Part shown: positions 1 through 64,000 of the stretch, piece after piece
Layout of the letters: every line of letters begins with the position of its first letter
Numbering within the stretch: position 1 is the first letter of the stretch
The notes under the pieces: generated by a model
Database searches by the model: none
The model's input: the letters and a program-made list of their open reading frames with translations, nothing else
Told to the model about the DNA's origin: nothing
Assembly (NCBI GenBank): GCA_947459425.1
Contig: CANHDJ010000003.1
Location: 62,001 to 126,000, forward strand
DNA: 64,000 bases
DNA from: Ignavibacteria bacterium
GTDB taxonomy: Bacteria > Bacteroidota > Ignavibacteria > Kapaibacteriales > UBA4661
Direction: 5' to 3'
Translations under genes and position numbers: made by a program

Positions 1-719
1 GCGTGGCAATTTCCAAAGCAACCCGCCCAACACCTGAAGTACCCGATCCGGCAGTAGGTGATTTATACGGTTTGGATTTTCGCCGTGATGCTCAAGGACG
101 TGTGATTGTTGGCGCAGACGGCTTCCCTACGGTCAATGTTGGTCGCCAAGTACGTGTCGGTAACGCACTTCCTGATTGGCAAGGCGGCATTACCAATACG
201 TTCTCGTGGAATGGACTTTCGCTTTCATTCTTGCTGGAGTTCCGTCAAGGCGGCATCGTGCATGACATGGCAGAGCGTAATCGCTTCCGCAACGGCATCA
301 GTGCTTGGACGGAGCCACGTTTCCAAAACATGGTCTTTCGTGGTGTGAACGAAGCAGGTGAAACAAATACAACGCCTGTACTCTGGACACAAACCGGTAT
401 CAATACGACAAATCTGCTCTATCGCAGCTTTGGGCGCGTGATTGATGCGTACCCGTTCAACTTCCAAGACGCTTCATGGATTCGTCTGCGCAACGTTTCG
501 CTGACCTATAATTTTCCTCGCGCTCTTCTTGGCGACGATAGCTTTATCAAAGCCTTCCGCGTAACCTTGACAGGCAATAACCTTTGGGTAACAACACCGT
601 TCTACGGTTTTGATCCCGACAACCTTGCATTTGGCGCGGGCAGTAACAACGTGGGTTTTGTTGGTCGTAATACTCCCGCAACCCGCAGTTATGCGTTTGG
701 TATCAGCTTGACCTTCTAA
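1..719 (+). CDS. SusC/RagA-type TonB-dependent outer-membrane receptor, C-terminal part
   Basis: The frame is open from the left window edge, so this is only the last ~239 residues of a much larger protein (SusC proteins are usually ~1,000 residues). It ends in the alternating aromatic/polar strands of an outer-membrane beta-barrel and finishes ...GISLTF, with the terminal Phe that outer-membrane proteins use for BAM-dependent insertion. The stretch around WIRLRNVSLTYNFP is typical of the last strands of SusC barrels. Directly downstream is a SusD-like lipoprotein, the usual partner forming the lid of the SusCD importer for glycans or peptides. The substrate cannot be told from this fragment. 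The plug domain, TonB box and signal peptide lie outside the window. Confidence 0.88.
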   Translation, partial: VAISKATRPTPEVPDPAVGDLYGLDFRRDAQGRVIVGADGFPTVNVGRQVRVGNALPDWQGGITNTFSWNGLSLSFLLEFRQGGIVHDMAERNRFRNGISAWTEPRFQNMVFRGVNEAGETNTTPVLWTQTGINTTNLLYRSFGRVIDAYPFNFQDASWIRLRNVSLTYNFPRALLGDDSFIKAFRVTLTGNNLWVTTPFYGFDPDNLAFGAGSNNVGFVGRNTPATRSYAFGISLTF

Positions 720-769
720 GGTCGGCTTCACAGCTACTTTTGTTTATCATTCAAATTTTGTAAAATCTC

Positions 770-2353
770 ATGAATACGTTCAAACGTTCTTTTCTTGCTT
801 CTGGCATCGTTGGCTTTGGTTGGCGAAAAGCGGCAATGGCTCTCCGAGCAGTAGCTCTGGGAGCAGTCGTGAGCATGACGTTCAGTGCTTGCGAAAGCTA
901 CGTCGGCGGCAATGTGAATGTCGATCCCACGCGCCCCGCGCCCTCGCAAGTTACGATTCAGTCACTCCTTCCGAGTACGATTCTTTTTACGGCAAACAGT
1001 CAATATCGTGTCGCATTTCTGGCAAGCCAATGGTCGCAGCAGACCGCTTGGCAACAGGCAGGTGGCGTTGATTCGCACATCACAAGCGGCGACGGCTCTA
1101 ATTCTGCATGGTCAAGTATTTATCTTGATGCACTCACAACGCTTTCTCGCGCTTCGCTTCTTGCGCGTGATACCGTCGTTCAAGCACCGCACTATCGAGC
1201 TATTTTCAATATTTTGCAAGCCGTCAATCTTAGCTACGCAACCGATTTTTGGGAAAATGCTCCATTTTCGCAAGCATTTCAAGGGCAAGCAAATTTCACA
1301 CCTTCCTACGATACGCAACAGCAACTGTACGCACGTATGGACGCGCTTTTGCGTGAGGCGGTAACGCTTTTGGAAGGCAATCCGCGCCCTGTACCGATAA
1401 GCCCTGTTCCTGGTAATGATGATCTCGTTTTTCGGGGCGGCACGGTAGGTTCCGACCGTTGGCGCAGAGTGGCAAACACACTACTTGCGCGAAATGCAAT
1501 CCATCTGACGGCAAAAGGCTCTCGCCAAGCGGCAACGAATGCGTTGACGGCGCTCCGCGCTGGTTCTTTGCGGAGTAATGCAGATGATTTCGATGTTCCA
1601 TTTGCGGCGGCTGCTGTTCCCAGTTTGCTGTTGCAAAATGCGAACGAGACCGTGCAAGGACGCATTTTCACCATTTTGTTCTCGGATTATTATCTGTCAT
1701 CAATGGTTGCTATGAACGACCCGCGTTTGCCGCTCATCGCACGTGGAACTCCCAGTACGAACAGCGACCAGCTTTTGACGACCTTTATCGGTGCGGTCAA
1801 TGGCAACGGGACGACCACTATGGGCAGAACGGCAAATGCGTATATCACACCGCTGTCGTGGTATCCCTCCAACCCGCTTCAAATCTTGACGTTTGCTGAA
1901 TCGAAATTTATCGAAGCAGAAGCGCTCTTTTTGGAAGCGGGCGGTACTCCGACATCGCTTGGCGCTCCAGCAACAGCACGGGCGGCACTTGTGGACGGTA
2001 TTCGGGCAAACATGACAAAAATGGGCGTTCCAGTGGCAACGATTGACACGTATTTGCGTCAAATCCCGCCTGCCGACAGTGTGCGTCTCAGTACGATTAT
2101 GATGGAAAAATTCAAAACTATCTTCCTGAATCCTGAAGTTTGGGTAGATATGCGCCGCTATGACAACAGCCCGAATGTTTTCCCGAACTTGCGTTTGCCT
2201 CTGGGACATAACCCCGATTTGCAAGGACGCTGGATTCAACGGGCAATTTATCCGACAAGCGAGCAGACACGCAATGCTCAGGCCTTCCGTGCGAATTGGA
2301 CAGGCACAAATGCTGCCTATGCTGCCGAGAAGATGTGGAGAGACCGCCCGTAG
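770..2353 (+). CDS. SusD/RagB-family surface nutrient-binding lipoprotein
   Basis: A 527-residue protein with a long N-terminal hydrophobic segment ending in a lipobox (FSAC, lipidated Cys 41), so it should be anchored in the outer membrane. The C-terminal third has the SusD signature FAESKFIEAEALFLEAGG and the helix IMMEKFKTIFLNPEVWVDMRR, most like the second SusD group (SusD-like_2). In the family it binds substrate outside the cell and hands it to the SusC pore, here encoded 50 bp upstream. The start at 770 gives an unusually long pre-lipobox segment; an internal ATG at 836 would give a more ordinary 19-residue signal, and neither has a Shine-Dalgarno motif. The substrate is unknown. Confidence 0.88.
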   Translation: MNTFKRSFLASGIVGFGWRKAAMALRAVALGAVVSMTFSACESYVGGNVNVDPTRPAPSQVTIQSLLPSTILFTANSQYRVAFLASQWSQQTAWQQAGGVDSHITSGDGSNSAWSSIYLDALTTLSRASLLARDTVVQAPHYRAIFNILQAVNLSYATDFWENAPFSQAFQGQANFTPSYDTQQQLYARMDALLREAVTLLEGNPRPVPISPVPGNDDLVFRGGTVGSDRWRRVANTLLARNAIHLTAKGSRQAATNALTALRAGSLRSNADDFDVPFAAAAVPSLLLQNANETVQGRIFTILFSDYYLSSMVAMNDPRLPLIARGTPSTNSDQLLTTFIGAVNGNGTTTMGRTANAYITPLSWYPSNPLQILTFAESKFIEAEALFLEAGGTPTSLGAPATARAALVDGIRANMTKMGVPVATIDTYLRQIPPADSVRLSTIMMEKFKTIFLNPEVWVDMRRYDNSPNVFPNLRLPLGHNPDLQGRWIQRAIYPTSEQTRNAQAFRANWTGTNAAYAAEKMWRDRP

Positions 2354-2416
2354 TATTCGGTTCGCATCGGTATTTTCAATTACCATTTTTTGAATTTCTC
2401 TTGTATTCTAATAACC

Positions 2417-2917
2417 ATGAAACGTTTTTCAAATCTTTTTATCGTCGGTGTGTTTAGCTTGATTGTCGGCTCTACGCTGCTCAATTCTTGTTATGCACCG
2501 AATAATCCTTGGAATGGCGTGGTCGATATTGGCGGTCCGGTGGCGATTGTACGGACATTCAACGTCGTGAACCCCGCAACCAACGCGCTGGCAAGCGCTG
2601 TAACCGTAGCGGCGGGAACACAACTGACCTTTACAACCGTCTATTCCACGTTAGAAGCCCCTGTTACGGCGGTGAATTTGTACACACAAGTTGGCTCAAC
2701 ACGTACACGAGTTGCGAATGCCGCCGTAAACGTCAGCCCGTCGCCAAACCGTGTTACGCAAAACCTCACCTATACTATCCCGGCGACAGCAGCCGTCGGC
2801 TCACGGATAGTGCTGGTAAGTGGCGTTGTCACCGCAGGCGGTGAATCATGGTCGGGAACAGGCATATCGGCAAGTGGTACGCCACCAGCCGGGACCGTTG
2901 CTATTACGGTTCGCTAA
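2417..2917 (+). CDS. Small secreted lipoprotein of the SusCD locus
   Basis: A 166-residue protein starting MKRFSNLFIV with a lipobox LLNSC (Cys 25). An in-frame ATG at 2390 would add nine residues, but the chosen start gives a standard lysine/arginine-led signal peptide. The rest is rich in Val, Thr and Ala with alternating short hydrophobic strands, as in an Ig-like beta-sandwich; no catalytic motif is visible. It lies 63 bp after the SusD gene and is followed by a strong hairpin, so it is probably the last gene of the SusCD operon. Many SusCD operons carry an extra surface lipoprotein of this kind (SusE/F-like), but I do not recognise the family. Confidence 0.72.
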   Translation: MKRFSNLFIVGVFSLIVGSTLLNSCYAPNNPWNGVVDIGGPVAIVRTFNVVNPATNALASAVTVAAGTQLTFTTVYSTLEAPVTAVNLYTQVGSTRTRVANAAVNVSPSPNRVTQNLTYTIPATAAVGSRIVLVSGVVTAGGESWSGTGISASGTPPAGTVAITVR

Positions 2918-2940
2918 ATAGCGTCGCATGGCAAAAACAG

Positions 2941-2976
2941 AACCGCCGCTTGAAACCAAGATTTCAAGCGGCGGTT
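2941..2976 (+). terminator. Rho-independent-like terminator after the SusCD operon
   Basis: A perfect 15-bp stem (2941-2955 pairs with 2962-2976) with a 6-nt loop, followed by the T-rich TGCGTTTTGT. It lies 23 bp after the lipoprotein stop codon. Confidence 0.8.
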
Positions 2977-3030
2977 TGCGTTTTGTATTGTTCTTGTAGC
3001 CGTTATTCGTATTTTGAGCATGAAATTCTT

Positions 3031-3295
3031 GGTTCTAAATGATTTTATACCAAATTGAGTTAATCATTGTGCATAACATTGGGCTGAAGTGCCTTGTTTA
3101 CTCAATTATCATGCACAATGCTCGACTTAAATTGGTATTAGTTGGAAAAGTTTGTCATGCTGGGGCGCAGGTCGGCATCCATTAGAAGCGCATAGAACCA
3201 CACTTTTCGATATAGATACCGACCTGCGTCGGTATGACAGAATGGTACTTTTACCATTTTCAAGAGCTGTTTTCCAACTAAAATCATGTTGAACC
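3031..3295. mobile_element. MITE-like element 1 (non-coding, terminal inverted repeats)
   Basis: Both ends carry the inverted repeat GGTTC...ATGATTTTAGTTGGAAAA. The right arm is 3270-3295. The left arm is 3031-3047 continued at 3141-3149, because another small element (3048-3137) interrupts it. When that insertion is removed the arms match at 24 of 26 positions. The same terminus occurs at 20699-20723. Inside is a further imperfect palindrome (around 3155-3180 against 3216-3240). There is no reading frame for a transposase, so any mobility would need an enzyme encoded elsewhere. It ends 2 bp before the stop codon of the minus-strand gene at 3298. Confidence 0.65.
3045..3140. mobile_element. 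90-bp inverted-repeat element nested in MITE-like element 1
   Basis: The element occupies 3048-3137 and is flanked by direct TTA repeats at 3045-3047 and 3138-3140, read as a 3-bp target-site duplication. Its ends are TACCAAATTG... and ...AATTGGTA; 23 of 28 positions pair between 3047-3074 and 3111-3138. Removing it plus one TTA restores the sequence GATTTTAGTTGG of the host element's terminal repeat. Confidence 0.62.
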
Positions 3296-3297
3296 TC

Positions 3298-4212
3298 TCA
3301 ATTCCTCTTCACTGTCTGACTCGAATACGTGCTTTCAAAGATTTTATCGGCGTTGGCAGCCTCGAATCCTTCGCGGCGCTGTTCGCGCTTGAGTTGCGGG
3401 TAGGGGATATGCGAAAATTCATCCAACGGTCGGCGCTCGGCAAATTCCACGTAGGAGCCGGAAATGGTCTGCTTCTCGCCCCCAGCAAATTCCACTTCAA
3501 TCATTTCCGCGACGGTCGAACTTTGAATGAGTTTCCCGTCTGGACTTGCTTTTGCTTTCCCGCCGGAATCATTCAATTTGAAACCGCTCCGTTCCAAAAA
3601 CGCATTAAAATCCTGAATGGTATTGTAACCATCGGGCAGATTGTGTATGGTCACAGTGAAATGGTTCAGGTAATAGCGGTTGTAAACCACCCATGCCGCA
3701 TACTCACTTTCTTCGGCAAGCCTCTTGTAATCAGCATACGAAGGAGTGCGCCAAAGCGGGCGGTGCAAGAATGCATCTATCTCTGCACCATTGTCAAGGT
3801 CAATATCATCAACGGGGTCGGATTTCACTTCGTCGGTATAAGACGTAATGATACGCTGCGCTTCATCTGATAAATCCTTGATGCGCAATTCACTCACGAA
3901 AATTCGCGGATAATGTGGCTCCGGCGGCGCATACCAATAAGCGTCCAATTTCTTGGCAGCGAAGAAAAATGGGTCGCGTTTTTGGTAGCCTAAATGCAGA
4001 AATATTTTCTCAAACGATTTGATACCAAGCTGCGGAACACCCATTGTGCGAAAAGCAATGTGGTCGTTTTCTATCTCATCGCTACTTTTGATGAGACCTT
4101 CTTTTATCATTGCGTTTGTCACGCCTTGCACGTCGGGTACGCGCTCTTGATAGCGGCGCATCAACCCTGAAAGCATAATATCCAGCGTTGTTGTGGCAGT
4201 TGTTGAAGTCAT
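3298..4212 (-). CDS. hglS: DUF1338-family 2-oxoadipate dioxygenase/decarboxylase-like enzyme (HglS-like)
   Basis: A 304-residue protein of the DUF1338 family. Characterised members (HglS of Pseudomonas putida) are Fe(II) oxygenases that convert 2-oxoadipate to D-2-hydroxyglutarate in lysine breakdown. The signature HIAFRT is present: His 51 and Arg 55 have the same H-x3-R spacing as the metal-binding His and substrate-binding Arg of HglS. A second His cluster (HFTVTIH) and a Glu in YVEFAER are candidates for the other two metal ligands. It is shorter than the ~460-residue proteobacterial enzyme, as is common for the short form of the family. No lysine-catabolic genes are adjacent. The substrate is inferred from the family only. 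Confidence 0.72.
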   Translation of the reverse strand: MTSTTATTTLDIMLSGLMRRYQERVPDVQGVTNAMIKEGLIKSSDEIENDHIAFRTMGVPQLGIKSFEKIFLHLGYQKRDPFFFAAKKLDAYWYAPPEPHYPRIFVSELRIKDLSDEAQRIITSYTDEVKSDPVDDIDLDNGAEIDAFLHRPLWRTPSYADYKRLAEESEYAAWVVYNRYYLNHFTVTIHNLPDGYNTIQDFNAFLERSGFKLNDSGGKAKASPDGKLIQSSTVAEMIEVEFAGGEKQTISGSYVEFAERRPLDEFSHIPYPQLKREQRREGFEAANADKIFESTYSSQTVKRN

Positions 4213-4297
4213 AATGGTTGGTCAAAAATATTGTTAAAAGTGGAATGAAGGATTGAGCTGTCAATGAGGAAAAACAATGATTGTCGAAAGTGCGGCT

Positions 4298-4416
4298 CCG
4301 TCGGGCGGCTTCTTCGCCGTCCGGCGGATTCTCGGATACTTCTCGCGGTTGGCAATGTAGACCGACGCGGAACCCGCCCGACGGCAGCGTACTCGCACTC
4401 CTCAGCCGCCGGACGG
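4298..4416. repeat. GC-rich intergenic repeat with four palindromic arms
   Basis: Four 11-bp arms occur in one intergenic gap: CCGTCGGGCGG (4298-4308), CCGTCCGGCGG (4317-4327), CCGCCCGACGG (4374-4384) and CCGCCGGACGG (4406-4416). Arms 1/3 and 2/4 are exact reverse complements. Because arms 1 and 2 differ by one base, they can pair either nested or interleaved. The stretch is much richer in G+C than its surroundings and has no gene. It lies between the stop of the gene starting at 5700 and the start of the gene at 4212, so it may be an mRNA-level structure or a dispersed repeat. Confidence 0.6.
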
Positions 4417-4440
4417 GAAGAGTTCGGACTTCTTCAAGTA

Positions 4441-5700
4441 TCACTTTTCCATCGGACTATTCCACGCCCGAATCCAGGCATCATCCGGCAAAAAATACGT
4501 CACAATGCCGAGTGTCGGCAACGAACAGCATAATATCATCATTGAATGAATTCCGATTTTATCGGCTAACCAACCAAGGGCAATGGAACCAAGAGCCGCC
4601 AAACCGAATGCCAGACCGAACATTAAGCCCGATACCATGCCCGTTCTGCCAGGCATAAGGTCGAACATATAAATCAAGGCAACCGTGAAGCCCGTTAAAA
4701 TAGCAAAACCCGACCCCGCAACCAAAATATATGAAATTATGCCGTTCTGAGCAGCGCTGGTAAAGGGTAAAAATAGCGCAAAGGGCGCACAGCCAAGCGT
4801 GGAGAATGCCAGAGTATTTTTCTTGCCAAAGCGATCCGCAAAAAAGCCCCCAAACAGCGTCCCGACTGCCCCAGCGAAGAGAAAAACAAATGTATGAGCC
4901 TGTGCAATTCCCAGCGACGCGCCAAAATGCTGTATTTGAAACAACGAGTAAAAATTACCCATCCCCGCCACAAACCACGCCCGAAGAAATGCGAGAAAAA
5001 ATACCAGCACAGCGGCAATGCGAATGATACGGGCTTGCGCGGCAGTGCGCCGTACTCGTGCTGCAAGCGTCCGCTTTCGCAACGTGGGAATATGCGCCTT
5101 ATACCATGATGCAATCCTGAACAGCACAATAAGTGCCACCGCCGCCACGCCGACAAACCACACCGCACCAAACTGACCCATCGGGGCAAATATCAATACC
5201 GTCATAAGCGGCGCGAAGGACGTTCCCATATTCCCGCCAACTTGAAAGAGCGACTGCCCCAAGCCCTGCCGCGTCCCCGAAGCAAGCAAGACAATACGCG
5301 ATGCCTCGGGATGAAATACCGCCGAACCAAGCCCGACCAACATTACGGCAAGAATAATCATCCCAAATGCTGACGAGACCGCCAATAACCCCATTCCAGC
5401 CAACGTACAACTCATACCCACAAGGAGTAAGTATGGTTGAGGCTTGCGATCGGTATACCACCCCACAAGCGGCTGCATTACTGATGCCGTCATGCTGTTT
5501 GCGAAAGCAATAAAACCAAGTTCGGTATAGCTAAGGTGTAAAGACTGCTGTACAATAGGGAACATAGCAGGAACAACAGCCTGCATAATATCATTCAGCA
5601 AATGAACAATACTAATCCCCAATAAAATTGGAATAACAATTAAAGATGCCGACGGTGAGGAGGTATCAGAGACAATGGGCTGGTGAGATGAAGGTTTCAT
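4441..5700 (-). CDS. fsr: MFS efflux permease, fosmidomycin-resistance (Fsr) type
   Basis: A 419-residue integral membrane protein with about 12 hydrophobic segments and the major-facilitator loop between TM2 and TM3 (GWYTDRKPQP). The N-terminal HLLNDIMQAVVPAMFPI and the FHPEASR motif after TM4 are characteristic of the Fsr family, which exports fosmidomycin and related small molecules. The length matches the family (~400). The frame ends with a short hydrophilic tail at the GC-rich repeat. It lies 27 bp after the FkbM methyltransferase gene on the same strand and could share its transcript. The actual substrate cannot be predicted. Confidence 0.78.
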   Translation of the reverse strand: MKPSSHQPIVSDTSSPSASLIVIPILLGISIVHLLNDIMQAVVPAMFPIVQQSLHLSYTELGFIAFANSMTASVMQPLVGWYTDRKPQPYLLLVGMSCTLAGMGLLAVSSAFGMIILAVMLVGLGSAVFHPEASRIVLLASGTRQGLGQSLFQVGGNMGTSFAPLMTVLIFAPMGQFGAVWFVGVAAVALIVLFRIASWYKAHIPTLRKRTLAARVRRTAAQARIIRIAAVLVFFLAFLRAWFVAGMGNFYSLFQIQHFGASLGIAQAHTFVFLFAGAVGTLFGGFFADRFGKKNTLAFSTLGCAPFALFLPFTSAAQNGIISYILVAGSGFAILTGFTVALIYMFDLMPGRTGMVSGLMFGLAFGLAALGSIALGWLADKIGIHSMMILCCSLPTLGIVTYFLPDDAWIRAWNSPMEK

Positions 5701-5727
5701 ACAAGCGCAAAAAAGCTCATTGCTGAG

Positions 5728-6483
5728 TTATAGCCGTTGCCATCCTAAGCGTTCGGCAACGGCAATTTTGGTACTTTCATGTGGGAAATATACTTTATTG
5801 ATTTCCCCTGAAGCAGCGCGAAACGCTACATAATTTTCAAAGGCAATATGTGGATCATTGTAAGCAACCTCCGCTTGAATGATAGGGCGAAAGCGGGCAA
5901 TAGATTTTTGTGCTCCTTGAAGAACAGCCGTTTCCGCACCTTCAACATCAATTTTCATGTAATCCAGCCTTTCCACACCTTCCCAACGCAAGAGATCATC
6001 AATCGCCACAACCAGCACCGTTAGGCTATCTGCGGAGTTATCATGCCGGAGAAGGCTGAATGTATGAGGCGTTCCGGCATTAAGCCAAAAGGAAGCTGTG
6101 CCAGTTTCCGCGCCAGCACAGACGTTCCGAAGCCGCACATTGTGGAACGTATTTGCCCGAATGCTATGATAGAGCGTTGCCAACACATCGGGAAACGGCT
6201 CTAATGCAATAACGAAGCCTTTTCCTTGGCTGTAATGCTTTGCGGCTTTGAGGCTGTAAATTCCCGTGTTTGCGCCAATGTCCAGAAATACACCGTCAGT
6301 ATCTAAAAACTGCTCTAAATGCGTAAACTCCGGTTCAATTTCTTCCCGCAAAACATAGATGCCACGCCCGCCAAAACCAGTACGATTTTTTCCATAGATC
6401 ACTGCGCCATTCGCCAATGTCGTTTTGAGAAGAGACTCGCGTGGAGACAGTGCCACACGGACTTTGCGGAGAAATTGCATCAT
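5728..6483 (-). CDS. FkbM-family SAM-dependent methyltransferase
   Basis: A 251-residue methyltransferase. The SAM-binding motif I DIGANTGIY is at about residues 68-76, an acidic motif (ALEPFP) follows, and the family hallmark YMKIDVEGAE is in the second half. FkbM proteins O-methylate polyketides, glycans or lipids; the acceptor here is unknown. It follows another methyltransferase gene by 51 bp on the same strand, which suggests both act on a common pathway, possibly surface glycan or lipid modification. Confidence 0.85.
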   Translation of the reverse strand: MMQFLRKVRVALSPRESLLKTTLANGAVIYGKNRTGFGGRGIYVLREEIEPEFTHLEQFLDTDGVFLDIGANTGIYSLKAAKHYSQGKGFVIALEPFPDVLATLYHSIRANTFHNVRLRNVCAGAETGTASFWLNAGTPHTFSLLRHDNSADSLTVLVVAIDDLLRWEGVERLDYMKIDVEGAETAVLQGAQKSIARFRPIIQAEVAYNDPHIAFENYVAFRAASGEINKVYFPHESTKIAVAERLGWQRL

Positions 6484-6534
6484 AATGTTTCATCATAAAC
6501 TGACAGGGCAGCCCGTCACCACTATTTTGAGACG

Positions 6535-7359
6535 TTACACTCGTGGATTAGACATGACAAGGACAGACATCCAAGCAAAACGGCGCGTAAACGGAAGTAT
6601 TTTAAATAGTATTTTATCAATACCTTCGGCTACACTGAGCATTTTGGGAAATACTTTCCAACGTCGAAATGGTGTCAGTGCCAACGGTAAAAACGTAAAA
6701 TATTCCACAGCGACATTGCGAAAAATATTGTTTGCCAATGCAATGTCACGCATCACAAACGGGTGTTCATCGGGAGTACGCAGACTCGGTGTCATGCGTC
6801 GATAGATATTGATAAGGGGATTCATACCCAATGGCTCTCGAAAGACCGCAATCCCATCCGGGCGGAGAATGCGTGCGATTTGCCGATATGCCTGCTCGGT
6901 ATCAAGATGGTGCAAAATGGCATTTCCATAGCAAACGTCAAAACTCTTCGGTGGAAAGGTGAGATCTTCAGCGTTCATCACATAATATTCGGTTAATTTC
7001 TCAGCATGATGCTCCGAAGCAACCTCTTTAGCTTTACGAATGGCGGTGTCGGAAAGATCAATGCCTGTGACGTGCGCAGCGCCATTTGCGAGTGTTGTCA
7101 ATGTCCAGCCGCTCGGACCACATCCATATTCTAACGCTTTTTTTCCTTGGCAAACACGAGAAAGGATAGTATGAAAATATTCCTCACTTGCGCGAGCGGT
7201 ATCATAATACTTTAATACTACTTGCCGCTCATTTTCATCATAATCTTTTTCAAAAATATGATCGTGAAATGCCTTCTCGCGTTGAAGAATCTCATCTCGG
7301 TTGTTCTGATTAGTATGCATAGGGTATAATCGTGAAAAGAGTGCCTTAACTTTAGCCAT
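6535..7359 (-). CDS. Class I SAM-dependent methyltransferase (Methyltransf_11 type)
   Basis: A 274-residue protein with the Rossmann SAM motif LEYGCGPSG at about residues 76-84, the motif II Asp in VTGIDLS, and a motif IV-like stretch DVCYGNAILHHLD. The C-terminal part is rich in basic and aromatic residues and may bind the acceptor or a membrane. Its start overlaps the end of gatB by 8 bp, so translation is likely coupled. Small-molecule, lipid or quinone methylation are all possible; nothing in the sequence decides. Confidence 0.82.
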   Translation of the reverse strand: MAKVKALFSRLYPMHTNQNNRDEILQREKAFHDHIFEKDYDENERQVVLKYYDTARASEEYFHTILSRVCQGKKALEYGCGPSGWTLTTLANGAAHVTGIDLSDTAIRKAKEVASEHHAEKLTEYYVMNAEDLTFPPKSFDVCYGNAILHHLDTEQAYRQIARILRPDGIAVFREPLGMNPLINIYRRMTPSLRTPDEHPFVMRDIALANNIFRNVAVEYFTFLPLALTPFRRWKVFPKMLSVAEGIDKILFKILPFTRRFAWMSVLVMSNPRV

Positions 7360-8812
7360 TCAAACGATCTTGCAGAATTTGTGTGACCACTTTCGGATTT
7401 GCCTTACCTTTGGTTTCTTTGAGTGCTTGCCCAACGAAAAAGCCCATGAGATTGGTTTTGCCGCTTCGGTAGCGCGTTACTTCGTCGGGGTTTTCGCTCA
7501 AAATACGTTCAACAATCTCGACAATCAACGATGTATCGGAAACCTGCGCCAAGCCCTTTTCCTCCACAACCTTCTTTGGTGCTTTGCCAGCAAGAATATC
7601 GGGGAAAATTTCTTTGGCAATTTTAGAACTGATAGCGTCCGAAGCAAATAAATCCACCAACTCCGCGATATGCTGCGGTGCAAGATTCAATTCTTGGATC
7701 GTGATTTTACGCTCGCCTAAAATCCGCATTACTTCGGTCATCACCCAATTACTCACCAATTTATAGCGGTCTTTTGAGCGCTCCGACAGATGGGAACACG
7801 CATCCTCGAAAAATTGCGCCAAGGCTTGCTCTTGCGTTAGTACGCTTGCATCATAGCCGGGAAGCCCATACTCTGCAACAAAACGGCGTTTTCGGTCGAA
7901 AGCAAGTTCGGGAAGCGATGCACGAACAGACTCCAACCATGCGGAACTCACGCGAATCGGTGGCAAATCAGGTTCGGGGAAATAGCGATAATCATGCGCC
8001 AGTTCTTTGCTGCGCTGCGATTTTGTCGTTTGGGAATTAGCATCCCAGCCGCGTGTTTCCTGCACAATCACGCCACCTGCCTCGACAACTTCAATTTGGC
8101 GCTTAATTTCATATTCAATAGCTTTTTCGACATTGCGGAAGCTATTCATATTTTTTACTTCGGTCTTTGTTCCAAGTTTTGTTTCACCGACAGGACGAAT
8201 GGAAATATTCGCGTCGCATCGTAAGGATCCTTCCTCCATATTGCCGTCACAAATTCCCAAGTACAGAAGGATTTGGCGAATTTGCATAAGGTATGCTGCT
8301 GCTTCCTGTGCCGAACGGATGTCTGGCTCACTCACAATCTCAATAAGCGGAACACCAGCGCGATTAAGGTCAACAAGCGTATCAATATCAAGGTCGTGAA
8401 TAGATTTTCCGGCATCTTCTTCGATGTGGATGCGGGTGATACCAATGCGTTTTGTGACAGTTCCGTCGCCCTTGGGGTCAAGTTCCACATCCAAAAAGCC
8501 TTCGTAGCAAATTGGTTCATCGAACTGCGAAATTTGATACCCTTTCGGAAGGTCGGGGTAAAAATAATGCTTCCGTGCAAACAGCGATACAGGACGAATC
8601 TTTGAATGCGTTGCCAAGCCCATTTTTAGCGTGTATTCCACTACTTGCTTGTTCAGCACAGGAAGTACGCCCGGATGCCCCAAGGAAACGGGTGAAATGT
8701 TGGTATTCGGCGGCTCCCCAAACGTCGTCGGGTCAGCACAAAAAATCTTGCTTTGGGTCAAAAGTTGCGCATGAACTTCAAGACCGATAACGGCTTCGTA
8801 CTGTGTAGGCAT
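7352..8812 (-). CDS. gatB: Asp-tRNA(Asn)/Glu-tRNA(Gln) amidotransferase subunit B
   Basis: A 486-residue protein, the normal GatB length. The N-terminal signature YEAVIGLEVHAQLLT, the metal- and ammonia-channel region, and the C-terminal YqeY-like tail (GFFVGQALKETKGKANP) are all present. GatB, with GatA and GatC, converts misacylated Glu-tRNA(Gln) and/or Asp-tRNA(Asn) to the correct amides in the cytoplasm. gatA and gatC are not in the window, so the complex is not encoded as one operon here. The gene lies 40 bp after the histidine kinase gene and overlaps the methyltransferase gene that follows. Confidence 0.97.
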   Translation of the reverse strand: MPTQYEAVIGLEVHAQLLTQSKIFCADPTTFGEPPNTNISPVSLGHPGVLPVLNKQVVEYTLKMGLATHSKIRPVSLFARKHYFYPDLPKGYQISQFDEPICYEGFLDVELDPKGDGTVTKRIGITRIHIEEDAGKSIHDLDIDTLVDLNRAGVPLIEIVSEPDIRSAQEAAAYLMQIRQILLYLGICDGNMEEGSLRCDANISIRPVGETKLGTKTEVKNMNSFRNVEKAIEYEIKRQIEVVEAGGVIVQETRGWDANSQTTKSQRSKELAHDYRYFPEPDLPPIRVSSAWLESVRASLPELAFDRKRRFVAEYGLPGYDASVLTQEQALAQFFEDACSHLSERSKDRYKLVSNWVMTEVMRILGERKITIQELNLAPQHIAELVDLFASDAISSKIAKEIFPDILAGKAPKKVVEEKGLAQVSDTSLIVEIVERILSENPDEVTRYRSGKTNLMGFFVGQALKETKGKANPKVVTQILQDRLNG

Positions 8813-8852
8813 GAGTCTTGGATTGATTGGTCAGTGGTTGATTGGTCATTCG

Positions 8853-11006
8853 TTATTTTGGCAGCGTGAACCAGAAGGTCGAACCCACATTGATTTGGCT
8901 CTCTACACCCATAACGCCATTATGTTTTTCAACAATTTCTTTGATGAAAGCAAGTCCCAATCCCGTGCCGATGTGTTGGCGTACCCGCTCATCATCGGTG
9001 GCACGGAAGAACTTCGTAAAGAGTTTTTCTTTTGCTGATTCGGAAATGCCATATCCTTGGTCTTGAACGCTCACACGCATTTCTGTTGCGCCTTCCTGAA
9101 CTTCAATATGGACGGTTTTACCAGGGTCGGAATATTTGACGGCGTTAGTGAACAGATTCAAAAAGACTTGCCCAATCAAATCAGGGTCGCCAACGATAGG
9201 CGTTGTCGAAAGCGGGCTTTCAACGTTGACGGTCATTTGCTTTGCCTCGGCAAGTGGCATATTAACGCGAACCACACCGTCAACAACCTCGTGAATACGG
9301 AATGGAATCTTCCGCAAGTCCGTCCGCCCTGATTCAATACGATTGATGTCGAGGAACTTCGTAATGACACCATTCAAACGGTCGGCTTCTGAGGTAATAA
9401 TGGAAGCAAATTCTTTTGTCTCATCCTCCTCTAAACCCTTGCCAATCAAATCACTAAAGCCACGAATCGTATTGAGCGGAGAGCGTAATTCGTGGGCAAC
9501 AATCGAAACCAACTCTGTTTTCATACGGTCAACAGCAACTTCGCGGGTAACGTCGCGTAATACCCCCATAATCGCGGTGAGCGTGTTATCGCTCATTACG
9601 CGCACAAATGTACCTTTGACAACTGTTTCATTTGCTTCACCAACCAGTTGTAGTGTAAATTGAACAGGAATATGCGTTTCTTCGCCCGTAAAAGCGTCCA
9701 TGATGGTCTTTTTCATTTCGTAATCCGGTATCGCGTCCAAGAAGGAACGTCCTTCCGCATTAGCCGTATCCACTCCAAACCAATGGGCAAATACATCATT
9801 CATCACGAAAATTGCACGATTTGGCTCGATCACAATAAAACCATCACTGGCTTGCCGCACAACGCTTTCGAGTTTGTTTCTTGTGCCAACAATTTTATTC
9901 AAGTTCATTTGCTCATACCGCGCCAACTCCCCCGCAACACGGTTGTTTCCACGAAAGAGAATACCAAATTCATCATTGCGCGATTCATCCAAACGGTAGT
10001 CAAAATCCTGTTCCGCAATGCGGTCAGATGCCTCCAGGAGTTGATTGATTGGGCGACTTAACTGACGCGCAACAGCAAAGCTAATCACAATAGCCGCCGT
10101 CCCAACCGCCACCAATGCAAACAAGACACTTTTGCGCATCTCATTCACGGAACGATAGACAAACGAAGCCGGCTGTTCAATTACCAATGCAGACTGAATT
10201 TCGGGAATGGAAATGTACGTTCCGACCATTTGTTCGCCACCCAAACCGACGTATTCTTTCGACGCAACAGCATCGCGGTTGAAGGAGACTTGATTGACAT
10301 TTTTAACCTCTTTGAAAATCCCTTTGCCAAGCAGTGTTGATTGTTTCCGCAAAGCAACCGTATCGTAGGAAGCCAATAGGCGTAGAGAATCATCAACGAT
10401 ATACATACGGTCTTGTTTGCCGGAAAATGATTCTTGGGAAGCGCGAGTAATAAAGGCGGAAAGCTCCTCGCCATCCAAAGCACACGCCAGAATCCCTCGT
10501 GTTCCGTCTCCACGCACGTAACCCATCGCAATCGGAATAATCGGAGCCTGCCCTTCGGCAATGCGTGTTGAATGCCAGCGAATAACCTTATCAGGAACAG
10601 CACGAATAGAGTCAACAAGCGCTGCTGGAAGTGGGCGCGGGAGATTGTTTTCGGAGGTCGTTGCAAAAGCATCCACGAAATTTCCTTCGACATCATACAC
10701 CCCCAACGCTGTTACGCTAGTATTCCGTTGCAATGCCGAAGAAATAAAGCTATATGCGGTTTGGCTGGTCAATTCAGGATTTGCCAAGACCTCACGTGCT
10801 TCCAGCAGCAAAATAGCGGTATTACGATTTTTTTCTTCTAAGCGTGACTTTACGTCGTGTGCAACAACATCGTAGAAGCTACGGGCATTTTGGCTCAATT
10901 CGTCCAAACTAATAGACGAGAGCCAGTACCCAATAATACCTACCGACACCAGAGCCGTAGCACTGAGGATAAGCGCAAATTTTGTCGCAAAATTAAAACC
11001 TCTCAT
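8853..11006 (-). CDS. Membrane sensor histidine kinase (extracytoplasmic sensor, HAMP, PAS, HisKA, HATPase)
   Basis: A 717-residue kinase. It has TM1 at about residues 8-28, an extracytoplasmic domain of ~250 residues (dCache-like by size and position), and TM2 near 285-310. A HAMP linker (RQLSRPINQLLEASDRI) and a PAS domain (about 370-480) follow. The HisKA box SIVAHELRSPLNTIRG has its phospho-accepting His near residue 502. The ATPase domain has N-box NLFTNAVKYS, G1 QGYGIS and G2 GTGLGLAF. There is no receiver domain and no adjacent response regulator, so its partner is elsewhere. The signal sensed is unknown. Confidence 0.92.
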   Translation of the reverse strand: MRGFNFATKFALILSATALVSVGIIGYWLSSISLDELSQNARSFYDVVAHDVKSRLEEKNRNTAILLLEAREVLANPELTSQTAYSFISSALQRNTSVTALGVYDVEGNFVDAFATTSENNLPRPLPAALVDSIRAVPDKVIRWHSTRIAEGQAPIIPIAMGYVRGDGTRGILACALDGEELSAFITRASQESFSGKQDRMYIVDDSLRLLASYDTVALRKQSTLLGKGIFKEVKNVNQVSFNRDAVASKEYVGLGGEQMVGTYISIPEIQSALVIEQPASFVYRSVNEMRKSVLFALVAVGTAAIVISFAVARQLSRPINQLLEASDRIAEQDFDYRLDESRNDEFGILFRGNNRVAGELARYEQMNLNKIVGTRNKLESVVRQASDGFIVIEPNRAIFVMNDVFAHWFGVDTANAEGRSFLDAIPDYEMKKTIMDAFTGEETHIPVQFTLQLVGEANETVVKGTFVRVMSDNTLTAIMGVLRDVTREVAVDRMKTELVSIVAHELRSPLNTIRGFSDLIGKGLEEDETKEFASIITSEADRLNGVITKFLDINRIESGRTDLRKIPFRIHEVVDGVVRVNMPLAEAKQMTVNVESPLSTTPIVGDPDLIGQVFLNLFTNAVKYSDPGKTVHIEVQEGATEMRVSVQDQGYGISESAKEKLFTKFFRATDDERVRQHIGTGLGLAFIKEIVEKHNGVMGVESQINVGSTFWFTLPK

Positions 11007-11346
11007 TGCATTTGTCTCAGAACGACCATTGTGGTCTTAAACCGTAGAAGAAACCTCTGCTCTCCGGCATTGTCAGCGCTGAACTGCCCTTAGAAGCAAG
11101 AAAGGAGGATGAAGGGATGAGATAACTATTCAGGTATCACGGAACTTTTACTCATTCGCCCCCTTTATCAAGGGGGTAAATACGATAGCGTTCTGTGTAT
11201 CCGACCAATTATGAAATGGATTGCTATGCCCGTTTATGAAGCCTTCCAGAACTGCAAATATTCATTTTTCCTACCAACTAACCAAAAAAATATCGTTGAA
11301 GAGTGTGAAAGGTGGAAATGAAACGCGAAGAAGGCACAAATTTTGT
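11007..11346. other. Gene-free stretch with one short hairpin
   Basis: This 340-bp gap lies upstream of the histidine kinase gene and downstream of the TolC-like gene, both on the minus strand. The only clear structure is a perfect 7-bp stem with a 4-nt loop (CCCCCTT/AAGGGGG, 11159-11176) without a T run on either side. It should contain the promoter of the kinase gene, but no TAnnTTTG box was found. Confidence 0.45.
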
Positions 11347-12759
11347 TTATTGCGCCAGCCGCACAATCTCTCCGATTGCCCACTGATACACCACCCAAGC
11401 ACGGTGATAGTCCGCCCGCGCCGATACGACACGAATACGCGCCTCAGCAGCAGCACGTTCCCGCAGATTCACGATAAGCAGTGAAGTCTCCCCAGCAAAA
11501 AACCGCCGACGCTCTCCTTCCTCCATTTGCTGTGCGTAGCGTGACTCTTTTTCCGCCGCTTCGTAGCGCTCTAATGTGCGCTGCAATGCCGAAACAGCGT
11601 TATCAATGTCGGCATTGATAAACCGCGAAGTCTGGGCAATTTGCAATCGCGTCCGTTCCAGCGAAATGCTGAATAATTCGGCTTGTGCATTGGCGGTACG
11701 GAAGAAAACAGGCATAGCAAAATCAAAGCCAAGTTTGACATTATCCGCCGAGGCGCGGTCGGGATAATAGAGCCATTGCGTCTTGGCTTCGATAAATGGC
11801 TTCTGGCTTTCGCGGGCAAGATTGAGGTCAAGCGTCGTGCTTTGTTGGTTAAAGTCCAAACGCTGCATTTCCGGGCGCATTGTTAGTGCGCGGTCGCGGT
11901 CGGTACGGGCTTGGAGAGAGTCCAAATTTGGCAGCACAGGGAGGCGCTGTGGCGGCTGCACCAAAGCACGTGGCAATCCCGTTTCCGCCCATAAAAACAC
12001 CGACGCATCAATGCTGGTCTGCTCTACGCTTCGGCGGGCGCGAAAAACATCCCCACGACGGCGCTCTACTTCTTGCAATGCTTCAATGCTATCCAATGCA
12101 GCTACCTCGCCACGACGCGCACGGGCAGCGATAAAATCTGCTCGTTGAAGGGCAATCGTCAAGACATTTTCGGCAATCTTTAACTGTTCACCTGCTTCCG
12201 ACCACGACCAATACTGAATCGCTGCCGAGCGCAAGAGGTTGTTTTGCTCAAATCGGCGATTAGCATCTGCCAAAAGCGGGCGAATACGCGCTTTTTCAAA
12301 CGTTGTCCGTCGGCGATCGGTGTTCACACCGCTCCAAAGCGGCAAGGAAACGCCTGCCGTTATCTGCCCGCCAAGCCCCGTCCGCTCTTCGGGATTCATA
12401 CTCGAACCGATTGCACGGTCGAAACCCGCAAAAACTTTGGGTCCAAACAAGGTATTGAGCGGCATCTCAACATTTGCCGAAAAATTGTTAATACGGTCGG
12501 GCGTGGACTGAGAAGCCTCGTATTTTAGGTCATAATGGCTGCGAAGCATGGGGTCGAAACTGCCTAAAGCGCTCTGCATCTCGGCATCGGCGATATTGCG
12601 CTCAAATGCTGCCGATTGCAGCGCCGGATGCGTAGCAAGAATTTGCTGTAAAAACTGCTTGAGACTAAGCGTGTCAAGGCTTTGCGCACGTGTGGGTATG
12701 GCAGCGCAAATGCCGATAATGACAAAATAACGGAAGAAACAAAACGAGTGTTTGAGCAT
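11347..12759 (-). CDS. TolC-family outer-membrane efflux/secretion channel
   Basis: About 470 residues from the ATG at 12759, which gives the signal peptide MLKHSFCFFRYFVIIGICAA ending ...TRAQ. An ATG at 12777 is an alternative. The open frame runs further upstream but would overlap the HlyD-like gene and has no signal-like character. The mature protein has two long coiled-coil halves rich in Arg, Glu and Ala (for example RADFIAARARRGEVAALDS), as in TolC alpha-barrel monomers, with short beta segments between. It follows the membrane-fusion-protein gene by 112 bp on the same strand, so the two probably form an envelope-spanning exporter. Confidence 0.85.
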   Translation of the reverse strand: MLKHSFCFFRYFVIIGICAAIPTRAQSLDTLSLKQFLQQILATHPALQSAAFERNIADAEMQSALGSFDPMLRSHYDLKYEASQSTPDRINNFSANVEMPLNTLFGPKVFAGFDRAIGSSMNPEERTGLGGQITAGVSLPLWSGVNTDRRRTTFEKARIRPLLADANRRFEQNNLLRSAAIQYWSWSEAGEQLKIAENVLTIALQRADFIAARARRGEVAALDSIEALQEVERRRGDVFRARRSVEQTSIDASVFLWAETGLPRALVQPPQRLPVLPNLDSLQARTDRDRALTMRPEMQRLDFNQQSTTLDLNLARESQKPFIEAKTQWLYYPDRASADNVKLGFDFAMPVFFRTANAQAELFSISLERTRLQIAQTSRFINADIDNAVSALQRTLERYEAAEKESRYAQQMEEGERRRFFAGETSLLIVNLRERAAAEARIRVVSARADYHRAWVVYQWAIGEIVRLAQ

Positions 12760-12871
12760 AGAAACTATCAATGTCATGGCATTTACGAAACTTGCAAAAA
12801 CGAAGAGCGAACTCTGTTCGCACTCCTGTTGGACGACGTTTGATGGGGTGGTGCGACGTTTTTCGTCAAAC

Positions 12872-14284
12872 TTATTTCTTTTTCTCACCTTTATCGCTCT
12901 TGCCCCCAGCAGCGACTTTATGCGGCAAGACTGGCGGGAAGCCGTTGAGTTGTCGCCAAATCTCGAAGCCGATAGGTACTTCATTGAGCATAATCCATGA
13001 ATTTGTTGGTGTGCCTTGGCGAAGGTATTGCGAGGACGGCCATTTGCCTTGTTTTTGCGTGGAATCCGGTACAATCAACACGCGGTAGTAGCCGCTTCCA
13101 TCATCAACGGCATCCACCACCGCCACACGCCCACCAAAGGTATTGAACGTGAAATTATCCCAGCCCGGATTGAAAACGAATGCCGGAAAACCAGAAAACT
13201 GCACCCGCACCGGACGACCAACATCCACAATCGCTGCATCACGGCTGCTGATAAAGGCTTCGACGGCTTGGTCTTGCGCTCCGGCAGTCGGCACAAGCAT
13301 CGCCAGCATTTCACCTTCTTTGACGGTCTGCCCAGCGCCAACTTCGGCAATCCGCACCAAATAGCCGCTAATCGGAGCCGTAATCACACTCGCACCGCCA
13401 CGCTGTCGTGCATTAGCGACGCGGAGTTCAATTTCGGCAATAAGCGCATCGGCTTGCTGGATAACTCTATTTTCCTCATTTTTTGCCGCTTCCACATCGC
13501 GCTTTGCTGATTCCAAAACGGTTTCCGAGCGGATAGAATCGGCTTGTGATTTTTGGAGGTTCAACAGCGCCGTTTCCATTTCGCGCTGCGAAGCAAGCCC
13601 TTCTTTGGTAAGATCTTCTGCCCGTTTGTAACGAATGCGCGAGGTCTGAATTTCTATCAGAGCATTCGCCAAGGCTGCTTTTCCTGCCAGTTCGCGCTGT
13701 TCGGCTTGAATAGTGCGCTGGCGGGCTGTTTGCACTGCCATATCTTGAGCAGAAACAGTACGCTCTCGCACCCGTTCAATTTTTTCCATGAAATCGCTAT
13801 CCATGAAATTCACATTCAGGTCTTGCAGAATAGCAATCGTATCGCCCGCTTTGACCGCCATGCCTTCATTCACAAACCACCGCACAATGCGCCCTGTAAT
13901 TTGCGCATCAATCGTCTGCGGGCGCACACCCGGCACAAACGACGTGATTTTGCCGCTTCCAGTGATATTTTGTTGCCAAGGAACAAAAATGAGAAAAAGA
14001 ATCATCAACGCAATAATACCGAGTATCACTAGCGAAGTTCGCTGCAACCAACGCGGTGTTCGTGCGCGTTCCAGCGAATGGATTTCCGTAAGGATTTCAA
14101 CCCTATCCGGTGAAAATATGCTGTATATGCGATCTAAGTGGCGAGAAGGAATATCAGCGCTCGGAAGTGGCGATACGACACTGGGAACGATGGTTGCCGC
14201 CCCTTCCAGCGCCTTCGGATGCGCCGATGGTGATTGCCCATTAGCAACAATCATTTCAGGGGAAGGTGTTTTAACGTTGCTCAT
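12872..14284 (-). CDS. HlyD-family membrane fusion protein
   Basis: About 470 residues from the ATG at 14284; a TTG at 14302 would add six residues. An N-terminal cytoplasmic stretch of ~80 residues is followed by one transmembrane helix (LVILGIIALMILFLIFV). Next come a lipoyl/barrel-sandwich half (GRIVRWFVNEGMAVKAGDTI), a long coiled-coil hairpin, the second lipoyl half (ITAPISGYLVRIAEVGAGQT) and a C-terminal beta-barrel. This is the adaptor linking an inner-membrane pump to the TolC-like channel encoded downstream. No ABC or RND pump gene is adjacent, and the long Pro/Ser-rich cytoplasmic N-terminus is unusual for HlyD itself. Confidence 0.85.
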   Translation of the reverse strand: MSNVKTPSPEMIVANGQSPSAHPKALEGAATIVPSVVSPLPSADIPSRHLDRIYSIFSPDRVEILTEIHSLERARTPRWLQRTSLVILGIIALMILFLIFVPWQQNITGSGKITSFVPGVRPQTIDAQITGRIVRWFVNEGMAVKAGDTIAILQDLNVNFMDSDFMEKIERVRERTVSAQDMAVQTARQRTIQAEQRELAGKAALANALIEIQTSRIRYKRAEDLTKEGLASQREMETALLNLQKSQADSIRSETVLESAKRDVEAAKNEENRVIQQADALIAEIELRVANARQRGGASVITAPISGYLVRIAEVGAGQTVKEGEMLAMLVPTAGAQDQAVEAFISSRDAAIVDVGRPVRVQFSGFPAFVFNPGWDNFTFNTFGGRVAVVDAVDDGSGYYRVLIVPDSTQKQGKWPSSQYLRQGTPTNSWIMLNEVPIGFEIWRQLNGFPPVLPHKVAAGGKSDKGEKKK

Positions 14285-14407
14285 AAAGTTTGGCAAGAAC
14301 AAAAATATTCAACAAAGCGCACTGCTTGGTATAGCTTGTTTGGTGGTACGTTTACTCATCTCATTTGACGAATAGACCGCTCAAACATTGTACCCTCACG
14401 TGCCGAT

Positions 14408-16219
14408 TTAATGCCGCAAAGCATTTTTAACTGCTTGATTCTGAAAAACATAGCCGCCCGTGATTTTTCGGCGAAAGCCCCTCGCATTGGTATTGGGAAA
14501 CACGCCAATTCGCCGTACTTCCAGCAAATCTTCATGCAAAAAAGCCGAGCCGGAATCCGAGGCAATACCGAATTGATAACCGGAGTCACCAACAAGGCGC
14601 TTCACTTCTGGATTTAGTGAACCGTAAGGATAGCAAAAACTCATCACGGCTTGTCCCAAGCGGTCTTCCAGAATATGTTTGGATGTACTGATTTCTGCTT
14701 GTGCTTGCAAAAGGTCAAGCGAAGCAAGGCGCGGATGCGTCATCGAATGCGAGCCGAAATCAATGCCGTAACGCTGCATCTCCTGTATTTGTGCGATATT
14801 CAAGAGTGGCAGACGCTCTGCGCCCGGAATACCTTTGTCCCAATCATTATGCGTCATACCAGCAACAAGGAAAATCGTTGCCGTGAAGCCATAACGCTGC
14901 AATATCGGAAAAAGCAACGAATAATTATCCTCATAGCCATCATCAAATGTGAGCAATATGGGCTTCCAATCAGGATTAAAGCGCTCTCCCAGTGTTGGCA
15001 ATGCTGCTAAATCGTTCACCGTCAGCGTCGTGAAGCCGCCACGTTTCAATATCTGCAAATGCTCCTCGAACTGGGATTCCGTCACCCAAATCGGCAGAGA
15101 ACCGCCTTCCGCCTTGTTCCGCACGATGCGGTGATAGGTCAGTATTGGCACTTCGTAACGGCGTTTTTCCGACCATGTGCGTTGGTAGATAGCATCCATG
15201 CGGTGCAGAAGGCGTTCGATGCTAAATTCCTCTGCGGTGCGATTTTTTAATTGCTGTGCCGCACGTGGTTCTTTGGATGCAACAAGATGTAAAGCATCTT
15301 CCACACTCTTTCGGCAAAAATCACCATGAAAATCTTGTTTTGCCGCAATATCACCAAAATTCGTGAAAAGCGCATCAGCAAAGGTTTCCGGCGTAAGAAG
15401 CCCATGCAAACGGGCTTCCCCGACAGCAATCGTCGGCTTTTCGAGCAATAGTGCTTCAATCGCCGAGCGTCCCGCGCCAATGACCACATCCGAAGCCGCT
15501 AAATAATCCGGCGCATTGCTCACAAAGCCAGTAAATTCGACTTTCGGGCGAAAATGGTCGAAGCGGGTGGGAATACCATTTTTGTCACCGCCGACGACGC
15601 GCAAATGAACATTATCGCCCAGAAGCGGTATGAGTTCTTGCACGATGCGGTATGCTAATTCACCTTTTTCTTTGGAAAGTCGCCCCAGCAAGGTAATAAG
15701 CGGTTTTTCTGTGCGAAGCGCATCGGCACTGCTCTTGTTGACTATCGGCTCGGCAACGCCGTTGCGCAAAACCTCCACCATGCTTGATTGTACGCCAAGT
15801 TCTGCAACAAGATTCTCACGAATTGCCTCGCAAATTGGCAATATTTTATCGCCAAAAGCATGAAACACTTTACGCGAAAAATGTATCGGCTGCCGCCCAT
15901 GAACCGTCGTAATAAGCGGTACATTGCACCACCACGCGGCAAAATACGCGCACCAACCAGCAGCCCGCGAATGGGCGTGAATGGCGTGAATACGATGTTC
16001 CCGCACGAGTCGAATCATTTCCCGAATATTGCGTATGCGCTGGGGAAGACGACGTTTATTGAAAGGAATCGGTGTAAATGCAGCCTTTGTGGGCAAGGTG
16101 AGCGTATCCGACACAATCACAATGCGATACCCCAAGCCAATCAGTTTGTCGGCGAGCGTTGTTGCAAATGCCTCCGCACCAGTTACTTCGAGTTGAGACA
16201 ATGCCATGAGAATATTCAT
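14408..16219 (-). CDS. Fusion of GT4 glycosyltransferase and NodB-type polysaccharide deacetylase
   Basis: A 603-residue two-domain protein. Residues ~1-350 are a GT-B glycosyltransferase: N-terminal MNILMALSQLEVTGAEAF, IHAHSRAAGW, and LLGRLSKEKGE at the start of the donor-binding half. From ~370 a carbohydrate esterase 4 domain begins (VPILTYHRIV). It has the NodB motif 1 LTFDDGYEDN near residue 425, motif 2 SHSMTHP near 491, and a Tyr-containing motif 3 (CYPYGS). Both catalytic halves look intact. The fusion suggests one enzyme that transfers a sugar and deacetylates an N-acetyl group on the same exopolysaccharide or lipid-linked glycan. No signal peptide is seen, so it is cytoplasmic or peripheral. 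Confidence 0.85.
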   Translation of the reverse strand: MNILMALSQLEVTGAEAFATTLADKLIGLGYRIVIVSDTLTLPTKAAFTPIPFNKRRLPQRIRNIREMIRLVREHRIHAIHAHSRAAGWCAYFAAWWCNVPLITTVHGRQPIHFSRKVFHAFGDKILPICEAIRENLVAELGVQSSMVEVLRNGVAEPIVNKSSADALRTEKPLITLLGRLSKEKGELAYRIVQELIPLLGDNVHLRVVGGDKNGIPTRFDHFRPKVEFTGFVSNAPDYLAASDVVIGAGRSAIEALLLEKPTIAVGEARLHGLLTPETFADALFTNFGDIAAKQDFHGDFCRKSVEDALHLVASKEPRAAQQLKNRTAEEFSIERLLHRMDAIYQRTWSEKRRYEVPILTYHRIVRNKAEGGSLPIWVTESQFEEHLQILKRGGFTTLTVNDLAALPTLGERFNPDWKPILLTFDDGYEDNYSLLFPILQRYGFTATIFLVAGMTHNDWDKGIPGAERLPLLNIAQIQEMQRYGIDFGSHSMTHPRLASLDLLQAQAEISTSKHILEDRLGQAVMSFCYPYGSLNPEVKRLVGDSGYQFGIASDSGSAFLHEDLLEVRRIGVFPNTNARGFRRKITGGYVFQNQAVKNALRH

Positions 16220-16242
16220 GCTGTGCGGGAAAAAGTCAAAAA

Positions 16243-17310
16243 TTATTGTTTCTTCAACGTGCCGTCCGCTCCGATAATAAGCGGTGTTGCGGGAAAATCT
16301 TCTCTCGTGAGGTCGCGCACAAGCGTGATTGCTTGCTTTTCAGCATCATAAACCGGAATGCCCGGTGCAAGTTGCACAACGGGAATAATTTTTCCACCAA
16401 GAAACTTGCCGGAAGTCTCATCAATACTTGCTTCCAAGACACACGTAACGCCGCTTACGCCTTTAACGTTAATATTGCCGTAGGTGAGAAAATTTCCCAG
16501 CGAGTAGGCAATAAGGCGGTCTTGGTAGAGTTCCATCGCACGAAGAACGTGCGGTCCATGCCCAATTACCATATCAGCACCTGCATCAATAGCGGCGTGA
16601 GCGAAGCGCACGAGATTTCCGCGATTTTCACCATAAAACATTTCGGTTCTGTCTTTGACGTGCATCGCATTTTTGCCTTCCGCGCCGCCGTGAAACGATA
16701 CCAACACACGGTCGAAGCGCTTTTTGACATCGCGTATGACGCTTTGCGTTGTGGCAATATCGGAGATATTGTAGGACGTTTCCGAAAAACCGAAGGCGAC
16801 AATCGCACAGCGTTTATTTTTGACCGTAAGTTCGGCAAAACCCTTTTTGGGTGCGGGTTGTATGCCTTGCTCACGAATGGTTTGTTTGGTTAATTCGGCG
16901 GCTTGTGCGCCGTAATCGTCGGCATGGTTGTTGTCAACGCTCATCACCGTAAAACCAAGATTTTTCAGTGTGGGCGCAAGCGTAAGCGGTACGCCAAATT
17001 CAAAGCAAACGCCCTTTTTGCGGGATGCTTCGGCACATTTTTGTGGTTTCATTCCTTCGCGGACAAAGGCAGCTTCAAAATTGCCGAATGTAATGTCTGC
17101 GCCACGCAGATACGCGCCAATCGAATCCACAAAGATTTGCCCTTGCTGTGGCGGAATGAATGTCTGTGGTGTCAAGGAGCCAAGCAGAACGTCGCCGACA
17201 GCCTTGATGCGAATTTGTGCGGTCAAAGGCAAAAAAGTACAAAGAAGAAGAGTTAGTGCGCTCAGGGTACGTTTTGTCATAATGTGTTGAAATTGAGGTG
17301 ATGAATTCAT
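16243..17310 (-). CDS. CapA-family (PgsA-like) metallophosphatase-fold protein, secreted
   Basis: About 355 residues. After an N-terminal signal-like segment (MTKRTLSALTLLLCTFLPL) come the CapA motifs: VGDVLLGS, the Asn-Asn-His of SVDNNHADDYG, SFHGGAEG and IGHGPHVLRAMELY. CapA proteins are tied to poly-gamma-glutamate capsule synthesis and other surface-polymer functions, with a calcineurin-like fold. The start at 17310 overlaps the kinase stop as ATGA, which favours translational coupling; the ATG at 17280 would give a cleaner signal peptide. Its place beside the glycosyltransferase-deacetylase gene supports a role in the surface polymer. Confidence 0.82.
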   Translation of the reverse strand: MNSSPQFQHIMTKRTLSALTLLLCTFLPLTAQIRIKAVGDVLLGSLTPQTFIPPQQGQIFVDSIGAYLRGADITFGNFEAAFVREGMKPQKCAEASRKKGVCFEFGVPLTLAPTLKNLGFTVMSVDNNHADDYGAQAAELTKQTIREQGIQPAPKKGFAELTVKNKRCAIVAFGFSETSYNISDIATTQSVIRDVKKRFDRVLVSFHGGAEGKNAMHVKDRTEMFYGENRGNLVRFAHAAIDAGADMVIGHGPHVLRAMELYQDRLIAYSLGNFLTYGNINVKGVSGVTCVLEASIDETSGKFLGGKIIPVVQLAPGIPVYDAEKQAITLVRDLTREDFPATPLIIGADGTLKKQ

Positions 17311-19943
17311 TTGACCGATTCGGACTTCGACGCAGGGACGGCGTTATTTTTCACTGGCTCAAGAGGCAAGACCATCACAAACTTCGAGCCAACACCCACT
17401 TCAGACTCACACCAAATCGTGCCTTGCATACTTTCGACCAGCTTTTTAACAATGGATAATCCCAAGCCCGTCGAGTCTTCATCGGCAGTTGGGCGTGTGG
17501 AAAGTCGTGAAAATTTTCCGAAGAGTCGCGGCATTTCCTCTGGCGGGATTCCCTGCCCTTCGTCTTGAACGATAATCACCGCAAGCGGTTCACTGCGAAA
17601 TTCCGCCACCTGTTTTACACCAAAGCGTTGGGCGGTATCACGAGAATCTGTCGCATCTGCCGCCGTCGTCGGTGATTGATAGGTATCCACCGTAATATGA
17701 ACCGCTTTTCCGCGAGGCGAGTATTTAACAGCATTGGACACAAGATTGTCAGCCACTTGCATCATCATTTGCTCATCGGCAATCGCAAATACGGGATTAT
17801 CATTGTAGAAAAACAAGCGAATGTCTTTCTGCGCGGCACGGTTTTGATAATTGCTGATGGTCTGCCCCATCACAAAACTCACATCCAACACGCCAAGAGC
17901 CGGGATCACGCCGCCACGCTCAATCGCATTGACATCCAGCAAATTGCGAACAAGACGGTTCATTCGGTCAGCATTTTGGACAATAAGGCGTATCATCGCA
18001 GCGCGTCGGTCTTCCGGCACGGTGCTGTCAGTACTCAAAATTTCTGCCAGCCCTTGAATTGAAGCAATTGGATTCTTCAAATCATGGGAGACAATGCCCA
18101 GAAGCTCGCTTCGTTCCTCGCTCAAAATACGTAATTCATTATTCCGTTCTTGCAATTCCGTATTGAGCATTTCCGTTTCGACAGTCTGTTCCTCAAGAAG
18201 ATACTGCTGGCGGAGAAGTTCTGCATTCATGGCTTGAAGTTCGTAATTCGCGGATTCAATGGCTTTTTGCTTTTCCTCTACTGCCTTTTTTTGTTCGGAG
18301 ATGGACTCATTGGCGAACAACAGTTCTCGGTGCGCGACTTCTAAGACGAGTTTTTGATAGGATAGTTCGTCGTGCTGTCCCGAAATTTCTTGGTTTCGGC
18401 GCATCACTTCGGCATGAGATCGCTCAAGTTCTTGATTACGGCGCTCTGCATCGCGTGTCTGCTCTTCTAAAAGGTGTTGCTGTGCAATGAGTGATTCATT
18501 CACTTGTTGTAATTCCAAATTCGCCGATTCGATAAAAAGTGTTTGGTCTTCCAGAAGGAGCTTTTGTGCGGCAATTTCACTATTGGCGCGTTGTAACTCT
18601 TCATTCTTTTCATGCTCTGCCAGGCTCTCCTGCTCAATACGACGAGCGTTCTCCGATTCTCGCATGAGGTTGTTTTGAAGCAAACGAATACGGTCAGCAA
18701 GGGCAAACGAGAACAAGAGCAACTGCAACACAAATCCCACGGCCGTTCCATAATATGCGCCATAGCCGAGTGTTATCACGTTCAAATTCGCAAGCATTTT
18801 CACGACCATACTCGCCAAAAATATGAACGTAGCAGCCAAGAAATATCGCCCGGCGACCTCTTTTTGTCGGATGCTTTGCACTGCACTCATCGTAATAACG
18901 CCCGTTGCTGCCAATCCCACAACGCCCGAAATCGGAAAAATTACTGCTCCCAAAGATTCCGCCCAAAAGCCTGCTCCGAGGGCAATCCCACCCAAAGCAA
19001 TACTGAGAAACGCCAAGCCAGTGTTGATGCGCCAAAGACGAGGCTGAGAGGTTTTGAGCAGCAGAAACTCTGATGTAAAGAATGCCAAATATGCTCCGGC
19101 AATATTGGGCAGAATCATTACAGAAAGCGGGGGAATGCGGGGTGCTACATTGGGAAAAATTTCATAATACAGCAGGGAATCGAATACTAGCGCATGGATA
19201 CTAAAAAAAAGGATATAGAGCAGGTAAAACCCTGTCGCTTGGTCGCGTAAACGCAAATACAAAAAGAAATTATAGAGGCTGAGTGCAAGCACGATTCCAA
19301 CAAATATCCCGTAAATAAATTTTTCTTTCTGGATATGAAATTGTATTTGCGTCTCAGTCATAATTGCAGGCTCGTTCGAGAAAATCCATTTTCCTGAAAA
19401 CCGCATTAAAACAAGTGTTTCTGTGCCAACAGGTAAACGAAATGCTGCCGAACGCCACGCTATATCACGCGCCCCTATTGGAACGCCATTCCCCGATACT
19501 GAGTGCCGCCACTCGCCGCTTGGCATTTGCACAAAGCACTCGACCGAATCGGTGTATGATGTTGGCAGAAACAGAAGAAACCACTTCCGCGCAAGACTAT
19601 CCTGCAAATGAAAACGCATCCAGTAGGCAGACGATGTAAAACCAAAGTTTATACGATTCGTTTGGAGTTGTTTCATCGAAAAGAAGTTTTTTTGTTCGCC
19701 CAGAATATCGTTCAACGAGCGTTGTCCCGTGCTGTCGCAGAAAATCTCAATGCCAGAGGCAATGCGCTGAAACGTCTTTTCGGTTGAGACATACCGAAGG
19801 CTTGTCCACGCCGGATTTTGTGCTTCAGCACTTTGAAGACCGAGAAAAATAAGGGCAAGCACTATGAATCCATAACGCCAAACGATGGACAAACTTCGGT
19901 GGGAAGAGTCCGCTATTGCTGCCCAAACTTGCTTTAACGACAT
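17307..19943 (-). CDS. 7TMR-DISM histidine kinase with long coiled-coil linker
   Basis: An 878-residue membrane kinase. A signal/TM segment (ends ...SAEAQ) and an extracytoplasmic beta-rich 7TMR-DISM extracellular domain (about 45-200) are followed by seven TM helices (about 205-425). Then comes ~170 residues of coiled coil built of repeating units such as LLEDQT, LLEEQT and YLLEEQT. The HisKA box IVSHDLKNPIASIQG has its His near 618. The ATPase domain has N-box NLVSNAVKYS, QGIPPEEMPRLF and GLGLSIVKKL. 7TMR-DISM receptors often bind carbohydrates or other ligands. It is coupled by ATGA to the CapA gene; no response regulator is adjacent. The repeated linker may set signalling register. Confidence 0.9.
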   Translation of the reverse strand: MSLKQVWAAIADSSHRSLSIVWRYGFIVLALIFLGLQSAEAQNPAWTSLRYVSTEKTFQRIASGIEIFCDSTGQRSLNDILGEQKNFFSMKQLQTNRINFGFTSSAYWMRFHLQDSLARKWFLLFLPTSYTDSVECFVQMPSGEWRHSVSGNGVPIGARDIAWRSAAFRLPVGTETLVLMRFSGKWIFSNEPAIMTETQIQFHIQKEKFIYGIFVGIVLALSLYNFFLYLRLRDQATGFYLLYILFFSIHALVFDSLLYYEIFPNVAPRIPPLSVMILPNIAGAYLAFFTSEFLLLKTSQPRLWRINTGLAFLSIALGGIALGAGFWAESLGAVIFPISGVVGLAATGVITMSAVQSIRQKEVAGRYFLAATFIFLASMVVKMLANLNVITLGYGAYYGTAVGFVLQLLLFSFALADRIRLLQNNLMRESENARRIEQESLAEHEKNEELQRANSEIAAQKLLLEDQTLFIESANLELQQVNESLIAQQHLLEEQTRDAERRNQELERSHAEVMRRNQEISGQHDELSYQKLVLEVAHRELLFANESISEQKKAVEEKQKAIESANYELQAMNAELLRQQYLLEEQTVETEMLNTELQERNNELRILSEERSELLGIVSHDLKNPIASIQGLAEILSTDSTVPEDRRAAMIRLIVQNADRMNRLVRNLLDVNAIERGGVIPALGVLDVSFVMGQTISNYQNRAAQKDIRLFFYNDNPVFAIADEQMMMQVADNLVSNAVKYSPRGKAVHITVDTYQSPTTAADATDSRDTAQRFGVKQVAEFRSEPLAVIIVQDEGQGIPPEEMPRLFGKFSRLSTRPTADEDSTGLGLSIVKKLVESMQGTIWCESEVGVGSKFVMVLPLEPVKNNAVPASKSESVK

Positions 19944-20125
19944 TGCGACAGGATTGTGAGAAACATACTTGCAGTTATTTCAATCGTGGGAGAGAAAAGG
20001 CATGGAAGTTACACAATTTTACCGAAATCCACGAATATTTTGGGCAAGTGTATTTTCGTTCAAGTCTTACGACTACGCTTGAATTGAGGCGCTCCACAAG
20101 AACCGTCGTGGGTGTGCCGAGAACC

Positions 20126-20155
20126 CCGTGCCACCGCTCAGAAGCGGTAGCACGG
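20126..20155 (-). terminator. Hairpin downstream of the truncated OprM copy
   Basis: A 13-bp stem with one G-T pair (20126-20138 with 20143-20155) and a 4-nt loop. It stands at the same place relative to the gene end as the hairpin after the intact copy (24827-24867), and both stems contain ACCGC/GCGGTA. No long T run follows on the minus strand, so it is terminator-like only. Confidence 0.5.
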
Positions 20156-20176
20156 AAGGACTATCTTTTGCACAAA

Positions 20177-20536
20177 TTTTTTACCGCCAACCGCCCCCAA
20201 GCGCACGGTAGAGGTTCACCAGTGCGAGACGCTGACGTTTTTGCACCGTCACAAGTTCGATTTGCGATTGCAAGGAATTTTGTTGTGCCAAAAGCACTTC
20301 AAAGTAGGTCGCTTTTGCTGTTTTGTACAATTCCGTCGCAACGCCGACCGACCCTTGAAGCACTTGGACTTGCTGAGTTTTTAGGGTGTTAATTTGTTGT
20401 AGGTTTTGAATATTGGAAAGTTCGTTCACGACTTCCACATATCCATTGACAATGCTTTTTTGGTAACGATAGAGCGCTTGAAGTTGGTTCGATTTTGCCG
20501 CAGAGAACTGTGCTTCCAGTCCTTGCCAGTTGATAA
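20177..20536 (-). pseudogene. Truncated duplicate of the 3' end of the OprM-type efflux gene
   Basis: These 360 bp match 24876-25235 base for base with 11 differences (~97%) and no indel, at a constant offset of 4,699 bp. They encode only the last ~118 residues of the RND outer-membrane channel, including the intact stop codon. The first in-frame ATG (MEVVNELSNIQ) would give an 85-residue product lacking the barrel and signal. Identity stops exactly at GTTGATAA (20536), where a MITE-like terminal repeat begins. It is non-functional as a channel. The copy is in the same orientation as the intact gene. Confidence 0.85.
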
Positions 20537-20723
20537 AATGATTTCAGTTGGAAAGGCAACATGAGTCATCGGAGAAGCAAGGTTTAATGCGATCTTGAAA
20601 TCACGGTTTTTTAACCCCATGCGTCGTTTAACGATAAGAGTAAAATGCTAAAAGCCGCTTTATTGCTTAGTTATTGCGATATTTTAGTGCCATTATCGTT
20701 TCCAACTAAAATCATTTAGAACC
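20537..20723. mobile_element. MITE-like element 2 abutting the truncated OprM copy
   Basis: The terminal inverted repeats are AAATGATTTCAGTTGGAAA (20536-20554) and its partner 20699-20717, with one mismatch in 19. The right end continues to GAACC (20719-20723) and matches both ends of element 1 at 3031-3295. The left end lacks the outer GGTTCT, being joined directly to the broken OprM copy. The interior differs from element 1 and has no coding capacity. Confidence 0.65.
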
Positions 20724-20766
20724 CACTCCAAAGCTATCCCTTCGCACCAATAAATTGAATCAAGTG

Positions 20767-21507
20767 CTATTTTATAGCATGACTTTTTGATGGTATGCTA
20801 CCGATAGCCTCTTTTACGTCTCCATAGATGTTGAGGACGAAGATTTTCTGGACAGGATGACTTGTTGAAATAATTGCCTGTGAATGCAAATACCCAATTT
20901 GCGATTGACTGGGTATTGTTTCGGCTGTGATGGTCAGACGTTGGTGAGACTTGATTTTCCGATCTCCATGGCAACGAATAGTCATTCCCTGTTTTGCTTG
21001 CACACCCGTAATTTCAATTGCTTTATCAGTCGTATTGAGGAGCGAAATAGAGCCAGAAGCCCGCTTGCCGACAACCATTAGTGGTAGAGCAATGAAATGA
21101 GCAGATGGCTGTAATGGCTTGATAATATCGGCAATCAGTGAGACTGTTTCTGTGGATGTCGGGGCAGAATTGCTCTCAATAGTGACGGTTTTGTTCATTA
21201 CACCGAACGCACCTGTACTCACAGCAAGAGTAATATTCAAATACGTTGTTTCCCCTGGTCTGAGTGCCGATTTCTCAATCGGTGCACTCGTACAGCCACA
21301 GGCGGGGCGAACTGCGTGAATGAGTAATTGCTGATTTCCCGCGTTTTTGATGCCAATTTTTGCGGTCAATGTTGTATCGGTTTGGTGAATTCTTCCCCAA
21401 TCATAACGATTGCCGCCGACAACGGTGAGATGCGCTTGCGCGTAGGCTTGCAAAACCTGTACAACACTCAAAGCCAGCAAAAGCAGGGCAATTTGGAAGT
21501 ATTTCAT
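20767..21507 (-). CDS. DUF1573-family periplasmic protein
   Basis: A 246-residue protein from the ATG at 21507 (an ATG at 21543 is less likely). The signal peptide MKYFQIALLLLALSVVQVLQ ends near AYAQ. Two Ig-like/ASH beta-sandwich repeats follow. The first has the DUF1573 pattern FxWGxI-like YDWGRIHQTDT, KNAGNQQLLIHAV and the paired cysteines of RPACGCTS. DUF1573 proteins are common in Bacteroidota and are exported; their function is not established. A terminator (21560-21586) separates it from the operon upstream, so it is probably transcribed alone. Confidence 0.75.
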   Translation of the reverse strand: MKYFQIALLLLALSVVQVLQAYAQAHLTVVGGNRYDWGRIHQTDTTLTAKIGIKNAGNQQLLIHAVRPACGCTSAPIEKSALRPGETTYLNITLAVSTGAFGVMNKTVTIESNSAPTSTETVSLIADIIKPLQPSAHFIALPLMVVGKRASGSISLLNTTDKAIEITGVQAKQGMTIRCHGDRKIKSHQRLTITAETIPSQSQIGYLHSQAIISTSHPVQKIFVLNIYGDVKEAIGSIPSKSHAIK

Positions 21508-21559
21508 GGTTGCTATGGTCGTAGTGTGAAAATGTATCGTCATTGCAAGTGCTTAAAAG

Positions 21560-21586
21560 AAGAGCGCGAAGGTTTTTCGCGCTCTT
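21560..21586 (-). terminator. Intrinsic terminator after the three-gene envelope operon
   Basis: A perfect 11-bp stem AAGAGCGCGAA / TTCGCGCTCTT with a 5-nt loop. On the minus strand it is followed by CTTTTAA. It lies 45 bp past the stop codon of the beta-barrel gene at 21631. Confidence 0.8.
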
Positions 21587-21630
21587 TGAGTGTATTGATT
21601 GATACGGAACAGCACGGGGCTTTATGTAGA

Positions 21631-22236
21631 TTAAAATAGGCGAATACCTGTGCGCAGCTGCACAACGGCACCTGCAGCACTACTGACTGTGCTATTTACA
21701 TCGGTGGGCATCAAAAAATTATGCTGATATCCGCCACGCAAACCAAGCATAATACGGCTTTCAGGAATAAATGCCTCGCCGCCAATCCCAAGCATGACCT
21801 GCGCATTGGTTGTGCCGCCTCCGGTAGCAACGTGAAAATTATATGAGCCAAATCCGATTGCGGGTGAAATTCTGAAAATCTCATTGTCGAAAATAGAATA
21901 GCCAAACCAAAACTGCATACCGATTGTTTTCAAACTACTCCTTTGATTTGATAAGGAAGTCACAAAGGGCGAAACAGTAAATTGAATCTCACACGAGAGA
22001 TGATTCCAATAGTTGTACCAGCCTAGATTAAGACTTCCCAGTATTTCGGGAGCATTGAAAAACCTTCCCCCCTTCTCAATGTCTGGGCTTACCAAATGCC
22101 CACTTGATATATCGCCGTTGATAGAGATAAACGAGCCTCGTTGAGTATTCTGCGCAAAGCTGTAATTTGAAACAACACTGACCAGAATGATGATAGCAAG
22201 CAAAAGGTTCTTGTTGATGTTATATGTTATGCGCAT
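21631..22236 (-). CDS. Outer-membrane beta-barrel protein, unknown function
   Basis: 201 residues from the ATG at 22236, which opens MRITYNINKNLLLAIIILVS and ends a signal peptide at ...YSFAQ. The mature part alternates short amphipathic strands (LNLGWYNYWNHL, MQFWFGYSIF, IMLGLRGGYQHNF) and ends in ...LRTGIRLF with a terminal Phe, as in 8- to 10-stranded outer-membrane barrels. It is the last gene of a three-gene unit ended by a terminator. I do not recognise the family; a porin-like or OmpW/OprF-like barrel is possible. Codons are richer in A+T than in the neighbouring housekeeping genes. Confidence 0.65.
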   Translation of the reverse strand: MRITYNINKNLLLAIIILVSVVSNYSFAQNTQRGSFISINGDISSGHLVSPDIEKGGRFFNAPEILGSLNLGWYNYWNHLSCEIQFTVSPFVTSLSNQRSSLKTIGMQFWFGYSIFDNEIFRISPAIGFGSYNFHVATGGGTTNAQVMLGIGGEAFIPESRIMLGLRGGYQHNFLMPTDVNSTVSSAAGAVVQLRTGIRLF

Positions 22237-22279
22237 ATCGAAGTTTTGAAAAAGTGAAAAATTATAGATTTTTTGTACC

Positions 22280-22609
22280 TCATTTTTTGTGCGTAGTTGC
22301 TGATGAATCGGCATAGCGGATTGCTGTGCCAACAGCAGTACGTGTGTGCGGTTGATAAGTGATTCGTATCACGGCATTGGCATTAATCTCTTGAGCTTTC
22401 TTTTGCAACTCCTCATGAATATCTGCAAACGATATCCCGATTGCCCAGATAATACCAAGCTCAATGTGATTACGATTGCTTTCTCCAGTAGTGAGTTGAA
22501 CAGGTAATGAGCTTGTCCAAGGCGTAAAGACTGATTTCGCTGGCGCAACACACGAAGTGATACTAAACAATAATATCAAAACCGCAATACTTTTTATTGA
22601 TTTATCCAT
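22280..22609 (-). CDS. Small lipoprotein with YbjQ/RcsF-like domain
   Basis: A 109-residue protein beginning MDKSIKSIAVLILLFSITSC with a lipobox Cys at residue 20. The mature part has ~85 residues. The stretch AQEINANAVIRITYQ followed by AVGTAIRY resembles the alpha-beta fold of YbjQ- and RcsF-type proteins, where A-x-x-x-GANAV...GTA is typical; this is a resemblance judged by eye. It lies 34 bp after the upstream lipoprotein gene and 43 bp before the barrel gene on the same strand, so the three are likely co-transcribed. Function unknown. Confidence 0.6.
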   Translation of the reverse strand: MDKSIKSIAVLILLFSITSCVAPAKSVFTPWTSSLPVQLTTGESNRNHIELGIIWAIGISFADIHEELQKKAQEINANAVIRITYQPHTRTAVGTAIRYADSSATTHKK

Positions 22610-22643
22610 AGAGAATAGAGGTCAAAATGAGAAAGAGAAGCTA

Positions 22644-23483
22644 TTATTGACTACAATCACCGCATATACCACAATAAGCACTTGCCATGCAGCCAGCTGC
22701 CGCTGTCGCACACAGGGCTATTTGCCAAGGAGTTGCGGTTGCAAGTATGCCCAATGTAGCAACATCCAAAACACCAAAAGCAGCCAAACATAGGAAAAAA
22801 CCAGAGACACAGCCAGCTTCGGCAATCACCATCAAGCCCCATTGCCACCACCAAAAACAGGCTTGGAGAGACGCTGCTTGCTTATTTAACTCTTTTCCTG
22901 TGTACATTGCTCTAAGTTCATTAACCTTTGCAGGCATCTCTGTTTTGGCAATTCTATCAAGGGTAATATCAATATTTTGTGTATTCATATCTTTACACGT
23001 TGCACAGGCAGGAAGATATTTGTCGCGTGTTTTTTGAATCAGATCTCGCTTTGAAGAAAACTTCGTCTGCCAACGCAGCATTGCAGATGCTCGCTGTTCA
23101 TTCATAGTTTTAAATTCGCTATCGCTGATATTCAAAGCCTTGAGTATAGCTTTACCATCTTTGGTTTCCATAGCATACCGAAGCTCTGCGCGATTGGTCG
23201 TTGCAGCCAACTTCATCTTTACATAAATTGACCGACTACTCTCAATCAAAAATTGTGTATCTGGATCATCTGCTAATTCTGTTGCTAAAGCCTGTTCTTC
23301 AGCCGTTGGCTCTAGCTGCGAAATTTGCTGTGCGGATTTGCCTGATGTTTGATTTTCCACAGGCGCGGAGCCTGTTATTACCTGTTGTGCCGCTTCCTGA
23401 CACGCTGTCAATACTATCAAACTAAACAGAAATGCTGCCATCGCCTTAAATGGGCGAGATGTGTACATTTTTTGGAGGGACAT
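22644..23483 (-). CDS. Lipoprotein with Cys-rich hydrophobic C-terminal tail, bacteriocin-like
   Basis: 279 residues from the ATG at 23483, preceded on the minus strand by AAGGAAT about 9 nt upstream. The lipobox is VLTAC (Cys 28). The middle ~150 residues are charged and helical (for example YVKMKLAATTNRAELRY) and contain a CxxC (ACATC). The last ~70 residues change character: eight Cys in a very hydrophobic Gly/Ala/Trp-rich sequence beginning ACFWWWQWGLMV and ending YCGICGDCSQ. This looks like a membrane-active or disulfide-rich peptide module attached to a lipoprotein. It recalls annotated fulvocin C-related lipoproteins of Bacteroidota, but I cannot confirm homology. Confidence 0.6.
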   Translation of the reverse strand: MSLQKMYTSRPFKAMAAFLFSLIVLTACQEAAQQVITGSAPVENQTSGKSAQQISQLEPTAEEQALATELADDPDTQFLIESSRSIYVKMKLAATTNRAELRYAMETKDGKAILKALNISDSEFKTMNEQRASAMLRWQTKFSSKRDLIQKTRDKYLPACATCKDMNTQNIDITLDRIAKTEMPAKVNELRAMYTGKELNKQAASLQACFWWWQWGLMVIAEAGCVSGFFLCLAAFGVLDVATLGILATATPWQIALCATAAAGCMASAYCGICGDCSQ

Positions 23484-23591
23484 AACAATATTCCTTAAAA
23501 AAGGATAGAACAAAATGAATTGCCCCGTTCTCTCGCTTTCGGTATATTACGCCTCAGAAATGTCCCTCTTCCCGGATTGACTTTTCCTTGG

Positions 23592-23623
23592 GCAATCCCC
23601 GTTGCGAGTAGTGGCGGGGTTGC
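23592..23623. promoter_or_regulatory. Hairpin in the leader of the envelope operon
   Basis: GCAATCCCC (23592-23600) can pair with GGGGTTGC (23616-23623) with one bulged base. It lies between the LytTR-like repeats and the first gene, about 110 bp upstream of its start. It has no T run on the minus strand, so it may be a leader structure rather than a terminator. No known riboswitch motif was recognised. Confidence 0.35.
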
Positions 23624-23675
23624 TTGTTTTAAGCACGTAAAAATACATTCATATCCGTATTTCCGCAACTCCTTT

Positions 23676-23748
23676 GGTGCGAACTGCTCGTTTTTAGTTG
23701 CAAACTGTGAAACTTTGTTGTAAACTGCCTGTTTTTAGGTATGAACTG
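23676..23748 (-). promoter_or_regulatory. Four LytTR-like half-sites at 20-21 bp period
   Basis: On the minus strand, CAGTT(C/T)(A/G) occurs four times: GCAGTTCAT, GCAGTTTAC, ACAGTTTGC and GCAGTTCGC. The AACTG cores on the plus strand start at 23682, 23703, 23723 and 23744, spacings of 21, 20 and 21 bp, two helical turns. Each fits the published LytTR half-site pattern ([TA][AC][CA]GTTN[AG][TG], recalled from memory) at 7 or 8 of 9 positions. The array lies about 190-265 bp upstream of the lipoprotein gene start and just downstream of a LytTR regulator gene. Confidence 0.55.
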
Positions 23749-23812
23749 CACCTCTTTCTGCTAAGGGTACATCTCCTCTTTTCTATCCACTATCGCTTTT
23801 TTCATGTTGCTT

Positions 23813-24685
23813 TCAGGAAATATCGGTTGATTTATCCATTTTTTGTAAAAGCATTTTCAAGGATGTACGCCATTTGTTAATAAACTTCATTTTTGCTCGT
23901 GAGACAATAATCGGTTTTTCTGTCGCACGGTGCGTCAAAATCATAGTGCGATTGTTTTTGCTCACTTCTTTCACAAACCTCATATTTACAATAAATGAGC
24001 GATTTGGACGAAAGAATTCTGGCTGAGGTAGAAATTTCTCGTAGCTCTGAAGAAAAATACGCACCGTCATTGGCTGACCATTGCTGCGGTAAACAATCGT
24101 GTAGTTATTAGCTGCCTCAATACATATTATCTCCCTAAGCGGCAAAAATACCAAGCCATCATCCGTAGGCAAGCTAAATACATTATCTCTTAAAATAACG
24201 TCGGTAGCCTCCGTTTTGTCAACCATTTCTTCCATCTGGGGCTTGGGCGGTAGGCTATAAACAATCGACTGAGAATGATGAACGATCATCTCATCGCCGC
24301 CTATCGGTTTGTTCAAAACACGAAGGCGCATTTTCACAACATGGTGTAGCGTTGCCTTGAGTTCTTCAGGGTCGAAAGGCTTCCAAAGCATGGCAGATGC
24401 GCCATTTGCCAATGCTTCTTGTTGTAAAGGTACGTTAAATTCTTGCGCTGTCATACAAATAACACTGAATTCTGGATTGGAAAACGCCCGCAAAACATCA
24501 ACTCCATTTCCGCCTAATAGTATCATATCAAGTAGGACAATATCTGTCGGCGAGACCGAAAGTATCTGCTTTGCCTCATCTACGGAAGTACAAGTTGAAA
24601 AAGTCGCATGGGGCATGACACGGCGTAATATAGCAGCGAGAACTCGTTGGAAAGCGATATCATCTTCAACGATAAGAATACGCAT
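23813..24685 (-). CDS. LytTR-family response regulator (orphan)
   Basis: A 290-residue protein with an N-terminal receiver domain: acidic pair ED at 7-8, phospho-accepting Asp 53 in VLLDMILLGGNG, Thr in CMTAQ, and Lys in WKPFDPEE. A ~60-residue linker leads to a C-terminal LytTR DNA-binding domain (VFLPLREIICIEAANNYTIV, then FFRPNRSFIVNMRFVKEV). LytTR regulators bind paired direct repeats and often control bacteriocin, competence or virulence genes. No histidine kinase gene is adjacent. Four candidate LytTR half-sites lie directly downstream of this gene, upstream of the next operon. Confidence 0.92.
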   Translation of the reverse strand: MRILIVEDDIAFQRVLAAILRRVMPHATFSTCTSVDEAKQILSVSPTDIVLLDMILLGGNGVDVLRAFSNPEFSVICMTAQEFNVPLQQEALANGASAMLWKPFDPEELKATLHHVVKMRLRVLNKPIGGDEMIVHHSQSIVYSLPPKPQMEEMVDKTEATDVILRDNVFSLPTDDGLVFLPLREIICIEAANNYTIVYRSNGQPMTVRIFLQSYEKFLPQPEFFRPNRSFIVNMRFVKEVSKNNRTMILTHRATEKPIIVSRAKMKFINKWRTSLKMLLQKMDKSTDIS

Positions 24686-24826
24686 AGCAAGAAGTATTTT
24701 TTGATTGCAAAATGTACAATTACTATTTGGTGGGGCAGTGTGCGGAGCGTTACTCTGCGGAGCGATGCTTCAGATCAACTAAATTAGCCACGTATCTTCT
24801 CTCTTGTATCTCTCTGACCAAATAAT

Positions 24827-24867
24827 CCATTCTACCGCCCCCAAAGTAGGGTGAAGCGGTAGAATGG
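24827..24867 (-). terminator. Hairpin after the intact OprM-type gene
   Basis: A perfect 12-bp stem CCATTCTACCGC / GCGGTAGAATGG (24827-24838 with 24856-24867) with a 17-nt loop, 12 bp past the stop codon of the gene ending at 24880. It has only ATTATTT after it on the minus strand, so it is terminator-like. Confidence 0.6.
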
Positions 24868-24875
24868 AGGGATGC

Positions 24876-25235
24876 TTTTTTACCGCCAACCGCCCCCAAG
24901 CGCACGGTAGAGGTTCACCAGTGCGAGACGCTGACGTTTTTGCACCGTCACAAGTTCGATTTGCGATTGTAACGAATTTTGTTGGGCAAAGAGGATTTCA
25001 AAGTAGGTCGCTTTTGCTGTTTTGTACAATTCCGTCGCAACGCCGACTGACCCTTGAAGAACTTGGACTTGCTGAGTTTTTAGGGTGTTGATTTGTTGTA
25101 GGTTTTGAATATTGGAAAGTTCGTTCACGACTTCCACATATCCATTGACAATGCTTTTTTGGTAACGATAGAGCGCTTGAAGTTGGTTCGATTTTGCAGC
25201 AGAGAACTGTGCTTCCAGTCCTTGCCAGTTGATAA
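24876..25235 (-). repeat. 360-bp direct repeat, copy within the intact OprM-type gene
   Basis: This is the partner of 20177-20536: same orientation, 11 mismatches, no indels. It covers the last ~118 codons of the intact gene and 4 bp beyond. The two copies flank 4,339 bp. Confidence 0.88.
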
Positions 25236-26334
25236 TCGGTGCAATCAATCCACCAAGCGCGTTGTAGGCGATGGAAGCCGGAGATAAAAACAAAAACTGA
25301 GGGTCGAATGCTTGAAATCCCACTCCTGCCGCGAGATTGAGCGAGGGAAAAAAGGCTGCTTTGGCGGCTTCCAGCTCGAATTTACTTGCTTTTACCTGCA
25401 ATTCAGCTTCTCGAACGTCGGGGCGATTTTCCAAAAGTTGCGAGGGAATGCCCGATACGATGGTGGAAGGCGGTGCTGCCGACAATACCTGCTTGTCGCG
25501 TAAAATCGGCTGCGGGTAACGCCCAACAAGAAAATTGATAAAATTTTCTTTAGCGACAATTTGCTGACGAATTTCTTTTTCCATTGCCTGCATACTCAGC
25601 ACTTGCGCCTCGAACTGCTGTACCGCCAATTCATTCGCTCTGCCAGCCTCCTTTTGCAAACCAATCACGCCAAGTGCCTCTTGTTGCGTCTGGATGGTAC
25701 GCCGGAGGATGTCCACTTCCACATCAAGTGCAATAAGGTCGTAATAGGCTGTGGCAATTTCCCCGATAAGCGCCGTCACGATAAAGCGTGTGGCTTCGAC
25801 GCTTGCCAGAAATTGTGCGAGAGCTGCTTCATTTTTATTGCGCAATTTTCCCCAAATATCCACTTCCCACGTAGTCTGTATGCCAATGCTCAAATCCGGC
25901 AAATCCACCGGAACCGTTCTGCCGGGCGTGATGTCGGTCGAGGCATTGCCAGCACCATCCATCGTGTAACGCCCGAATTTCCTCACGCCGCCGCCAACGC
26001 TACCAAAGACTTTCGGCAGCAATTCGCCTTTCGCAAATTGGACATTTGCGCCCGCGACTTCGATGCGCTGTAAGGCAATGCGAAGGTCGAAATTATTCTG
26101 AAGTGCCGTGTCAATGAGTGCCACTAAGAGCGAATCTTGAAAATACCGCCGCCATTCAAGCCGTGCAATGGTAGTCGTGTCGTCGGTGTTGCGGCGTTGA
26201 ATATCGGGCTGTTGGGAAAATGATTGTGGAAGTGAGCGCGTCGGTATGGACACCGTTGTATCCAATGACCGACAAGAACTAAGCGCAAGCAGGAGGAACA
26301 TACTTGCGTGAAGAGCAATGAGTGATTTTTTCAT
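24880..26334 (-). CDS. RND efflux outer-membrane channel lipoprotein (OprM/NodT family)
   Basis: A 484-residue protein with lipobox LSSC (Cys 21) in MKKSLIALHASMFLLLALSS. Two homologous coiled-coil halves follow, with family motifs such as LVALIDTALQNNFDLRIALQ near the N-terminus and SQLLENRPDVREAELQV in the middle, the latter the hallmark of NodT-type channels. It is the third gene of the adaptor-pump-channel cassette and lies 50 bp after the pump gene. Its 3' end is duplicated as the pseudogene at 20177-20536. Confidence 0.93.
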   Translation of the reverse strand: MKKSLIALHASMFLLLALSSCRSLDTTVSIPTRSLPQSFSQQPDIQRRNTDDTTTIARLEWRRYFQDSLLVALIDTALQNNFDLRIALQRIEVAGANVQFAKGELLPKVFGSVGGGVRKFGRYTMDGAGNASTDITPGRTVPVDLPDLSIGIQTTWEVDIWGKLRNKNEAALAQFLASVEATRFIVTALIGEIATAYYDLIALDVEVDILRRTIQTQQEALGVIGLQKEAGRANELAVQQFEAQVLSMQAMEKEIRQQIVAKENFINFLVGRYPQPILRDKQVLSAAPPSTIVSGIPSQLLENRPDVREAELQVKASKFELEAAKAAFFPSLNLAAGVGFQAFDPQFLFLSPASIAYNALGGLIAPIINWQGLEAQFSAAKSNQLQALYRYQKSIVNGYVEVVNELSNIQNLQQINTLKTQQVQVLQGSVGVATELYKTAKATYFEILFAQQNSLQSQIELVTVQKRQRLALVNLYRALGGGWR

Positions 26335-26384
26335 GAAGTTTTTGAGGGTGATTTGTGCTTTTTTAGAAATGTTTTCTGTTTTTT

Positions 26385-29300
26385 TTAGAGCGTTTCAGTG
26401 AAGGCAATTTCTTCTTTGTAGCCTTTGCTATGGCGCTTTTCTTCGATGGTGGCGAAGATGACATACAGTCCCGGGACGATGATAACGCCAAAGACTGTAC
26501 CGAATATCATGCCTCCTGCGGCTGCTGAACCAATCGTGTTGTTGCCGATTTCGCCCGCTCCCGAAGCCAGCATGAGCGGAATCAAGCCCGCAATAAAGGC
26601 AAACGAGGTCATCAGAATTGGGCGCAAACGCTCGGTTGCGGCTTCTATGGCAGCATTGAGGGGAGTTGCGCCTTCACGATGTTTCATCGTAGCAAATTCG
26701 ATAATCAGAATAGCGTTTTTACCCAAAATCCCGATAAGCATAATCATTGCTATCTGCGCGTAAATGTTGTTCTCCAGCCCCAGTGTCATCAGGAAAAACA
26801 ATGCGCCGAAAATACCCGTTGGAAGTGAGAGAATAACGGGCATTGGCAGCAGGAAACTTTCGTATTGCGCCGACAAAAGCAGATACACAAAGACAAGGCA
26901 AATCACAAAAATAATGATAGACTGGCTGCCCGCCTGCGCTTGGTCGCGGGACGAACCCGCCCAATCATAGCCATAGCCGCGTGGGAGCTTTGCGGCAGCG
27001 ACTTCTTTGATTGCTTGAATTGCCTGACCGCTTGAGTAGCCCTTTGCTGGCTGCCCGTTGACCATAGCGGAGGTGTACATATTGTAGCGCGTGATTTGCT
27101 CGGGTCCATAGACTTTTTCGATACGCAAAAACGCCGAAAATGGCACCATTTCGCCTTGGTCATTTTTAATGGTCAATTTGAGAATATCATCAGGTTTAGC
27201 GCGGTATTCGGGGAGTGCTTGCACCATAACTTTGTACATTTGCGCAAAGCGGATGAAATTTGTCGCATACTCGCTGCCAATCAAGGTTTGAAGCGTACTC
27301 ATGGCGTTATCGGCGGAAACCCCTTTTTGTGCAGCTTTGTCGGTATCAATATGCAGAAGGAGCTGCGGAAAACTCGCATTGAAGGTCGTGAAGGCATTGC
27401 TGATTTCAGGGCGCTTGTTCAATTCCTCAATGAAGGCATTGGCAACATCCTGCAATTTTGCCAAATCGCCGGAACCAGTTTTGTCCAAAAGCCGCATCTC
27501 AAAACCACTGGAATTACCATAGCCCGGCACGGGTGGTGGCGTGAAAAACTCAATATCGGCATCGTTGATATTTTTCGTTTTTTCATCCAAGAGTTTCATC
27601 AAGTCTTTGTCGGATTCCTTGCGGTCTTTCCATTTTTTCAAACTGATAAGGTTCATGCCAAAAATCGAACCCGTTCCCTCAGAGAGGATGCTATAACCCG
27701 CCAAACCTGATACGGAGTTGACGGCGGGCAGACCAGAGGCAATGCGCTGTACTTCGTCCACAACCCTTTCGGTGCGCTCCAGTGTTGCTCCCGTCGGTGT
27801 CGTGATATTCGCATAAATCGCGCCTTGGTCTTCTTCAGGAATAAATCCCGTCGGCACAAACGAACCGACAAGACCCGCACCAACACTGAATGCGAGCAAG
27901 AGCGCAAACGTGATAATACGTCTCCCGGCAATCACGTTCAAAAGACGCTGGTACTGTTTGGCTAGACCGCCATAACCCGTATTGAAGGCATGAAAAAACC
28001 GTGCGAAAAACCGCGCAACTCGTGATGGATTATCCAGCGAGAACGTATGCGCTCTTTTGAGAAACAACGCGCAGAGTGCGGGCGTAAGCGTGAGTGCCGT
28101 CGTGCCGGAAAGGACGATAGCGATTGCCATTGTCAGCGAAAACTGACGATAAAAAATACCCGTCGGACCATCCAAAAACGATACCGGAATAAACACCGAT
28201 GCCATGACGAGCGTAATGGCAACAATCGCTCCGCTAATCTCGCTCATGGCTTGTTCAGTAGCTTGGCGGGGGCTGATGTCCGGCGAATGTTCCATTTTTG
28301 CATGGACGGCTTCAATGACGACAATCGCGTCGTCCACCACAATTCCAATCGCCAAGACCATTGCAAAAAGGGTGATGAGATTCAGCGAGAAGCCCAAAAG
28401 TTGCATGAAGAAAAATGTACCGATAAGCGACACCGGAACAGCAATAATCGGAATCACCGTCGAGCGAACATCCTGCAAAAAGATGAACACTACGAGCGCG
28501 ACGAGAATAAACGCCTCAATCAGCGTTTTGATTACTTCGTAAATCGAAGCATCTAAAAATGCCGAAACGTCGTAACTCACGGTATAATCTACGCCCGGCG
28601 GGAAGGATGAGGCTTTGATTTCCGCCATTTTTGCTTTGAGATTGCTAATTACTTCTTTTGCATTCGAGCCGGGACGCTGTTTGAGCATGATTGCCGCCGA
28701 AGGTCGCCCGTTTTCCTTAGAAACCACGCCGTAGGTTTGTGCGTCGAAATCTACATCGGCAACGTCTTTCAGGCGCAGAATATCGCCGTCTTCTTTACTG
28801 CGCAGCACAATATTTTGATATGCCTCTTCGGTCGTGAATTTTCCCGTATAACGCAACACGTATTGCAGCGATTGTGCGGTTTTGCCGGAACTTTCCCCAA
28901 TTTTTCCAGGCGCAGCTTCCACGTTTTGCTTTTGCAACGCTTCAATAATCTCATTTGCCGAGAGATTGTACATCAGCATTTTGTCGGGCTTCAGCCAAAC
29001 GCGCATGGCGTAATCCTTCGAGCCGACAATCTCTGCAAATCCCACGCCATCTATGCGCTTGAGTTCTTTGAGAATATTGATGTCCGTAAAATTAAAGAGG
29101 AATTTTTCGTCCAAGAGCGAATCATTGCTCAAAATATTGATGTACATGAGCATACTATTCTGCACTTTTTCGACCTGTACGCCTGATTTTATCACCTCTT
29201 GCGGCAATTCATCCAAAACCGTTGCAACGCGATTTTGTACGTTCACCGAGGCAACATCGGGGTTGGTTCCTGCTTTGAAGATAATTTGGACAATACTTGT

Positions 29301-29558
29301 GCCGTCGTTGCTTGACACGGAAGTCATGTACGCCATGCCCGGAACGCCGTTGATAGCGCGTTCCAGCGTCGTAACAACGGCTTTGACGCAGGTTTCGGCA
29401 TTTGCTCCCGTAAACTTCGTGGTAACATTTACTTCCGGAGGAGCAATATCGGGAAATTGCGTTACGGGCAACTGCACAAGGGCAATCAATCCCAAAAGAG
29501 TGATAAAAATAGAAATGACTATCGAAAGTACGGGACGTTTGATGAACGTGGATGTCAT
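26385..29558 (-). CDS. RND-family multidrug efflux pump, inner-membrane subunit (HAE1/AcrB type)
   Basis: 1,057 residues from the ATG at 29558 (MTSTFIKRPVLSIVISIFI). It has the RND twofold layout: TM1, a large periplasmic loop, TM2-7, a second loop, TM8-12. The proton-relay Asp pair is present in GIVVDDAIVVIEAV, and VPTGFIPEEDQG starts the second half. The second-half motif GILGKNAILIIEFA is also intact. These match the drug-exporting HAE1 group rather than heavy-metal pumps. It is the proton-driven motor between the adaptor and channel encoded on either side. The substrate cannot be told. Confidence 0.95.
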   Translation of the reverse strand: MTSTFIKRPVLSIVISIFITLLGLIALVQLPVTQFPDIAPPEVNVTTKFTGANAETCVKAVVTTLERAINGVPGMAYMTSVSSNDGTSIVQIIFKAGTNPDVASVNVQNRVATVLDELPQEVIKSGVQVEKVQNSMLMYINILSNDSLLDEKFLFNFTDINILKELKRIDGVGFAEIVGSKDYAMRVWLKPDKMLMYNLSANEIIEALQKQNVEAAPGKIGESSGKTAQSLQYVLRYTGKFTTEEAYQNIVLRSKEDGDILRLKDVADVDFDAQTYGVVSKENGRPSAAIMLKQRPGSNAKEVISNLKAKMAEIKASSFPPGVDYTVSYDVSAFLDASIYEVIKTLIEAFILVALVVFIFLQDVRSTVIPIIAVPVSLIGTFFFMQLLGFSLNLITLFAMVLAIGIVVDDAIVVIEAVHAKMEHSPDISPRQATEQAMSEISGAIVAITLVMASVFIPVSFLDGPTGIFYRQFSLTMAIAIVLSGTTALTLTPALCALFLKRAHTFSLDNPSRVARFFARFFHAFNTGYGGLAKQYQRLLNVIAGRRIITFALLLAFSVGAGLVGSFVPTGFIPEEDQGAIYANITTPTGATLERTERVVDEVQRIASGLPAVNSVSGLAGYSILSEGTGSIFGMNLISLKKWKDRKESDKDLMKLLDEKTKNINDADIEFFTPPPVPGYGNSSGFEMRLLDKTGSGDLAKLQDVANAFIEELNKRPEISNAFTTFNASFPQLLLHIDTDKAAQKGVSADNAMSTLQTLIGSEYATNFIRFAQMYKVMVQALPEYRAKPDDILKLTIKNDQGEMVPFSAFLRIEKVYGPEQITRYNMYTSAMVNGQPAKGYSSGQAIQAIKEVAAAKLPRGYGYDWAGSSRDQAQAGSQSIIIFVICLVFVYLLLSAQYESFLLPMPVILSLPTGIFGALFFLMTLGLENNIYAQIAMIMLIGILGKNAILIIEFATMKHREGATPLNAAIEAATERLRPILMTSFAFIAGLIPLMLASGAGEIGNNTIGSAAAGGMIFGTVFGVIIVPGLYVIFATIEEKRHSKGYKEEIAFTETL

Positions 29559-29772
29559 AGTAGTAGAATAGTAATGCAAAAATTAACGGTACTTGTATAG
29601 CCTTCAAAACAAGTTGGTGTCTGGTATTGAAGGCATTTTTTCTCAAACCGCCCTTGTCGGCAAAAAACTCTGCAAGCCAGTTCTGGCAAGGTGTTCAGGG
29701 CTTTTTTGCTCAAAGGTGCGTTATTCTGTTGATAGATAAAGGGATACGTGGTTTTTGCAATAAGCGTGTTGA

Positions 29773-30885
29773 TTAATTTGCGCCTAATGCTGCAACGATT
29801 GTTTTCGATTCTACGAACTTAGGCAGAATTTTTTTTCCGTCCTTCGCACTCTGTACGCCTTCGTAGAGGATGGTTTCGTCCTTCTTTAACCCCGATTCGA
29901 CGACGTAATAATGCGGGAGTCGCATTTTCGTTACGATATTGCGCTGTTCAATGACGCTATCGTTTTTCATCACAAAAGCGTAGAGTTTATCCTGAATTTC
30001 AAATGTTGATTTTTGCGGAATAAGCATCGCATTGGCAAATTGCTCCGTAACAATAATTTTGCCACTTGCGCCATGTTTCAAGGTTTTATCAGGGTTCGGG
30101 AATCGTGCGCGGAAGGCGATATTTCCGGTGGAGCGGTCAAATTCGCTTTCAATAATTTCAATATTTCCGCGATGCTGGTAGCGTGTTTGATTTGCCAGTA
30201 TGAGATTGACGTGCCGCGCTTCTTCTTTGTTGGAAGCGAGATAATTCAAATAATCGGATTCCGACAAATTGAAATACGCAAAAACTTCGCGGTTATCGGA
30301 AATAGACGTGAGCATATCGCCTTCGTTAATTAAACTGCCCAATTTATGCGTCAGGCGGTTGATAATGCCTTTGTAGGGCGCTCTGATTTTGGAAAAAGAG
30401 ACATTGAGCGCGGCTTGTTCTTTGTGCGCTTCTGCCTCTTCGAGGCTTGCTTTGAGCGCATCTACCTTTGCTTCGACCATTTTGAGTTCTGCTTTGGAGA
30501 CGATATTTTTCTCCACGAGTGAGCGTGTATTGGATAACTCAAGTTGGGCAGATTGGAGGTCGGCATTGGCATTTTTAACGGCGGCTTGTGCTTTTTGCAA
30601 TTCGTAGCTGTAAATTTTGCTACTGATGGTAAAAAGCAACTGACCTTCCTGTACGGTCTGCCCTTCGTCCACATGAACCTGTTCGACATAGCCTTTGACG
30701 CGGCTTCGCACCTCGACATAGCGAACAGATTGTATTTCGGCAACGTATTCGTTTTGATACGTGATGTTTTGGACGATGGGTTGAATGACCTCAAAAGTAT
30801 CGGGAGTTGAGGTAGTGGTTTCTTTTTGACATGATGAGGCAAAGAGGGCAGTGCAAGCACTGAACATCAAAAGAATAAACTTCAT
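29773..30885 (-). CDS. RND efflux periplasmic adaptor lipoprotein (AcrA/MexA type)
   Basis: A 370-residue adaptor with lipobox FASSC near residue 19. It has a barrel-sandwich first half (RGYVEQ-type VRSRVKGYVEQVHVDEG), an alpha-hairpin (about 90-165), a second lipoyl half (RAPYKGIINRLTHKLGSLIN), a beta-barrel and a C-terminal membrane-proximal domain. It is the first structural gene of the cassette, 214 bp ahead of the pump gene. The gap between them is longer than in most RND operons and contains no obvious terminator. Confidence 0.93.
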   Translation of the reverse strand: MKFILLMFSACTALFASSCQKETTTSTPDTFEVIQPIVQNITYQNEYVAEIQSVRYVEVRSRVKGYVEQVHVDEGQTVQEGQLLFTISSKIYSYELQKAQAAVKNANADLQSAQLELSNTRSLVEKNIVSKAELKMVEAKVDALKASLEEAEAHKEQAALNVSFSKIRAPYKGIINRLTHKLGSLINEGDMLTSISDNREVFAYFNLSESDYLNYLASNKEEARHVNLILANQTRYQHRGNIEIIESEFDRSTGNIAFRARFPNPDKTLKHGASGKIIVTEQFANAMLIPQKSTFEIQDKLYAFVMKNDSVIEQRNIVTKMRLPHYYVVESGLKKDETILYEGVQSAKDGKKILPKFVESKTIVAALGAN

Positions 30886-31084
30886 GGTGTTTGAATAAGG
30901 GTAAAAAATGTGTTTTTGAATTCACGTGAACTCACAGTGCAAGCGGAAACAGCTTTACGGCGAGAAAATATCACGAACGACAGGTTGCAACGCAAGAATG
31001 CGCCAGAACATGGAGATTACTCTTCCGTTCTGCAAAAAAACGGAAAAATATCACAAGATTCGGATATGGGAACAGAAGGAGGAG

Positions 31085-31459
31085 TTAGGCTTTGGGCGGA
31101 GGAGACGTAATGTCAAGCGTTGGCTGAACGAAAAAGCAATCGGAAGGAGCAAACCTTAGTCGAGAAAAGAGATGGTTGCGCCGTGAGAAATAGGCACTAT
31201 GAGAAACAGGAAGACAGTCATCGGATGATTCCATCAATTCGGCTGTTTCGTGGTGATTGCTGTTCTCCGGCACGGCATCGTGGATGTGGAAGACATCTTC
31301 CAGCACAAACTCAATCAGGCTATGAATTTCATTCGATACCGCACCACCAGTAGAAAATCCCAAAGACGTGCTACCAGTATCCACACTGAGATTGAGGATA
31401 TGGAGCGCCATAAAGACGCTGAAAAGCCGATGAATGATATGGTGACGGAATAGATTCAT
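31085..31459 (-). CDS. Small His-rich hypothetical protein upstream of the efflux cassette
   Basis: A 124-residue reading frame starting MNLFRHHIIHRLFSVFMAL, with a hydrophobic first 25 residues that could be an uncleaved signal. The centre is rich in His and acidic residues (DVFHIHDAVPENSNHHE), and the tail is Pro-rich (TSPPPKA). A start at the ATG 31411 is also possible. It lies 199 bp upstream of the adaptor gene on the same strand. Small proteins often precede envelope-efflux operons in Bacteroidota, and the His cluster could bind metal, but there is no recognised family. Confidence 0.5.
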   Translation of the reverse strand: MNLFRHHIIHRLFSVFMALHILNLSVDTGSTSLGFSTGGAVSNEIHSLIEFVLEDVFHIHDAVPENSNHHETAELMESSDDCLPVSHSAYFSRRNHLFSRLRFAPSDCFFVQPTLDITSPPPKA

Positions 31460-31549
31460 AGATCACAAAACTAGCATTTTTCTTGATTGTAAGTAATGAC
31501 GTATTTAGGGGAAATCTATTTTGAGCGCTTCCGGCATATTGTGGCAAAA

Positions 31550-31579
31550 AAAAGCGCGAACAGTCTTGTTCGCGCTTTT
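31550..31579 (-). terminator. Intrinsic terminator of the acyl-CoA dehydrogenase gene
   Basis: A perfect 12-bp stem AAAAGCGCGAAC / GTTCGCGCTTTT with a 6-nt loop, followed on the minus strand by a run of T (eight T in all). It lies 34 bp after the stop codon at 31614. Confidence 0.9.
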
Positions 31580-31613
31580 GCAATAATCATTTGTGGTGTT
31601 TGTCGTGTGCTTC

Positions 31614-33398
31614 TTATGCTTCAACAGGATAGCCCGTTACTGCCAATACTTTCTGAGCAATAGAGCGGCGGAGCGTAATCGTGTTGACGGTTGCATGGCG
31701 CGTGAAGCGCTTGAGTGCGCCGATGAAGACCGCGATTTCCTGCTCGTTATCGGTCATACGGCAGATTGCGTCGCGTCCGGCAACCGCAGAGCGCTCGACG
31801 GCATCGTGCGTGTAAAGTTTGGTCATCTCTTCCATAACGCTTGTGTCCAAGCCACGTGCATTCAATTTGCGGGTACGCAAAATTGCGGATTCTGACGCAT
31901 AAAGATTCATCAAAATATCAGCTATGCGTGCCATCAGTTCTTGTTCTGCGTCGAGTTTAGGACCGAATTTCATTGCGGCAGTCCCGGCAAGCATCAGAAC
32001 AACATTTTTGAGATTGCGCACGGCACGAAGTTCTTCGCCCAGCAAGCCGCCGTCATTCTGCTCTTCAAGGCTTGCATCCATAACTTTTTGCTGAACGCCT
32101 TGCGCTGCTTGCATGAGCGGTAATTCGCCTTTCATTGCACGCTTAATAAGCATACTGGGAATGAGCATACGATTGATTTCGTTTGTGCCTTCATAAAGGC
32201 GCATGATGCGAGCATCGCGGTAAGCGCGTTCGATAGCGTATTCTGCCGAGAAGCCATAGCCACCGTGAATCTGAACGCCTTCATCGACAACATAGCTTAA
32301 AACCTCGCTACCAAGCACTTTAATCATCGAACATTCAACAGCATATTCTTCGATACACTTGAGTTTAGACGCACCGTCTTTTTTATCGCCGATAGCATCA
32401 TCAATCAAGCCTGCCGTGCGGTAGATGACGGATTCGCAAGCAAAAATACGTGCTGCCATTTCGCCCAATTTCTCTTGCATCATGCCGAAATTTGCAATTG
32501 GCTGACCAAATTGCTTGCGTTCTTGAGAATATTTTGCGGCAATAGCGAGGGCATTTTTTGCACCACCCAAGCCGCCAGCGCCAAGTTTGAAGCGTCCGGT
32601 GTTCAAGATATTAAACGCGATTTTTGCGCCTTGACCGACTTCGCCAAGCAAGTTTTCAACCGGAACTTTTACTTTATCCAAAATAAGCATCCGGGTCGAG
32701 GATGACTTAATACCCATTTTATGCTCTTCTGCGCCAGTGGAAACGCCTTCGTAGCCACGCTCAACAAGGAACGCGCTGAATTTTTCTTTTTGACCATCCA
32801 CACGAGCAAACACCGTGAAAAGGTCAGCAAAACCAGCGTTGGTAATCCACATTTTTGTGCCGTCCAGCGTGTAGTATTTGCCGTCGTCGGAAAGAACAGC
32901 CTTGCACTGACCGCCAAGCGCGTCCGAACCTGCATTCGGCTCAGTAAGCGCGTAAGCAGCGATAATTTCTGCGGTGTTCAGCTTCGGAAGATATTTTTCT
33001 TTTTGTGCTGCATTACCAAAATAGACCGTCGGAAGCGAGCCGATGCTTTGGTGAGCGCCGTAGGTGGTACTGAAACCGCCCAAAACAGCCATTTCTTCAG
33101 CAATAAGCATTGCTGCTGTTTTTGGAAGGTCGGTTCCGCCGTATTCTTCGGGGATTTCAATACCCAAAAGCCCGATGTCGCCAAGTTTGCGGAGGAGTTC
33201 TTCATTCAAACCGGGTTCCATTTTTTCCAATTTTGGAATATTCGGAATAACCTCATTCTCGCAAAAGTCTTTTGTTGTCTGACCAATCATTTTCAGCTCA
33301 TCGCTGAAATCTTCGGGGGAAAATACGCTATCAGGCACGGTTTCTTCTAAGAGAAACGCTCCGCCTTTTTGGAGTTTTTTTACTTCGGTAGCTGTCAT
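31614..33398 (-). CDS. Acyl-CoA dehydrogenase, long form with C-terminal extension
   Basis: A 594-residue FAD enzyme of fatty-acid beta-oxidation that introduces the 2,3-double bond in acyl-CoA. The N-terminal ~400 residues carry the family blocks: ALTEPNAGSDA (FAD/substrate binding), WITNAGFADL, and the C-terminal QIHGGYGFSAEYAIERAYRD and MRLYEGTNEINR, where the Glu of YEGT is the usual catalytic base. A further ~170-residue helical domain makes it like VLCAD/ACAD9-type or Bacteroidota long acyl-CoA dehydrogenases rather than the 380-residue short forms. It has its own promoter and terminator, so it is monocistronic. Confidence 0.94.
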   Translation of the reverse strand: MTATEVKKLQKGGAFLLEETVPDSVFSPEDFSDELKMIGQTTKDFCENEVIPNIPKLEKMEPGLNEELLRKLGDIGLLGIEIPEEYGGTDLPKTAAMLIAEEMAVLGGFSTTYGAHQSIGSLPTVYFGNAAQKEKYLPKLNTAEIIAAYALTEPNAGSDALGGQCKAVLSDDGKYYTLDGTKMWITNAGFADLFTVFARVDGQKEKFSAFLVERGYEGVSTGAEEHKMGIKSSSTRMLILDKVKVPVENLLGEVGQGAKIAFNILNTGRFKLGAGGLGGAKNALAIAAKYSQERKQFGQPIANFGMMQEKLGEMAARIFACESVIYRTAGLIDDAIGDKKDGASKLKCIEEYAVECSMIKVLGSEVLSYVVDEGVQIHGGYGFSAEYAIERAYRDARIMRLYEGTNEINRMLIPSMLIKRAMKGELPLMQAAQGVQQKVMDASLEEQNDGGLLGEELRAVRNLKNVVLMLAGTAAMKFGPKLDAEQELMARIADILMNLYASESAILRTRKLNARGLDTSVMEEMTKLYTHDAVERSAVAGRDAICRMTDNEQEIAVFIGALKRFTRHATVNTITLRRSIAQKVLAVTGYPVEA

Positions 33399-33496
33399 AT
33401 CGGAACACCACGTTGATTAAGAATGAAGAAGTGAGGGATTAAGAGTCGGTAAACACTGCATTTAGGGCGATAGAGCTTTGTCTTTGTTCTAGCATA

Positions 33497-33526
33497 CAAA
33501 TCTACAAAAAAACGTTGACGTGTCAA
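33497..33526 (-). promoter_or_regulatory. Bacteroidota-type promoter of the acyl-CoA dehydrogenase gene
   Basis: On the minus strand TTG (33526-33524) is followed by exactly 19 nt and then TAGATTTG (33504-33497). This fits the -33 TTTG/TTG and -7 TAnnTTTG boxes of the Bacteroidota sigma factor. It would give a ~90-nt leader to the start codon at 33398. Confidence 0.6.
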
Positions 33527-33527
33527 C
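33514..33527. promoter_or_regulatory. Palindromic operator overlapping the -33 box
   Basis: GTTGACGTGTCAAC is an inverted repeat with 6-bp arms (33514-33519 and 33522-33527) around GT. It covers the -33 TTG of the acyl-CoA dehydrogenase promoter, the position expected for a repressor site. A TetR- or FadR-type fatty-acid regulator is a reasonable guess, but none is encoded in the window. Confidence 0.45.
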
Positions 33528-33608
33528 TAAATAAAACACAATCAATAAAAAAAATGTTCCTGAGTCAAACTTCTGCAAGAAATGAGTGGAAATGTCCGCG
33601 CACTTCAA

Positions 33609-33616
33609 TAAGTTTG
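33609..33616 (+). promoter_or_regulatory. Possible -7 box of the pgsA gene
   Basis: TAAGTTTG fits TAnnTTTG, 21 bp before the pgsA start codon. No matching TTG box was found 19-21 bp upstream, so this is weak. Confidence 0.28.
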
Positions 33617-33637
33617 TGCTTCATTCTCACTCACACT

Positions 33638-34285
33638 ATGAAACTCAATCTCCCGAATATTTTCACACTCTCGCGGGCAGTGATAGCGCCGATATTTCTG
33701 GCACTCCTGCTCATGGGCGGGCGTGTGCAGGTTGTTTCGGCGGTGGTGCTGTTTATTGTTGCCGCGATAACGGACTACCTTGATGGCTGGTTTGCGCGAA
33801 AATACGGGCAAAGTTCGGCATGGGGAACACTTGTTGATCCACTCGCTGACAAGGTGCTGACAACAGCCGCATTTCTCGGCTTTGCAATGCTGGGACTGGT
33901 AGCGTGGTGGATGGTCGTGTTGGTGATTTTGCGAGATATTGCCACGACAGTTTTCCGCACTTTTGCTGATAGCATTGGAAAGCCGCTTATTACCTCGTGG
34001 AGCGCCAAAGTTAAGACGTTTGTGCAGATGACGTTTATTATCGTCGTGTTGGTCTTTCTTGCAGCATTGCAGCTTGATTTGCCCGCGTGGATTCATCAGC
34101 TTGCTTCGTGGATACTTTTCCCGCTTGTTGTGCAAGTAACCATGCTGCTTGTAACGGTCATTACCGTTTGGACGGGTGTGGAATATTTCCTCACCAATCG
34201 TGCTATGTTGCGCCGCCCCTGTGTGCGCCTTCTCCGCTCAAGAGCGCTTCGTCGCTTATTCAAACGCCGTGCTAACCTTGGTTAA
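33638..34285 (+). CDS. pgsA: CDP-diacylglycerol-glycerol-3-phosphate 3-phosphatidyltransferase
   Basis: 215 residues from the ATG at 33638 (MKLNLPNIFTLSRAVIAPIF, the canonical PgsA N-terminus); the frame is open further upstream without similarity. The CDP-alcohol phosphatidyltransferase motif is complete: DGWFAR, eight residues, then GTLVDPLAD. Four to six TM helices are visible. It makes phosphatidylglycerol phosphate from CDP-diacylglycerol and glycerol-3-phosphate in the inner membrane, the committed step to phosphatidylglycerol and cardiolipin. It is transcribed away from the acyl-CoA dehydrogenase gene and ends in a strong hairpin. Confidence 0.93.
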   Translation: MKLNLPNIFTLSRAVIAPIFLALLLMGGRVQVVSAVVLFIVAAITDYLDGWFARKYGQSSAWGTLVDPLADKVLTTAAFLGFAMLGLVAWWMVVLVILRDIATTVFRTFADSIGKPLITSWSAKVKTFVQMTFIIVVLVFLAALQLDLPAWIHQLASWILFPLVVQVTMLLVTVITVWTGVEYFLTNRAMLRRPCVRLLRSRALRRLFKRRANLG

Positions 34286-34291
34286 ATGCAC

Positions 34292-34333
34292 TCAAGCCCG
34301 TTCTACACTTGCCGAAGTATAGACCGGGCTTGA
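34292..34333. terminator. Bidirectional terminator between pgsA and the FucP-like gene
   Basis: An 18-bp stem with two mismatches (34292-34309 with 34316-34333) and a 6-nt loop, containing TCAAGCCCG / CGGGCTTGA. Genes converge on it from both sides, their stop codons 7 and 17 bp away. Confidence 0.75.
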
Positions 34334-34349
34334 CGCAACAAACTCTTTT

Positions 34350-35798
34350 TTAATGACCGCTTCCAACGGCAGCATCATGGTCAATTCCTTGTGCTTTCAA
34401 AACGCGCTGTGTCTGGAAGGTGTAGAATATCAAGTAAGCAAAACAGACAACGGCAACCCAATACGACGCATGAATATTGACCTTATCGGCAATAAAGCCT
34501 TGCAATGGTGGAATAATTGCCCCGCCCAAAATCATCATTATCAGAAATAATGAGCCTTGTGAGGTATATTTTCCCAAACCTGCCACCGACAGTGCAAAAA
34601 TACAGGGCCACATAATTGAACAGCACAACCCACCGCTAATAAAGGCGAAAATTGCCACTTTGCCCGTCGTGAACAGCCCTATCAGCATTGCCACAATCGC
34701 CAGCGATGAGAAAATAATCATCGTGCGGGCAGGTTTGTCTTGGCTGAGGAAAAAACCGATAATTTGAATGACGATACAAACCGCATACACGTAGAGATTG
34801 CTTACGTCGTTGCCATTGAGCGCATTTGCTCCCAAAATCACGGCAAAGCCCACAAAAGGAACAATGACCGTCAGAACCTGTTTCATCGTTTTCGACATAT
34901 CAAAAACAGCGATTGCGCCCGTCCAACGACCAATCATCAGACTTCCCCAATACAGCGAGATATACTGCGCGATTTGCGATTCTTTATATGCACCAAATTC
35001 CGGCAATGCCAGAAGCGCTCCCATATTGCTTTGAATCGTGACTTCTACGCCGACGTAGGTAAAAATTGCGGTCATTCCCAGCACAAGTTGTGGATATTTC
35101 AAGGCGCTGCCGCCTTTTTCGATGTGTTCGTCGCCAGTCACCGTTGGCAAATTGGAAAATTGGAAAAATACTGCCACTGCCGTAAACAAGACCGCTAAAC
35201 CAACATACATCTTCATCACCGAAGCCAATTCGACAACAACATTTTGAGCGCCCAGCGAACCGAAAAGAATCACGCTGACAACGATTGGTCCGACGGTCGT
35301 GCCAAAAGAATTCACGCCACCGCCGAAGTTTAGCCGATGCGAACCTGTTTCCGGCGCACCGAGCGCAACAGCAAAAGGCTGTGCGCACGTCTGTTGCAGC
35401 GAAAAACCCAGCGCAATAGCAAAAAACGAGGCGAGAATGAACGGATACGACCCCACGTTGATAGCGGCTATCATCAAAAGCGCTCCGCCGGAGGAAAAGA
35501 GCAAACCATAGATAATACCACGCTTGTAGCCGATTTTATTCAAAATGTCAACACCGGAAATTTTCTCGGCAAGATAGAGCAGTAGCGACCCCATGAAGTA
35601 GGCGAAATAAAACGCAAGGTCAATCAACTGCGATTGAAACTGCGACAACTGAAAATGCGATTTGCAAAATGGGATAAACACGCCGTTGGAAGCGGCAAGA
35701 AACCCCCAAAAGAAAAAGACCGTCACCAGCGTTAAAAACTTTGGCATATCGGTTGAAGGCTGCTTTGAAGCGGCAGTCGAGGTGGTCGCAGTGGACAT
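34350..35798 (-). CDS. FucP-family sugar:proton symporter (MFS)
   Basis: 482 residues from the ATG at 35798, which has AGGAG 8 nt upstream; the frame is open 186 bp further without membrane character. About 12 TM helices. Family marks are [20 protein letters not shown] in TM1, [18 protein letters not shown] in the TM4-5 region, and [18 protein letters not shown]. FucP proteins import L-fucose or other hexoses with protons; relatives carry glucose, galactose or N-acetylglucosamine. No sugar-catabolic genes are adjacent, so the substrate is open. Confidence 0.85.
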
Positions 35799-36001
35799 AA
35801 TTGCTCCTGAACTTGTTGATAGAAAGGAAGATGATTGACTATTTTGCTGAATAACACACAAAAGTCGCTGTGAGCGACGTGTAAGAATTTCCGATAGCGA
35901 ATATACAAACGTTTGGTAATATTGCCCACTTAATGCTTGACGGCGGTGGAGAACATTTGTATTTTTGTGGTCTTCCTGAGACATACGAAAACCTAATTTT
36001 T

Positions 36002-36009
36002 TACCTTTG
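36002..36009 (+). promoter_or_regulatory. Possible -7 box before sufE
   Basis: TACCTTTG fits TAnnTTTG and lies 10 bp before the sufE ATG, which would give a very short or leaderless mRNA. No -33 TTG is seen at the right distance. Confidence 0.3.
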
Positions 36010-36019
36010 CTCTCGAATA

Positions 36020-36451
36020 ATGACTATCCAAGAGACCCAAGCCGCTATTGCCCGAGACTTTGCCGATTTTACCGATTGGGAAGACAAGTACGCTCACATC
36101 ATTGCACTAGGGCGAAAACTTGCACCCTTTCCCGAAGAACACCGCACTGATGACAATAAAGTACGCGGTTGTCAATCGCAAGTTTGGCTCCACGTGGAAT
36201 TGCATGATGATACTCTTATTTTTTATGGCGATGCTGATGCTGCTATTGTTAAAGGCTTGGTTTCTTTGGCATTAGAAGTATATTCGGGGCGCACACCGAA
36301 GGAAATTTTGCAGACCGAACCCGATTTTATGAAAAAAATTGGTCTTGATACGCACCTTTCACCCACGAGAACGAATGGTTTTGCGTCAATGATAAAGAAA
36401 ATCAAAATGTACGCTCTGGGATTTTCGATAAAACAAGAGCAGAAGCAGTAA
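36020..36451 (+). CDS. sufE: Fe-S cluster sulfur-transfer protein SufE
   Basis: 143 residues from the ATG at 36020; upstream in-frame codons show no conservation. The SufE signature [20 protein letters not shown] contains the persulfide-accepting cysteine at residue 51, the same number as in E. coli SufE. SufE takes sulfane sulfur from the cysteine desulfurase SufS and passes it to the SufBCD scaffold. The gene is followed 62 bp later by a SufT-like gene, then a ferredoxin; sufS and sufBCD are not in the window. Confidence 0.93.
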
Positions 36452-36513
36452 AACAAACGCTCCACGTATCACCAAACCCTTTTTGGGCAGACGAACCACG
36501 ATTCAACCAGACT

Positions 36514-36864
36514 ATGGAAACCACTGCAACACATCTTCAATTTATTGACAACGGTACGCTTCTCAATGCGGAAGAGCAGATTATTAGCAGCATCAAAACC
36601 TGCTACGATCCTGAAATTCCCGTTGATATTTACGAACTTGGGCTTATTTACAAAATTGAAGTCAAGCCCGACAACAGCGTCTATGTCGAAATGACGCTCA
36701 CTTCGCCAAACTGCCCTTCTGCTGGAACACTTCCGGGCGAAGTCGAGGAGCGCGTGAGGGCTGTTGCGGGCGTTACCGACGCTATGGTGGATGTTGTTTT
36801 TGAACCGACGTGGGAAAAATCCATGATGTCCGAAATTGCCATGCTGGAATTAGGTTTCCTGTAA
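36514..36864 (+). CDS. sufT: SufT/MIP18-family (DUF59) Fe-S cluster assembly factor
   Basis: A 116-residue protein with the MIP18 pattern CYDPEIPVDIYELGLIY at the N-terminus and LTSPNCPSAGTLP carrying the conserved reactive Cys. The C-terminal VVFEPTWEKSMMSEIAMLELGF closes the domain. SufT helps mature Fe-S proteins under iron or oxygen stress. Its position right after sufE supports this role rather than the phenylacetate-pathway homologue PaaD. Confidence 0.88.
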   Translation: METTATHLQFIDNGTLLNAEEQIISSIKTCYDPEIPVDIYELGLIYKIEVKPDNSVYVEMTLTSPNCPSAGTLPGEVEERVRAVAGVTDAMVDVVFEPTWEKSMMSEIAMLELGFL

Positions 36865-36870
36865 ATTCCG

Positions 36871-36878
36871 TATCTTTG
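36871..36878 (+). promoter_or_regulatory. Possible -7 box before the ferredoxin gene
   Basis: TATCTTTG is an exact TAnnTTTG match 86 bp before the ferredoxin start and just after the sufT stop. No clear -33 TTG at 19-21 bp. Confidence 0.33.
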
Positions 36879-36963
36879 CATCGCCAACGCTATTTGCTAA
36901 CCAACACAATTCTTGCGCAACCCGCATAGAATCTCAACCTCAGAACCTGTAACCTCAAACCAA

Positions 36964-37242
36964 ATGTCCCGTTCCGTTACTGTTGCCTTGTATGGCAAAA
37001 AAAGTGTTATTTCTGTTGAAGACAGCGAATCTATTCTCGAAGCCGCTATTCGCCAGAACCTTGATCCGCCTTACGCTTGTCAAATTGGCTCGTGTTGCAC
37101 CTGCCGCGCAAAAAAACTTTCCGGTGAAGTCGTCATGGACGACCGCGAGGCACTCACGGATGAAGAAATCGCCGATGGCTACGTGCTGACGTGCCAATCG
37201 CACCCGACCACCGATGATGTTGTTGTGGATTATGATGCCTAA
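36964..37242 (+). CDS. [2Fe-2S] ferredoxin, plant type
   Basis: 92 residues from the ATG at 36964. The cluster ligands are Cys 39, 44 and 47 (CQIGSCCTC, C-x4-C-x2-C) and Cys 77 (VLTCQ), the plant-type pattern. The extra Cys 45 is unusual. It resembles the C-terminal ferredoxin domain of PaaE/HmpF-type reductases as a free protein. It carries electrons in the cytoplasm; position after sufE and sufT fits a role in Fe-S assembly or as a client. It overlaps the next gene by 8 bp. Confidence 0.9.
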   Translation: MSRSVTVALYGKKSVISVEDSESILEAAIRQNLDPPYACQIGSCCTCRAKKLSGEVVMDDREALTDEEIADGYVLTCQSHPTTDDVVVDYDA

Positions 37243-37735
37243 ACTACTCATTGCTATTGCCATTGGCATTGCGGCGCTCGTAAGTGCTTGCGCCCCTTCC
37301 TACCGTATTGTTCAGACCGATGTGGCTCGTTCTGCTATTGGTCGTCTTAGTTGGAGCCAGTGGCAACGCGAAGCGCAATGGCAGCACTACACCGATTCGA
37401 CCTATAAACCCGAAGCTGCCGTTGTGAAGAGGCTTGCAGGGCTGATTACACCTGAGGTTTCGTTCCGGCTTATCGCCGCAACGTGGTGTAGCGATAGCCG
37501 TGAGGAAATGCCGCGTTTGTTCCCGCTTTTTACTCAACTTGGTGTCAACACGGAGTCCGTCGAGCTCTGGGGTGTGAGTCTTTCCAAGCGTGACCCGCGA
37601 GAAGTTGCTGAAGCAAATGCCCTTGAATACGTCCCAACACTCGTCGTGATGCGCTCCGGCAAAGAAATAGGGCGTATTGTCGAACACCCGAAAACAAGCT
37701 GGGAAGCCGATTTAACCGCGATTCTACAACGATAG
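37235..37735 (+). CDS. Thioredoxin-like lipoprotein
   Basis: 166 residues from the ATG at 37235 (ATG 37232 is one codon earlier). The signal MPKLLIAIAIGIAALVSAC gives a lipobox Cys at 19. A thioredoxin fold follows, with LIAATWCSDSREEMPRLFPLF at the active-site position: WCSDS has one cysteine, not the CxxC of true thioredoxins, and the cis-Pro is in YVPTLVVM. A redox disulfide exchange is therefore doubtful; it may be a thiol-binding or chaperone-like relative. Translation is coupled to the ferredoxin gene by an 8-bp overlap. Located on the periplasmic face of a membrane. Confidence 0.75.
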   Translation: MPKLLIAIAIGIAALVSACAPSYRIVQTDVARSAIGRLSWSQWQREAQWQHYTDSTYKPEAAVVKRLAGLITPEVSFRLIAATWCSDSREEMPRLFPLFTQLGVNTESVELWGVSLSKRDPREVAEANALEYVPTLVVMRSGKEIGRIVEHPKTSWEADLTAILQR

Positions 37736-37798
37736 CGATATAACGATTGCAACTGTCCTTCACTCATTTTCAGTTTTTTTACTACAGGAGTTTTTTCA

Positions 37799-38425
37799 AT
37801 GGCTTACGAATGGAAATTCAACCCGCGTCCGTATTCGGACGAAGAAGCAAAAACCTTGCTCAAAGATTTGCTCTCGCCAGAAACGACGGATTGGCACTAC
37901 AACACGCACCACAAGGGCTATGTTACCTTTTTGAACAAAATCGAAGCAGGGCTCCCAACAGCCGATAAATCCGCCGCAAATGGCAATTGGTCTGACTTCG
38001 GCGAACTCAAACGTCGTCAGACGTGGAATCATGCCGGTACGGTGTTGCATGATGTTTATTGGGAAGTTTTGGGCGGCGACGGCGATGCTTCAAAAGGCGC
38101 AGAAGTAGTAGCGGCGATTGAAAAAGAATTTGGTTCGCTGGACGCATGGAAAGCAGATTTTAAGGCGACCTGTATTGCCTCGAAGCTCTCCGGCTGGGGC
38201 GTTCTAACGCTCGACCAGTTGTATAGCGGGCGCGTTTTGAATGTGCTGGTGGATGAACACCACTACGGCGCAATTTGGGGCGGTATTCCGCTTATTTCCT
38301 GCGATATGTTTGAACACGCCTACTACCACAAAGATGGTCCTGCACGGGCAAAATATCTTGATAATTTCTTTGCTAACCTTCACTGGGGGCGCATTAACGC
38401 TCGCTACACAAAGTTTGCAAAATAA
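37799..38425 (+). CDS. sodB: Fe/Mn superoxide dismutase, Fe-type features
   Basis: A 208-residue superoxide dismutase with all four metal ligands: His 33 in DWHYNTHHKGY, the His of TWNH, and the Asp and His of DMFEHAYY. The Gln two residues before the Asn of the WNH motif (RRQTWNH) is the position typical of iron enzymes, which supports Fe use or cambialism. DMFEH replaces the common DVWEH. It has a ribosome-binding site (AGGAG) 9 bp before the ATG and its own terminator at 38452-38487. No signal peptide, so cytoplasmic. Confidence 0.95.
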   Translation: MAYEWKFNPRPYSDEEAKTLLKDLLSPETTDWHYNTHHKGYVTFLNKIEAGLPTADKSAANGNWSDFGELKRRQTWNHAGTVLHDVYWEVLGGDGDASKGAEVVAAIEKEFGSLDAWKADFKATCIASKLSGWGVLTLDQLYSGRVLNVLVDEHHYGAIWGGIPLISCDMFEHAYYHKDGPARAKYLDNFFANLHWGRINARYTKFAK

Positions 38426-38451
38426 TTATTGAGACTAAGCGTTTATATCAG

Positions 38452-38487
38452 CAAGGGAACAGCAAGCAAGTGTGCGCTGTTCCCTTG
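38452..38487 (+). terminator. Intrinsic terminator after the superoxide dismutase gene
   Basis: A perfect 12-bp stem CAAGGGAACAGC / GCTGTTCCCTTG with a 12-nt loop, followed by TTTG. Confidence 0.85.
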
Positions 38488-38556
38488 TTTGTTCTCAGAA
38501 AATTGTGTAGTTTTCTTCAGATCTTCAGCGAAATATCTCGTCACTTTTTGATTGTT

Positions 38557-39195
38557 ATGGAAAAAATCGGCTTATTCCCGCTTAATATCGTTGTTTTCCC
38601 AGACTCATCCGTACCACTGCATATTTTCGAGCCTCGCTACAAAGAATTGGTCAATACGGCACTGGAAGGGCATAGGGACTTCGGTATCAATCTCGTTGAT
38701 TCGGCACGGCTCTATCAAACGGGCTGCACCGTCGAAGTAAGCGAGATTTCTCGTCGCTATCCCGATGGGCGCATGGATGTTGTCGTGACGGGCAAGCGGC
38801 GCTACACCCTGCGATCTCTGCGCGAGGGCGAGGAATCATATTACGTTGGCATTGTTGATTATTTTGGGGATGACGATGTTGATGAGTCCGTTGATGCCAG
38901 TCTCCGCGCTGAGTGTATCACATTGTACAACGAACTCGTAGAAATTGTGTATCCGGGCGCTGCCGAAGAGTATGTGCTGGATATTGTCAGTACGGTAACG
39001 GCTTCGTTTGTGATTGCGCAAAAGGCGGGGTTGGACATTCTGCGCAAACAAGAACTTCTCGAAATTCGCTCTGAAACTCGTCGCTTGGAGATTTTGCAAG
39101 ATTATATCGAACGCCTTCTGCCCGACCTCCGCGAAAAACGACGTTTGCAAGATGTTGTGATGAGCGATGGGTATATTCCGAATCATAGAAAATAA
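38557..39195 (+). CDS. LON substrate-binding-domain protein (Lon N-terminal domain only)
   Basis: 212 residues from the ATG at 38557. It begins MEKIGLFPLNIVVFPDSSVPLHIFEPRYKELV, close to the Lon N-terminal PUA-like domain, with a helical bundle behind it. The AAA+ and protease domains of Lon are absent, so this is a free-standing LON-domain protein; such proteins may bind damaged protein substrates or act as adaptors. Described bacterial homologues have no settled function. The lipoprotein gene that follows starts 10 bp later. Confidence 0.85.
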   Translation: MEKIGLFPLNIVVFPDSSVPLHIFEPRYKELVNTALEGHRDFGINLVDSARLYQTGCTVEVSEISRRYPDGRMDVVVTGKRRYTLRSLREGEESYYVGIVDYFGDDDVDESVDASLRAECITLYNELVEIVYPGAAEEYVLDIVSTVTASFVIAQKAGLDILRKQELLEIRSETRRLEILQDYIERLLPDLREKRRLQDVVMSDGYIPNHRK

Positions 39196-39205
39196 CCACT
39201 TACTT

Positions 39206-39877
39206 GTGAAGTCTCCTCAATCCTTCGCTTGGCGGCAATTCTGCAATCTTGCCTTGGTGATTATTTCTGCCTTTCTTGCCTCGTCGTGCGCCGATACCGC
39301 CAGAATACTTCCTGTGCGGCAGCGCATCGTGATTCTCAGAACAAATACCAAACTCTACCAATACCCCAACCGAGCATGGGTGCGCTTTGTGCAGCAAGGC
39401 GACACGCTTTTGTCTTTTGCCACCTGCATTGAGGCGGATGAAAGCGGCAATCGCCGTGTATTTTTAACACGCTTCAACGAGGAAACTGCATCGGTGGACA
39501 GCGATAATGGCAAAAGTGTGGCAACCGAATACGAACTGCTTACCCAGCACTGCGATACCGAATTTATTCTCCCCAGTACAATGGACAGCATAGCATGGGT
39601 GCGGGCGCTGCGTTTTGTTGAAGAAAACGCCACCGATGCCGTAGAGCGCTCAACGGCAACGCTTATTCAAACAGGCAAGCGCCTCCGCGCCGCAACGCCG
39701 CTTGGCTTCATTATTCGGAGGAAGGCAGAAAACGACGGCACTCGTTACACAATTCGCGCTAATGACCGCCTGGATGACCCAAATGCCCGGCGATGTGCTT
39801 TTTTTATGCAAACTGGTAAAACAGAACGAGAGTTTTACGAAATAGACACAATTACCCATAGTCACCACGTAAGGTAA
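39206..39877 (+). CDS. Hypothetical lipoprotein
   Basis: 223 residues if started at the GTG 39206, which avoids overlap with the LON-domain gene; an ATG at 39167 overlaps it by 29 bp. The lipobox SAFLASSC has its Cys at residue 28. The mature part is a mixed alpha-beta sequence with no known motif, ending in a His-rich THSHHVR. It probably shares a transcript with the LON-domain gene. Family unknown. Confidence 0.62.
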   Translation: MKSPQSFAWRQFCNLALVIISAFLASSCADTARILPVRQRIVILRTNTKLYQYPNRAWVRFVQQGDTLLSFATCIEADESGNRRVFLTRFNEETASVDSDNGKSVATEYELLTQHCDTEFILPSTMDSIAWVRALRFVEENATDAVERSTATLIQTGKRLRAATPLGFIIRRKAENDGTRYTIRANDRLDDPNARRCAFFMQTGKTEREFYEIDTITHSHHVR

Positions 39878-39922
39878 GCCTTTAGTCGCTATTCTGTCTG
39901 CTTTTAGCCTGAGCGGTTATCG

Positions 39923-40633
39923 TCATTCGGAAAAAGATAGTTCGTGAAACAACGTCAATGCCGCCACGCCGCATAAGAGAGCCGTTTCTGCCCGAAGGCG
40001 TGTGGGCGCAAGTTTCCAGAGATTTGTGCGCGGGTCGTTGCGAAAAAGCTGCTGCTCATCCTGAGAAAAACCGCCTTCTGCTCCGACGCATAAACACACG
40101 GTTCTGGCGCGATAGCGATGTGGCGCAGTGCCCTCAGCATCAGCAAGAATGAGATGCGTACCAGCAGGAAGCATTTCTAACAGCGCTTTCGGAGACATCG
40201 GCGCATGAATCGTTGGAAAATGCGCTCGGTGTGCCTGTTTCAAAGCTGCGAGGGCTTTGGACTGTAATCGCTCAGGTTTCGTGCGATCTCGTTCACTATT
40301 GTCGGTCAAAAGTGGTACAAAATCACGTGCGCCGAGTTCGATTGCTTTTTCAAGGGCAAATTCCATCCGCTCGCGGTTATCCAAAATGCCGAGTGCAACG
40401 ATAATGCGGAATGGGTATTCGCTATGTTCCGGCAATATCCGCACAACACCGCATACAACCTTCTCTTTTGAGATTTCCTGTACTTCCGTTTCTGCGCAAA
40501 GCCCGTGACCATTCGAGAGGAGCAGACGTTCTCCTACGCGCAAGCGTAAGGCACGAGCGTGTTGTGCCTCGTCGCCAAGAAGCAGCACCGTTGCCGCATC
40601 TATCGTCATATCAGGTGCAAACAGACATTCCAT
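39923..40633 (-). CDS. rsmE: 16S rRNA (uracil-1498-N3) methyltransferase
   Basis: 236 residues from the ATG at 40633. An N-terminal PUA-like domain (AQHARALRLRVGERLLL) and a SPOUT domain with the deep-knot motifs CVGAEGGFSQDE and LAPTRLRAETALLC identify RsmE, which methylates U1498 of 16S rRNA. The length is normal (~240). The frame is open upstream but runs into the DUF2723 gene, so the internal ATG is the start. Confidence 0.92.
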   Translation of the reverse strand: MECLFAPDMTIDAATVLLLGDEAQHARALRLRVGERLLLSNGHGLCAETEVQEISKEKVVCGVVRILPEHSEYPFRIIVALGILDNRERMEFALEKAIELGARDFVPLLTDNSERDRTKPERLQSKALAALKQAHRAHFPTIHAPMSPKALLEMLPAGTHLILADAEGTAPHRYRARTVCLCVGAEGGFSQDEQQLFRNDPRTNLWKLAPTRLRAETALLCGVAALTLFHELSFSE

Positions 40634-40764
40634 AAATTGTGTGCGCAGGGATTGATTGGCAAAATACTGGGAGAAATATTGTCCAAAAGAACAGCGCAAA
40701 ATCGCACAATTCCTGTATCTATGCAAACTCGCGTTTGAAGTCCAAAGACTTTTTACGAAAAAAA

Positions 40765-40801
40765 AACGTGTGACTTTGCCGGAAATGGCAAGCCACACGT
40801 T
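40765..40801 (-). terminator. Intrinsic terminator of the DUF2723 gene
   Basis: A two-step stem: AACGTGTG / CACACGTT outside and TTGCC / GGCAA inside, with a 6-nt loop. On the minus strand it is followed by a run of eight T (plus-strand A run from 40757). It lies 25 bp after the stop at 40827. Confidence 0.9.
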
Positions 40802-40826
40802 GAGATTATATCGGGTACTTGTTGGT

Positions 40827-43800
40827 TTATCGCTGTGCAGCGCCGATGGCTGCTGCGGCTTCTGTTGGGGTCGGTGCAATGCCCAGTTTCAATTTCAGCC
40901 CCATGACGCGCTGGCGCAAGCCCGGAAGCATTTGCCGAATGAAGTCATTGTTTTGTGCTTCGTATTTCGCAACCAAGCCTTCAGCAAGTTCAAGTGCTTT
41001 TTTCAAATCACCTTTGTATTCGGCGCGTTTGATTTCTACTTCGTCAATGCGAACTTGCAGTTCTGGTGCGTTATTCATCGTGGCTTGGTACTTTTGCAAG
41101 GTTGCTATTGCCTTGTCAAATTCGCCAATGAGTTCGTAGGACTCCGTTGCCACGACATTCGGGTCGAAGGCGCGTGAATACGGGTCGAGTTCCAGCAATT
41201 TCGGATTGGCAATAAGTTTTTCCGATACCGCCGCCGCCATACGAGCATATTTTTCGGCTTGCGGCTTTGCACCTGCTTTTTCGTAGAGGAGCGCCATTTG
41301 GTAGTATTGCGGGAAGTAGAGCGGGAACTGCTCGACACTGATGTATTTGTTCATCGTGTCCAGCACTGCGCCTGCTTTTTTCGGGTTATTCCCGTCGTAG
41401 AGAAGATTGTTGGCGTAGGTGAAGTAGAGATTACGGAAATTCGCCACCGCAGGCTGGCGATTGGTCTCATCAAAAAATGCGCGTGGATTGTTCAAATTGC
41501 GCAGTTTGAAGCCATAATGCGCTTCGGTATGCGTTTCATCAAACGGCAGAACATTCATAATCGTTTTGTCCATGACTTCCGGATTCACCGACTGCCCGCT
41601 TCTATCGGTCTGCTGAACCGTAGGACAGATGCGGTACGCCAAGCCTTCCATACGGAAATATTTTTCCAAGCCACAGAAAGCATCCCCACCAACCGAACCG
41701 GAATAGTACACCGGGCGCTCAAACGCGGTCTGCGTGACAATATCTTTGACAAGTTGGTCTTGAATGCGGAAGATGTAGCGCGGTTTGCCTTCATCCTCGC
41801 CGTAAGGCATACCAATAAAGCTCATCTTGATTTTGCGGACTTTGTTGGCAACAGAATCCGGTAATTTCTCCATCGAATTAACCTGTAAGCCGCTTTGTTG
41901 CTCATATTTTCGCATAATTTCCTCACGCACCCCGATTTCTACTTCCGTTGCGCCGCCAACAGGCGTAGAAAGGGCGCGAGGGTCGTATTCATCGCTTTGC
42001 TGAATGGATTCATCCGAAAAACTGAGCGGTACTTTTTTCGCGCCCCACGGCGATTGATTTTTTAATTGGTCAACATACCAAAGCGTATTGCCAAGGCTGA
42101 GATTGACCAAACGCACATCACGGCGAATGCCCATCACGTCTTGCATATACCAAACCGAGAAAGTATCGTTATCGCCGTTGGTGAAAAGAATAGCATCTTT
42201 TTCAACGCTTTGGAGAATGTTGTAGGCGTAATCGAACGGCATATAGTTATACGAACGGTCGTGGGTACGCCATCCGCCAACAGCCATGTTCAGAGGAACA
42301 AGCACCACAGCGCCCGCCAAAATAGCAGCACTGGCGGCAGCCCGAATATTTTCCTTGAAAAGATTCTCAATCAAGCCATACACCCCAATACCAATCCACA
42401 TACAGAACACCATAAACGAGCCAACGTAGAAATAATCCCGTTCGCGGGGCTGCGGATTTTGTTGATTTTGTTGAATAGCAGCCAGTACGCCCATCATCAG
42501 GAACATGATGAGATGGACAAATGCCATTTGCCGATTGCGCGAGAAATGGAAAATCATACCGAGCATACCGAAAAGAAGCGGTAACGCGAAAAATCGCACC
42601 GGATACCACGAAGAATACCCGGAATTGTAGTTGTAGGCATCCGCACCATCGTTGCTGAACCACGCGGGCGGAGCATCTTGCGTATCGCTCATTCGCCCGA
42701 CAAAATTCCACAAGAAATAGCGAATGTACATTTGATAAATCTGGTACTGGAAAAGATAATTTATCTCGCCGGCAAAATTCACTTTCGTAAATTTTGGAAT
42801 CGGAATAGCGCTACCATCGGCGCGTTCTGCACGCTCTACCGTTGGCGGATACCATTCGCCATATTGTTTGTATTTCTGGACGAAATAGCCTTCTTGTTGA
42901 TAACGGCGGGGCCAGGTCGGTGCATCGCCATACTGCTCACGACCCAAGTAGGAAACAAGTTTGTTGAGATTCGAGGGAGCATTTTCGTTCATGGGCGGAT
43001 TTGCATTGGAGCGAATGAGAATTTGCGTATAGGTGCTGTACCCAACAACCATCAGCAAAAATGCGCTACACGCCAAACCGATAACCGGATGGCTTTTCGA
43101 GCGACCATACCACACGCCGTAAGCCGCACCTCCGACAAGAAGAATAGCAAATATCAGCATAAGCGGACTGTCTTTGACGGCATATTCTTTTGCTGCGTTC
43201 CGCAATGGTAAATCTCCGCCCAAAAGTGCAGGGAAAAATTTCACAATACCCGGGTAGACCAATGCAAAAACCACTAAGCCAATAATGGTCATAATGATAA
43301 AGCTGCGAAGCGTAATCTCATATTTGCGAAAATAGACGACCATCGTAATCGAGAAAATCGTCAACACGCTCAAAAGGTGAACACCCGTCGAAAGACCAAT
43401 CAGGTACGCAATCAGCAGCAAATACCGCTCGTGTCCTTGATTATCAGCTTCTTCGTTCCAGCGCATCATCAAATACACAATCAGCGCCACAAAGAGTGTC
43501 GAAGCCGCATAAACCTCCGATTCTACGCCATTGAACCAAAGCGTATCGCTAAAATTGAACGCCAGAGCGCCGACTGCCGCCGAACCAAAGACGGCAAGCG
43601 CTTCGGCAAAGGTTTCGGGGCGTTTCCCGCGAATATTGACAATCGCCATGACGGTAATAGAGTAGAGCAGCAGCACCGAAAATGCGGTAGCAACGACAGA
43701 AACAAGATTGACGCGCCAACCCGGATCGCCGAAGGGAATAAACTGGTGGAAGAGTTTGCCGACCATAAGGAAGAGCGGCGCTCCGGGTGGATGTGGTACT

Positions 43801-43937
43801 TGCTGATAGACTGTGGCAGCCGTAAATTCGGCACAGTCCCAAAACGGCACCGTTTTCTGCACGGTAAGCATATAGGTCGTGAGGGAAATCACGAACACTA
43901 ATGCCGCAAATGCGCGGTTCAGTTGCTTTGTGTTCAT
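40827..43937 (-). CDS. DUF2723 membrane protein (O-mannosyltransferase-like) with C-terminal helical repeats
   Basis: A 1,036-residue integral membrane protein. The first ~600 residues hold 10-13 TM helices. The loop after TM1 has VPFWDCAEFTAA with an Asp in the place of the catalytic Asp of GT-C transferases, and VPHPPGAPLFLMVGK follows. This is the DUF2723 family, related to protein O-mannosyltransferases and typical of Bacteroidota and Chlorobiota. After ~600 comes a soluble part with TPR-like helices near the C-terminus (EKYARMAAAVSEKLIANPK, KKALELAEGLVAKYEAQN). It may transfer a lipid-linked sugar to exported proteins; that is inference from the family. Confidence 0.82.
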   Translation of the reverse strand: MNTKQLNRAFAALVFVISLTTYMLTVQKTVPFWDCAEFTAATVYQQVPHPPGAPLFLMVGKLFHQFIPFGDPGWRVNLVSVVATAFSVLLLYSITVMAIVNIRGKRPETFAEALAVFGSAAVGALAFNFSDTLWFNGVESEVYAASTLFVALIVYLMMRWNEEADNQGHERYLLLIAYLIGLSTGVHLLSVLTIFSITMVVYFRKYEITLRSFIIMTIIGLVVFALVYPGIVKFFPALLGGDLPLRNAAKEYAVKDSPLMLIFAILLVGGAAYGVWYGRSKSHPVIGLACSAFLLMVVGYSTYTQILIRSNANPPMNENAPSNLNKLVSYLGREQYGDAPTWPRRYQQEGYFVQKYKQYGEWYPPTVERAERADGSAIPIPKFTKVNFAGEINYLFQYQIYQMYIRYFLWNFVGRMSDTQDAPPAWFSNDGADAYNYNSGYSSWYPVRFFALPLLFGMLGMIFHFSRNRQMAFVHLIMFLMMGVLAAIQQNQQNPQPRERDYFYVGSFMVFCMWIGIGVYGLIENLFKENIRAAASAAILAGAVVLVPLNMAVGGWRTHDRSYNYMPFDYAYNILQSVEKDAILFTNGDNDTFSVWYMQDVMGIRRDVRLVNLSLGNTLWYVDQLKNQSPWGAKKVPLSFSDESIQQSDEYDPRALSTPVGGATEVEIGVREEIMRKYEQQSGLQVNSMEKLPDSVANKVRKIKMSFIGMPYGEDEGKPRYIFRIQDQLVKDIVTQTAFERPVYYSGSVGGDAFCGLEKYFRMEGLAYRICPTVQQTDRSGQSVNPEVMDKTIMNVLPFDETHTEAHYGFKLRNLNNPRAFFDETNRQPAVANFRNLYFTYANNLLYDGNNPKKAGAVLDTMNKYISVEQFPLYFPQYYQMALLYEKAGAKPQAEKYARMAAAVSEKLIANPKLLELDPYSRAFDPNVVATESYELIGEFDKAIATLQKYQATMNNAPELQVRIDEVEIKRAEYKGDLKKALELAEGLVAKYEAQNNDFIRQMLPGLRQRVMGLKLKLGIAPTPTEAAAAIGAAQR

Positions 43938-43988
43938 AGAGTAGAAATTGTGTTAAGGGTAAAAACGTAAATTTCGTGTTTGAATGGG

Positions 43989-44023
43989 TTTGCCAATGAT
44001 ATTCAAGCGAATGATTTGGCAAA
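43989..44023. promoter_or_regulatory. Palindromic hairpin 50 bp upstream of the DUF2723 gene
   Basis: TTTGCCAA (43989-43996) pairs with TTGGCAAA (44016-44023), and inside it ATTC / GAAT form a second stem around AAGC. It lies in the divergent 267-bp gap between the DUF2723 gene and the secreted-protein gene at 44205, so it may be an operator or cruciform. Confidence 0.4.
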
Positions 44024-44204
44024 GCCTTAAAATTAGCTGTTTTTCGGAGATTGTCGAAGAAAAAATCGTTAAAGGGTGTTAAAAAAGGTGGTTATGATGT
44101 GAAAAAGCATCAAGAGAATGTTTGCTTGCCGCTTGAAATGTTGCATAAAGGATGTATATTGTGAGCCTAATTATCCAATTCCGCTACTTTTTCTGACACG
44201 CGCT

Positions 44205-44708
44205 ATGCGAAGCCTTTATGCGCTTGCTTGCTGGATTTGCCTCGTGGCATCAGTTTCTGCCTTTGCCCAAATGTCTTCCCCGCAAACCGCAATTCCCCAA
44301 TACACCGTCAAAGAGCCAGCGTCGGATGCAGCAACGGGGCAGTTTCGCTTTGTACCGTTTATTATTCAGGATGAAGATAAATTCCAAAGTTATGTCCAAA
44401 ATGATGCGCTTTCTGTTTGGGTGAACGTGCCGTCGCTTCAGAAAAATGGCGATACACTAACGGCAATCGTGAAGCGTGTCATGCGCTACGACCTTGCCCA
44501 TTCCTTGAACAAAGAGTTAGTGTATGTAGATGTGATGCGGTTCGACACGCGCAATGACACCTTTGCTCGCATTGCGTCGCTGGACAAAAAAACGGGCGCA
44601 CTTGCCCTCAACCAAAAGCCGGAGTGGGAAAAAACAGCGCTTGACCTTGATATGACAGCGCTTTATCATTTTATTGGCTATTTGCATACCGAAAAATTGA
44701 AAAAGTAA
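44205..44708 (+). CDS. Hypothetical secreted protein
   Basis: 167 residues from the ATG at 44205, with signal peptide MRSLYALACWICLVASVSAF cleaved near FAQ. The mature domain is ~145 residues of mixed structure with no known motif; it lacks a lipobox, so it is periplasmic or secreted. The amino-acid permease gene starts 10 bp after it, suggesting co-transcription. Function unknown. Confidence 0.65.
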   Translation: MRSLYALACWICLVASVSAFAQMSSPQTAIPQYTVKEPASDAATGQFRFVPFIIQDEDKFQSYVQNDALSVWVNVPSLQKNGDTLTAIVKRVMRYDLAHSLNKELVYVDVMRFDTRNDTFARIASLDKKTGALALNQKPEWEKTALDLDMTALYHFIGYLHTEKLKK

Positions 44709-44718
44709 GGACAACTCC

Positions 44719-46188
44719 ATGAAGCAAAACGATACCACTTCCATCCCACCAGAACACTCTTTCCGCCGCGAACTCGGCGTACTTTCTTCCACGATGATTG
44801 TTGTCGGCTCTATGGTCGGCTCGGGGATTTTTATTGTCAGTGCCGATATTGCGCGGACGGTCGGTTCGCCAATGCTGCTCATGGCGGTCTGGATTGCAAC
44901 AGGTCTGCTGACGCTGATTGCAGCCCTGAGCTATGGTGAACTTGCAGGAATGATGCCGGAGGCGGGCGGGCAGTACGTCTATCTCCGCGAGGCTTATAGC
45001 CCACTTGTGGGTTTTCTTTATGGCTGGACGCTCTTCCTTGTTATTCAAACAGGTATGATTGCTGCTGTTGCCGTTGCTTTTGCGAAATTTACAGCGGTGA
45101 TGTTTCCTTCGCTCGGCACTGGCAATATTCTACTTTCACTCGGTGCGTTCAAGATTTCGGCGGCACAGGTGTTTGCGATTGGCAGTATCATTTTTTTGAC
45201 GCTGCTGAACTCGCGGGGCGTAAAAGGCGGTACGGTCGTGCAGAACGTCTTTACAGTGGCGAAAATACTGGGCATTGCGGGATTGATTTTTGCGGGACTG
45301 ACGCTCGGCGTGAATGATGAAGCGCTTGTTAGCAATTTGGCAAATCTTTGGAAACATTCCTGGACGCACGTGGAAAACGGCTCCGTCAGCCTCCAACCGC
45401 TCTCCGGGACGTGGCTCTTAGCGGCTTTTGGTGTGGCAATGGTCGGTTCGATTTTTTCGAGCGATGCCTGGAATACTATCACGTTTGCCGCCGCAGAGGT
45501 TGTTAATCCAAAACGCACCATTCCTCTGAGTTTATTTTTGGGAACGTGCTTGGTAACGATTATTTATCTTCTGGCAAATCTCGCCTACCTTGTCGCACTG
45601 CCGCTTGTCGGCGATCCGAATGGGCAAACCGTCATTCAGCGCGGCATACAATTTGCCACCGAAGACCGCGTTGGAACTGCCGTTGCATCGGTGGTTTGGG
45701 GATCGGGCGCGGCGGTGGTGATGGCGATTTTGATTATGATTTCTACCTTTGGTTGTAATAATGGGCTGATTCTCTCTGGCGCACGGGTATTTTACGCCAT
45801 GAGCAAAGACGGACTGTTTTTCAAACGTGCTGGGACATTGAATAAAAACGGCGTTCCGGGCTATGCGCTTGTTATTCAGGCGGTGTGGGCGAGTTTTCTG
45901 TGCTTGTCGGGAAGTTATGGCGATTTACTGGATTACGTCGTTTTCGCTATTTTGATTTTTTACATTTTGACCATTAGCGGAATTTTTGTCCTTCGTGCAA
46001 AGCGCCCGCTTGTAGAGCGCCCGTACAAGGCATTTGGCTATCCGATATTGCCTGCACTCTACATTCTTGCGGCATTGGCAATTTGCGTCAACCTACTCAT
46101 TTTTAAGCCGAAATTTACCTATCCCGGTTTGTTTATCGTTCTGTCGGGAATACCGGTGTACTTTTTTTGGAAACGAAAAATCTCCTAA
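44719..46188 (+). CDS. APC-family amino-acid permease
   Basis: A 489-residue, 12-TM transporter. The first helix has VVGSMVGSGIFIV, the broken-helix motif (GSGIF) that binds the amino-acid backbone in APC proteins. The PEAGGQYVYLREAY stretch and the C-terminal FRAKRP-like FVLRAKRPLVERPYKAFGYP are family typical and resemble L-type transporters. It exchanges or imports amino acids across the inner membrane. It is followed 6 bp later by a thioesterase gene. Confidence 0.9.
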   Translation: MKQNDTTSIPPEHSFRRELGVLSSTMIVVGSMVGSGIFIVSADIARTVGSPMLLMAVWIATGLLTLIAALSYGELAGMMPEAGGQYVYLREAYSPLVGFLYGWTLFLVIQTGMIAAVAVAFAKFTAVMFPSLGTGNILLSLGAFKISAAQVFAIGSIIFLTLLNSRGVKGGTVVQNVFTVAKILGIAGLIFAGLTLGVNDEALVSNLANLWKHSWTHVENGSVSLQPLSGTWLLAAFGVAMVGSIFSSDAWNTITFAAAEVVNPKRTIPLSLFLGTCLVTIIYLLANLAYLVALPLVGDPNGQTVIQRGIQFATEDRVGTAVASVVWGSGAAVVMAILIMISTFGCNNGLILSGARVFYAMSKDGLFFKRAGTLNKNGVPGYALVIQAVWASFLCLSGSYGDLLDYVVFAILIFYILTISGIFVLRAKRPLVERPYKAFGYPILPALYILAALAICVNLLIFKPKFTYPGLFIVLSGIPVYFFWKRKIS

Positions 46189-46194
46189 CTGAAT

Positions 46195-46650
46195 ATGCGC
46201 CAAGAACCCTACAACCGTCAGCAATTCAAACACTGGACGACACTTGAGGTGCGTTGGAGCGAGATTGACGGCTATGGTCATCTCAACAACATCGCCTATT
46301 TTAGCTACTTCGAGGCTGGGCGTACACGATATATCCTTGATACCTTCGGCAATGAAGCGCTCGACGGCAAGCATCCTCTGCACGTCATGGTGAACTGCAC
46401 GATGAATTTCCGTAGCGAGGTGCATTTTCCGGCACAGGTGGATATTGGCATAGCAATAAGCGCCGTTGGAACAACGTCCTACACAATGTCGTGCGGAATG
46501 TTTTTGGCACAAACCGATGCCCTTGTTGCTGATGGAACGGGAGTATTGGTACTTATTGATCCCGCTTTTAAGCGACCAATGGCTGTGCCAGAAGAAATTA
46601 TTCACCGATTTGAAGAACGCGAAGGACGCACCTTCGCACGACCGAAATAA
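46195..46650 (+). CDS. Hotdog-fold acyl-CoA thioesterase (4HBT/YbgC-like)
   Basis: A 151-residue hotdog protein. The catalytic region LEVRWSEIDGYGHLNNIAYFSYFE has the Asp and His/Asn pattern of the 4-hydroxybenzoyl-CoA thioesterase group (EVRxxDxDxxGHxNNxxY). It hydrolyses an acyl-CoA or acyl-ACP thioester in the cytoplasm; the acyl group is not known. It overlaps no gene but is only 6 bp from its neighbours on either side, so it is likely part of a four-gene transcript from 44719. Confidence 0.87.
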   Translation: MRQEPYNRQQFKHWTTLEVRWSEIDGYGHLNNIAYFSYFEAGRTRYILDTFGNEALDGKHPLHVMVNCTMNFRSEVHFPAQVDIGIAISAVGTTSYTMSCGMFLAQTDALVADGTGVLVLIDPAFKRPMAVPEEIIHRFEEREGRTFARPK

Positions 46651-46656
46651 TGCCCA

Positions 46657-47355
46657 ATGCCGCATTTATCCTTCATCATTCCCGCCTACAATGAAGCCTC
46701 GCGCATTGCTCCATCGTTGGAGAAAGCACGAGATTACTTCGCGGCACAGAGCTACACGACAGAAATTATTGTTGTTAATGATGGTTCAAGCGACGACACA
46801 AGTAGCTTAGTTACTGGTCTGGCAGGTGTTCGCCTTATTGAACAGCCGCGCAATATGGGCAAAGGCGCTGCCGTCCGGCGTGGGATGCTGGAAGCGACTG
46901 GCGACTATCGTATTTTTTCGGACGCTGATTTTTCTACGCCTGTCCACGAGACCGCACGGGTACTAGCGCGGCTGGAAGGCGGCGTTGATATTTGCATTGG
47001 CAGTCGAGGTGTCGATACTTCGCTTGTTAAAAAGCACCAGCCTTGGTACCGTGAGAAATTGGGCAAGATGGTGAATATTGTTGTTCAGGCAGCATTTATT
47101 CCGGGCATAACCGACACACAATGCGGTTTCAAAGGATTTCGAGCGGACGCGGCAGAGGCGGTCTTTTCACGGGCGCAACTCAATGGCTGGATGTTCGATT
47201 TGGAGGCGCTCTACGTCGCATCAAAGCTGGGGTTGCGGATTGAAGAAATCCCCGTCGAATGGTATAACGATGAGCGCTCCACCGTGAGTTTCCGCCATTC
47301 GTGGCAGATTCTGAGCGAAATTTTTTCTATTAAACGCCTTCATCGAATGTTGTAA
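46657..47355 (+). CDS. GT2 glycosyltransferase, dolichyl-phosphate glucosyltransferase-like
   Basis: A 232-residue GT-A transferase beginning LSFIIPAYNEASRIAPSLEKA, with VVNDGSSDDT for nucleotide binding, the metal-binding FSDADFSTPVHE, and GITDTQCGFKGFRADAAEAV in the acceptor half. These are features of Alg5/DPG-synthase-like enzymes, which make polyprenyl-phosphate-linked sugars. There are no membrane helices. It is followed 6 bp later by the DUF2064 gene, a pairing seen elsewhere. Confidence 0.87.
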   Translation: MPHLSFIIPAYNEASRIAPSLEKARDYFAAQSYTTEIIVVNDGSSDDTSSLVTGLAGVRLIEQPRNMGKGAAVRRGMLEATGDYRIFSDADFSTPVHETARVLARLEGGVDICIGSRGVDTSLVKKHQPWYREKLGKMVNIVVQAAFIPGITDTQCGFKGFRADAAEAVFSRAQLNGWMFDLEALYVASKLGLRIEEIPVEWYNDERSTVSFRHSWQILSEIFSIKRLHRML

Positions 47356-47361
47356 TTTCTT

Positions 47362-48069
47362 ATGCCCTGCTCATACCTCATTTTTGCCCGCAATCCCGCT
47401 CTAGGGCGCGTCAAAACACGTCTTGCCGCGACGCTTGGGAATGAAAAAACACTCGCGCTTTATGAGGCGATGCTGGAAGATACCGTAGAGAATGTGCTGA
47501 TGCGGCTTCGCGCTCCTTCAACCCAAATTTCTGCTGTCTATATTTTTGCCTATCCGCTGGAGGAGTCAACAGCACTGGCTTTGTGGCTCGCGGAGCGCAA
47601 GCTCACGCATGAGAGGCTGCACGTTCTCCCTCAAGAAGGCACAACACTTGGCGAACAGATGCTTCGTGCCTTTCGGTATGCCGAAGCGCGTGGCGCATTG
47701 CCGTCAATCATTATGGGTGCAGACAGCCCCACGCTTCCGCAAGCTATTTTTGCCGAAGCCGAAGACGCAATACTCGCCGGACAAGCAACTATCGGACGTA
47801 CAGACGACGGGGGATTTTATATGATGGGCTTAGGCGAGGTGCGTGATTTGTTCTTTTTTGGCGACGATTATAGCAATGCGACGGTCTATGAGCGTAGTGT
47901 TGAAGCGTTGCGCGGACACTTTTCGCTCGTTCACGAATTGCCGACGTGGATGGATATTGACGACAGCGCCTCTTTACGTGCGCTTTTGGATTATCATGCA
48001 AAGGATTTGCCCCAAATTGCCTTCAAAACGCTTCTGCAAACAGAAGGCGCTTCAGGATTTACTCGCTGA
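47362..48069 (+). CDS. TIGR04282/DUF2064-family glycosyltransferase-like protein
   Basis: A 235-residue protein with the nucleotidyl/glycosyltransferase-like start LIFARNPALGRVKTRLAA and, mid-protein, IIMGADSPTLP and IGRTDDGGFYMMGL, the hallmarks of DUF2064 (TIGR04282). Family members are annotated as arsenosugar-biosynthesis glycosyltransferases on genomic grounds. Neighbouring a polyprenyl-phosphate sugar transferase suggests a joint role in sugar metabolism; no arsenic genes are nearby. Its 3' end overlaps the convergent exonuclease gene by 11 bp. Confidence 0.85.
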   Translation: MPCSYLIFARNPALGRVKTRLAATLGNEKTLALYEAMLEDTVENVLMRLRAPSTQISAVYIFAYPLEESTALALWLAERKLTHERLHVLPQEGTTLGEQMLRAFRYAEARGALPSIIMGADSPTLPQAIFAEAEDAILAGQATIGRTDDGGFYMMGLGEVRDLFFFGDDYSNATVYERSVEALRGHFSLVHELPTWMDIDDSASLRALLDYHAKDLPQIAFKTLLQTEGASGFTR

Positions 48070-48820
48070 AATCCAAGTATTCACGCCAATAGCGGTAGAG
48101 TTCCCATGTTGCGTGGACATCCCGCATACAATATTCCGCAATCTCCTTTGTGCGCCCTTCCGCATAAAATTCCGCCACATTCCCGCCGTGAACGCCTTCC
48201 GCTTTGGGCGAGGTAATTCCAAACGAGCGGGCGTAGAAATCAAAATTATACTTCCGTGCCGCACCGCTCATATTTGCGCCATAGCTATTGAAGGTGAGTT
48301 CTTTGAGCAGATCTATATGCTTCTGCACTTTGTCCCAGCTTTTATTCATATCCACAATTTTCTTCGATGGGCGCACACGACAAGCCGCAGAGCGGAGCAT
48401 AAGAAAAGGCGCATCAAATTCTTTTCCGTTGAAACTGACCAAACACGCATTATCAAAATATTCTGCCAACATCTTCCAAAATGCCGATAACATCGTGCTT
48501 TCATCGGATGCCGAGCCAACAATTCCGCCCGCAAGCTCTATCCGTTTTTTCCTCCCCGGTTCCAGCGACTCATCCAGTATCAGTGCGCCCTGTCGGACGC
48601 ATCTCGCTTCCGCACCGTCCGGCTGCCATTCCATGACGACAATGCCAATACAGACAACTTTTGCCGTCAGTGCTGCCAGCGAAAATTCACGTATTTTTTT
48701 TGCTCGATCTTCGTCGGTTTGTGCGCCACGAAGCAAGTATTCTTGCTGCGCATCGTCGAAATGGTCAATGGGAAAACCAACGGTCTCAATGTCGAAAACA
48801 AAATAATAGGGAAACTTCAT
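48059..48820 (-). CDS. DEDD-family 3'-5' exonuclease (DNA polymerase B-like)
   Basis: 253 residues from the ATG at 48820 (MKFPYYFVFDIETVG). The exonuclease motifs are intact: ExoI FDIETVG, ExoII SFNGKEFDAPFL, and ExoIII AEYCMRDVHA with Tyr-x3-Asp, the DEDDy type. This matches the predicted 3'-5' exonucleases related to the proofreading domain of PolB, found as stand-alone proteins in Bacteroidota. It likely trims DNA or RNA 3' ends; the partner polymerase or pathway is unknown. Confidence 0.85.
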   Translation of the reverse strand: MKFPYYFVFDIETVGFPIDHFDDAQQEYLLRGAQTDEDRAKKIREFSLAALTAKVVCIGIVVMEWQPDGAEARCVRQGALILDESLEPGRKKRIELAGGIVGSASDESTMLSAFWKMLAEYFDNACLVSFNGKEFDAPFLMLRSAACRVRPSKKIVDMNKSWDKVQKHIDLLKELTFNSYGANMSGAARKYNFDFYARSFGITSPKAEGVHGGNVAEFYAEGRTKEIAEYCMRDVHATWELYRYWREYLDFSE

Positions 48821-49069
48821 TGCGTAGTTCCTCAATGTAATGTGGTCAAAAAAACGGCGCGAAATTTAGCTGTAACCATACAGCAATATACGGCTTTCGC
48901 GGGCTTTTGGGCAAGAAAATCACGTTGGACACTATGACTTTTTGGCATAGAAACTCGTGACGTTTTGGACTGTAACGCCGTCGCTATCATGCTGTTTTTA
49001 ATAGTGTAAGGAATCGCGAACCTTCGATATTTTTTCAACTTTATTCAATCTTCTTTTTGGAGCCTTATC

Positions 49070-49717
49070 ATGAAAACGATCTTCATTTTCCTCGCTGTTT
49101 GTGCGTTAGGTCTATCCTTTAGCAACACGGAATCCTTGGCGCAACAACGCCCTCAACGTCCGTCCACAACAGGAACGGTGCGTCCTTCGACAAACGGAAC
49201 GGTGCGTCCTTCGACAAACGGGACAGTGCGTCCTTCGACCACTGGAACGCTGCGCCCGTCCACGACTGGAACAGTGCGTCCTTCGACAAACGGAACAGTG
49301 CGCCCTTCGACAAACGGGACAGTGCGCCCTTCGACAAACGGGACAGTGCGCCCTTCGACCACTGGAACGATACGTCCATCCACGACCGGAACGGTGCGAC
49401 CAGATACGACACGCCGAGAACCCCGCGATACGACACGCCCACAACCCCGTGACACCGTATCAGCACTGGTCGTGAGGGTATTTCCAAACCCGGCATCTGT
49501 TCGACTCGCCGTCGGTTATAATAATCTGCCGCCAACGACGGAAAGAGTGATAGTACGAATCTTGAATATAATGGGTGAGGAGGTTGCTCAACAAACGGTC
49601 GGAGCAAATGAGAACGAGGTCATCTTTGATGTGTCGCGTCTGCGAGAAGGGCAGTATGCTGTCGTTGTTCATGCTGGTCGTGCGGTGGGCAGAGCAGTTG
49701 TGATTATTCGGCATTAA
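49070..49717 (+). CDS. Small T9SS cargo protein with eight-residue tandem repeats
   Basis: A 215-residue protein with signal peptide MKTIFIFLAVCALGLSFSNT (cleavage near SLAQ). Ten eight-residue repeats of the form RPST(T/N)GT(V/L/I) span residues 30-109, then a Pro/Asp/Arg-rich linker, and finally an ~80-residue type A T9SS sorting domain (VRVFPNPASVRLAVGY ... LREGQYAVVVHAGRAVG). The cargo part is only the repeat stalk, so this may be a surface adhesin-like or spacer protein. The Thr/Ser/Pro-rich repeats are plausible sites for O-glycosylation. A terminator follows. Confidence 0.82.
   Translation: MKTIFIFLAVCALGLSFSNTESLAQQRPQRPSTTGTVRPSTNGTVRPSTNGTVRPSTTGTLRPSTTGTVRPSTNGTVRPSTNGTVRPSTNGTVRPSTTGTIRPSTTGTVRPDTTRREPRDTTRPQPRDTVSALVVRVFPNPASVRLAVGYNNLPPTTERVIVRILNIMGEEVAQQTVGANENEVIFDVSRLREGQYAVVVHAGRAVGRAVVIIRH
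49157..49396 (+). repeat. Ten 24-bp in-frame tandem repeats
   Basis: A minisatellite of ten 24-bp units, each coding RPST(T/N)GT(V/L/I), with few base changes between units (for example CGTCCTTCGACAAACGGAAC). Repeat number can change by slippage or recombination without breaking the frame. Confidence 0.92.
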
Positions 49718-49735
49718 AAGCGCATTCGCCGCTAC

Positions 49736-49768
49736 AAAAAACCATCTTCCTTGCGGGAGATGGTTTTT
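49736..49768. terminator. Bidirectional terminator between the two T9SS cargo genes
   Basis: AAAAAACCATCT pairs with AGATGGTTTTTT around a 9-nt centre; both sides carry the A/T runs needed for termination in either direction. Stop codons lie 19 bp to each side. Confidence 0.85.
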
Positions 49769-49786
49769 TTGTAGTGGTTTTCGTTT

Positions 49787-52700
49787 CTACCGCACAATTT
49801 GGACTTGCCGCGTGTCGCTCTCAAGCGTAGTTGTAAGGCGAATATGATACGAGCCGCTTGCCAGCCAGCCGATTTTTGCCCGCACTGTATGTTTCCCAGC
49901 ACTTTCCACCGCATTGACGATTGGCAAGACCACATTCCCACGCGCATCCATGAGCGTAAGCGTCACCAAGCCCGCTTCGCCCATTGTGTAAGCAATTTCG
50001 ATTTCCTCTTTTGCTGGATTTGGCGCAATGGCGGTCAGTTGCGTTGGCGTTGCCGTTGGGGAAATGAGACGCTTGCCACCTGCCCGCGAGACGTTTGCTT
50101 TGAACGTGCCGTCTTGAACCTCGTCCAAAATCACGCTCCCTGCTCCCCACTGCACATCTTCGATAGAAAGCGACGTACTGTCGGTATTCCCCGCCACAAC
50201 CACGCACTGAAGCTGCGCCACAACACTATTCCGCCCGCTCCATGTCGTTGAGGGAACCACAAACCGCGCTATGCGACTTGTGTCTAAGCGCCGCACACGG
50301 GCAAAACGCTCATTTGGACTCAGTGCCAACACATTTTTATCAACACTAACTGTCGCTTGAATAAACGGCAGTGCCGCACGGAACACACTGTCCAGCGTAA
50401 TTGATCCTGTCGGAACAACAAAAAGTTCCAGCGTTACCGCGCTGCCGGGTGGCAAATTATTCTGCTGCGGGCGAATAGCGAGTTTTACGGCAACGTCATT
50501 CGGTGTGCGATTGCGAGAAAATGCCTCCAAGGGCGCATCAATCCTTTCGAGGTTCGTTTGCACACGGAGCGTATCGCGCAATCTGACGTTTGCCACTTCA
50601 GAGCGGCAGCCAATCGGAATCACGAGCGTATCACCAATGTCCATGCTGGAGCGCTGCGTACCGCTAAAGCGCAGTTCAAAGCCCGCCATGCGCCGCAAAA
50701 GCCCAATATTTGTTATCTCAAGCGCAGTGCCACTCACATTGATAAGCAACGCCGAGGCAATGCGCGTTGCCCTGACGGCAATCGTATCGAAGCGCGGCGC
50801 AACGATCTTCAGCGCACCACCACTGCCGCTCAAACGGTCTTGAAGCGATTGCGTTTGCAAAGCGCCCTGTTGCCCGCTTGTATCCACAGCCCGAAACCGC
50901 ACCGTGATGCCGGATTGTACTGGCGGCAATGCCAACGGGATAAAACGCACCATAAGCGTCGTATCGCGCCCCACCGCAAGCGTTAAAGCGCCTTGCAGAG
51001 GAATAGCGAACACGCCGTTTTCCGGCGTAATACTTTCGACGCGGAGCGCTGTGGTACTGAGATTGCGAAGCGTCAGCCGACGGAAAGCCGTGTCTGCACG
51101 CGGCACTCTGCCAAAATCCAAGCGGTCGGCAGCAATGAGCGCATCACCGGAAGCCGTTGTAAATTCGCTACTTGCCGCCGCACCCAATCCCCGTGCATTC
51201 TCGGCGCGGACACGCCAAAAGATGCGGGCGGAAGCAGCAAGCGGGAATCCCAATCTGCCTTGCGATGAGAACTCCACACGCCCGCTTGTCAGGATGGATG
51301 CGCTTTGCGAGACGATTGCACTCGCCAATATCGTCCGGAAGTCTGCCGTACCCGACACTTCCAGCCTGTACTGACGCGATCCCGACACACTTGTCCAGAC
51401 AAACGTCGGCACGCGCGAAACGTTATCTGCCGCCAGTGCGGGCGCAATGAGGCGGATGCTGTCTTGCGGAGGAAATGCCGGAAACGCTGTCGTTACGCGC
51501 AATGCTGCCGATGTGAAGACAACATCCGGCAAAAGCGTATTCGAGACGACGCAGAAATACGAGCCACTATCACTCGCCGTAACCGACGGGATAAGCAATG
51601 ATGCCGTCCCAGAGGTTGCTTGAATAAGAACGCCGTCCCGCCACCACGCATAACGATTGTTCGCGCCGCGAGCATTGATGCGAAGTTGGAGTGGTGCGTC
51701 CAGCGTAACCGTCGTATCGGTACGCTCAGAGAGGCGCAGCGTCACACTTTGCGGAGCATAGCCAAACTTCGGCGTACTTGGAAGAGATTGCGGCGCTCCG
51801 GCTGTGGGGCGCATATTTACTTGGCTTTCGAGTGTGGCAAAATCCAAACGGTTGTCCGCCAAGCGCAGCGTATCCAAACGGGGAATCGGCAACAGCGACG
51901 GCGCGTCGGTGAATTGATTGCGCGATACATCCAGCGTTTTGAGCTTGACGAGTTCGGCTAGAGTGCTTGGAATCACGCCTTGAAGCGCATTGCCGTCCAA
52001 ACGCAGTTCGTTGAGTTCGCGGAGTGTGCCGATGGATGCAGGAATCGCCCCACTGAGCGCATTCTGTCCCACGTCGAGGCGCGTCAGCGCACGAACCGCA
52101 TTCGTCACTGCTTTTTTGCCGGAATTATCTTTTCCGGAATCGTCTTTCCCAAGGTCGGGCAGAGCGCCCGTGAAGCGGTTGTCGCGCAGATTCAGCGTTT
52201 GCAATGCCGTAAGCAAGCTAAGTTCGGCAGGAAGGGTGTCGGAAAGCTGATTGCGGCTGAGGTTGAGGCTGGTCAACAGCGTCAGACGTGCGGCTCGTGC
52301 GCTGACGCGCCCCCGAAGGCGATTTCCGCGCAAATTCAGCGTTTCCAAGCCCGTCAAATCCCACACCTGCTCCAACGTGTCCGCCAAAACGTTATCCGAC
52401 AGATTCAGTTCGCGCAGCCGCTTGAGTGCTGCAAGATTGGGCGGCAGCGTCCCCGAAAACCGATTCGCCGCAAGCCGCAGTATTTCAAGGTTGGTGGCTT
52501 GCCCAAGCGTGCGCGGCAATGCGCCCGCGATATGATTGCTGTCCAAATCCAGTACGCGCAACGAACTGAGATTTGCCATCACAAAGTCAGGAACAGAGCC
52601 AGTAACATTATTGCGGGGCATTCGGATTTCCACAACGCGGTCGCCCAAAACCTTCACGCCAAAACGCAACGCCGCCGGAACATTCGGATTCGTCCAATTC

Positions 52701-55700
52701 GTGGAAGTTGTCCAGTTTAAGCCCACTGTTGCCACGTAGAAGGCATCCAGCGCAAGCGAGTCCTCGCGGCGCATTGGTGGGAAACATTGGAACGCGGGGT
52801 CGAAGGTAAAAATGCCCGTCGTGGAGACCTGACCACCGCTTGTGACCAGCGAAATTATGCCCGTTCTGACCGTTCCCAAGGTCGCTTCTATCACGCTAGG
52901 CGACATTACGCGGAAGCCCTGCACGGGTGCGCCGCCCACCATCACACTGAGTAGCCTTCCACGCGGCTCCACGCCTAAGTTTCTGCCCACAATCGAAATC
53001 GTTGAGCACGTTCCGCCAATATTGGGCGAAAATCCCGTGATTTGGGGCAGATTCGCAGCGCGGACGGTGGTTGTGAAGGTGGCGGTGGTGCTTTGTCCGC
53101 CGTAACCGAGACGGAAAGTGAGTGTTGGCGTGCTTTGCAGCGTAAGCGGTACGATGCCTGTGGGCAGCAGCAAACGCAAGATCGTACCGCTTGACGAGGT
53201 CGTCACGCTGGAAATCGTTGTGGTGATGCCATTGACGGTCAGGGTGAGCGTTGCGCCTGTTGGAATATTGATGGCAGAAAGCGTTATTTCGTCGCCTTCT
53301 TGGAGCGGCGAGGCTTGCCCAATCCCGGTCAGTGCTGGCACAGGAACGCCAACGGGCTCGCCCGCAGGTGTGTATGCTTGGGTGAAACGTGCCGTGCCGC
53401 TTCTGGTGCGAAGTGTGAGTGTTCCAATAGTATTCATCACGGCGAAATTCTCCAAAACCCGCACCGTGATGCGCTGCGCCAGGGTGTCAATTTGCCATGA
53501 TGTGCTGTCTAAGCGCATATTTGCGCCCGTTACCGAAATGACATTGATGAAATTTGTTCCCAAAAGCGTGATTGCCTCGCCATTGCTGGCTTGCGTGGGA
53601 TTGATGCCGAGAATAGTCGGCGGCGGGATAACGCGCACAATGAAGGAGGAAGTTGTCGAGCCGTTTGGTGTGCGAACACCGATTGTGCCTTGCATGGAAG
53701 GCTGAAGCGAGAAGGTGAGCCGCGTGGAGGAATTGAACGTAACGGCAAACTGTGAACCGCCAATAAGCAGCGTGGTTGCTCCTGTGGAGAAGTTTGCACC
53801 TGTCACACTCACCAAATCTCCCGGCACACCCACAAGCGGCGCGGCAGCACTGATAATCGGCGGCGGCAAAAACGGTACTAAAGCCCGCACAACATCTCGG
53901 CTCACGGCTGTTCCGTCCACATTCGTCAAGACCACTTGCCCAATACTCAGACCTGTCGGCAAAATCACGTTTGCTTGGGTCGCCGAAAGAATGTTGACTG
54001 TCGTGGCAATGCCGCCAATACTGGCTTGGGAGACATTGGCGAAATTTAGCCCTGTGACAGTGACGGGCGTACCGATAAGTGCGGCAGTAGTCGAAAGCGC
54101 CGTAATGATGGGCGGTGTGGGGATGCGCGGCAAAATGGCAACACCTGTGAGCGCGAGCGTCAGCGCTCTGGCGCTTGCCGTCGTGACGGTAAGGGTCGTG
54201 GAGAATGTTCCCGTTGTGATAGGCGCAAAGACCGCACGGATATTCGTGTTCAACGTTGCACCGCCTGAAACCGTGACGGTTCCTTGCGTCAGCGACGTTC
54301 CCATATTGACGGAGTAGGAAAATGCTGAAACCGTTGCCCCTGTGATGCCTGTTGTGATGCCGCTTACGAGGTTTGCGCCGGAAATAGACGCACTCTGCGA
54401 GGCAGACTGCCCAACGGCAACCGTGCCGAAATCAAGGAGGAGCGGGGTGGCGGTGAGGATGGGCGCGGGCTGGTTGAGTAATACCTTCAAGAGACCGTTT
54501 GCCCAATCGGTCATAAGGAGGTCAAGGTCGCCGTCGCCGTCCACATCGGCAGGAATAGGATACGCGCCCAGTGCGCCTTGTCCTACGCCACTTTGCGCAA
54601 ATGCACCGCCCGTATTGAGCCAAATTTGAGCATTGCCAAGCGCATCGCCCGCCGCTACGTCCAAAAATCCGTCACCGTTGAAATCGCCGACATTCCCAAA
54701 GCCTGTTGATATGCCTGTTCCAAATGTCGTCGTCGTAAAGCTACCCGCGCCATTGCCTGTGAAGAGTGCTAAAAACGCTCCGCCGAAAATGTTGGAAAAT
54801 GCAACAAAATCCATTCTCCCGTCGTTGTTGAAATCTCCGGCAAAGGGGTATTCTGCCTGAAGGCTTGCCGTTCCTGTGAGTATTATTGGATCGAATGTTC
54901 CCAATCCGGTATTGATGAAGACTTTTGCATCGCTGTTGGACGAAACGGCGATAATGTCCATATCACCGTCGTTGTCAACATCCGCCGTCGTAATGCCACG
55001 ATACCCCGGAACAATGGTTGCGATGGAAGCACCTGGGGCAAACGAGCCGTTGTTAGCACCGAGATAGATATTGATATTGGGTAATCCCGGAACCGCAGCC
55101 GCAATATCCAGCGCTCCATCACCGTTAAAATCTGTGACTGTCAAGCCGCGAGAGGCGACGGAATAGCTGCTAGGGACAAACGCACCACCAGTATTCATCA
55201 GCACTGTCATCAGGCTTGAGCCGGAAACCGAGACCGCAATATCCGGTCTGCCGTCGCTATTGAAATCGCCCGTTACAAGTTCTTCCGGCGCAGTGCCGCC
55301 CACGCCCAAAAGCGGTCCTTGCGTGAAGCCGCCTGCACCATTGCCGTACATGAGTTGTACACCGTTTGCACCCGTGTTGGAGAGGGCTGCGTCAAGCCTG
55401 CCGTCGCCATTGAAATCTGCCGTGACGATATTGCGCATTGGTGCCGGAGTGCTGCCCATCGAAAGAGACGGCAGCGCAAAAAACGTCGCCGGAGCTGCCG
55501 CAGAGCGAGCGCGATACGCCAGCGTGAAAGGACGCGCCGCAATACGGTTGGCGTTCTGCGCATTGGTTACGCTCACAAAGACTTCTTCATTGGGCAGGAG
55601 CGGCGGTGAAAGTGCTATCTGTGCCGAAGCCGCGCCCGAAGGCTGTGAATACGTCCCGCTCCGAAAGCCGCGCATACCGCCCCAGACGCGGAAGGGTCCG

Positions 55701-58700
55701 ACGGAAGCGGTTGCGGTGGTCATGGTCTGATTGTAAGTTAGATTGATGGCGGCGTTTGGCGCAAGCGTTTGGGTGTTGCGGGGTGGGGAGAAGGTGGTGA
55801 GGAGGGGTTGGGTAGCGTTGAGGTAAACAGAGACGTTTGGCGAGCCGAAATACCGCGCAATAATATCCATATCGCCGTCATTATCCACATCTCCGGCTGC
55901 CAGCCAGTGCATTCCCATACCAAAGCCGGGGTACCGTACAACGGGCGAAAAAGCGCTGCCTGCCGTGTATGCAGACGGTACACGCCGGAGAATAGCGAGT
56001 TCGTTTGTCCCGTTACAAGCAATGGCAATATCAAGAAAACCGTCACCGTCAAAATCCGCAGCCACAATGCCTCGCGGAGATGTACCTATTCCCGTAGAAT
56101 ACGCATCGGGCGCTTGAAATGTACCGTTGCCAATACCAAGATGAATCGCAACATTATCGCCGAAATGCCCAATGGCAATATCTAGGATACCGTCACCATT
56201 GAAGTCTGCAATAGCAGGACTAAGGGGGGTTATACCGCCGGAAGGGAATGCGGGAATGGGCAAAGAAAAATTCCCCGCACCGTCATTTATCATCACACGC
56301 AGCATATCTCCGCCGCTATTGGTAGAAACAATGTCTATATCGCCGTCGCCATCAAAATCACCGCTTGCTATATTTTGAAATGCTGCAGCGGTTGGTGTCC
56401 CAGCATTCACAAAAGGCTGGAATGACCCGTTGCCATCGCCAAAGAGTATTACCACAGCGCCGTCATTGCGGCTAACGGCAATATCCATTGCGCCATCACC
56501 ATTGTAATCAGCAGTAGTAATAACATTAGAAAGCGCACCTACATTTATTGAAGAAAGAGTAAAACTTGTTCCGGCATTATTGAGCATTACACTGATATTG
56601 TTTCCAACATTATCCCCTACAACATAATCCGGTCTGCCATCATTGTTAAAATCTGCCACTGCTATGCCGGCAGCCCCGGTGGTGATATAGGGAGAAGGAC
56701 CAGTTTCTACAGCCAAGCTCCCGCCGCCTGCGCCATAAAGAACGGAGGAATTACCCGAAGCATTATTCGATGTGATAACATCTAATCTACCGTCTCCATC
56801 AACATCAGCTGTTCTTACTTCATATCCATTGCCGTTTACGCTGTACAATCCCTGATGATAAAACGTCCCCGGTCCTACCCCAGCCTTTGCCGTGAAGCCA
56901 TACACATACGGCTTTGCGGCAATATTCGCTGTACTTTTCGCCATTGTATGCGTTACCCACACCTGTTCGCCCGCACGGAAGCCGCCCACGTTTGCCGTTA
57001 CGGTGCTGCCCGCCACAGAGCGCGTCCCGCCTGTTTTGTAGCCCGAAAAGCCGCCCCAGATGTTGAGTGCGGGCAGGCTGGCGGTGGCGGTGGTCATGGG
57101 CTGGGTGTAGGTGAGCGTAACGGGGCTGCTTGCGGTCGCGGAAGGGGCATTGCGGGCGGGGGTGGTGGTTGTGAGTACAGGTGGAATGCCGTTGAGAAGT
57201 ACAGAAATATTTGCACCGCCTAAGTTTGCCGTTATAATATCCATATCTCCGTCGCCGTCCACATCACCTGTCTGAATACTGTAAGGGCTTGCTCCCGTCG
57301 CGTAAGGTGAACCTGTCGCAATAGTCATAAAATTCCCGAACCCATTATTCAACCTTACGGCTACTTGATTGACAAAATACCCCGCTGAAATTATATCAAG
57401 ATCTCCATCTCCATCCACATCCGCAAAGTGTACCATATCGGAGGAGTTATTAGCACTAAGCATTGTATAGGATGTACCCGCTGCAAAGCCACCTGAACCA
57501 TCATTGAAGCGTATATGAACATCGCCCGGCGTATTATTGATGATTGCCAAATCCAAGTCGCCGTCACCGTCAATATCACCTAAATCAAGGGAGGTCGGTG
57601 TCGTGCCGACACTCCCAAACGGCGACATGGGATGAACGGTATATATTCCCAAACCATTATTTATCATTACTGTTACGTTATCGCTACCGTTATTTGTAAC
57701 AACAACATCTACATCGCCGTCGTTATCTACATCGCCGAGTACAATACCATTCGGTATCGCCCCGCTGGTGCCGTAATTTGCCGGTGCGCCGAGAGTTCCG
57801 GCACCGCTGTTCAAAAGGATGCTAATACCCGCACACTGATTATTTGCCATTACGGCATCCAAATCTCCGTCGCCATCTACATCGGCAAGGCGTGGAATGG
57901 AATAAAGCAAACACAAAGTGAACGGAGAGCCGAAAGATTGGCTTGAAAAATCCCCGCTGCCATTATTAAGAAATACCCTGAGTTGCCCACCCATAGAATT
58001 TGCGACAACAGCGTCAATATCGCCATCGTTGTCCATATCACCCAGCGTTACTGCACCGCCACCGCCATCGGCAAACGGCGACATAGGGTGAGCGGCATAT
58101 ATTCCTAAACCATTATTCAGTAAAACGGTCAGAGCGCTTGCATCACTTACGACAATATCAATATCGCCATCGTTGTCCACATCGCCGATCGCAATGGAAG
58201 CAGGGCTTAAACCTGTTGCCGATGTGCCGATTTGCTGAAATTGCCCCGGACCTACGCCTGCTTTTGCTCTAAAGCCGTACACCGCCCGTTTTGCTCTGAC
58301 CCCGCTTGTCGCCTGAGCATTGACTACCGTGACAGATACTTCTTCACCCGGGCGGAAAGGACGTGCGGCATTCGGCGTGAACGTTGTCGTGTTACCGCTT
58401 TGTGTGGCTGTTCCACCGATATTTCCCGACAACGGCAAACTTCGGTACCCCGACATACCGCCCCAAACATAGAGGTTATGCGCTATGGACGCAGGTGAAG
58501 GCAGAGAGGCGGTAGCTGTGGTCATCGGCTGCGACCACGAGAGCGTAAGGCTTGTGGGCGTTTGGGTGTTGGAATTACGGGCCGGATTCGTCGAAACAAG
58601 CAGCGTCGCAGGTGAGTTGAGCAAAACGGACACGTTATTTGTAACGTTATTTGGTGTCGCAATATCAATATCGCCGTCGTTATCAAAATCAGCCATTGTT

Positions 58701-61156
58701 ATCCCCCAAGGAGTATTACCACTAACGGGAAAAGGAGAACCAGTGGCAGGGGTAAAGGAAGCCGCACCGTTATTGATAAGCACCGCTACGTCATTAGACG
58801 TGCTGTTCCCCGTAGCAATGTCTAAATCGCCATCGCCATCCACATCACCTATTGCGATTGCACGAGGCGTAGCTCCAAGTGTAAGAGGGAATGGCGAACC
58901 GATGACAGCATTAAAAGAAGAACCAGCGCCGTTATTCAGCAATACAGCCACAGTGCTTATTCCGGCATCATGCGCCGTTGCAATATCCAAAAAACCATCA
59001 CCATTCAAGTCGCCAACGGCGATGTTATTGTTATTGACTCCACCTGTACCATAGCTGTTTGAGGTAAATGTTCCTGAACCGTTGTTTCGATAAACGTTCA
59101 CACTTCCAGCGGCAGTAGCTGAGATTAGGTCGATGTCGCCGTCGTTATCAACGTCTCCGGCGGTTGTCGTATGCCCGCCGCCAATGCTTGTTGCCGTACC
59201 GAAAGTTCCCGTACCGTCATTGCGGAGAACTTGCACCCCATTACTATTTCCACTAACAATCATATCCAAATCGCCGTCGGCATCAATATCCGCCATAGCC
59301 ACACTGACAATATCCGATAATGTCGTGCGCGTTGTTACCGGCATAAAGCCACCTGTGCCGTTATTAAGCCAGATAAGCGCCGTACCTCCTTGATGCACAG
59401 CAATAATATCTTGCCGACCGTCATTATTCACGTCCCCCGTTGTAACAGCTCGGGGATTATAGCTTGTACACGAATACGGCGTTACGGTGAAGTTTGCTTG
59501 CCCATTATTGGTTAAAACAGAAACACGTTGTGCTGCCCCAAAATCATCAGCCGTTACCATATCTACGTCGCCATCATTGTCAAAATCTGCTGCTGCAATG
59601 CCAATGGGCGTCGTTGTTGCTCCCAAGTAGAATGGTGAAAACAGCGCTTGCCCGGGAAAACTACCAGAACCGCCCGTTGCCCTTGCCCGAAACTGCATCA
59701 CCTGTGGGCTGGCAGGCGCACCCATGCTTGTCTGCGCACCGCACATCAACGTCGCCGAGACAACTTCATTAGGCAAGTATATGCGCGTTGGCGTAAACCC
59801 GATACTATTTGTCCCTCCACCTGAGTACGTTCCCGATCGCAAACCCGACATCCCGCCCCAGACGCGGAGGGCGCTTTGGGAGGCAGTTCCGGCACTCATG
59901 GCTTGGGTGAAATTGAGGTTTAATGGCGTGGAAAGGGCGCTGTTGTGGGTGTTGCGTGGGGGCGAGGTGGAAGAAACGCTTGCAGGAGCGTCCAGCCAAA
60001 TACGGGCAATGTTGATAGCGCTAACGCCGTTGTAGGTAACAAAGCCCACTCCATACCCGCCAATGATGAACGTACCGTCTGCCAGCAGAAAGCCTATCGT
60101 CGAAGCCTGATTAGTGCCAGTGCCGGGATTAAAGCTGATGTCTATCGTACCGTCGCTATTGGCGCGGGCAATGTTGTTGCGGCTGATGCCGTCGTAGGTC
60201 GTGAACGACCCGGTAACAAGAATTTTCCCGTCGCTTTGCAGCGTTACATTGCACGAAACACCATTGGGACCAAGCGGATAGAAGGCATTATCCAGTGAAC
60301 CATCGGCGTTGATGCGGGCAATGGTATTGCGGGGAAAGCCGTTGTAGCTTCCTCCGGTCAAACCACAGACAATTTTGCCGTCTGCTTGAAGTGCCATTGT
60401 CCGAACACCAACACCTGCGCCGCTCCCACCATTATTGAAGGTCATATCACGCGATCCATCGGTATTGATACGGATAAGCCCGACAGGTACGGAAGCATTT
60501 TTGTACATGGAGAACTGCCCCGAAAGCAGAATTTTCCCATCCGCCTGAATTTTAATGTCGTCGGTTCCGCCATTTATCCCCGATGTAGCCCCGCTATTAA
60601 AAGCTGCATCCAGGGAGCCGTCAGCATTCAGACGAGCAAAGCCGTTGACCGGTGTGCTGTTGTATTGGGTAAAAAGCACGCCACCACCAACGACAATTTT
60701 CCCGTCCGCCTGCACGGCAAAGGCTTGTATGCGCCCGGCATTGATGCCCGTTCCCGTCATGTTGAATGTCGCATCAACACTTCCATCGGCGTTCAGACGG
60801 GCAATTCCGGCTTTCGGCGTGGTAAAAGAGCCGGAAATGAGAATCTGTCCATTGGACAGGACAACCATGCAGTAAATTTCGTTGTTAATAGCGGCAGACG
60901 CAGAAAACGTCCCGTCAATCGTCCCATCCGCATTCAAGCGACAAATGCGGTTTACTCCCGTGCCATTGTAGTTCGTAAAATCTCCCGCACAAAGGATTTT
61001 TCCATTGGGCAAAAGCGCGTAGCTCCTGGTGTTGCCATTGAAGCCTATTCCCGTATTAAAGCACGGAACAAGCCCGCCTGACTGAGCGGCAAGTTGAAAA
61101 GAACAAAGAAAAAAAAACGCAACAACGTGTGCAAGAGCGGTAAAGAGTGGTTTCAT
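49787..61156 (-). CDS. Giant multi-propeller T9SS surface protein (~3,789 residues)
   Basis: The ATG at 61156 opens the signal peptide MKPLFTALAHVVAFFFLCSF (ends ...LAAQ). In order: seven delta-60 repeats (LNADGxxDxxF), a Big_5-like domain, then four blocks of seven FG-GAP/VCBS repeats (GDVDxDGDxDI) separated by three more Big_5-like domains that share (V/I)WGGxxGxR. Then come an ASH/HYDIN-like domain, about five IPT/TIG domains, a leucine-rich region of ~12 repeats, an Ig-like domain (SGSYFCVV), a fibronectin-like domain, two ASH-like domains, a cohesin-like module and a T9SS sorting domain (APNPAKEEIEIAY). Each propeller block has 28 blades in total for calcium-binding DxDxDG loops. It should be secreted and attached to the cell surface; binding of glycans or proteins is inference. 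Confidence 0.85.
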   Translation of the reverse strand: MKPLFTALAHVVAFFFLCSFQLAAQSGGLVPCFNTGIGFNGNTRSYALLPNGKILCAGDFTNYNGTGVNRICRLNADGTIDGTFSASAAINNEIYCMVVLSNGQILISGSFTTPKAGIARLNADGSVDATFNMTGTGINAGRIQAFAVQADGKIVVGGGVLFTQYNSTPVNGFARLNADGSLDAAFNSGATSGINGGTDDIKIQADGKILLSGQFSMYKNASVPVGLIRINTDGSRDMTFNNGGSGAGVGVRTMALQADGKIVCGLTGGSYNGFPRNTIARINADGSLDNAFYPLGPNGVSCNVTLQSDGKILVTGSFTTYDGISRNNIARANSDGTIDISFNPGTGTNQASTIGFLLADGTFIIGGYGVGFVTYNGVSAINIARIWLDAPASVSSTSPPRNTHNSALSTPLNLNFTQAMSAGTASQSALRVWGGMSGLRSGTYSGGGTNSIGFTPTRIYLPNEVVSATLMCGAQTSMGAPASPQVMQFRARATGGSGSFPGQALFSPFYLGATTTPIGIAAADFDNDGDVDMVTADDFGAAQRVSVLTNNGQANFTVTPYSCTSYNPRAVTTGDVNNDGRQDIIAVHQGGTALIWLNNGTGGFMPVTTRTTLSDIVSVAMADIDADGDLDMIVSGNSNGVQVLRNDGTGTFGTATSIGGGHTTTAGDVDNDGDIDLISATAAGSVNVYRNNGSGTFTSNSYGTGGVNNNNIAVGDLNGDGFLDIATAHDAGISTVAVLLNNGAGSSFNAVIGSPFPLTLGATPRAIAIGDVDGDGDLDIATGNSTSNDVAVLINNGAASFTPATGSPFPVSGNTPWGITMADFDNDGDIDIATPNNVTNNVSVLLNSPATLLVSTNPARNSNTQTPTSLTLSWSQPMTTATASLPSPASIAHNLYVWGGMSGYRSLPLSGNIGGTATQSGNTTTFTPNAARPFRPGEEVSVTVVNAQATSGVRAKRAVYGFRAKAGVGPGQFQQIGTSATGLSPASIAIGDVDNDGDIDIVVSDASALTVLLNNGLGIYAAHPMSPFADGGGGAVTLGDMDNDGDIDAVVANSMGGQLRVFLNNGSGDFSSQSFGSPFTLCLLYSIPRLADVDGDGDLDAVMANNQCAGISILLNSGAGTLGAPANYGTSGAIPNGIVLGDVDNDGDVDVVVTNNGSDNVTVMINNGLGIYTVHPMSPFGSVGTTPTSLDLGDIDGDGDLDLAIINNTPGDVHIRFNDGSGGFAAGTSYTMLSANNSSDMVHFADVDGDGDLDIISAGYFVNQVAVRLNNGFGNFMTIATGSPYATGASPYSIQTGDVDGDGDMDIITANLGGANISVLLNGIPPVLTTTTPARNAPSATASSPVTLTYTQPMTTATASLPALNIWGGFSGYKTGGTRSVAGSTVTANVGGFRAGEQVWVTHTMAKSTANIAAKPYVYGFTAKAGVGPGTFYHQGLYSVNGNGYEVRTADVDGDGRLDVITSNNASGNSSVLYGAGGGSLAVETGPSPYITTGAAGIAVADFNNDGRPDYVVGDNVGNNISVMLNNAGTSFTLSSINVGALSNVITTADYNGDGAMDIAVSRNDGAVVILFGDGNGSFQPFVNAGTPTAAAFQNIASGDFDGDGDIDIVSTNSGGDMLRVMINDGAGNFSLPIPAFPSGGITPLSPAIADFNGDGILDIAIGHFGDNVAIHLGIGNGTFQAPDAYSTGIGTSPRGIVAADFDGDGFLDIAIACNGTNELAILRRVPSAYTAGSAFSPVVRYPGFGMGMHWLAAGDVDNDGDMDIIARYFGSPNVSVYLNATQPLLTTFSPPRNTQTLAPNAAINLTYNQTMTTATASVGPFRVWGGMRGFRSGTYSQPSGAASAQIALSPPLLPNEEVFVSVTNAQNANRIAARPFTLAYRARSAAAPATFFALPSLSMGSTPAPMRNIVTADFNGDGRLDAALSNTGANGVQLMYGNGAGGFTQGPLLGVGGTAPEELVTGDFNSDGRPDIAVSVSGSSLMTVLMNTGGAFVPSSYSVASRGLTVTDFNGDGALDIAAAVPGLPNINIYLGANNGSFAPGASIATIVPGYRGITTADVDNDGDMDIIAVSSNSDAKVFINTGLGTFDPIILTGTASLQAEYPFAGDFNNDGRMDFVAFSNIFGGAFLALFTGNGAGSFTTTTFGTGISTGFGNVGDFNGDGFLDVAAGDALGNAQIWLNTGGAFAQSGVGQGALGAYPIPADVDGDGDLDLLMTDWANGLLKVLLNQPAPILTATPLLLDFGTVAVGQSASQSASISGANLVSGITTGITGATVSAFSYSVNMGTSLTQGTVTVSGGATLNTNIRAVFAPITTGTFSTTLTVTTASARALTLALTGVAILPRIPTPPIITALSTTAALIGTPVTVTGLNFANVSQASIGGIATTVNILSATQANVILPTGLSIGQVVLTNVDGTAVSRDVVRALVPFLPPPIISAAAPLVGVPGDLVSVTGANFSTGATTLLIGGSQFAVTFNSSTRLTFSLQPSMQGTIGVRTPNGSTTSSFIVRVIPPPTILGINPTQASNGEAITLLGTNFINVISVTGANMRLDSTSWQIDTLAQRITVRVLENFAVMNTIGTLTLRTRSGTARFTQAYTPAGEPVGVPVPALTGIGQASPLQEGDEITLSAINIPTGATLTLTVNGITTTISSVTTSSSGTILRLLLPTGIVPLTLQSTPTLTFRLGYGGQSTTATFTTTVRAANLPQITGFSPNIGGTCSTISIVGRNLGVEPRGRLLSVMVGGAPVQGFRVMSPSVIEATLGTVRTGIISLVTSGGQVSTTGIFTFDPAFQCFPPMRREDSLALDAFYVATVGLNWTTSTNWTNPNVPAALRFGVKVLGDRVVEIRMPRNNVTGSVPDFVMANLSSLRVLDLDSNHIAGALPRTLGQATNLEILRLAANRFSGTLPPNLAALKRLRELNLSDNVLADTLEQVWDLTGLETLNLRGNRLRGRVSARAARLTLLTSLNLSRNQLSDTLPAELSLLTALQTLNLRDNRFTGALPDLGKDDSGKDNSGKKAVTNAVRALTRLDVGQNALSGAIPASIGTLRELNELRLDGNALQGVIPSTLAELVKLKTLDVSRNQFTDAPSLLPIPRLDTLRLADNRLDFATLESQVNMRPTAGAPQSLPSTPKFGYAPQSVTLRLSERTDTTVTLDAPLQLRINARGANNRYAWWRDGVLIQATSGTASLLIPSVTASDSGSYFCVVSNTLLPDVVFTSAALRVTTAFPAFPPQDSIRLIAPALAADNVSRVPTFVWTSVSGSRQYRLEVSGTADFRTILASAIVSQSASILTSGRVEFSSQGRLGFPLAASARIFWRVRAENARGLGAAASSEFTTASGDALIAADRLDFGRVPRADTAFRRLTLRNLSTTALRVESITPENGVFAIPLQGALTLAVGRDTTLMVRFIPLALPPVQSGITVRFRAVDTSGQQGALQTQSLQDRLSGSGGALKIVAPRFDTIAVRATRIASALLINVSGTALEITNIGLLRRMAGFELRFSGTQRSSMDIGDTLVIPIGCRSEVANVRLRDTLRVQTNLERIDAPLEAFSRNRTPNDVAVKLAIRPQQNNLPPGSAVTLELFVVPTGSITLDSVFRAALPFIQATVSVDKNVLALSPNERFARVRRLDTSRIARFVVPSTTWSGRNSVVAQLQCVVVAGNTDSTSLSIEDVQWGAGSVILDEVQDGTFKANVSRAGGKRLISPTATPTQLTAIAPNPAKEEIEIAYTMGEAGLVTLTLMDARGNVVLPIVNAVESAGKHTVRAKIGWLASGSYHIRLTTTLESDTRQVQIVR

Positions 61157-61305
61157 AATGGGAAGCGAAAAAGAGAACGGAAAAAGTCGAACCATAAGGC
61201 TTTCTGACGCGAAAACAATAGCCCACGAATTTACAGAAAACCTCAGAAAAATCATACATGAAGTTAGGTGTAATCAAGAACCTCACCCCATTGATGCACC
61301 GACTC

Positions 61306-64000
61306 TTATCGCACAATCTCGACGCGCCGCACCAGCACCGATCCTGCTGACTCTATGCGCAGTGTGTATGCACCCGCCGGCAGATGTGCCACGCCAACGC
61401 GCCGGACGTGTTCTCCGGCGGTCTCGACTGCTGGTGCAAAAGTTTGCACCGTCGCGCCCCGCATATCCACAAGGCTCATGGCGACCAGAGCGGGAGAAAC
61501 AAGTTGGTATGCCACTTCTAGTGCATCCACACTGGGGTTTGGCGCGAGTCTCAAAATCTGAATCACCTTGCTTTCAGTCGTAATCAAGCGCTTTCCGCCT
61601 GCTTGCGATGTACGCGCCACAAAACGCCCTTCGATCACATCTGCCACCTGAAGCGTACCGTCGCCCCATTGAATCTGCTCCAATACGAGTTTCGTCGCGT
61701 CGGTGCTTCCCGCCACTGCCACACACGGCACACGCACCAGCACGGAGTCCCGCCCGTTCCAAAAGGTTGTCGGCACGGCATAGCGCTGAGTGCTGTTTTG
61801 TGGTGCAGTATTGCGCAAGGGGCGCACGAATGCTTGCGCCGCAGCGCCAAGGGCAAGCACATTACGGTCAAGCCGCAATGATGCTGTAAAGAAGGGAACA
61901 CTTGATTGGAAGAGTCGCGCACGGTCGGCGGCGCTTGTTTCGGCAAGATAAATCTCCAACATCACCGCGCTTCCTGGTGGCGCACTTTCAGGCATAGCGC
62001 GAAGCCCCAACTTTGCAACGACATCGCTTGGCTTGCGGGCGCGTCCGAATTGTGTGAGCGGTGCTGTTATCGTGTCCACTGTCGCTTGGCAGTAAATGGT
62101 TTCTTGTGCGGCGGTGTTGGTGCGCTCCGGCACAAATTTGAGTAGTACGGCTGTGGTATCACCAGCACCAAGGGGCGCTCTGCCATCCACATCAGCACGG
62201 AACGAGTATTCACGCGCCCCGCGCCGCAAATCTACGCGCACAATCTCGGTTGAACGGTCGCCGACATTGATCACCTGTACAGCAAGCAGCTTCGTTGTGC
62301 CAATAACGCTTGTATCAAGCGCCGGAGGAATGAGTTTTAGTGCGCCTCCTCGACCAAAAAGCCTTGGAGAAGTTGTTTGTGTCTGTATTTGCGTACTACC
62401 TTCTGCCGTGAAACGCAGTGTTAGTGCGGCATTGACGGTCTCAAGTGTTGTAGGCGTGAATCGCACTCGAACAGGTAGCACTGCGCCAGCTAGAATCTCC
62501 TTTCCACGCATATCTTCGCACACAAAAGATGGATGGTTCGCAGCGATAACGTCGGCAAGACGAATGCGTGTTTCCGAGAGATTCCGCACAGATAGTACCG
62601 CAAAAGCAGTATCGCCACGAGGGATTTTGCCGAAATCAAGGCGCTGTGCACCGAGCGTGTTATTCGCAGTAGTCGTAAAATCACCATTTGCCCAAATGCC
62701 TGAGCCACGTGCATTTTCCGCCCGAACACGCCAGAAATAGCGCTGTTGCGCCGAAAGCGGGAATCCAGTCACACCGCGCGTATCTACTTCAACACGCCCG
62801 GAAGCAAGTGCCGATGAAGATTGTGCAATCGTAAGCGTTGTTAAAAGAGTGGTAAATGTAGACTGTGCCGATACTTCCAGACGATACTGCCCCGCGCCCT
62901 GAATACTTGTCCAGACAAGACTTGGCAGCGTTGGTACATCGGTCTCACCCACGACTGGCGTTATGAGGGCAGGCGAATCGGGAACATTCTGGGGTAATAC
63001 CGCTTGAATACGAGCATTTGCGGTCGTTACGGTCAGAAGTGGCAACCGAGTATTCGTAATCTGACAAGAATAAAACGCCGAATCCGAAGCAGCAAAGGCA
63101 GGAAATTCCAGCGAATCGGCAATAGCTTCTTCCCGAACAAAAGCACTATTTTTTCGCCAAGAATACCGATTAAAGCGCCCTGCAAGCGGCGCACGAAGCA
63201 CAAAGCGCGTATCAACAATCACAACGGTATCGGAAAGCTGCGGAGGCGTGATATTCTGCGGTGCGTAGGCGAAATTTGGTACGGCACTATATGCTTCAAG
63301 GTCGGCGAGTGGAAAACTATTGCCTCGCACATCTAATAACTGTAGGCGGCTCACCGAGCGCGTCAAATCAGGAATACGCGCTAAGGTATTCCCCGCAAGA
63401 CTCAGGTACTGCAACGTCCGCATATTCGCCAGAGTCGCCGGAACACTGCCCGTGAAGCGGTTACTGTCCAAAAGGAGTTCATTCATATTCCGCAAATTGC
63501 CCAATTCTGCTGGGAGCGTTCCCGTAAAACCATTCCCACCAATATCCAAGCGCTGTAAACCCTCAACGGCTGTTTGCTGCGCCGTTTTTTCTACGCTAAA
63601 AGCAAGTAACGACGAGCTTTCACCGATGCTTGAAGGCAGAGCGCCCGTGAGCCTGTTGCGGCGCAGATTCAGCACACGTAATTGCGGCATTTGTACCAAA
63701 AACGACGGGAAGCCACCGATAAACTGGTTCCTGTTTGCATCGAATACCTGCAAAGCGCTTACTTGCTTGAGGCATTCCGGCAAAAAGCCCGAAAGCCGAT
63801 TGCTGCTGATGTTGAGGCTTTCCAAGCCCGCAGGCAAGCAGCAGAGCGCCTCCACGCTACCCTCAAAGCGATTTCCCGATAAATCCAGTGTTTTTAGCGA
63901 AGCCAGAGAGCAAACATTTGTAGGAATGCTGCCAGACAAACCATTTCCGCCCAAATGTAGGACACGAAGCGCCGTCAAATTCGCCAAAGCCGTCCAAGGT
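61306..64000 (-). CDS. Second giant T9SS surface protein, C-terminal part (leucine-rich, Ig, T9SS domain)
   Basis: The frame is open through the right window edge, so the N-terminus is missing; ~898 residues are seen. It starts within leucine-rich repeats (LRVLHLGGNGLSGSIP and similar). Next are an Ig-like domain (FAYAPQNITPP ... SAFYSCQITN), a fibronectin-like domain, ASH-like domains (QRLDFGKIPRGDTAF), a cohesin-like module and a T9SS sorting domain (RLAPNPSVDALEVAY ... VRRVEIVR). This order matches the C-terminal ~900 residues of the neighbour encoded at 49787-61156 module for module, so the two are tandem paralogues. The stop is 150 bp upstream of its neighbour's start. Whether it also has propellers cannot be seen. 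Confidence 0.85.
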   Translation of the reverse strand, partial: PWTALANLTALRVLHLGGNGLSGSIPTNVCSLASLKTLDLSGNRFEGSVEALCCLPAGLESLNISSNRLSGFLPECLKQVSALQVFDANRNQFIGGFPSFLVQMPQLRVLNLRRNRLTGALPSSIGESSSLLAFSVEKTAQQTAVEGLQRLDIGGNGFTGTLPAELGNLRNMNELLLDSNRFTGSVPATLANMRTLQYLSLAGNTLARIPDLTRSVSRLQLLDVRGNSFPLADLEAYSAVPNFAYAPQNITPPQLSDTVVIVDTRFVLRAPLAGRFNRYSWRKNSAFVREEAIADSLEFPAFAASDSAFYSCQITNTRLPLLTVTTANARIQAVLPQNVPDSPALITPVVGETDVPTLPSLVWTSIQGAGQYRLEVSAQSTFTTLLTTLTIAQSSSALASGRVEVDTRGVTGFPLSAQQRYFWRVRAENARGSGIWANGDFTTTANNTLGAQRLDFGKIPRGDTAFAVLSVRNLSETRIRLADVIAANHPSFVCEDMRGKEILAGAVLPVRVRFTPTTLETVNAALTLRFTAEGSTQIQTQTTSPRLFGRGGALKLIPPALDTSVIGTTKLLAVQVINVGDRSTEIVRVDLRRGAREYSFRADVDGRAPLGAGDTTAVLLKFVPERTNTAAQETIYCQATVDTITAPLTQFGRARKPSDVVAKLGLRAMPESAPPGSAVMLEIYLAETSAADRARLFQSSVPFFTASLRLDRNVLALGAAAQAFVRPLRNTAPQNSTQRYAVPTTFWNGRDSVLVRVPCVAVAGSTDATKLVLEQIQWGDGTLQVADVIEGRFVARTSQAGGKRLITTESKVIQILRLAPNPSVDALEVAYQLVSPALVAMSLVDMRGATVQTFAPAVETAGEHVRRVGVAHLPAGAYTLRIESAGSVLVRRVEIVR

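Follow-up and report, generated by a model that had tools for sequence, protein, structure and literature searches.

A possibly mobile, probably LytTR-regulated lipoprotein cassette in an uncultured Kapabacteria genome and its likeness to bacteriocin operons

The locus described here raises the question of what is switched, and to what end, by an orphan LytTR response regulator encoded beside a cysteine-rich lipoprotein operon in an uncultured Kapabacteria genome. Analysis of the window (the whole stretch of 64,000 nucleotides) revealed a five-gene cassette, encoding the LytTR regulator, the Cys-rich lipoprotein, a small lipoprotein, a barrel and a DUF1573 protein, which forms a 4.34-kb insertion flanked by 360-bp repeats and has all its features on the minus strand. 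The elements listed by the initial annotation, namely the orphan LytTR gene, the four half-sites, the three operon genes and the terminator, were all recovered on re-analysis:

24876-25235, no strand: 360-bp flanking direct repeat, copy 1, inside an intact efflux outer-membrane factor gene
23813-24685, minus: orphan LytTR response regulator, 290 aa, with canonical receiver and LytTR DNA-binding domain
23679-23749, minus: predicted LytTR operator of four direct half-sites, GCAGTTCAT (23741-23749), GCAGTTTAC (23720-23728), ACAGTTTGC (23700-23708) and GCAGTTCGC (23679-23687), spaced by 21/20/21 nt
23638-23668, minus: Bacteroidota-type promoter TTG-N20-TATTTTTA (TTG at 23668-23666, TATTTTTA at 23645-23638, TAnnTTTG-like), separated by 10 nt from the last half-site, which lies upstream
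23484-23637, minus: 5' leader with P1-like hairpin GCAACCCCG/CGGGGaUUGC, pseudoknot unsupported
22644-23483, minus: Cys-rich lipoprotein, 279 aa, lipobox LTAC with C28, outside any Pfam or NCBIfam family
22280-22609, minus: small lipoprotein, 109 aa, lipobox SITSC, weakly YbjQ-like
21631-22236, minus: outer-membrane barrel, 201 aa, eight predicted strands, of OmpX/OmpA/NspA-like size
21560-21586, minus: intrinsic-terminator-like hairpin ending the lipoprotein-barrel operon (11 bp, -17.4 kcal/mol, z -4.7)
20767-21543, minus: DUF1573 protein (PF07610, E=6.5e-20), a recurrent neighbour at related loci
20177-20536, no strand: 360-bp flanking direct repeat, copy 2, at the efflux gene 3' end

The two repeat copies are 96.9% identical over 360 bp, and the cassette may be mobile, since the corresponding site is empty in a relative (G002:C293). 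The DUF1573 gene is part of the same inserted segment as the lipoprotein-barrel operon and has homologues at related loci (G001:C13, G001:C256 and G002:C485). The hairpin closing the operon has a short T tract and was not listed on the minus strand by a generic terminator scan. A 7TM histidine kinase (17307-19943) was considered as a cassette partner and rejected, because it adjoins the efflux gene in the empty-site genome too.

Both domains of the regulator scored above the cut-off for LytTR response regulators (Response_reg PF00072, E=2e-16; LytTR PF04397, E=2.8e-17; Pfam), and its receiver possesses both the acceptor D53 and K102. Known LytTR direct repeats consist of 9 bp plus 12 bp, and in the HdrR/BrsR bacteriocin operons of Streptococcus mutans 9-bp direct repeats with ~12-bp spacing lie roughly 10 bp upstream of the promoter (PMC6193735). 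The window array likewise combines 9-bp direct repeats and ~12-bp spacers near a promoter. Its best tandem repeat was equalled by 1/200 shuffles, and the 3.4-Mb assembly contains the motif CAGTTYRY-N12/13-CAGTTYRY at four places (reversed control, 0), three of which overlap in the array; the fourth, at G000:C35:10564, is inside a leucine-rich-repeat (LRR) coding gene and was for that reason discarded as a second operator target. Period-21 repeats recur at eleven related promoters, the repeat sequence being particular to each locus. A TTG-N20- or N21-TAnnTTTG-like promoter occupies the equivalent position in related loci, and LytTR Pfam matches lie upstream at eleven of them. Being 10 nt from the promoter, unique in the genome and laid out in this recurrent manner, the array is very likely, as judged from sequence, a LytTR operator. 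The proposal that the regulator switches the operon is strengthened by the conserved operator geometry and the genome-unique array, and control by the cassette's own LytTR protein is a well-supported prediction. The cassette resembles the HdrR/BrsR operons in its type of regulator, repeat geometry, promoter distance and dedicated output operon, but differs in its Kapabacteria host, promoter type, number of half-sites (four) and lipoprotein-barrel output. It falls outside the LytTR regulatory systems (LRS), since the inhibitory membrane protein partner co-encoded in those systems is absent from it and neither operator nor repeat pair was found upstream of the regulator gene start (24685), where LRS autoregulation would place one.

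The main output, the Cys-rich lipoprotein, carries a lipobox cysteine at residue 28 that is retained in 4/5 copies, followed by a predicted helical domain (~61-156), a CxxC motif (160/163) and, at the C-terminus, a predicted hydrophobic hairpin of two helices; eight cysteines lie within the last 71 residues. For this tail, initially proposed as a possible toxin-like or membrane-inserting module, structure prediction returned the hydrophobic hairpin with moderate confidence, and no structural or family match accompanied it, as neither the fold search with the lipoprotein model nor the Pfam/NCBIfam search with five lipoprotein tails gave any hit. In hydrophobicity (GRAVY about 1), its eight cysteines and little net charge the tail resembles neighbouring bacteriocin cores; alignments to the double-glycine bacteriocin cores, made to test for homology, were not consistently significant beyond composition. 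In relatives of the lipoprotein the signal peptide is conserved (61-82%) and ten cysteines are retained, but the body drops to 14-28%, a pattern reminiscent of bacteriocin precursors. Their occurrence is patchy (4/61 genomes, with several divergent copies inside one genome), and none were found outside the genus or in viral contigs.

The small lipoprotein resembles YbjQ_1 below the cut-off (E=0.025), and its homologue was detected only in the closest relative (G002), while the barrel family is present at the other related loci. The co-occurrence expected of the three operon genes therefore holds in the genus for the lipoprotein and barrel, which are conserved together with DUF1573, and for the small lipoprotein extends only to the closest relative. 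Eight strands are predicted after the barrel's signal peptide, as in OmpX/OmpA-like barrels, and its model, of moderate confidence, best matched Ail, NspA and OmpA among PDB entries (E 7.5e-5 to 6e-4). The suggestion that it is an export partner is disfavoured, because an eight-strand barrel of OmpX/OmpA size is too narrow to act as a channel for exporting proteins; judging from the model, immunity or another envelope role appears likelier.

The connection to bacteriocins, initially drawn from LytTR regulators in general, finds support in related LytTR operons with recognised bacteriocin/RiPP precursors. There are also operons for double-glycine bacteriocin precursors (TIGR01847) that begin with the arrangement of regulator, promoter and leader RNA seen in the lipoprotein relatives; the single operon of this kind whose sequence extends far enough downstream encodes a C39-peptidase ABC exporter. 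Outside the window, the relatives' leaders constitute a new RNA family (15 copies, with covariation) in which a pseudoknot is formed between a hairpin loop and a segment 21-28 nt before the start codon, a pairing matched by 0-8/300 shuffles. In the window leader the pseudoknot was not found: 111/300 shuffles were as good, and the position was wrong. The same RNA precedes double-glycine bacteriocin precursors and pinensin-type lanthipeptide precursors (NF038180), mostly in LytTR operons. H-type pseudoknots of the preQ1-II/SAM-II type have a loop that pairs 5' of the ribosome-binding site, with hairpins inserted in the long loop; the relatives' RNA shares this layout, its hairpin loop pairing just upstream of that site and its long loop carrying inserted hairpins, but it has no match in Rfam 15, is lineage-restricted and is located before secreted-peptide genes, sometimes inside operons. 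Order-level matches of model R1 and weak matches of model R2 (L095, L098, L099, L101 and L102) were inspected, put down to chance and discarded. A search of the available literature found no report of such a leader RNA or such a system.

The lipoprotein relatives have in common with these same-genus bacteriocins the pseudoknot leader, the LytTR-operator-promoter design, or both, together with a conserved leader or signal followed by a variable Cys-rich hydrophobic core. The window protein differs in its lipoprotein signal and length (279 aa), and belongs to neither recognised class: the cassette contains neither the GG leader nor the C39-peptidase exporter expected of double-glycine class II, and no NCBIfam match (NF038180 leader, lanthionine synthetase) places the protein among pinensin-type precursors, nor are modification enzymes encoded with the window copy.

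The explanation that we tentatively prefer, at a little short of an even chance, is a mobile, self-regulated (LytTR-switched) cassette for interbacterial antagonism with the Cys-rich helical hairpin as effector, a probable weapon against other bacteria because its nearest relatives have their switch in common with bacteriocin genes, along with a folded RNA not described before. The activated regulator would bind two tandem direct-repeat pairs and turn on transcription of the operon, yielding a lipid-anchored, probably disulfide-rich lipoprotein whose hairpin might act on membranes, either while displayed on the surface or once released. The producer envelope would be protected by the small barrel and the small lipoprotein, perhaps with the lipoprotein's own helical domain. 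Toxicity of the lipoprotein is an inferred property. The canonical receiver of a regulator lacking an adjacent kinase counts against this explanation, as do the tail's lack of a family, fold or consistent alignment match and the absence of GG leader, C39 exporter, modification enzymes and pseudoknot leader from the window copy.

A LytTR-controlled envelope-maintenance or stress cassette, with a structural or redox/metal-binding Cys-rich lipoprotein whose co-expressed partners, the barrel and the YbjQ-like lipoprotein, are further components of the envelope, is unlikely but deserves some weight. The lipobox proteins, the OmpX-like barrel and the recurrent DUF1573 partner would suit it, as would the CxxC and clustered cysteines, which could bind metal, and no toxin hallmark occurs within the window; however, a hypervariable body under a conserved signal peptide, multiple divergent copies, patchiness, insertion as a mobile element and a regulatory layout shared with bacteriocin operons are all unusual for housekeeping envelope proteins.

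The halocin C8 proprotein is a large precursor with a Cys-rich hydrophobic peptide at its C-terminus. A precursor of this kind, combining immunity in its N-terminal domain with a Cys-rich hydrophobic bacteriocin that proteolysis frees from the C-terminus, would be a special form of the antagonism explanation, and an improbable one: the order of parts and the ten conserved cysteines agree with it, but the Pfam/NCBIfam searches with the tails gave no sequence match, the window protein is lipid-anchored rather than a secreted precursor, bacterial, and set among other neighbours, and no protease was identified. Production and immunity from one gene are documented for halocin C8 itself, according to Sun et al. 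2005 as cited in PMC12893001. Less probable still is surface display or signalling, in which the tail would be processed to a peptide pheromone or to a recognition module that neighbours sense, with the regulator as response arm, as in LytTR quorum systems. LytTR regulators are classical pheromone response regulators, and the dedicated operator, the self-contained regulator-output unit and the diversified C-terminus would fit; against this, the cassette has no histidine-kinase receptor and, with no operator 5' of the regulator gene, no visible positive feedback.

Beyond the antagonism explanation for this cassette, it is conceivable, though rather doubtful, that Kapabacteria possess a conflict system built of modules: LytTR regulators, interchangeable and each with its own operator, would drive pseudoknot-headed operons whose secreted effectors can be swapped (double-glycine bacteriocins, lanthipeptides and a new class of lipid-anchored disulfide-rich hairpin toxins, the window lipoprotein among them as a mobile cassette). 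These findings connect an uncharacterised lipoprotein family of an uncultured lineage with regulation of the bacteriocin type. The relatives' structured leader RNA is common to unrelated secreted-peptide genes, and a post-transcriptional layer of bacteriocin expression is therefore directly testable. The related loci also offer a series of regulator-operator pairs ready for testing the diversification of LytTR specificity; the assembly itself holds seven LytTR genes, the cassette regulator among them.

The layout proposed in the initial annotation, namely a regulator, an intergenic region, two lipoproteins, a barrel and a terminator, was borne out on the minus strand between 24685 and 21560, where a LytTR response regulator gene is followed by a 329-nt intergenic region, three genes and a terminator hairpin:

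lipoprotein, 279 aa, minus strand, first gene after the 329-nt intergenic region
small lipoprotein, 109 aa, minus strand, second gene
barrel protein, 201 aa, minus strand, third gene, followed by the terminator hairpin

The regulator combines a canonical receiver (PF00072, E=2e-16; D53 and K102 present) with a LytTR domain (PF04397, E=2.8e-17). Family profile searches gave no family above cut-off for the other three proteins, the small lipoprotein showing a weak resemblance to YbjQ (E=0.025). The model of the barrel shows eight strands, with Ail, NspA and OmpA as top PDB matches. Elsewhere in this genome (L005, G000:C26), a 430-aa protein encoded next to a histidine kinase ends in a LytTR domain and has an N-terminal part resembling a sensor.

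Of 61 related genomes, four have lipoprotein relatives (the genome of the window counted), all of the same genus; named records among the relatives are the MAGs JAAFHM010000141.1 (Ignavibacteria bacterium) and JALONG010000116.1 (Candidatus Kapaibacterium). Genome G001 carries at least three copies. The co-occurrence in other genomes, whose absence was to speak against the proposed system, was found, since lipoprotein and barrel genes are neighbours at every sufficiently complete locus and a DUF1573 gene is present at four (the window, G002:C485, G001:C13 and G001:C256). It did not extend to the small lipoprotein, present only in the window and G002:C485.

The cassette is flanked by 360-bp direct repeats (20177-20536 and 24876-25235, 96.9%), which correspond to the 3' end of an efflux outer-membrane factor gene. 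Contig G002:C293 (L110) represents the empty site: the efflux gene (window 26141-24878) leads straight into the region preceding the histidine kinase (window 20534-17001), with a 356-bp overlap in single copy. The window therefore contains a 4.34-kb insertion (20537-24875), whose recognised genes are those for DUF1573, the barrel, both lipoproteins and the regulator, with no integrase among them. It may have moved, as one possibility, through a circular intermediate recombining by homology.

Lipoprotein paralogues share 67-82% identity in the first 33 residues versus 14-28% in the remainder; for the closest orthologue the values are 61 and 65%, respectively. Ten cysteines (160, 163, 209, 225, 232, 258, 265, 271, 274 and 277) are retained wherever the stretch is present, except that one copy has a gap at 232; the alignment program may somewhat favour such a count by aligning cysteines. 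The AlphaFold model, built from three input sequences (pLDDT 62.7), shows residues 61-156 as a helical domain (pLDDT about 80-86), followed by a C-terminal hydrophobic two-helix hairpin (212-235 and 252-274, pLDDT about 70), and has no match in the PDB. One paralogue (L016, G001:C44, 15647-16304) has tyrosine for the lipobox cysteine (LSAYQE).

Known LytTR operators are 9-bp direct repeats with about 12 bp between them, frequently located 10 bp ahead of the -35 element (PMC6193735). The window array shares with them the 9-nt direct repeats and the 10-nt distance to a promoter element: four minus-strand half-sites, GCAGTTCAT, GCAGTTTAC, ACAGTTTGC and GCAGTTCGC (starts 23749, 23728, 23708 and 23687; spacing 21/20/21 nt), end exactly 10 nt before a TTG; N20 separates this TTG from TATTTTTA, which resembles a TAnnTTTG box. 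The paired half-site pattern recurs only once in the host assembly, inside an LRR coding gene. Direct repeats with a period of exactly 21 and promoters of the TTG-N20 type (one N21) were found at eight further promoters of the genus, upstream of a leader RNA described below, and like repeats with a promoter at three additional loci (G007:C61, G005:C6 and G005:C81), preceding MauE genes at the first two; no such repeats were found in the stretches examined at G002:C126 and G009:C29. These related loci independently support the reading of the window array as a LytTR operator, and the conserved architecture makes it quite probable that the LytTR protein controls the lipoprotein-barrel operon. Repeat sequences vary between loci (e.g. 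GGACACTT, GGGCGTGTGGTT, ACGGTTCACAC, GACCGTTCATT), which gives the impression of a dedicated site for each regulator.

At loci outside the window, the relatives' leaders are conserved and structured, forming a pseudoknot family without a credible match in Rfam 15. Two covariance models, one built from five leaders and the other from eleven, yielded fifteen copies across 123 genomes from the order; every copy belongs to one of two genera, both in the window's family. In every copy, the loop of hairpin P1 carries a UCUGCYC-like stretch pairing with a segment that ends 21-28 nt before the start codon. The best loop pairing is this pseudoknot in 14/14 leaders examined (for G004:C23, after an automatic shift in the choice of P1), and 0-8 of 300 shuffles do as well. 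With hand-registered arms, compensatory changes affect 8/8 positions of P1 (51 cells) and 4/9 of the pseudoknot (17 cells), cell counts reached by none of 2000 shuffles, although they lean towards structure because arms registered by hand favour pairing and related sequences do not count as independent; covariation is also visible without hand registration. A P1-like hairpin (-12.4 kcal/mol, z -2.0) occupies the corresponding position at the start of the window leader. A pseudoknot is unsupported there (111/300 shuffles as good, wrong distance) and neither covariance model detects this leader, so the leader RNA is not claimed for the window. At L094 (G006:C44:40316-40463) a decayed copy lies where the peptide gene is absent and the downstream neighbour gene retained.

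Genes downstream of the leader RNA
Four loci: Cys lipoproteins
G002:C123: another small lipoprotein
G004:C23: hydrophobic 73-mer with signal peptide; same-family barrels further downstream
G001:C486 and G001:C262 (second short ORF past the RNA): pinensin-type lanthipeptide precursors, above the NF038180 cut-off
G005:C6 and G002:C126: bacteriocin precursors, above the TIGR01847 cut-off
G007:C61, G009:C29, G004:C53 and G005:C81: further GG-type peptides

The G005:C6 operon also encodes a C39-peptidase ABC exporter. Copies upstream of short secreted genes are L014, L015, L016, L017, L083-L091 and L096. Association with bacteriocin operons, the conserved-signal/variable-core pattern and mobility tentatively suggest that the module could belong to interbacterial conflict; the Cys hairpin would then be the toxic part and the barrel or small lipoprotein would confer immunity.

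LytTR genes lie upstream at eleven leader-RNA loci. None was seen near G001:C262, the only one at G005:C81 looks broken, and contig ends truncate the loci G002:C468, where the expected place has no start codon, and G001:C486. At G007:C61, G005:C6, G002:C126 and G009:C29, at least one MauE gene separates LytTR from the RNA, which is thus an intra-operon element; this position argues for control at the level of translation or stability rather than attenuation at the promoter. At L090, L089 and L091, one to three MauE/DoxX-like genes are chained between the LytTR gene and a double-glycine peptide gene, the latter followed at L090 by thioredoxin-like and C39 ABC genes.
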